Assembly: GCA_910592005.1 (NCBI GenBank)
Contig: CAJVPP010001717.1
Location: 1 to 18,203 of the forward strand
DNA from: Funneliformis mosseae
Lineage: Eukaryota; Glomeromycota; Glomeromycetes; Glomerales; Glomeraceae
Length of the DNA: 18,203 nt
Direction of reading: 5' to 3'
A program made the translations under genes and the position numbers. The notes beneath the pieces were generated by a model. The model was not told the origin of the DNA, searched no databases, and saw only the letters and a list, made by a program, of their open reading frames with translations. Below are positions 1-18,203 of the stretch, in pieces (position 1 is the first letter of the stretch; every line of letters begins with the position of its first letter).

Positions 1-207
1 TATCACTTTGCTTAACAACACGAACAACAAACTCCGTCTTATTAAGCTCAAGTTTAATTCTCATATTAAGGCGTATAGGAACACAAACTGTTTTTCTGGT
101 ATTTTTTTAATAAAAATCCACCAATTTACCGCAAAAACACCATAATGTAATGTTTCGACAATATCACCAACGGCTAAAAGTTGTCTTTTATATTTGTCAG
201 TAGACAT
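1..207 (-). CDS. Possible 5' part of an unknown gene running off the left edge
   Basis: I do not recognise this gene. On the minus strand an ATG at 207 opens a frame that reads MSTDKYKRQLLAVGDIVE, and a second stretch from the ATG at 64 (MRIKLELNKTEFVVRVV) stays open to base 1. The two are in different frames. They join in frame if 140-88 is a 53-nt intron, but its donor (GTGTTT) is weak while the acceptor (ACAG) is acceptable. The codons look more gene-like than the AT-rich spacer around them. Alternatives are a gene starting at 64 only, or chance open frames. There is too little sequence to assign a domain. Confidence is low because the gene is cut off and the splice is guessed. Confidence 0.25.
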
Positions 208-647
208 TATAGAAAGTTCATACGAGTGGAAATAGAGATTTAGAAAAAAAGTCGTTTTACTATGATTAATTAACCCCATGATTTACTATTAAATGCAGAT
301 CATGTGCTCCGTTTTATTCATGGATCGGCAATTAAACGTTAAAAAAATTAATCCGGGTTTCATTATATAACTTTTATGTTACGGGATTCTAATTGTTTTT
401 TTCGTGTTCGGTCTTACTGCGATCCTTATTTTAAATTAATTTATAAAAATAAAAATAGATGAAGTTATAACAAGATTTTAATAACAAGTTATTTTGTATA
501 GTATACTATAACAAATTTGCATATTTATGTTACGACAAATTTACACTCACGTAATAATTAGAATTTTGGGAGACTTTTTCCCTTGATTCACTCCATTACA
601 GTGCGCAAATTTAAATCTTTTATTTATAAAATCATTATTTATTGTAT

Positions 648-666
648 ATCAATGCTAAGCATTGAT
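648..666. repeat. Perfect 8-bp hairpin
   Basis: ATCAATGC (648-655) and GCATTGAT (659-666) form perfect arms around a 3-nt loop. There is no adjacent gene to which it could serve as terminator; it may be a small repeat relic. Confidence 0.45.
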
Positions 667-901
667 TTATTTTTAACATATATTCTAAAATAAAAACAAG
701 AAGATTGTCAAAACATAATATTGCAATTTCAAGATTTATGTTATTTAAAGTCGACATCATTTTAATCTGTAGAAATGAAGTAACCTTACTATTATTACAC
801 AGACAAGTATTGACATTAAATTTTTTAAGAAGAAAGCAAACCTTTTACTATGCGCAATAATCGGCAGTACCTTTCAGATTTTTTTTTGACTTAATGTCAA
901 T

Positions 902-918
902 GGTTTATTTAATAAACC
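902..918. repeat. Near-continuous palindrome GGTTTATT-T-AATAAACC
   Basis: Two 8-bp arms flank a single base. A second small palindrome, TTGAC-TTAAT-GTCAA, lies just upstream near 887-901. No function can be assigned. Confidence 0.4.
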
Positions 919-1095
919 TTATAATGACTTTTCTTAAATTTTGGAGTGAATCAGACATTTAAGTGGGTTAGGATAATAAGAAAAATGTTACTTACGATTC
1001 GGTTAATATCTTGTAAAAGTTCAATAATATACTGAAGGTCACAATTCCTCGCTTCTAGAGATGTAATCAATTTTTATTTTGAAACTAACTGCTAA

Positions 1096-1114
1096 CCCGT
1101 TGCAAAGCAACGGG
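1096..1114. repeat. GC-rich hairpin CCCGTTGC-AAA-GCAACGGG
   Basis: Perfect 8-bp arms (1096-1103 and 1107-1114) surround a 3-nt loop. It stands out for its GC content in an AT-rich spacer. Downstream, TTACACAAATTTCCA (1131-1145) recurs as TTACACAAATATCCA (1199-1213), so the hairpin may belong to a dispersed repeat. Confidence 0.5.
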
Positions 1115-2373
1115 ATTAAGTCATATAACATTACACAAATTTCCAAACGAGGAAATTAGATCTTTTAATAAAAATGGCTTCTATTGATTGCAATTACGTT
1201 ACACAAATATCCATAAATGGAATCTTATGTAACCGATTTTGAAACTTGAATTTTACTGGGGGACAAAATTTTCCTTTTTGAAAAATATGGAACGCTACAC
1301 TATTAATCATTTATTTATACGTTTATTCTACTATCTTGAAGTTTCAAATTTCAAACTATTTGCTTTAATAATTGCGGAAATTAAAAACAAAGTCTAAATT
1401 TTTACTCGGGATTATGCAATCTAGCTATACCAGATCATATGATATATTTTTTTATAACTAGCATGTCATGTTGCGACATATGAGCATTATTTACCTTTCA
1501 GCGAGTAATATATTACAAACATTTTATTGTATTTCCATCTCTTAAAGAGACCGCGTTCTTGTGCTAAGACCGGTAATTAACTTGTATGGCGCAGAAAGGC
1601 CATATAATTTCACCCACAACCATGAGAAACTTTGATGTCATGCATATCTTTGAAGGGGTAACATTGGAGTGTCTTCTTGTCTATATTTCGCTCTCAAAAC
1701 GAGGTTATTCGTAAACATATTTACCATCAGGCGATTTACCTGTCTCTTACCGGGAACAATTGCTGATATAAGAATAATTTCGTCAAAGAAATCCATCTCT
1801 TTTGAATTTCTTATGATAAATGTATGTAATAGTTATTTAATAACTTGGTTCTTAACTAATAAAGCCATCTTCTCCAAGATTTCATAGACTGCAAATAACG
1901 TCGAACTTTTCTGATAATCTGTCAACGCTCGACCTTGATCAATTATGAAAACAAGAAGAGAATGATTAATTTTTATGGAATGTTGATCGATAAATGAAAT
2001 GATTTTTTAGTACTTGACCTATTTTTAGACCAAGATAACCTTATAAAGCTAGACAAGGTATTTAAACTGAATAATTTGCTTTATAAGGAAAGACTTCAAA
2101 TGTGCTTGATGTATGTATGAGCAGATTCATTTTGTAATGAAAATTTAAGCGAAAAAATTTTTTGTAACTTATTTATGGAAGCAGGCAAGTTCCAAAAAAT
2201 CATTCGGATTCTACTGAATCTGATACCATGTGTCTTTTTACAACAATTTTACCAAGCTGTATTTATTGTATTGAAATATATTTTTTTTAAAAAAAAATAA
2301 AAAATTAATTAGGAATATTTTTTTATCACTCAATAAATTTAAATTTTTTTTTTTTTTTTTTTGGATCTTTGAC

Positions 2374-2383
2374 ATCACGTGAT
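2374..2383. promoter_or_regulatory. ATCACGTGAT palindrome with E-box core
   Basis: A 10-bp palindrome centred on CACGTG, the core bound by bHLH factors in fungi. The identical decamer recurs at 10822-10831. No gene start lies close by here, so a regulatory role is only a possibility; it may equally be part of a dispersed repeat. Confidence 0.3.
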
Positions 2384-2550
2384 TCGAACAAAAACAAAAA
2401 TATTGTAGGTCCGACGAGGTGTAAATTAAAAATAATGTTTGAAATTTGACATTTAAATAAATAAATAGTAAAAGAAATAAAAAAAAAATATGGTTAAAAA
2501 ACAAATAACCCTCCATTAATTGGAATTTACCCAATATTCTAATCGTACTA

Positions 2551-2578
2551 CCATTGTATAACGATAATATTACAATGG
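2551..2578. repeat. 8-bp hairpin CCATTGTA / TACAATGG
   Basis: Perfect arms at 2551-2558 and 2571-2578 flank a 12-nt AT-rich loop. No associated gene or function is visible. Confidence 0.35.
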
Positions 2579-3010
2579 ATACTAATTACTAATTCCTTAT
2601 TTATAAATGGCAAGAATAAACAAATTTTAAATTGATTGTAATATTGTTATTTCAAAAAATAAACATGATATTAGTGGTAACATTACTTCTACATTATGCA
2701 TAAGTTTTTTTTTACACGATATATTGCTAAATTTTTTTGCGCAAAACTAGGTGAAAAAACCCTTTAAAATCACCACATGAACTAGCAAAATGAAATATTG
2801 TTTAATTTTATTAAAATATACGATAATTTATAATATAATTCAAACAATTTGATTAATGAAGCGGAGAAGGCATCATGTATTAAATGTTTGTGATAAAAGT
2901 TATCGAAATAATTTGTATTCGAATACATTCTTTTATTTGCTTACATAATAAGCAAATCTTTTCCTAACCTAAATATAGTTAGATCAATAATGAAAAAAGG
3001 TTTTATCCGC

Positions 3011-3037
3011 CGCTTCAGAGCGAAGCGATCGAACGAT
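3011..3037. repeat. GC-rich double hairpin with GCGAAGCG motif
   Basis: CGCTTC (3011-3016) pairs with GAAGCG (3022-3027), followed directly by ATCGAACGAT (3028-3037), itself a small palindrome. The GCGAAGC core recurs in inverted form near 3104 (GCTTCGC) and in the Helitron 3' end at 14788-14799. This suggests a transposon-derived scrap upstream of the kinase gene. Confidence 0.4.
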
Positions 3038-3120
3038 TCTTTTTTTTTTTAAAAAAATCTTTTTGCTTTGCTTTCCTTTAGATTCCTCTTCATATCGTAT
3101 TGCTTCGCAAGTATAAAGGT

Positions 3121-3285
3121 GAGTCAGTTTTTTTTTAGGAGCAGAGTTCGAAATTGCAACCTTTATCGAGTTGGCGAGTACTTAATGTATGACAATGCAT
3201 AAACAGTGATCTTCTCAATAAAGTAACGACAAATAAAATTTAATTAATTTAATTGAAAAACTCTTTTTCTTTTATATTTACAAAA
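3121..3285 (+). promoter_or_regulatory. Presumed promoter and 5' leader of the kinase gene
   Basis: This stretch lies directly before the kinase start codon. It is less AT-extreme than the far spacer and ends in a pyrimidine-rich tract (3261-3277) followed by the purine-rich start context CAAAAATG. No defined TATA element or operator can be singled out. The assignment rests on position only. Confidence 0.3.
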
Positions 3286-3462
3286 ATGTTCAATAGTTTA
3301 ATAAAAAGGCTTAAAAATAGTAGTAAAAAAGCCGAAGATGGTGAGCGAATTGACCCAAAGAAATATTTTTGACGGACTTGAGACGATTTATAAATATTTA
3401 TCTTATAACCTTAGAACCAGCTTCGGATACTCCTGATGCTCCTACATTTAAAGAATTAAATA
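3286..3462 (+). CDS. Kinase gene exons 1 and 2 (N-terminal leader)
   Basis: Exon 1 (3286-3340) starts at the first ATG and encodes a basic leader, MFNSLIKRLKNSSKKAED. The first intron is 3341-3414 (GTGAGC donor, TTAG acceptor, 74 nt, phase 1). Exon 2 (3415-3462) encodes EPASDTPDAPTFKELN, Pro/Asp/Thr-rich and probably disordered. A second acceptor six bases on (CCAG, ends 3420) would drop two residues in frame. The exon 2 donor is taken as GTAATG at 3463, the only nearby GT that leaves phase 1 and so fits the downstream array; reading through instead hits TAA at 3498-3500. The start and intron 1 look solid; the exon 2 donor is inferred from phase. Confidence 0.55.
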
Positions 3463-6400
3463 GTAATGAATATTTATTTATTTGCTATGTTAAACGATAA
3501 TTCCTTAATAATTAAGATAATTTTTTTTTAAAAAAAAAATAAAAATAAATAATGCATTGGTTGTTGATGTACTATATAGAATGTAAGTCATATCGATATA
3601 TCCTTTTAACATGTATAATTAAAATTTAACTAAACTTTTTATTTAAAAACTAATGATTAATAATACTAGGGAGTAAGTTATTATTATTCTTTATATTGTA
3701 ATTTAACTTAATTAATTTATTTAAAAAAATTTTTAAATGTTTAACAACATTTTAGTCGGTAAGTGATTATATTAGTTATCTATTTTAATTAATAATTATC
3801 TCAACTAAATTTTATTTACATTATATCCAGATCGTAAGTTAATTTTTGCTTCTTAATTCAATTATTATAATTTTTACTAAAATTTAAGTAAACAATATTA
3901 TATTGATAACATTAACAGAAAGTAAGTAACATATATTAGTTGATTATATAAGTTTTGACGAATTTTATTGAATCAAATTAATTTGTATTATTTATTTAAA
4001 ATTTTATATTGTAATTTAGATGGTAAGTTATTTTTATTGATTATCAGTATTTAATTATACTTGTTACTGTAATTTAAAGTTAACTAAATTTTTTATTTAA
4101 AAAAATAATTAATAATATAATAGATGGTAAAATTATTTTTATTAATTATCAGTTTTTAACTAAACTTGTTATTATAATTTAAAAACAACTAAATTTTTAT
4201 TTAAAAATATAAATTTTATTAGGAAGTAAGTTATTTTTATTGATTATCAATATTTAATTATATTTATTACTATAATTTAAAACTAATTAAATTTTTTATT
4301 TAAAATAATAATTATAATATAATAGATGGTAAGTTATTTTTATTAATTATCAGTATTTGATTATACTTGTTATTTCAATTTAAAGTCAATTAAATTTTTA
4401 TTTAAAATAATAAATTTTATTAGCAAGTAAGTTATTTTTATTGATTATGGTATTTAATTATACTTATTAATGTAATTTAAAGTCAATTAAATTTTTTATA
4501 ATAATTTAGATTGTAAGTTATTTTTATTGATTATTAGTATTTAATTATACTTATTGTTGTAATTTAAAGTCAATTAAATTTTTTATTTAAAAAAATAAAT
4601 TTTATTAGGGAGTAAGTTATTTTTATTAATTATCAGTATTTAATTATACTTGTTATTGTAATTTTAAAGCCAACTAAATTTTTTATAATAATTTAGATTG
4701 TAAGTTATTTTTATTGATTATCAGCATTCAATATACTTGTTATTATAATTTAAAGTTAACTAAATTTATTATTTAAAAATATAAATTTTATTAGGGGGTA
4801 AGTTATTTTTATTAATATCAGTATTTAATTATACTTGTTACTGTAATTTAAAGTTAACTTAATTTTTTGTTTAAAAAAAAATAATTAATATAATAGATGG
4901 TAAGTTATTTTTATAATTATTAGTATTTAATTATACTTGTTATTATAATTTAAAATCGATTAAATTTTTATAATAATTTAGATTGTAAGTTATTTTTATT
5001 GATTATCAGTATTTAATTATACTGTTACTGTAATTTAAAATCAACTAAATTTTTTATTTAAAAAATATATTTTATTAGTGAGTAAGTTATCTTTATTGAT
5101 TATCAGTATTTAATTATATTTGCTGCTGTAACCAACTAAATTTTTTATTTAAAAAAATAAATTTTATTAGTGAGTAAGTTATATTTATTGATTATTAGTA
5201 TTTAATTATACTTGTTATTGTAATTTAAAGTCAACTAAATTTTTTATTTAAATAAATAATTAATAATATAATAGATTGTATGTTATTTTTATTTATTATT
5301 AATATTTAATTATACTTGTTACTATAATTCAAAATCAATTAAATTTTTTATTTAAAAAATAAATTTTATTAGTTGGTAAATTATTTTTATTAATTATCAG
5401 CATTTAATTATACTTATTATTGTAATTTTAAGTCAACTAAATTTTTTATTTAAAAAATAATAATATAATAGATTGTATGTTATTTTTATTTATTATTATA
5501 CTTGTTACTATAATTCAAAATTAATTAAATTTTTTATTTAAAAAAATTAATTTATAGTTGGTAAGTTACTTTTATTATTATTAATAACATATATATAATT
5601 TAATCAAAATTAAATTAATAATATAAAATATTATAATTATATATTTAATGATATATATTAATTAAGTAAGTATTGTATTTTTTAATATTTTAAATAATAA
5701 TAAAATAATAATTATAATATTAATACTATAAAATTATTTAGAAAAAAAAGGAATTTGTTCAAATTGTAATAAAAATTATACTGGATTTAATTGGTGTAAA
5801 CAATGCAATTCTAAATTATTTCAAAAGGATTTTTCTAATTGGACTAGTAAAAATAAATTTATTGATGAATTTATTCAAAATATTCAAATAAATGCTCAAA
5901 ATAAAAAGCAATTATTAGAATGGATTCCTTATAATAAATTTAAAAATATTGAATATTTTGACAAAGGGGGATTTAGTATTATATATAAGGCAACTTGGAC
6001 TGATGGATTTATTAAATATTATTCATATAAAGAGAAAAAATGGATTAGAAATGGTATAATTAATGTAATTCTTAAAAGTTTTGATAATTCATCAAATCTA
6101 AATGAGGAATTTTTAAATGAGGTATAAATTAATAATTATATTTAAATTTTAAATTATATTTTTTAAATTAATTTATTTTTATTTTAGTGGAAACTTCATT
6201 ATAGTTGTTATAGTCAATTAAAAAAATATTCAAATGAAAATCTTATTCAATTATATGGATTTACTCAAGATTCAAATACTTTAGATTATATAGTAATAAT
6301 AAAATATGCAAAAAATATGAATTTAAGAAAAAATTTATCAAATATAGTTAAGGATAAATGGATTATTAAATTATTACAATTAAATAATATTATTAGTGGA

Positions 6401-7167
6401 CTTGAAGAAATACATCAAAAGAATCTTATTCATTGTGATTTTCATCATGGTAATATTTTAAATATTAGAAGTAAGGTTTTATCTGTTAGTGATTTAGGAT
6501 TATGTAAATCTATAAATTATTATTAAACATCTAAAAAAAACGAAATTTATGGTGTTTTATCATTTGTAGCTCCTGAAGTTTTAAAAGGTCAACCTTATAC
6601 TTTAGCTAGTGATATATATAGTTTTTCTATGATTATGTGGGAATTTATATCAGAAGTTACTCCATTTAATAATGAAACTCATGATTTTCAACTTAGTTTA
6701 GATATTTGTAAAGGTAAACGTCCTAAAATTATTAAAAATGCTCCTAAATGTTATATAAATTTAATGGAAAAATGTTGGGATATAAATATATTAAAAAGGC
6801 CAACTTCATTAAAAATTAAAGAGATTATTAATATTTGGATTAATAATATTAAAAGTAAAGATTTTAATACAGAATCAAAAGATGATATTATAGATTTTTA
6901 TAAAGCAGATAAAGCATTAAAACAAAATCAAGATAATAAATTAATTGATATGAAAGATCATTTACAAGTATTTCATACAAGTCGTTTACTTAATTTTACT
7001 GAAAGATTAAATGAAATTTTAGACCATGAAATTGGAAGTTTTGAAATTAGTCAAAGTATTGGTAATTATTATAATATATACATATATAATTTATTAATTT
7101 TTTTAATTTAATATATATATTTAATTTAATATTAATAGAAGCTTTAAATATTATAAATAATGAATAA
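3286..7167 (+). CDS. Glomeromycotan-type protein kinase gene, 27 predicted exons, one in-frame stop
   Basis: Predicted Ser/Thr/Tyr-kinase-like protein of 483 residues. Exons: 3286-3340, 3415-3462, 22 three-base microexons (3580-5560), 5742-6121, 6188-7061 and 7139-7167. The coding total of 1,452 nt is a multiple of three. Visible parts: basic N-terminus (1-18); zinc ribbon C62xxC65-x9-C75xxC78; glycine loop KGGFSIIY (131-138); VILK lysine K168; catalytic HCDFHHGN with D267 and N272; SDLG 284-287 in place of DFG; APE 311-313; D325 of SDIYSF. This is the layout of the large kinase families of arbuscular mycorrhizal fungi, whose substrates are mostly unknown. A TAA at 6524-6526 (codon 296) interrupts the activation segment, yet the frame is open and conserved on both sides. 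It is therefore a young pseudogene, a sequence error, or a tolerated stop. All introns are phase 1 except 6122-6187, which is phase 0. Confidence 0.75.
3463..5741 (+). repeat. Tandem array of introns separated by 22 three-base microexons
   Basis: Each unit reads AG, exactly three bases, then a GT donor. Microexon starts: 3580, 3670, 3756, 3831, 3919, 4020, 4124, 4223, 4326, 4424, 4510, 4609, 4697, 4795, 4897, 4982, 5079, 5171, 5275, 5373, 5472 and 5558. Eighteen donors are GTAAGT; the rest are GTAAAA (4127), GTATGT (5278, 5475) and GTAAAT (5376). Introns run 72-101 nt and often carry a CTAA or ATTAA branch-like motif 30-50 nt before the acceptor. The opening intron is 117 nt and the closing one 181 nt. 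Sixteen introns (4023-5557) are near copies of each other; the first units are diverged but keep the splice signals and 3-nt spacing. Spliced in phase 1 they encode residues 35-57 without a stop. The alternative is a satellite inside one long intron. Confidence 0.7.
5742..6121 (+). CDS. Kinase gene zinc-ribbon and N-lobe exon
   Basis: This exon has no ATG and so is easily missed, but it is open from the acceptor at 5741 to the donor at 6122. It encodes residues 58-183: the CxxC-x9-CxxC zinc ribbon (C62, C65, C75, C78), a linker with the family-typical WTSKNKFIDEFIQ and EWIPYNKFKNIEYF, the glycine loop, and the invariant lysine in VILK (K168). The frame starts with two bases completing a codon, so the upstream intron must be phase 1, matching every microexon junction. 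The following intron, 6122-6187 (GTATAA to TTAG, 66 nt), is phase 0. Confidence 0.85.
6188..7061 (+). CDS. Kinase gene catalytic C-lobe exon, with in-frame TAA
   Basis: Encodes residues 184-474. Catalytic loop HCDFHHGN (D267, N272), metal-binding SDLG (D285), APE (311-313), SDIYSFSMIMWEF (helix F) and the closing RPTSLKIKEI region are all present. TAA at 6524-6526 falls between SINYY and TSKKNEIYGV, where relatives continue, and no GT-AG pair could splice it out. Apart from that stop the frame is intact to 7061. The tail after the kinase domain (about 370-474) is charged and ends FTERLNEILDHEIGSFEIS. The donor GTAATT at 7062 leaves phase 1. Confidence 0.8.
7139..7167 (+). CDS. Kinase gene last exon
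   Basis: After the 77-nt intron 7062-7138 (GTAATT to ATAG), the frame continues in phase as EALNIINNE and ends at TAA 7165-7167. Without splicing, the frame reads into low-complexity Tyr/Ile sequence and stops at 7109-7111. A GTAAGT directly follows the stop (7168) with an ATAG acceptor at 7238, suggesting an intron in the 3' UTR. Confidence 0.5.
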
Positions 7168-7866
7168 GTAAGTAATTTTAATATAAAATTGAATATATAT
7201 ATTTTAATTTATTTATATTAATTTATTTTTTATTATAGATAAAAATAATTAAAATATATCATAAATAAATTAAATATTTTTTTCTTTATAACTATATTAT
7301 ATTAAAACTTTTATGAAAATTTATTTAGTAACACTGATGTAGAATAAATATTATAAAAATACAGTTTGTAATTACATAAATAAACTTATATAATATAAAT
7401 TAAATTATAATTATTAAATTAAATATAAATTATTAATATTTATTAAATTAATTATTAAATAAATAATTAAGATTAATAATTAATATAAATTAATCAATTT
7501 AATTATAAAATAAATATAAATCAAAAAATTTGAAATAAATAAATTATATTCTATAATAATATATATATTTTATATTCATAAAAAAAAGTATATTTTTACT
7601 ATAAAAAATTGTTTAATTTATAAAGTTATTTTAGCTTTATGTGATACAAATTTAAGTATATTTAAAGTTTTATTAAAGTTAAATCTAATCATTAATGAAT
7701 TAACATTTCTATGATTCTTAGATTATAATTGTTTTATTTTAAAGATTATAATTTATTGAATCTGCTAATCAAAAATTGATAGAAATAGTACTGGTTAAAA
7801 TCAAAAAAATCAGACATATAAAAATTAACCTAAAATTAGAAAATTATTAAAAAATCAGCTGAGCAG
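7168..7866. other. Extreme AT spacer and presumed 3' UTR
   Basis: Almost only A and T, with no open frame worth reporting. The first 70 bases may be an intron in the kinase 3' UTR. No defined polyadenylation signal or terminator can be told apart from the background composition. Confidence 0.5.
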
Positions 7867-8150
7867 ATTGGTATATATCAGAAATTGGCTAAAAATCAGC
7901 TAAAATTCAATCTATCTTATTTATAGCCAATTGGCATACTTATTATTAATTGGTATACATCAAAAATCAGCTAAAATTTGACCTATATTATTTATAACTG
8001 ATTGATATTCAATTTGCATCTAATTAGTATATATTAAAAATCAGTTAAAATTTAACCTATTTTATTTATAATTGATTGACATCTGATTTATATTTGATTG
8101 ATAATACATTAAAAATCAATTAAAATATCTTAAAATAAAATAAAATTTAA
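7867..8150. repeat. Four degenerate copies of a ~74-bp tandem repeat
   Basis: Copies start near 7867, 7949, 8023 and 8097 with ATTGGTAT-, ATTGGTAT-, ATTAGTAT- and ATTGATA-like heads. Each continues with an AAAAATCAGCTAAAAT core and an ACCTATnTTATTTATA core. Spacing is 82, 74 and 74 nt. There is no coding potential; it is a diverged minisatellite. Confidence 0.55.
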
Positions 8151-8189
8151 GAGAAAATATAACTGATATTTTGTAGGATTAACAAATTA

Positions 8190-9440
8190 AGGATCTGATT
8201 AAACATAAAATAAAAATAAAATAAACAAAAATTAAAAAAAATATTAATTAATATATATAAAAAAATTAATATTAAAAAAACTCATCAGCTTATTTTTGCT
8301 ATGGTAATAAACTAATCAGTTTCATTTTAAAAGTTTTGTCTAATTCTTAGCCAAAGTAGAGGATTCAATTAAACCTAAATAAAAAGGAAATAAATAAAAC
8401 ATTAAAAAAATATTAATTAATATAGTTTTCAGCGAAAATAATGATGGAAAATTTTTTTTGAATAATAAAGTTTTTAATAAATAACTTTCAAAATTTTTTT
8501 TATTTTTAAATGCTTTTGATTAAGGAATTATACACTTAAAAAATTAAAATGTAAAAAGTATTCTTCTTCTCTGTAAATCTGGATTTAAATACAAGTTAAA
8601 ATGCTAAAAATTCGAAAGTTAGTCTTTCTTTTTATTAATTTAACTTTATGCGTTCTATTTCCTACTTCTTTAATTAAAATATATTATTTTTATTGTAAAA
8701 TATTTAGCTAAACATTTTTTTATTAGTGTATGAAGCTCGTTAACATAATAAAATATTTTGTAATCTTAATTTTAATGATCAAATACTCAAATTTGATCTT
8801 GTTTCATAATTTCAAAAATTTTTCATATTAAATTATATATTGCAGACTTCAAATAATATACATAGTATTTAGACTAGTAATATATATTAAATACTATGTA
8901 ATTGTTTATACAAATCCTTATAAAAAAATGTTAATTATATAGTAAAAGATTGCATCACTATTCTTTTTGCCAGAAACTGTATATATAAAAAAAAGCAATA
9001 TTAAAAAAAACTCATTAGCTTACCTTTGCTGCAGTGATAAGCTAGTCAGTTCTATTTCGAAGATTTTATCTGATTCTTATCCAAAGTAGAGAAACTGATT
9101 AATCCTAATATAAAAAGAAATAAAAATAAATAAAAAGATTATTAAAATAAAAAAATTAATATTAAAAAAAGAAACTTGTTAGCTTATCTTCACTACTGTG
9201 ACAGACTGATCAGTTCTATTTAGTTTTTAGTCAAAGCAAAGAATCTAAATAAATAATAAGCATATTAATAAAAATAATATTAAATAAAAAATAATTATTA
9301 ATCCACATAGAAAAAAAGAAAATCATCAGCTTACCTTCATTATAGTAATAAACTGATTAATTTCATTTTAACAGTTCTGTTTAATTCTTAATTAACCAAT
9401 AGAATCCAATAAAATTTTTAATAATTTAATAATAAAATTA
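8190..9440. repeat. Degenerate ~150-bp repeat, four copies plus a partial one
   Basis: Full copies start near 8281, 9011, 9173 and 9321; a partial copy lies at about 8190-8280. Shared blocks are CTCATCAGCTTAC, a middle block around ACTGATCAGTT, TGATTCTTAGCCAAAGTAGAGAA, then an A-rich tail. A non-repeat stretch (about 8430-9005) separates the first full copy from the rest. On the minus strand each unit reads like a short block bounded by an AG and a GTAAGC-like donor (intact in two of four copies), but all frames have stops. Probably a transposon-derived or satellite family. Confidence 0.5.
8859..8900. repeat. 13-bp perfect hairpin
   Basis: TACATAGTATTTA (8859-8871) pairs with TAAATACTATGTA (8888-8900) around a 16-nt loop. 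It lies in the spacer that splits the 150-bp repeat family, so it may mark an inserted small element. Confidence 0.5.
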
Positions 9441-9680
9441 ATCAGTTAAAAATGGTTAACATGTTAACTGTTAAATATTTTTTTTAACTGATTAAAATAG
9501 ATGAATTTAAATTTGATCAAAATTTATTTTCTGATTAGAATTAAAATTTTTATAATTCAAATTATTGTCTAACTTTGACCAAATCTATAGTATTAACCAA
9601 AGTTAATTTTAACTGATTAATTAGCTGATTAACAAATATTTTAATCAGTTATTAACCAGTTAAAGAATTATTAGTTAGTT
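9436..9680. repeat. Cluster of TTAATCAGTTAA / TTAACTGATTAA palindromic motifs
   Basis: TTAATCAGTTAA at 9438-9449 is inverted as TTAACTGATTAA at 9484-9495 and again at 9609-9620, with a further partial copy at 9641-9650. A 14-bp palindrome GTTAACATGTTAAC lies at 9455-9468. These are simple inverted repeats with no gene. Confidence 0.45.
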
Positions 9681-9967
9681 TAAACCTTTAGAAATAGATA
9701 ATCTAAAAAAATTATTGCAAATTCTTTTTATAAAGAAATATCTTGTATTATTTTTGCTATGATCTTTATGATAAAATTATTTTTATAATACTTCTTATTT
9801 AATTAAATAGATTAAATTTTGTTTTCTTTTTGCTAAACTTTAGTATTTTTTAAAAAAGATGTTTATTACAATATATATTATATTTTATTGTATTTTTATT
9901 TAATAGGATCTTTTTAGAGAAATTAAATTACAAGAATCATATATTATATTAAAAAACAATATTTTTA

Positions 9968-10240
9968 GGTCTTATTGCTAAGGATTTTCTTGATAAAAAT
10001 GTTCCAAATGTTATGGATTAGCCTTCTAATAGTCCAGATCTAAATCCTATTGAAAACCTTTAAGCAATTGTTAAAAGGAATGTGGAGTTGCGTAGGCCAA
10101 AAAATCTTAGTGAATTAGAGCGTTTATTGGAAGAGGAGTGGAGAAAAATTCAAAATAGTCTTCTAATTAATCTTGTAAATTCAATGCCTTAACATTGTAG
10201 GGAAGGTATTGAAAAAAATGGTGAACGAATATCATATTAA
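9968..10240 (+). pseudogene. 3' fragment of a Tc1/mariner-type transposase
   Basis: The frame from 9968 reads KDFLDKNVPNVMD, stop, PSNSPDLNPIENL, stop, then a C-terminal region with ELERLLEEEWRKIQNSLL and NSMP, stop, and finally GIEKNGERISY. SPDLNPIE is the signature around the last catalytic acidic residue of Tc1-like DD34E transposases. The block ending in SMP is the usual C-terminus. TAG at 10019-10021 and TAA at 10061-10063 replace the two positions where the family normally has tryptophan (DWP and ENLW); a third stop is at 10190-10192. The N-terminal DNA-binding part and the first two catalytic residues are missing, so this is a truncated dead copy. Confidence 0.8.
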
Positions 10241-10362
10241 TTTTTTTTTTAATAAATTACTACTTCTTAGCTTTAAAATAACGCATTAAACATTTTAATT
10301 GACGCAATACTTGTGAACCTATTATGATTTTAAAAAAGTTCATTTTTTTGTATACCACTGTA
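9968..10362 (+). mobile_element. 5'-truncated Tc1/mariner element with 3' terminal repeat
   Basis: The transposase fragment is followed by about 120 bp of tail ending TTTTTTTGTATACCACTG (to 10360) and then TA. Read inward this is CAGTGGTATACAAAAA, which matches the style of Tc1/mariner terminal inverted repeats next to a TA target. I find no matching 5' terminus upstream, so the left side is lost. Confidence 0.6.
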
Positions 10363-10392
10363 TATTTCATTTTAATCTAATAATATCAAAAA

Positions 10393-10575
10393 CTAAATGC
10401 AATAATTCCCAGAGCCTGATTTTCTTAGCAAACTTCCCACATTTTGCTTAAGGTACCGTTTCATAATGTTTTCAAGTATTTTGAAAAGAATAAATTCGAC
10501 AAACTTCGAAATATTAGTGCCATATATAGTTAGTATTTTGTTTAATAACATATTGTATTCGATGACATGAAACAT
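10393..10575 (-). CDS. Doubtful 60-codon ORF, no recognised domain
   Basis: Minus-strand ATG at 10575 to TAG at 10393. It reads MFHVIEYNMLLNKILTIYG, continues with hydrophobic and basic residues, and ends RKSGSGNYCI. Codon use is more balanced than the spacer, which hints at a gene remnant or exon, but no family is recognised and no promoter is visible. It sits between the mariner remnant and the next pseudogene, so it could be transposon debris. Chance cannot be excluded. Confidence 0.2.
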   Translation of the reverse strand: MFHVIEYNMLLNKILTIYGTNISKFVEFILFKILENIMKRYLKQNVGSLLRKSGSGNYCI

Positions 10576-10578
10576 CAA

Positions 10579-10934
10579 TTCTATGGATTGTGGAATTATT
10601 TATATTATTTAAGGACCCCGCATAATATGTATATAGGTTGTAAAATTGTTTGCTTAATCAGGTGCAATTTTGGGTATAGTTAGAGAATAGGTTTGCTTAG
10701 AATCAATAAAAATTTTCAGTATACTTATATTTTTAGTTTGCGTATTTTCAGTATATTTTTTTTATATGTCATATTTTTTGATTACTTATTTTTTAGATAA
10801 TTTTGGCCGATCCTTATTGAGATCACGTGATATATAGTTTAATTTATATATGCTGATTACTGACGTATGACTAAATGATAATCTAATCTTTTTTTCTTAA
10901 CATGTTTTCGTGTAAATATAATAAAGACTGACTT
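10579..10934. other. Spacer upstream of the repeated-family pseudogene
   Basis: No gene is seen. ATTTTCAGTATA occurs twice (around 10712 and 10745). The palindrome ATCACGTGAT (10822-10831), identical to that at 2374, lies about 100 bp before the pseudogene start and could be part of its former promoter. Confidence 0.4.
10822..10831. promoter_or_regulatory. ATCACGTGAT palindrome upstream of the pseudogene
   Basis: Second copy of the 10-bp E-box palindrome, about 104 bp before the first coding base of the 10935-14780 gene. Position would suit a promoter element; that is inference only. Confidence 0.3.
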
Positions 10935-13900
10935 TTGAAACATGAATATTGTACTCATATTATTAATGCCAAAAAGGTTATTTGTATTTGTGGTAAAATA
11001 ATTAAACTTAATAGGCGTTGGGAAGAGGAGTTTGATTCTGATATATATGATAGTATAGATAAGGATGATTTACTTCAAGTAGATAAAATAGATAATGATG
11101 ATAATGATATTTCAACCCCTCCTCTTATTACAAATAATAATAAAAAACGCATACATCAATCATAAAAGCATTAAATATACTGCGGACTTCAGTCAGAACA
11201 AATATCTTTATATATTAAATATACTTTAGCACAATTTGGAGGTTCTAGACGTATTGAGATTATAGTATGTGAATTATTTCCAAGGTTAGTTGGTAAAAAA
11301 TTCTCACGCAAAAAGCTAAATCATGAAGAAAAAAGAAAATTAAATTGAACATTGTATGCTGAATCTACATGGCAAATAGATAGAACAAGTGAGTACTTTT
11401 GAATTTTTGAAATCTAGTTATTATTTTTATATCTGATATCTTATATTTTTGTATTATTTTTTAAATAATAGGTAATGCAGTTCGTTCTAAAATTTGTACC
11501 AGCTTTGCTGAATATAGCAATAGTATTTATAATGAATGTTGCTATATAAGATCTGATAAAAGACTATATACAATTATTAGAAGGAAAGTTCCATTGCCTG
11601 AAAATATTAAATTTACTCCTAAATATTTTTGGGAGGATAATGCGTTAAAAATCATCTCCAGAATTTTTATCTTCGTGACATATGGAATTTACTTAATGAT
11701 AACAGTGAATGTAATAAAAATAATGTATGGATTTCCTTAGCTGATAAAGCACTTAAAGGTGTATTTAATCACAAACTGATTTTTATTAGATTATGTGAAG
11801 TTATAAATGATGCAGCAGAACGAAAAATTAAAAATAAGGGTAAACAAAACATTAAATATTCTGAAGATTTTACAAGTTTTTTAGTTATTTTAGAAGGTTT
11901 TAGTTCTAGAGCCTTGGATTTATTTCGGCAAAATCTAGAAGAACGATGTATTCAATCTATCAGGTGAATTTTATATAATTTTTGAATGGATTTTTTATTG
12001 ATGATTATTAAATTTTTGTTTTCAATTTAGATATTTGTGATCTAACAATGAGGATCGTCTTACTAATCCTGATTTATGCTATGAAAATGTTGCAAGATTT
12101 AAACGCCTAATTGATGCCATCCAGTATAATAGTTCTATAGCAGCTATGACGAATAATACTAAATTGAAGTCACATTTACGATATTCACCACAACTTGGAT
12201 GCATTGTTAGCTCAATTTTACCTTATAATCAAACTAAAGTTAACAACTACAGTGACATTTCAAACATTATCAACTGCATTAAAAATCATAATGCAATTGC
12301 TAAAGATGTTCGTGCATATATTCTTTAAGTAAGTATAATTAAATGTAATGTATATTGATATATAAGTTTAAATACTGTTTAAATTAATATTTAAAATTAC
12401 AATCTATTTAAAGTACCATTGCCTAAGTTTCCTCCAGTTGTAATTGCTTTAATTCCGAATACATTAAAAGATACTGCTGATGACATTTCAAAATTGCATA
12501 AAAAATTAATTTAGGAAATAGCACTACACCTTCAACTTCATATATTGACTCTTGGATCAGATGGGGCAATTCTTGAATTTCAAGCACAAGAGCAAATAAT
12601 TGTAACTCAAACATCAGAGCAGCTTTCTATTCATGATGATAATTTAAATATTCATTTTAGTTGTCTGATCTTTGATAGTGTTGGTCCTATCATTTGCATA
12701 CAAGATCCAAAACATACCAAAAAGACTGCTCGTAATGCTGTAATATCTGGTGCATATCTGTTAACATTTGGAACAACTTCAGCACAATATTCACATTTTC
12801 TTAATCTTATAAGGTGACATAATTCAATTATGTATAAAAATGATGTAATTAAAATAGATCGCCAGGATGATGGCGCTGCATACAGAACCTTTTGCTCTGT
12901 GAACTTAAGACAATGTTTGACGCAAAATTATGATATGCAACCCGAAATGAATGGTTTTTTTGTGTATCTATTTGTAATAGGTAAATAATTGTTTTTAATA
13001 CATAATTTTATATATTATTTTATTAAATATACTTCTCCATTTAGGTGAACTCATAGATAGTTTTCTTAATCATTATATTGCTCCAATTGAAAGAATCAGA
13101 ATGGCGATGATGGGGTTCTTTTTTTTACATCTTTGGCAATTTCATATAAAAACACTTGCACATAAATATTCTGATTTTATCAATATTAATCAAAATTTTT
13201 TGGCTTCCCAAACTTTTTCAATACTTACTTCTCTTAGTTAATCAATTGTATTATTAGTTAAAGCCCATCGTGAATATTATCCACAAGTACCTTTAATTCC
13301 TTGGATGTATGGCACTGAACCTTGCGAACATTTTTTTGGTGTAGCAAGACAAATTAATTCTGATTTTGACTTTGCAGAAATTATTCAAATGCTTCCAAAA
13401 ATATCCCAATACACAAAGGCGCTTAGAAATAAAAACTTAAGCTTCGAAAAAGACAAATCTGTTTGTGAAGGTATTTATAATAAAAAAAAAGAAAAACTTT
13501 AAAATTCATGCAATTGATAATACTAATTAAAATTATTTGCAATTATTTTAGGCTACCACTTTGATTATAATTCAGGCTCTTTAGAAGAATTAACTATGCA
13601 AAAATTTTGTCTTTGGCTAACAGATGAGCAAATATTACAAACATTTCACCATTCACGACAATTGGCAAGTGAACTTACCAAATTTCTTAGGATGATTCAG
13701 CCAGCAAACTTACCTATTAGTATTGATCTATTCATAATCTTAATTGATGCTAATAATGAAGATATTTCAATGTATACTAATAATACAAATAATGAAAATG
13801 AAATATCTGAAGAATCTGAAATTAATTTATCGACAGCTATTGATAAAGCATCTACTGAAGTATTTAGAAACAATGAGAACTTAGATGAAGATGAATCTAA

Positions 13901-14780
13901 AATCGAAGGAATTTTTAATGATGGATGCTCTCAAATTCGATTACTTAATAAAAAAACAGATACTATATCAGTTTTGAATTATGGTGATAGTGGTAAGTTT
14001 ATTATATTGAATAACGATGACATTTTATTTGTTTTCAAAATATTTATTAATATTATTTCTTTAATTAATAGTGAATAATGAATTCAAGTATATTGTAAAT
14101 GACAAGTTAAATTTGGAATCTCTTATCAATCAAAGAAAGCTGCATGATGCATATTGTTCAAAACCTCTTAAAAGAAAATTCAAACCTGTAGGATCAAGTT
14201 CGTCTCGTTCAAATAATGAACTTTCTATTCAACAAATAAAGCAAGTCACTTTGTAGCCTACTTTACAAAAAATGAAAATCCAGAACAGCGGTTTGTTACA
14301 CAGCGTGAAAAAAGATAGAAGGATAATAGGAAAAATCTGGCTTTTACACTTACACGATTGCATGCAGATGAATTAGAAAATCAAAACAAAAAAAAGTATC
14401 AAAGAAGAAAAAAGCTCATATAAGCATGATTCAAAGTATGTTTTTTTCCATCTTTCTATGCATAAAAAGAGTAAAATCAATATTAACTTTATGCTATTTT
14501 AGTTCCAAATATTGAAGATGCTAACATAACACCCGAATTTCCATTAAAGAAGGGACATTACGTATTTGTAAGATTTGGCAATAAAATGTGTGTGGGACGA
14601 GTGATTTCAATTTATTTTGATGCATATGGCAAGCATTGTTATACAGACGAAGCAATTAAAAATATTAATGATATTTCTTATATTTCATTACATGTGTACA
14701 TTCCTATTCATTTTGATATTTTCAGTGATTTAGTTAAGGAAGAATGTAATATTTTGACGTATCATATACCATCTAACTTA
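10935..14780 (+). pseudogene. Decayed member of a large Glomeromycotan repeated family, possibly P-element/THAP9-like transposase
   Basis: Predicted exons, joined by GT-AG introns: 10935-11388, 11472-11963, 12031-12328, 12414-12980, 13045-13470, 13552-13992, 14072-14435 and 14503-14780. The N-terminus has a Cys/His cluster (CTHIINAKKVICICGK), then an acidic linker, QFGGSRRIE, YAESTWQIDR, LGSDGAILEF, DPKHTKKTARN, RQDDGAAYR, CEHFFGVARQINSDFDF, an acidic region and a final block with FVRFGNKMCVGRV and DISYISLHVYIPIH. I recall many near relatives in Rhizophagus-type genomes. The D..H..K..RN and E..FG..RQ motifs resemble P-element/THAP9 transposases, but that link is tentative. Decay: TTG instead of ATG at the start; stops at 11163, 11172, 11346, 12038, 12326, 12512, 12815, 13239, 14316, 14421 and 14427; frameshifts near 11647 (one A lost), 12328 and 14240. 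The 3' end is cut by the Helitron. Confidence 0.75.
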
Positions 14781-14784
14781 TTAG

Positions 14785-15040
14785 TCCGAAGCGAAGCGAA
14801 AGACTTTTACATACTAGCCACATATTACACAAGGTATCCCGTTATCCGCCCACTCGCAGCTTGAGCTGATCGTAATTGGTTGTACTGTTACATCCTGTCT
14901 AAATAAAGTAATTATCCTTGCACCATAAAACAAACAAAATAAATAAAAATAAAACAAAAAAAAATTACGCCAAATCGTTTTTATTTATGACTACTATATT
15001 TGTAAACAAACAAAAAATGCGTGAAAACTTTATTATTTTT
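14785..15040 (-). other. Helitron 3' non-coding tail
   Basis: Between the helicase C-terminus and the CTAA end there is no coding sequence. On the minus strand it runs from an A/T-rich part (about 15030-14920) to a mixed-composition end containing CAGCTCAAGCTG (a small hairpin, about 14866) and the GCTTCGCTTCGG tract. It probably carries the transposition terminator. Confidence 0.45.
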
Positions 15041-18000
15041 TCTCACGATAACAAAGTAGATGCTCTTTTTCGACCTTCCTTTCTTACAGCCTTCTGCAAG
15101 TCTTTATACACTGGAGCCTCTCAAATGAGAAATAGTTGAAGCAGATATCGTTAAGTGAACGAGCTCGAAAAATTGCAACAAACGAAAGACCCGCTGCAAA
15201 CTCTTTGTTTCCAAGATCTATTTTAGTCTTTTGTAGGGTGAGTCACTGACTCTTATGCACTGTGATTGCCCAAGCAAGATATATTGATACCTGAAGCTGA
15301 GAACATTGCGTTCCAGATTTACTTTCCCAAATGTGTTTAATAGGTACGATCAGAATGACATTGACTCCCTCGGTTGTTGCGATAGTAGGTCCCTCAAATT
15401 GGTCAAAACTGATGAAAACTGCTGTAGAAAGTGAAGGTGGGCCCTGCTCCTCATATATAATGTCTTGTATTGTACCCATTGAGCCGTTGACTAACCCACA
15501 CTCAGTCTATAAGTTGGCTTTTAACATGACGCGACAACCCTTCGCCAGTTACAAACGAGCCTCAAGACCTTTCGCTACATCCGAATCAGCCTTTTTAGCC
15601 TTTCGACCTCCGGAATGTGACGCAAGGATTTCAGCTATTGGCCTGTTCAACGAGACGAGCATCTCGATATTAACTCCGTCTACATCAGCCCATTTCATTA
15701 GTATGAATACGGCATCTGAAAATCGATCTTGCTCTATTCTATTGAAATTATTTTCAAAGCGTGTGCAGAGTTTTTTCCAATCTTCTAATGTGCATTCTCC
15801 ATCTCGTAGCCTCAAGAGTAACTCTCTGAAGCCCTGTTGCTTTTCCGAATTACCTGATTGCCTTTGAACGACATCAAGCTTATATACCTCTCTGAAATGT
15901 TTGTATGCTGCGATGCCGTCATTTGAAATAATATCGTGTGTTATGTTGTTAGCATACATAGGCATGTCACATACAGGAGGAAGTTGCCCGAAATCGCCAA
16001 ACATTATGATGGATCTTCTGCCAAAAGGTTTGTTCGTGTATTCAGGGAATGCTTGTCGCAACCAAATGTCAATTAATTTGAGCATTCGACGTCCTACCAT
16101 ACTTTTTTCATCGATGATAAGGTATATAACATTTTGTAATCATTCTTGTAATTGTTTTAATTGCTTATTGTCTAATTCAAGATTCTTGGTATTACATAAA
16201 GGTATAGAAAGCGTCGAGTGAATAGTTGCACCATTGATATTGAAAGCTGCGACTTCCGTAGGTGCGATTACAAGAACTGGAGGTTTTGATCCACTTCCTT
16301 CTGTCACTCGAAGTCGCTCATGAATTACTCCAATGAGGTAAGATTTACCTGTTCCCGCTGTTCCTATTATTATAATTCTTAAAGGTTCGACTTGATTGCC
16401 TCTGAGTATGTCATTGTAGTGTGATTCTATTCGTTTGAAAACCTTTTTTTGATTTTCATTTAGGCTCTGATTATCAATCGAACTGTACACCTTTTCACTA
16501 GCATTATTCCTATTATTCGAAGCTAGATGTACGAAGTTGCGAGCATTTATTATGTCAAAATTAGAATAGTGTTGTTGATAGTCATTAATCCAGTCATGGT
16601 TTCGATCCATATCTCGAGATCCTAGATCAGACGAACCAACTATCCTTGTGTTTGGCCCCATCTCAGCGAGTCGCATCCAATCGTAACGAAATTCATCCTC
16701 TTCGTCGTATTCAATCTCTTCATCATCACTTTCATCATCGCTTTCTTTATCACTGATTTCATCTTCTTTATCTACATGGTTTTCAAGCATATCAACTGGA
16801 TCATTATTGATCGTATCAAGATGATAACTATAAAGAGTTGACCAAGGGACATTGTTATCGTTTAGTTGTTGTAGATTTTGATGCAGAACATGAAAGAGGA
16901 CCTTCATGCGACAGAACTCCTTCCACTGTTGTCCATTGCGCAAAGGTGAAGGTTGTGGCCATATTCGTACGATATTTTCCTTCTTGATTTTTTTCTAATG
17001 ACCATTGACGTTTTTATATGTTTGATATAGCATAAACAATGAGATTTCTTCAAGCTCATTAGGCCTATTCCAATATTTTTGGAGAGGTGATTGTGTCATA
17101 CATCCTACGTCTTTGATTGTGGTGAAGTCTTGTCCAACTCCTCCCTACCTGTACCACGAATCCACCTTGCCGATTTTATGCTAAGATTTAAGGAAACAAA
17201 TGTATGACTTGAGTGATAAAGCGGAAGGCCAAGAAGAAGATGGCTGGTTTCTTGAGCAGACATATCTCGTTCTGCAACGCTGCTGAGCAAAAGTTTTTGA
17301 ATTGATGTAAGTGAAAGATCATCAGGATTACTAATATTAAGGATGTTATTAAATATTTCCGAAAACGCCATTGACCGAGGTTCTGACTTGTTTGCATATT
17401 TAGATATATATTGCAAGGCCACGTGAATGCTAAAGACTGGCTTGAGATCGACATTAGCATGCTAGCCTTGCAATTGGAGTCGATTGTGTGGGTTGATGTA
17501 TGGGTCATTTCTCGCCGTTATGAGTTCGGGTTGCCTGTGATTGTCTTCGCGTATGAATGTAAGATCATTATGATCCTTGGGATACCTGAATCTGCACGTT
17601 TGCTGACTCGTTCTTTTATTTATACGAATACAATATGATGGACTACACTGCGTGTGACGTTGTAATTTGTTGATTAATTTGACATAATCCTGTAAACCGT
17701 CGTCGATTTTATCGCTACATTTTTGACAGGGGTGTTGCTTCAGAATTGCTGCGTTGATTTCTGGATTAATTGTGGTAACTATTGAATCAATATATCTTAT
17801 TACATTGGGCATCTCACTTTTTTGCATTTCCTTCCAATCGATTATTAGTGCATCCCGTATTTTTCCGATCCTGTGCACATGTACGCTCCTACGATGCTGC
17901 CACTTGAACCTGTACCACCAATCAACTAGGTTCTATCGTGATATAAGCACATCCCGAAAGAAGGTCTCGAATCGTTTATTGAAAAACCATGTGGCTATAT

Positions 18001-18199
18001 GTGGATTATCAACGATATTCTGTACACACTGTTTTCCTGAATCATCCTCTTCGTCATTTGCCATTAGCTGATGGAGCTCAGGCCAATGAAAATCAGCCGC
18101 GCTAAACGTAAAAAATATTAGGCCTCGATGACCAATTTGCTTAATCATATCTGACAATTCGTAACGCCGTGACATCCAAAATTGTCTCAATCTGCGCAA
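15041..18199 (-). pseudogene. Helitron Rep/PIF1-like helicase, multiply disrupted
   Basis: Read on the minus strand. 18199-17465 carries the Rep part: FFTFSAADFHWPELHQLM, NPHIATWFFNKRFETFF, WQHRRSVHVHRIGKIRD (HVH is the HUH-type metal site), TTINPEINA, CQKCSDKIDDGLQDY, ARNDPYINPHNRLQLQG. 17461-17108 continues to a frameshift near 17110. 16943-16143 holds an acidic linker and Walker A GTAGTGKSYLIGV. 16139-15552 has LIIDEKSMVGRRM (Walker B), GDFGQLPPV and RQSGNSEKQQ. 15548-15041 has VNGSMGTIQDIIYEEQGPP, AWAITVHKSQ and GNKEFAAGLSFVAIFRARS, the C-terminal helicase motifs. Stops lie at 17933, 17462, 16995, 16140, 15549, 15507, 15240 and 15084. The helicase would unwind DNA and Rep would nick and join single strands; this copy can encode neither. 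The family is recognised with high confidence. Confidence 0.85.
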
Positions 18200-18203
18200 A
18201 CCT

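Follow-up and report, generated by a model that had tools for sequence, protein, structure and literature searches.

A kinase gene of Funneliformis mosseae, located in an 18,203-nt stretch of contig CAJVPP010001717.1 (the window), carries a row of look-alike introns separated from each other by exactly three bases, and such rows were also found at 20 other loci. We consider it very probable that each AG-NNN-GT module is a real one-codon exon and that ordered splicing of the array supplies an N-terminal segment of the kinase. Spliced in this manner, the arrays would yield a segment of about 10 to 45 kinase residues. The introns, mostly 60-109 nt long, would rely on strong donors, mostly GTAAGT, that are independent of the exonic bases, so that the triplet would be free to vary. 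Since all triplets have three bases and lie in phase 1, adding or dropping a unit would lengthen or shorten the protein by a single residue and leave the reading frame intact. From the genomic sequence we infer splicing itself, the splicing order and the translation product, as well as the role of the segment, presumably a linker or recognition element that changes quickly.

If transcripts confirm this arrangement, one-codon exons would be units used over and over to build a gene family, and not a rare accident. They would then offer a direct test of the minimum exon size, of the fidelity of the spliceosome in the ordered joining of tens of 3-nt exons, and of whether exon definition via exonic sequence is dispensable. 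The arrays would also represent a new route to the gain or loss of single residues, in which the intron is the unit of protein length. Similar arrays may be hidden elsewhere because 3-nt exons escape both gene prediction and read alignment.

The array and its gene in the window

All of the 22 successive modules reported by the first-pass annotation were present, with 3-nt triplets running from 3580-3582 to 5558-5560, and a recount of their donors (GTAAGT in 18, GTATGT in two, GTAAAA and GTAAAT in one each) agreed with the 18 GTAAGT it had given. When AG-N{k}-GTAAGT was searched inside 3463-5741 with k = 0-12, 18 sites were found at k = 3 and none at each other k. The reported spacing of 72-101 nt holds for the introns between the 22 modules but not for the first intron, which is 117 nt long. 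Likewise, the 22 modules exist but are not the full number, as comparison with paralogs revealed a 23rd (AG at 5665-5666, triplet TAA, donor GTATTG) inside the presumed last intron. A module occupies this place in 12 of the 19 other loci with a readable start of the zinc exon, the triplet being TAA in 11 and TTA in one. The same comparison led us to reject the GTAAGT at 5666 as a dead module. With regard to length, the 22+1 window modules and the 506 modules parsed in 27 loci all fall within the range of microexons (internal exons of <=15 nt or 51 nt between 3' and 5' splice sites). No Rfam match was obtained in the window at gathering scores.

Table 1. Predicted features of the array-bearing kinase gene, in positions of the window
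Feature	Positions	Strand	Basis
Predicted exon 1 (MFNSLIKRLKNSSKKAED), phase-1 end, donor GTGAGC	3286..3340	+	sequence, spliced model
Predicted exon 2, 48 nt, phase 1-1, peptide (E)PASDTPDAPTFKELN	3415..3462	+	spliced model
Whole array, introns 72-117 nt alternating with single codons	3463..5741	+	sequence, spliced model
One-codon exon 1, AAT	3580..3582	+	spliced model
One-codon exon 2, GGA, anchor W	3670..3672	+	spliced model
One-codon exon 3, TCG, anchor I	3756..3758	+	spliced model
One-codon exon 4, ATC, anchor D	3831..3833	+	spliced model
One-codon exon 5, AAA, anchor Q	3919..3921	+	spliced model
One-codon exon 6, ATG, anchor N	4020..4022	+	spliced model
One-codon exon 7, ATG	4124..4126	+	spliced model
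One-codon exon 8, GAA	4223..4225	+	spliced model
One-codon exon 9, ATG	4326..4328	+	spliced model
One-codon exon 10, CAA	4424..4426	+	spliced model
One-codon exon 11, ATT	4510..4512	+	spliced model
One-codon exon 12, GGA	4609..4611	+	spliced model
One-codon exon 13, ATT	4697..4699	+	spliced model
One-codon exon 14, GGG	4795..4797	+	spliced model
One-codon exon 15, ATG	4897..4899	+	spliced model
One-codon exon 16, ATT	4982..4984	+	spliced model
One-codon exon 17, TGA, no stop in phase 1	5079..5081	+	spliced model
One-codon exon 18, TGA, no stop in phase 1	5171..5173	+	spliced model
One-codon exon 19, ATT	5275..5277	+	spliced model
One-codon exon 20, TTG	5373..5375	+	spliced model
One-codon exon 21, ATT	5472..5474	+	spliced model
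One-codon exon 22, TTG	5558..5560	+	spliced model
One-codon exon 23, TAA, no stop in phase 1	5667..5669	+	paralog comparison, spliced model
CxxC...CxxC zinc-ribbon-like exon, acceptor at 5742 or 5751	5742..6121	+	motif, spliced model
Kinase exon up to in-frame TAA (6524-6526)	6188..6526	+	sequence, spliced model
Open frame past the stop, kinase C-lobe match, Pfam PF07714 + PF00069, unlikely to be translated in this copy	6527..7111	+	profile match

The zinc-ribbon-like exon had no Pfam match and is named by its motif; it has at least 154 matches in the genome. In 18 of 20 loci, a phase-1 acceptor precedes the first Cys codon by 5 nt, and the alternative acceptor at 5751 in the window follows this pattern of the paralogs. 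Each of the seven loci inspected has, upstream of its array, a peptide of the PVSD...KELN type similar to that of exon 2. The kinase domain of the product corresponds to PF07714 and PF00069.

The spliced total of 1,452 nt had been noted as a multiple of three, which overlooks the TAA at the end of the kinase exon, and the window copy is not supported as an intact gene. The spliced frame ends at this TAA; its length is 293-296 residues, according to which acceptor (5742 or 5751) and how many triplets (22 or 23) are used. A sense codon stands at this position in all five paralogs checked (L033, L034, L037, L040 and L044). The window kinase copy is probably broken because of this stop. Interrupted frames also occur in many paralogs, and intact copies of the kinase gene exist elsewhere in the genome.

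The triplets do link exon 2 to the zinc exon in frame, as had been noted, but exon 2 joined straight to the zinc exon is equally in frame, so that in-frame joining alone proves nothing and some transcripts might still skip the array. The direct join, together with a tandem repeat of period 98 that TRF detected in the window, would suit a minisatellite in one large intron of ~2.3 kb, in which the splice-like sites would be decoys or relics and the mRNA would contain none of the triplets. We regard this as highly unlikely. The donors are mostly GTAAGT, the 3-nt spacing is constant while the intron lengths vary, and the depletion of stops described below is confined to ordered phase-1 junctions. 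Moreover, the ordinary intron of these kinases is only 64-70 nt long where both of its ends were found (66 nt in the window, and seven other loci). This ordinary intron begins with GT in 16 of 18 loci (GTAT in 15) and is preceded by exonic GAG or AAG in 16 of 18, and the array donors, mostly GTAAGT, follow any triplet.

Spacing and distribution of the modules in the genome

Exact TTAG-NNN-GTAAGTTATTTT sites, with a gap of 3, numbered 310 in the 82-Mb genome, and the reversed control gave none. With the same TTAG/donor pattern, gaps of 0-2 together gave six sites (reversed control, two) and the 31 spacings from 4 to 34 together gave 55 (reversed control, 26). The 3-nt spacing is thus ~175 times commoner than the mean of spacings 4-34. 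TTAG-NNN-GTAAGTTATTTTTATT was found in only four stretches of a 257-Gb prokaryote collection, a TTAG-NNN module search of the viral collection also returned four stretches, and the longer ATTAG form of the GTAAGTTATTTTTATT pattern occurred at 116 sites in the 82-Mb genome. Chance or a simple repeat was rejected on the basis of the gap test and the near-absence from the prokaryote and viral collections.

The gap counts also bear on recursive splicing. At ratchet points, AG is directly followed by GT, leaving an exon of zero length. The array could be a series of such sites that remove one large intron stepwise and discard the triplets, and the closeness of AG to GT and the intron-sized steps are in accordance with this. 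However, three bases stand between AG and GT and they avoid in-order stops, and only the six sites were found genome-wide at k = 0-2 against the 310 at k = 3. We therefore consider ratchet splicing extremely improbable.

The arrays were presented at first as a feature of one gene, and they turned out to lie at many loci of the same genome. We examined 29 regions (28 fetched and the window), which were picked by array patterns or kinase paralogy and not at random; L041 and L050 contained no run and are outside the 27 loci. The module finder was a position matrix that is blind to the triplet; its training set was the strict modules of the window and of the 20 regions fetched first. Each locus yielded 3 to 46 parsed triplets, incomplete arrays included. 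The longest gap-free run comprised 30 modules of 3 nt, and the distances from module to module were mostly 60-109 nt. In 19 of the 27 loci, the array is followed within 1 kb by a paralogous zinc-ribbon kinase exon on the same strand. Two of the others are farther upstream of an exon of this kinase family, one is upstream of a Sel1-repeat gene, one is upstream of another kinase and four are unassigned; these counts rest on regions with arrays or paralogs only. The kinase belongs to a Glomeromycotina family, which among 120 listed of 940 matches included Rhizophagus species, Glomus cerebriforme and Funneliformis geosporum. The deposited products of two Funneliformis geosporum relatives begin inside the kinase domain.

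Stop codons at the junctions of neighbouring triplets

Phase-1 junction codons of neighbouring triplets contained seven stops in 445 in the 27 loci, where 26.8 were expected, and none of 2000 within-locus shuffles went this low. In the 12 loci with an open zinc exon there was no stop in 258 junctions (12.9 expected). Two hold-outs gave similar results: 0/130 vs 6.1 expected in the later-fetched loci of the first, and 1/92 vs 4.3 expected in the second, which consisted of 14 of 30 stretches, the other 16 being on contigs already used or overlapping one of the 14. The seven stops of the main set belong to L035 (three), L048 (three) and L044 (one), whose zinc exons are fragmentary, not found or interrupted. 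The single stop of the second hold-out is in L022 (contig C1135), whose zinc exon bears TGA and TAG. Codon-position composition, calculated without L035 and L048, favoured phase 1 as well (-3.61 nats per codon vs -4.10 and -4.08). L035 and L048 were set aside, and the loci grouped according to whether their zinc exon is open, once the first stop counts had been seen; the full counts are those given above.

No depletion was observed with the triplet order reversed in the main set (33/445 vs 26.9 expected) or in phase 2 of the 12 loci with an open zinc exon (74/258 vs 66.7). Since only the ordered phase-1 junctions are depleted of stops, the most likely reading is that every triplet is retained, in its original order, and translated. 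The claim of consecutive one-codon exons in phase 1 is thus supported by the stop depletion in the 27 loci, by the hold-outs and by codon-position composition. The window array by itself had no stop in 21 junctions vs 0.8 expected, which is not significant; it is too short to serve as proof by itself.

Because every triplet has 3 nt and is in phase 1, the length of the frame would survive any subset of them, and the triplets might be optional exons that are combined in varying subsets into many isoforms per gene. However, junctions that skip one triplet (lag 2) were not depleted of stops in the main set (23/384 vs 22.9 expected), nor were those at lag 3 (18/327 vs 19.5), and the same was true in the second hold-out (4/75 vs 3.6 at lag 2; 3/58 vs 2.9 at lag 3). 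Regular skipping would therefore often yield a stop. On these grounds combinatorial skipping was rejected, and we hold it to be very unlikely.

Turnover of introns and triplets, and comparison with known systems

The array introns form a family of many near-identical introns in one genome, as introners do, with a median mismatch of 0.115 per aligned site over 41205 prefiltered pairs. In 121 independent intron pairs that are 93-100% identical (gaps not counted), the triplets mismatched at 0.55-0.62 per site, and random triplet pairs at 0.62. The ends of the arrays are conserved. Starting at the sixth position, the resemblance between the triplets of paralogs does not exceed that of random triplets. 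In look-alike blocks at a similarity of 0.85 (the 30 longest of 288), the mismatch per site was 0.078 in introns and 0.618 in inner triplets; the values were 0.070 and 0.556 at 0.88 (30 of 42 blocks) and 0.058 and 0.417 (10/24 bases) at 0.91 (four blocks). These differences indicate that the triplets change faster than the introns or that the introns are homogenised. Simple duplication followed by neutral drift was rejected, as the mismatch of triplets is far above that of introns in these blocks. The closest blocks share somewhat more triplet bases.

It is conceivable, though unlikely, that introner-like copies entered an older contiguous exon between successive codons and that the triplets are the remains of this exon. 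This concerns the origin of the arrays and is compatible with one-codon exons today. The likeness of the introns combined with almost uncorrelated triplets is in its favour. Against it stand the wide range of triplet numbers per locus, the random-like triplets of paralogs from the sixth position on, which do not resemble one shared ancestral exon, and a duplicated block in L037 whose copies share 9 of 12 inner triplet bases. Furthermore, no 3-bp target-site duplication was visible: triplets flanking an intron were identical in 34 of 445 pairs vs 35.4 expected, and by the same count single-unit duplication that keeps the triplet was rejected. We know of no mechanism that inserts an intron every 3 nt.

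As to the arrays as one-codon exons, we somewhat favour a broader view, in which the N-terminal segment of a large kinase family would be built with one intron per amino acid. One-codon exons would number in the order of a thousand, in arrays of up to forty or more, with introns kept alike by concerted change and codons near-random except that no stop arises at an ordered junction. Such a codon-by-codon diversifying device would require ten to forty consecutive joins of 3-nt exons without skipping.

No paper on arrays of one-codon exons was found in open-licence literature, including searches for single-codon, one-codon and 3-nucleotide exons. The micro-exon genes (MEGs) of Schistosoma mansoni comprise 35 genes with exons of 3-81 bp (PMC10526429), and many short symmetric exons in one gene are also seen in the arrays, in runs of up to 30 modules. 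However, MEG introns reach 5 kbp, exon lengths vary and the products are secreted (PMC10526429), whereas the array introns are short and look alike, each exon is one codon, and the genes encode kinases or, at a single locus, a Sel1-repeat protein. Real exons of 1-3 nt are known from other organisms: Arabidopsis APC11 has a 1-nt exon, for which sequential removal of the introns on either side has been discussed (PMC4674806), Drosophila homothorax has a 3-bp exon (PMC7392893), and plant microexons measure 1-15 nt, the 1-nt exon of VPS55 having conserved GTRAGT donors that resemble the array donors (PMC8831610). These are single exons or two neighbours, such as the 5- and 12-nt microexons of a rice gene (PMC8831610), in contrast to the rows of tens described here. 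In Trichoderma virens, Xlr2 contains a fungal microexon, and functional microexons were described as previously unreported in filamentous fungi (PMC11121469), but this is one regulated microexon and not an array. Introner-like elements of fungi (PMC4457414) and introners (PMC9860276) are likewise near-identical intron families in one genome, whereas the array introns follow each other at intervals of three bases, lie for the most part upstream of a single kinase family, and have no duplicated flanking triplet. The stwintrons of Hypoxylaceae (PMC8469720) are likewise fungal introns that resemble one another and require two splicing reactions, but they are nested, while the array introns lie one codon apart.

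The array in the window and in related loci

The first-pass annotation had claimed 22 successive one-codon microexons in the kinase gene of the window. All 22 AG-NNN-GT modules, in which a triplet stands between an acceptor and a donor, were found, and the claimed 18 GTAAGT donors among them were counted again. The claimed spacing of 72-101 nt holds between modules and not for the first intron, which is 117 nt long, and a 23rd module has to be added to the array. Within 3463-5741, AG-N{k}-GTAAGT (k of 0-12) occurs at no k other than 3.

Coordinates of features in the window and in other loci of the same genome
Feature	Position	Remark
Window gene, exons 5' of the triplets	3286-3340, 3415-3462
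Window gene, 22 modules	3580-5560
Tandem repeat (TRF)	4016-5581	98 bp, 16.3 copies
Window gene, 23rd module	5667-5669 (triplet)	AG-TAA-GTATTG, 5' of zinc-ribbon exon
Window gene, zinc-ribbon exon	start 5742 or 5751
Window gene, kinase exon	from 6188
Window gene, TAA stop	6524-6526	ends spliced model of 293-296 residues
Second tandem repeat	7890-8126	period 74
Four open frames	11641-14864, plus strand	100-183 aa
PIF1-like helicase	15549-16994, minus strand	PF05970; minus-strand frames continue to 17932
L032 array	contig C269, oriented 2309-3322	upstream of Sel1-repeat frame, not kinase
L058, duplicated exon-2 peptide	2497-2586	two copies, one frame
L033, duplicated exon-2 peptide	5183-5396	two separate exon-like stretches

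Module runs were present in 27 of 29 regions of this genome (20 chosen by pattern, 8 by kinase paralogy, and the window), with 506 modules in total; 21 of the 27 loci, the window counted, have at least 10. L037 has the longest run without gaps, 30 modules, and the largest numbers per locus are 46 (L035, broken) and 43 (L036). A zinc-ribbon kinase exon like that of the window, in some cases fragmentary, lies on the same strand less than 1 kb 3' of the array end in 19 of the 27 loci, and farther 3' in L045 (3.7 kb) and L042 (6.3 kb). In L032 the one-codon array lies 5' of a Sel1-repeat frame (PF08238, E 1.1e-73), so such arrays are not confined to a single gene family; the L038 array lies 5' of another kinase (PF07714). 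By inspection, a phase-1 acceptor is available in both, with other acceptors possible. The L043 array ends close to a contig edge, and no gene was assigned to those of L031, L047 and L048.

The genome (82.0 Mb, 4154 contigs) contains 116 exact sites of ATTAG-NNN-GTAAGTTATTTTTATT and none when the pattern is read backwards; with the gap left free (0-12), 199 places were counted, and all those listed, roughly half, have a gap of exactly 3 bases. TTAG-N{k}-GTAAGTTATTTT occurs at 310 sites for k = 3 (control 0), at 6 for k = 0-2 summed (control 2) and at 55 for k = 4-34 summed (control 26). Since 136 of the 508 modules parsed in the loci under study match the 310-site pattern, the whole genome may hold, as a rough estimate extrapolated from loci picked non-randomly, on the order of a thousand modules.

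The ends of the arrays were compared with their middle in ten loci selected for a GGA-TTG/TCG/TTA start, by which positions 0 and 1 are fixed. Triplet identity after GGA was 0.47 at position 2, 0.78 at position 3 and 0.79 at position 4, and from position 5 onward 0.32-0.37, the level of random triplets. The reading is W-I-D/V/E-E/Q-N in 7 of the 10; L043 departs from it by a single residue, and a module is apparently missed or absent in both L040 and L058. At the other end, 19 loci besides the window had a readable start of the zinc-ribbon exon, and 12 of them showed a module before it, with the triplet TAA in 11 and TTA in L037, and with GTATTA, GTATTT or GTAATA donors (GTATTG in the window). 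In 18 of 20 loci, a set that includes L041 although it has no array run, a phase-1 acceptor lies 5 nt 5' of the first Cys codon; the window has phase-1 AGs 14 and 5 nt before this codon, and thus two candidate exon starts. Each of seven loci inspected has a PVSD...KELN-like peptide 5' of its first module; by tblastn (E < 0.01) the peptide was found in L033, L052 and L058 only. The exon-2 peptide PVSDAPDAPTLKEL is duplicated in L058 and L033.

Probable reading frame of the triplets

Joined in phase 1, as the first-pass annotation had proposed, base 3 of one triplet and bases 1-2 of the next form a junction codon. Over the 27 loci, 7 of 445 such codons are stops against 26.8 expected, and none of 2000 within-locus shuffles was as low. 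For the window together with the first 20 regions the counts were 7/315 in phase 1 (shuffled expectation 20.2), 73/315 in phase 2 (65.5 expected) and 11/359 in phase 0. Across the 27 loci stops were not depleted in reversed triplet order (33/445, 26.9 expected), nor when triplets were skipped: 23/384 at lag 2 (22.9 expected), 18/327 at lag 3 (19.5), 20/286 at lag 4 (16.7) and 16/256 at lag 5 (14.8). Loci fetched once the effect had been seen contained 0/130 stops (6.1 expected; a fraction of 0.0002 of 5000 shuffles as low). A second hold-out of 14 short stretches, 12 of them with runs, contained 1/92 (4.3 expected; 0.041 of 3000 shuffles as low) and, at lag 2, 4/75 (3.6 expected); its single stop is in L022 (contig C1135), whose zinc-ribbon exon has TGA and TAG. 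The window array alone (0/21, 0.8 expected) is not significant.

The seven stops of the 27-locus set fall in L035 (3), L048 (3) and L044 (1), where the zinc-ribbon exon is a fragment, was not found or is interrupted. When loci were sorted by this exon, which was done after the first stop counts, the 12 with an open exon had 0/258 junction stops (12.9 expected) and the remainder 7/187 (13.9 expected). Base composition by codon position, scored against the L037 kinase with L035 and L048 left out, was -3.61 nats per codon in phase 1 and -4.10 and -4.08 in the other phases. The stop depletion and this composition say, as far as sequence goes, that the triplets would be used in order, in phase 1, with none regularly skipped.

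Introns, proposed splicing and the predicted product

The introns are alike and the triplets differ. Median mismatch per aligned site was 0.115 for 41205 prefiltered intron pairs, and similarity with gaps counted was 0.77, figures flattered by gapped AT-rich alignment. In 121 independent intron pairs of 93-100% identity (gaps uncounted), flanking triplets mismatched at 0.55-0.62 per site, against 0.62 for random triplet pairs. The 30 longest of 288 look-alike intron blocks gave 0.078 for introns and 0.618 for inner triplets; stricter similarity gave 0.070 and 0.556 (30 of 42 blocks), and the strictest set 0.058 and 0.417 (4 blocks, 10/24 bases). Adjacent triplets were identical in 34 of 445 cases, with no excess over chance (35.4 expected). 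Block duplication does occur, since one duplicated block in L037 keeps 9 of 12 inner triplet bases. Selection driving triplet change, homogenisation of introns, or introns spreading without their codons may lie behind this pattern. Inter-module distances peak at 80-99 nt; 13 of the roughly 470 form a minor class at 170-199 nt, which looks as if the loss of a splice site had merged two introns and removed a codon. Intervals above 115 nt, with L035 and L048 left out, had 0 stops in 30 junction codons, too few to test alone.

GTAAGT is the donor consensus that pairs with U1, and the array donors could pair by intronic bases alone. The ordinary kinase intron of the same genes starts with GT in 16 of 18 loci (GTAT in 15), with exonic GAG or AAG before the donor in 16 of 18. 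Freely varying triplets would require strong donors such as those of the array; conserved GTRAGT donors are reported for a 1-nt plant exon (PMC8831610). The introns would be removed in order, as suggested by exon size and by PMC4674806, which discusses one exon of 1 nt and one of 9 nt. Between the part encoded by the PVSD...KELN-like exon and its zinc ribbon, the predicted product would carry a stretch enriched in N, D, Y, E, I and W; our guess at the function of this stretch is a variable linker, or else a segment for recognition.

Exons of 1-3 nt that occur singly are known from plants and flies (PMC8831610, PMC4674806, PMC7392893), and genes with many small exons from schistosomes (PMC10526429). 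In the open-licence literature searched, no account of one-codon exons in rows was found. Such rows would stand apart in that their repeated unit is an intron for every codon throughout a gene family; a cautious reading would be an 'extreme variant of micro-exon genes'.

Kinase relatives and the rest of the window

At the position of the window's TAA, a sense codon is present in each of the five paralogs compared, and the kinase frame of the L037 copy is open; the window copy is therefore likely to be a pseudogene of recent origin or a truncated kinase, or to carry a sequence error. There were 940 protein matches, and the named ones among the best 120 were all from Glomeromycotina; the source of the sequence is likely a glomeromycete. 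Among these 120, the nearest named by identity were two proteins of Funneliformis geosporum (64% over 45% of the query, and 75% over 38%), both starting inside the kinase domain, and the top named by score was a Rhizophagus irregularis kinase (44% over 72%). Internal stops are present in many of the closest zinc-exon paralogs, so this kinase subfamily seems to have many broken copies alongside intact ones; a stop close to the start of the match may be intron sequence.

The second tandem repeat, 3' of the kinase, is without any searched module pattern. The four plus-strand open frames are unassigned; three of them were tried against Pfam, and none matched. On the minus strand, the PIF1-like helicase is divided between two adjacent open frames; the region is perhaps a Helitron-type element.
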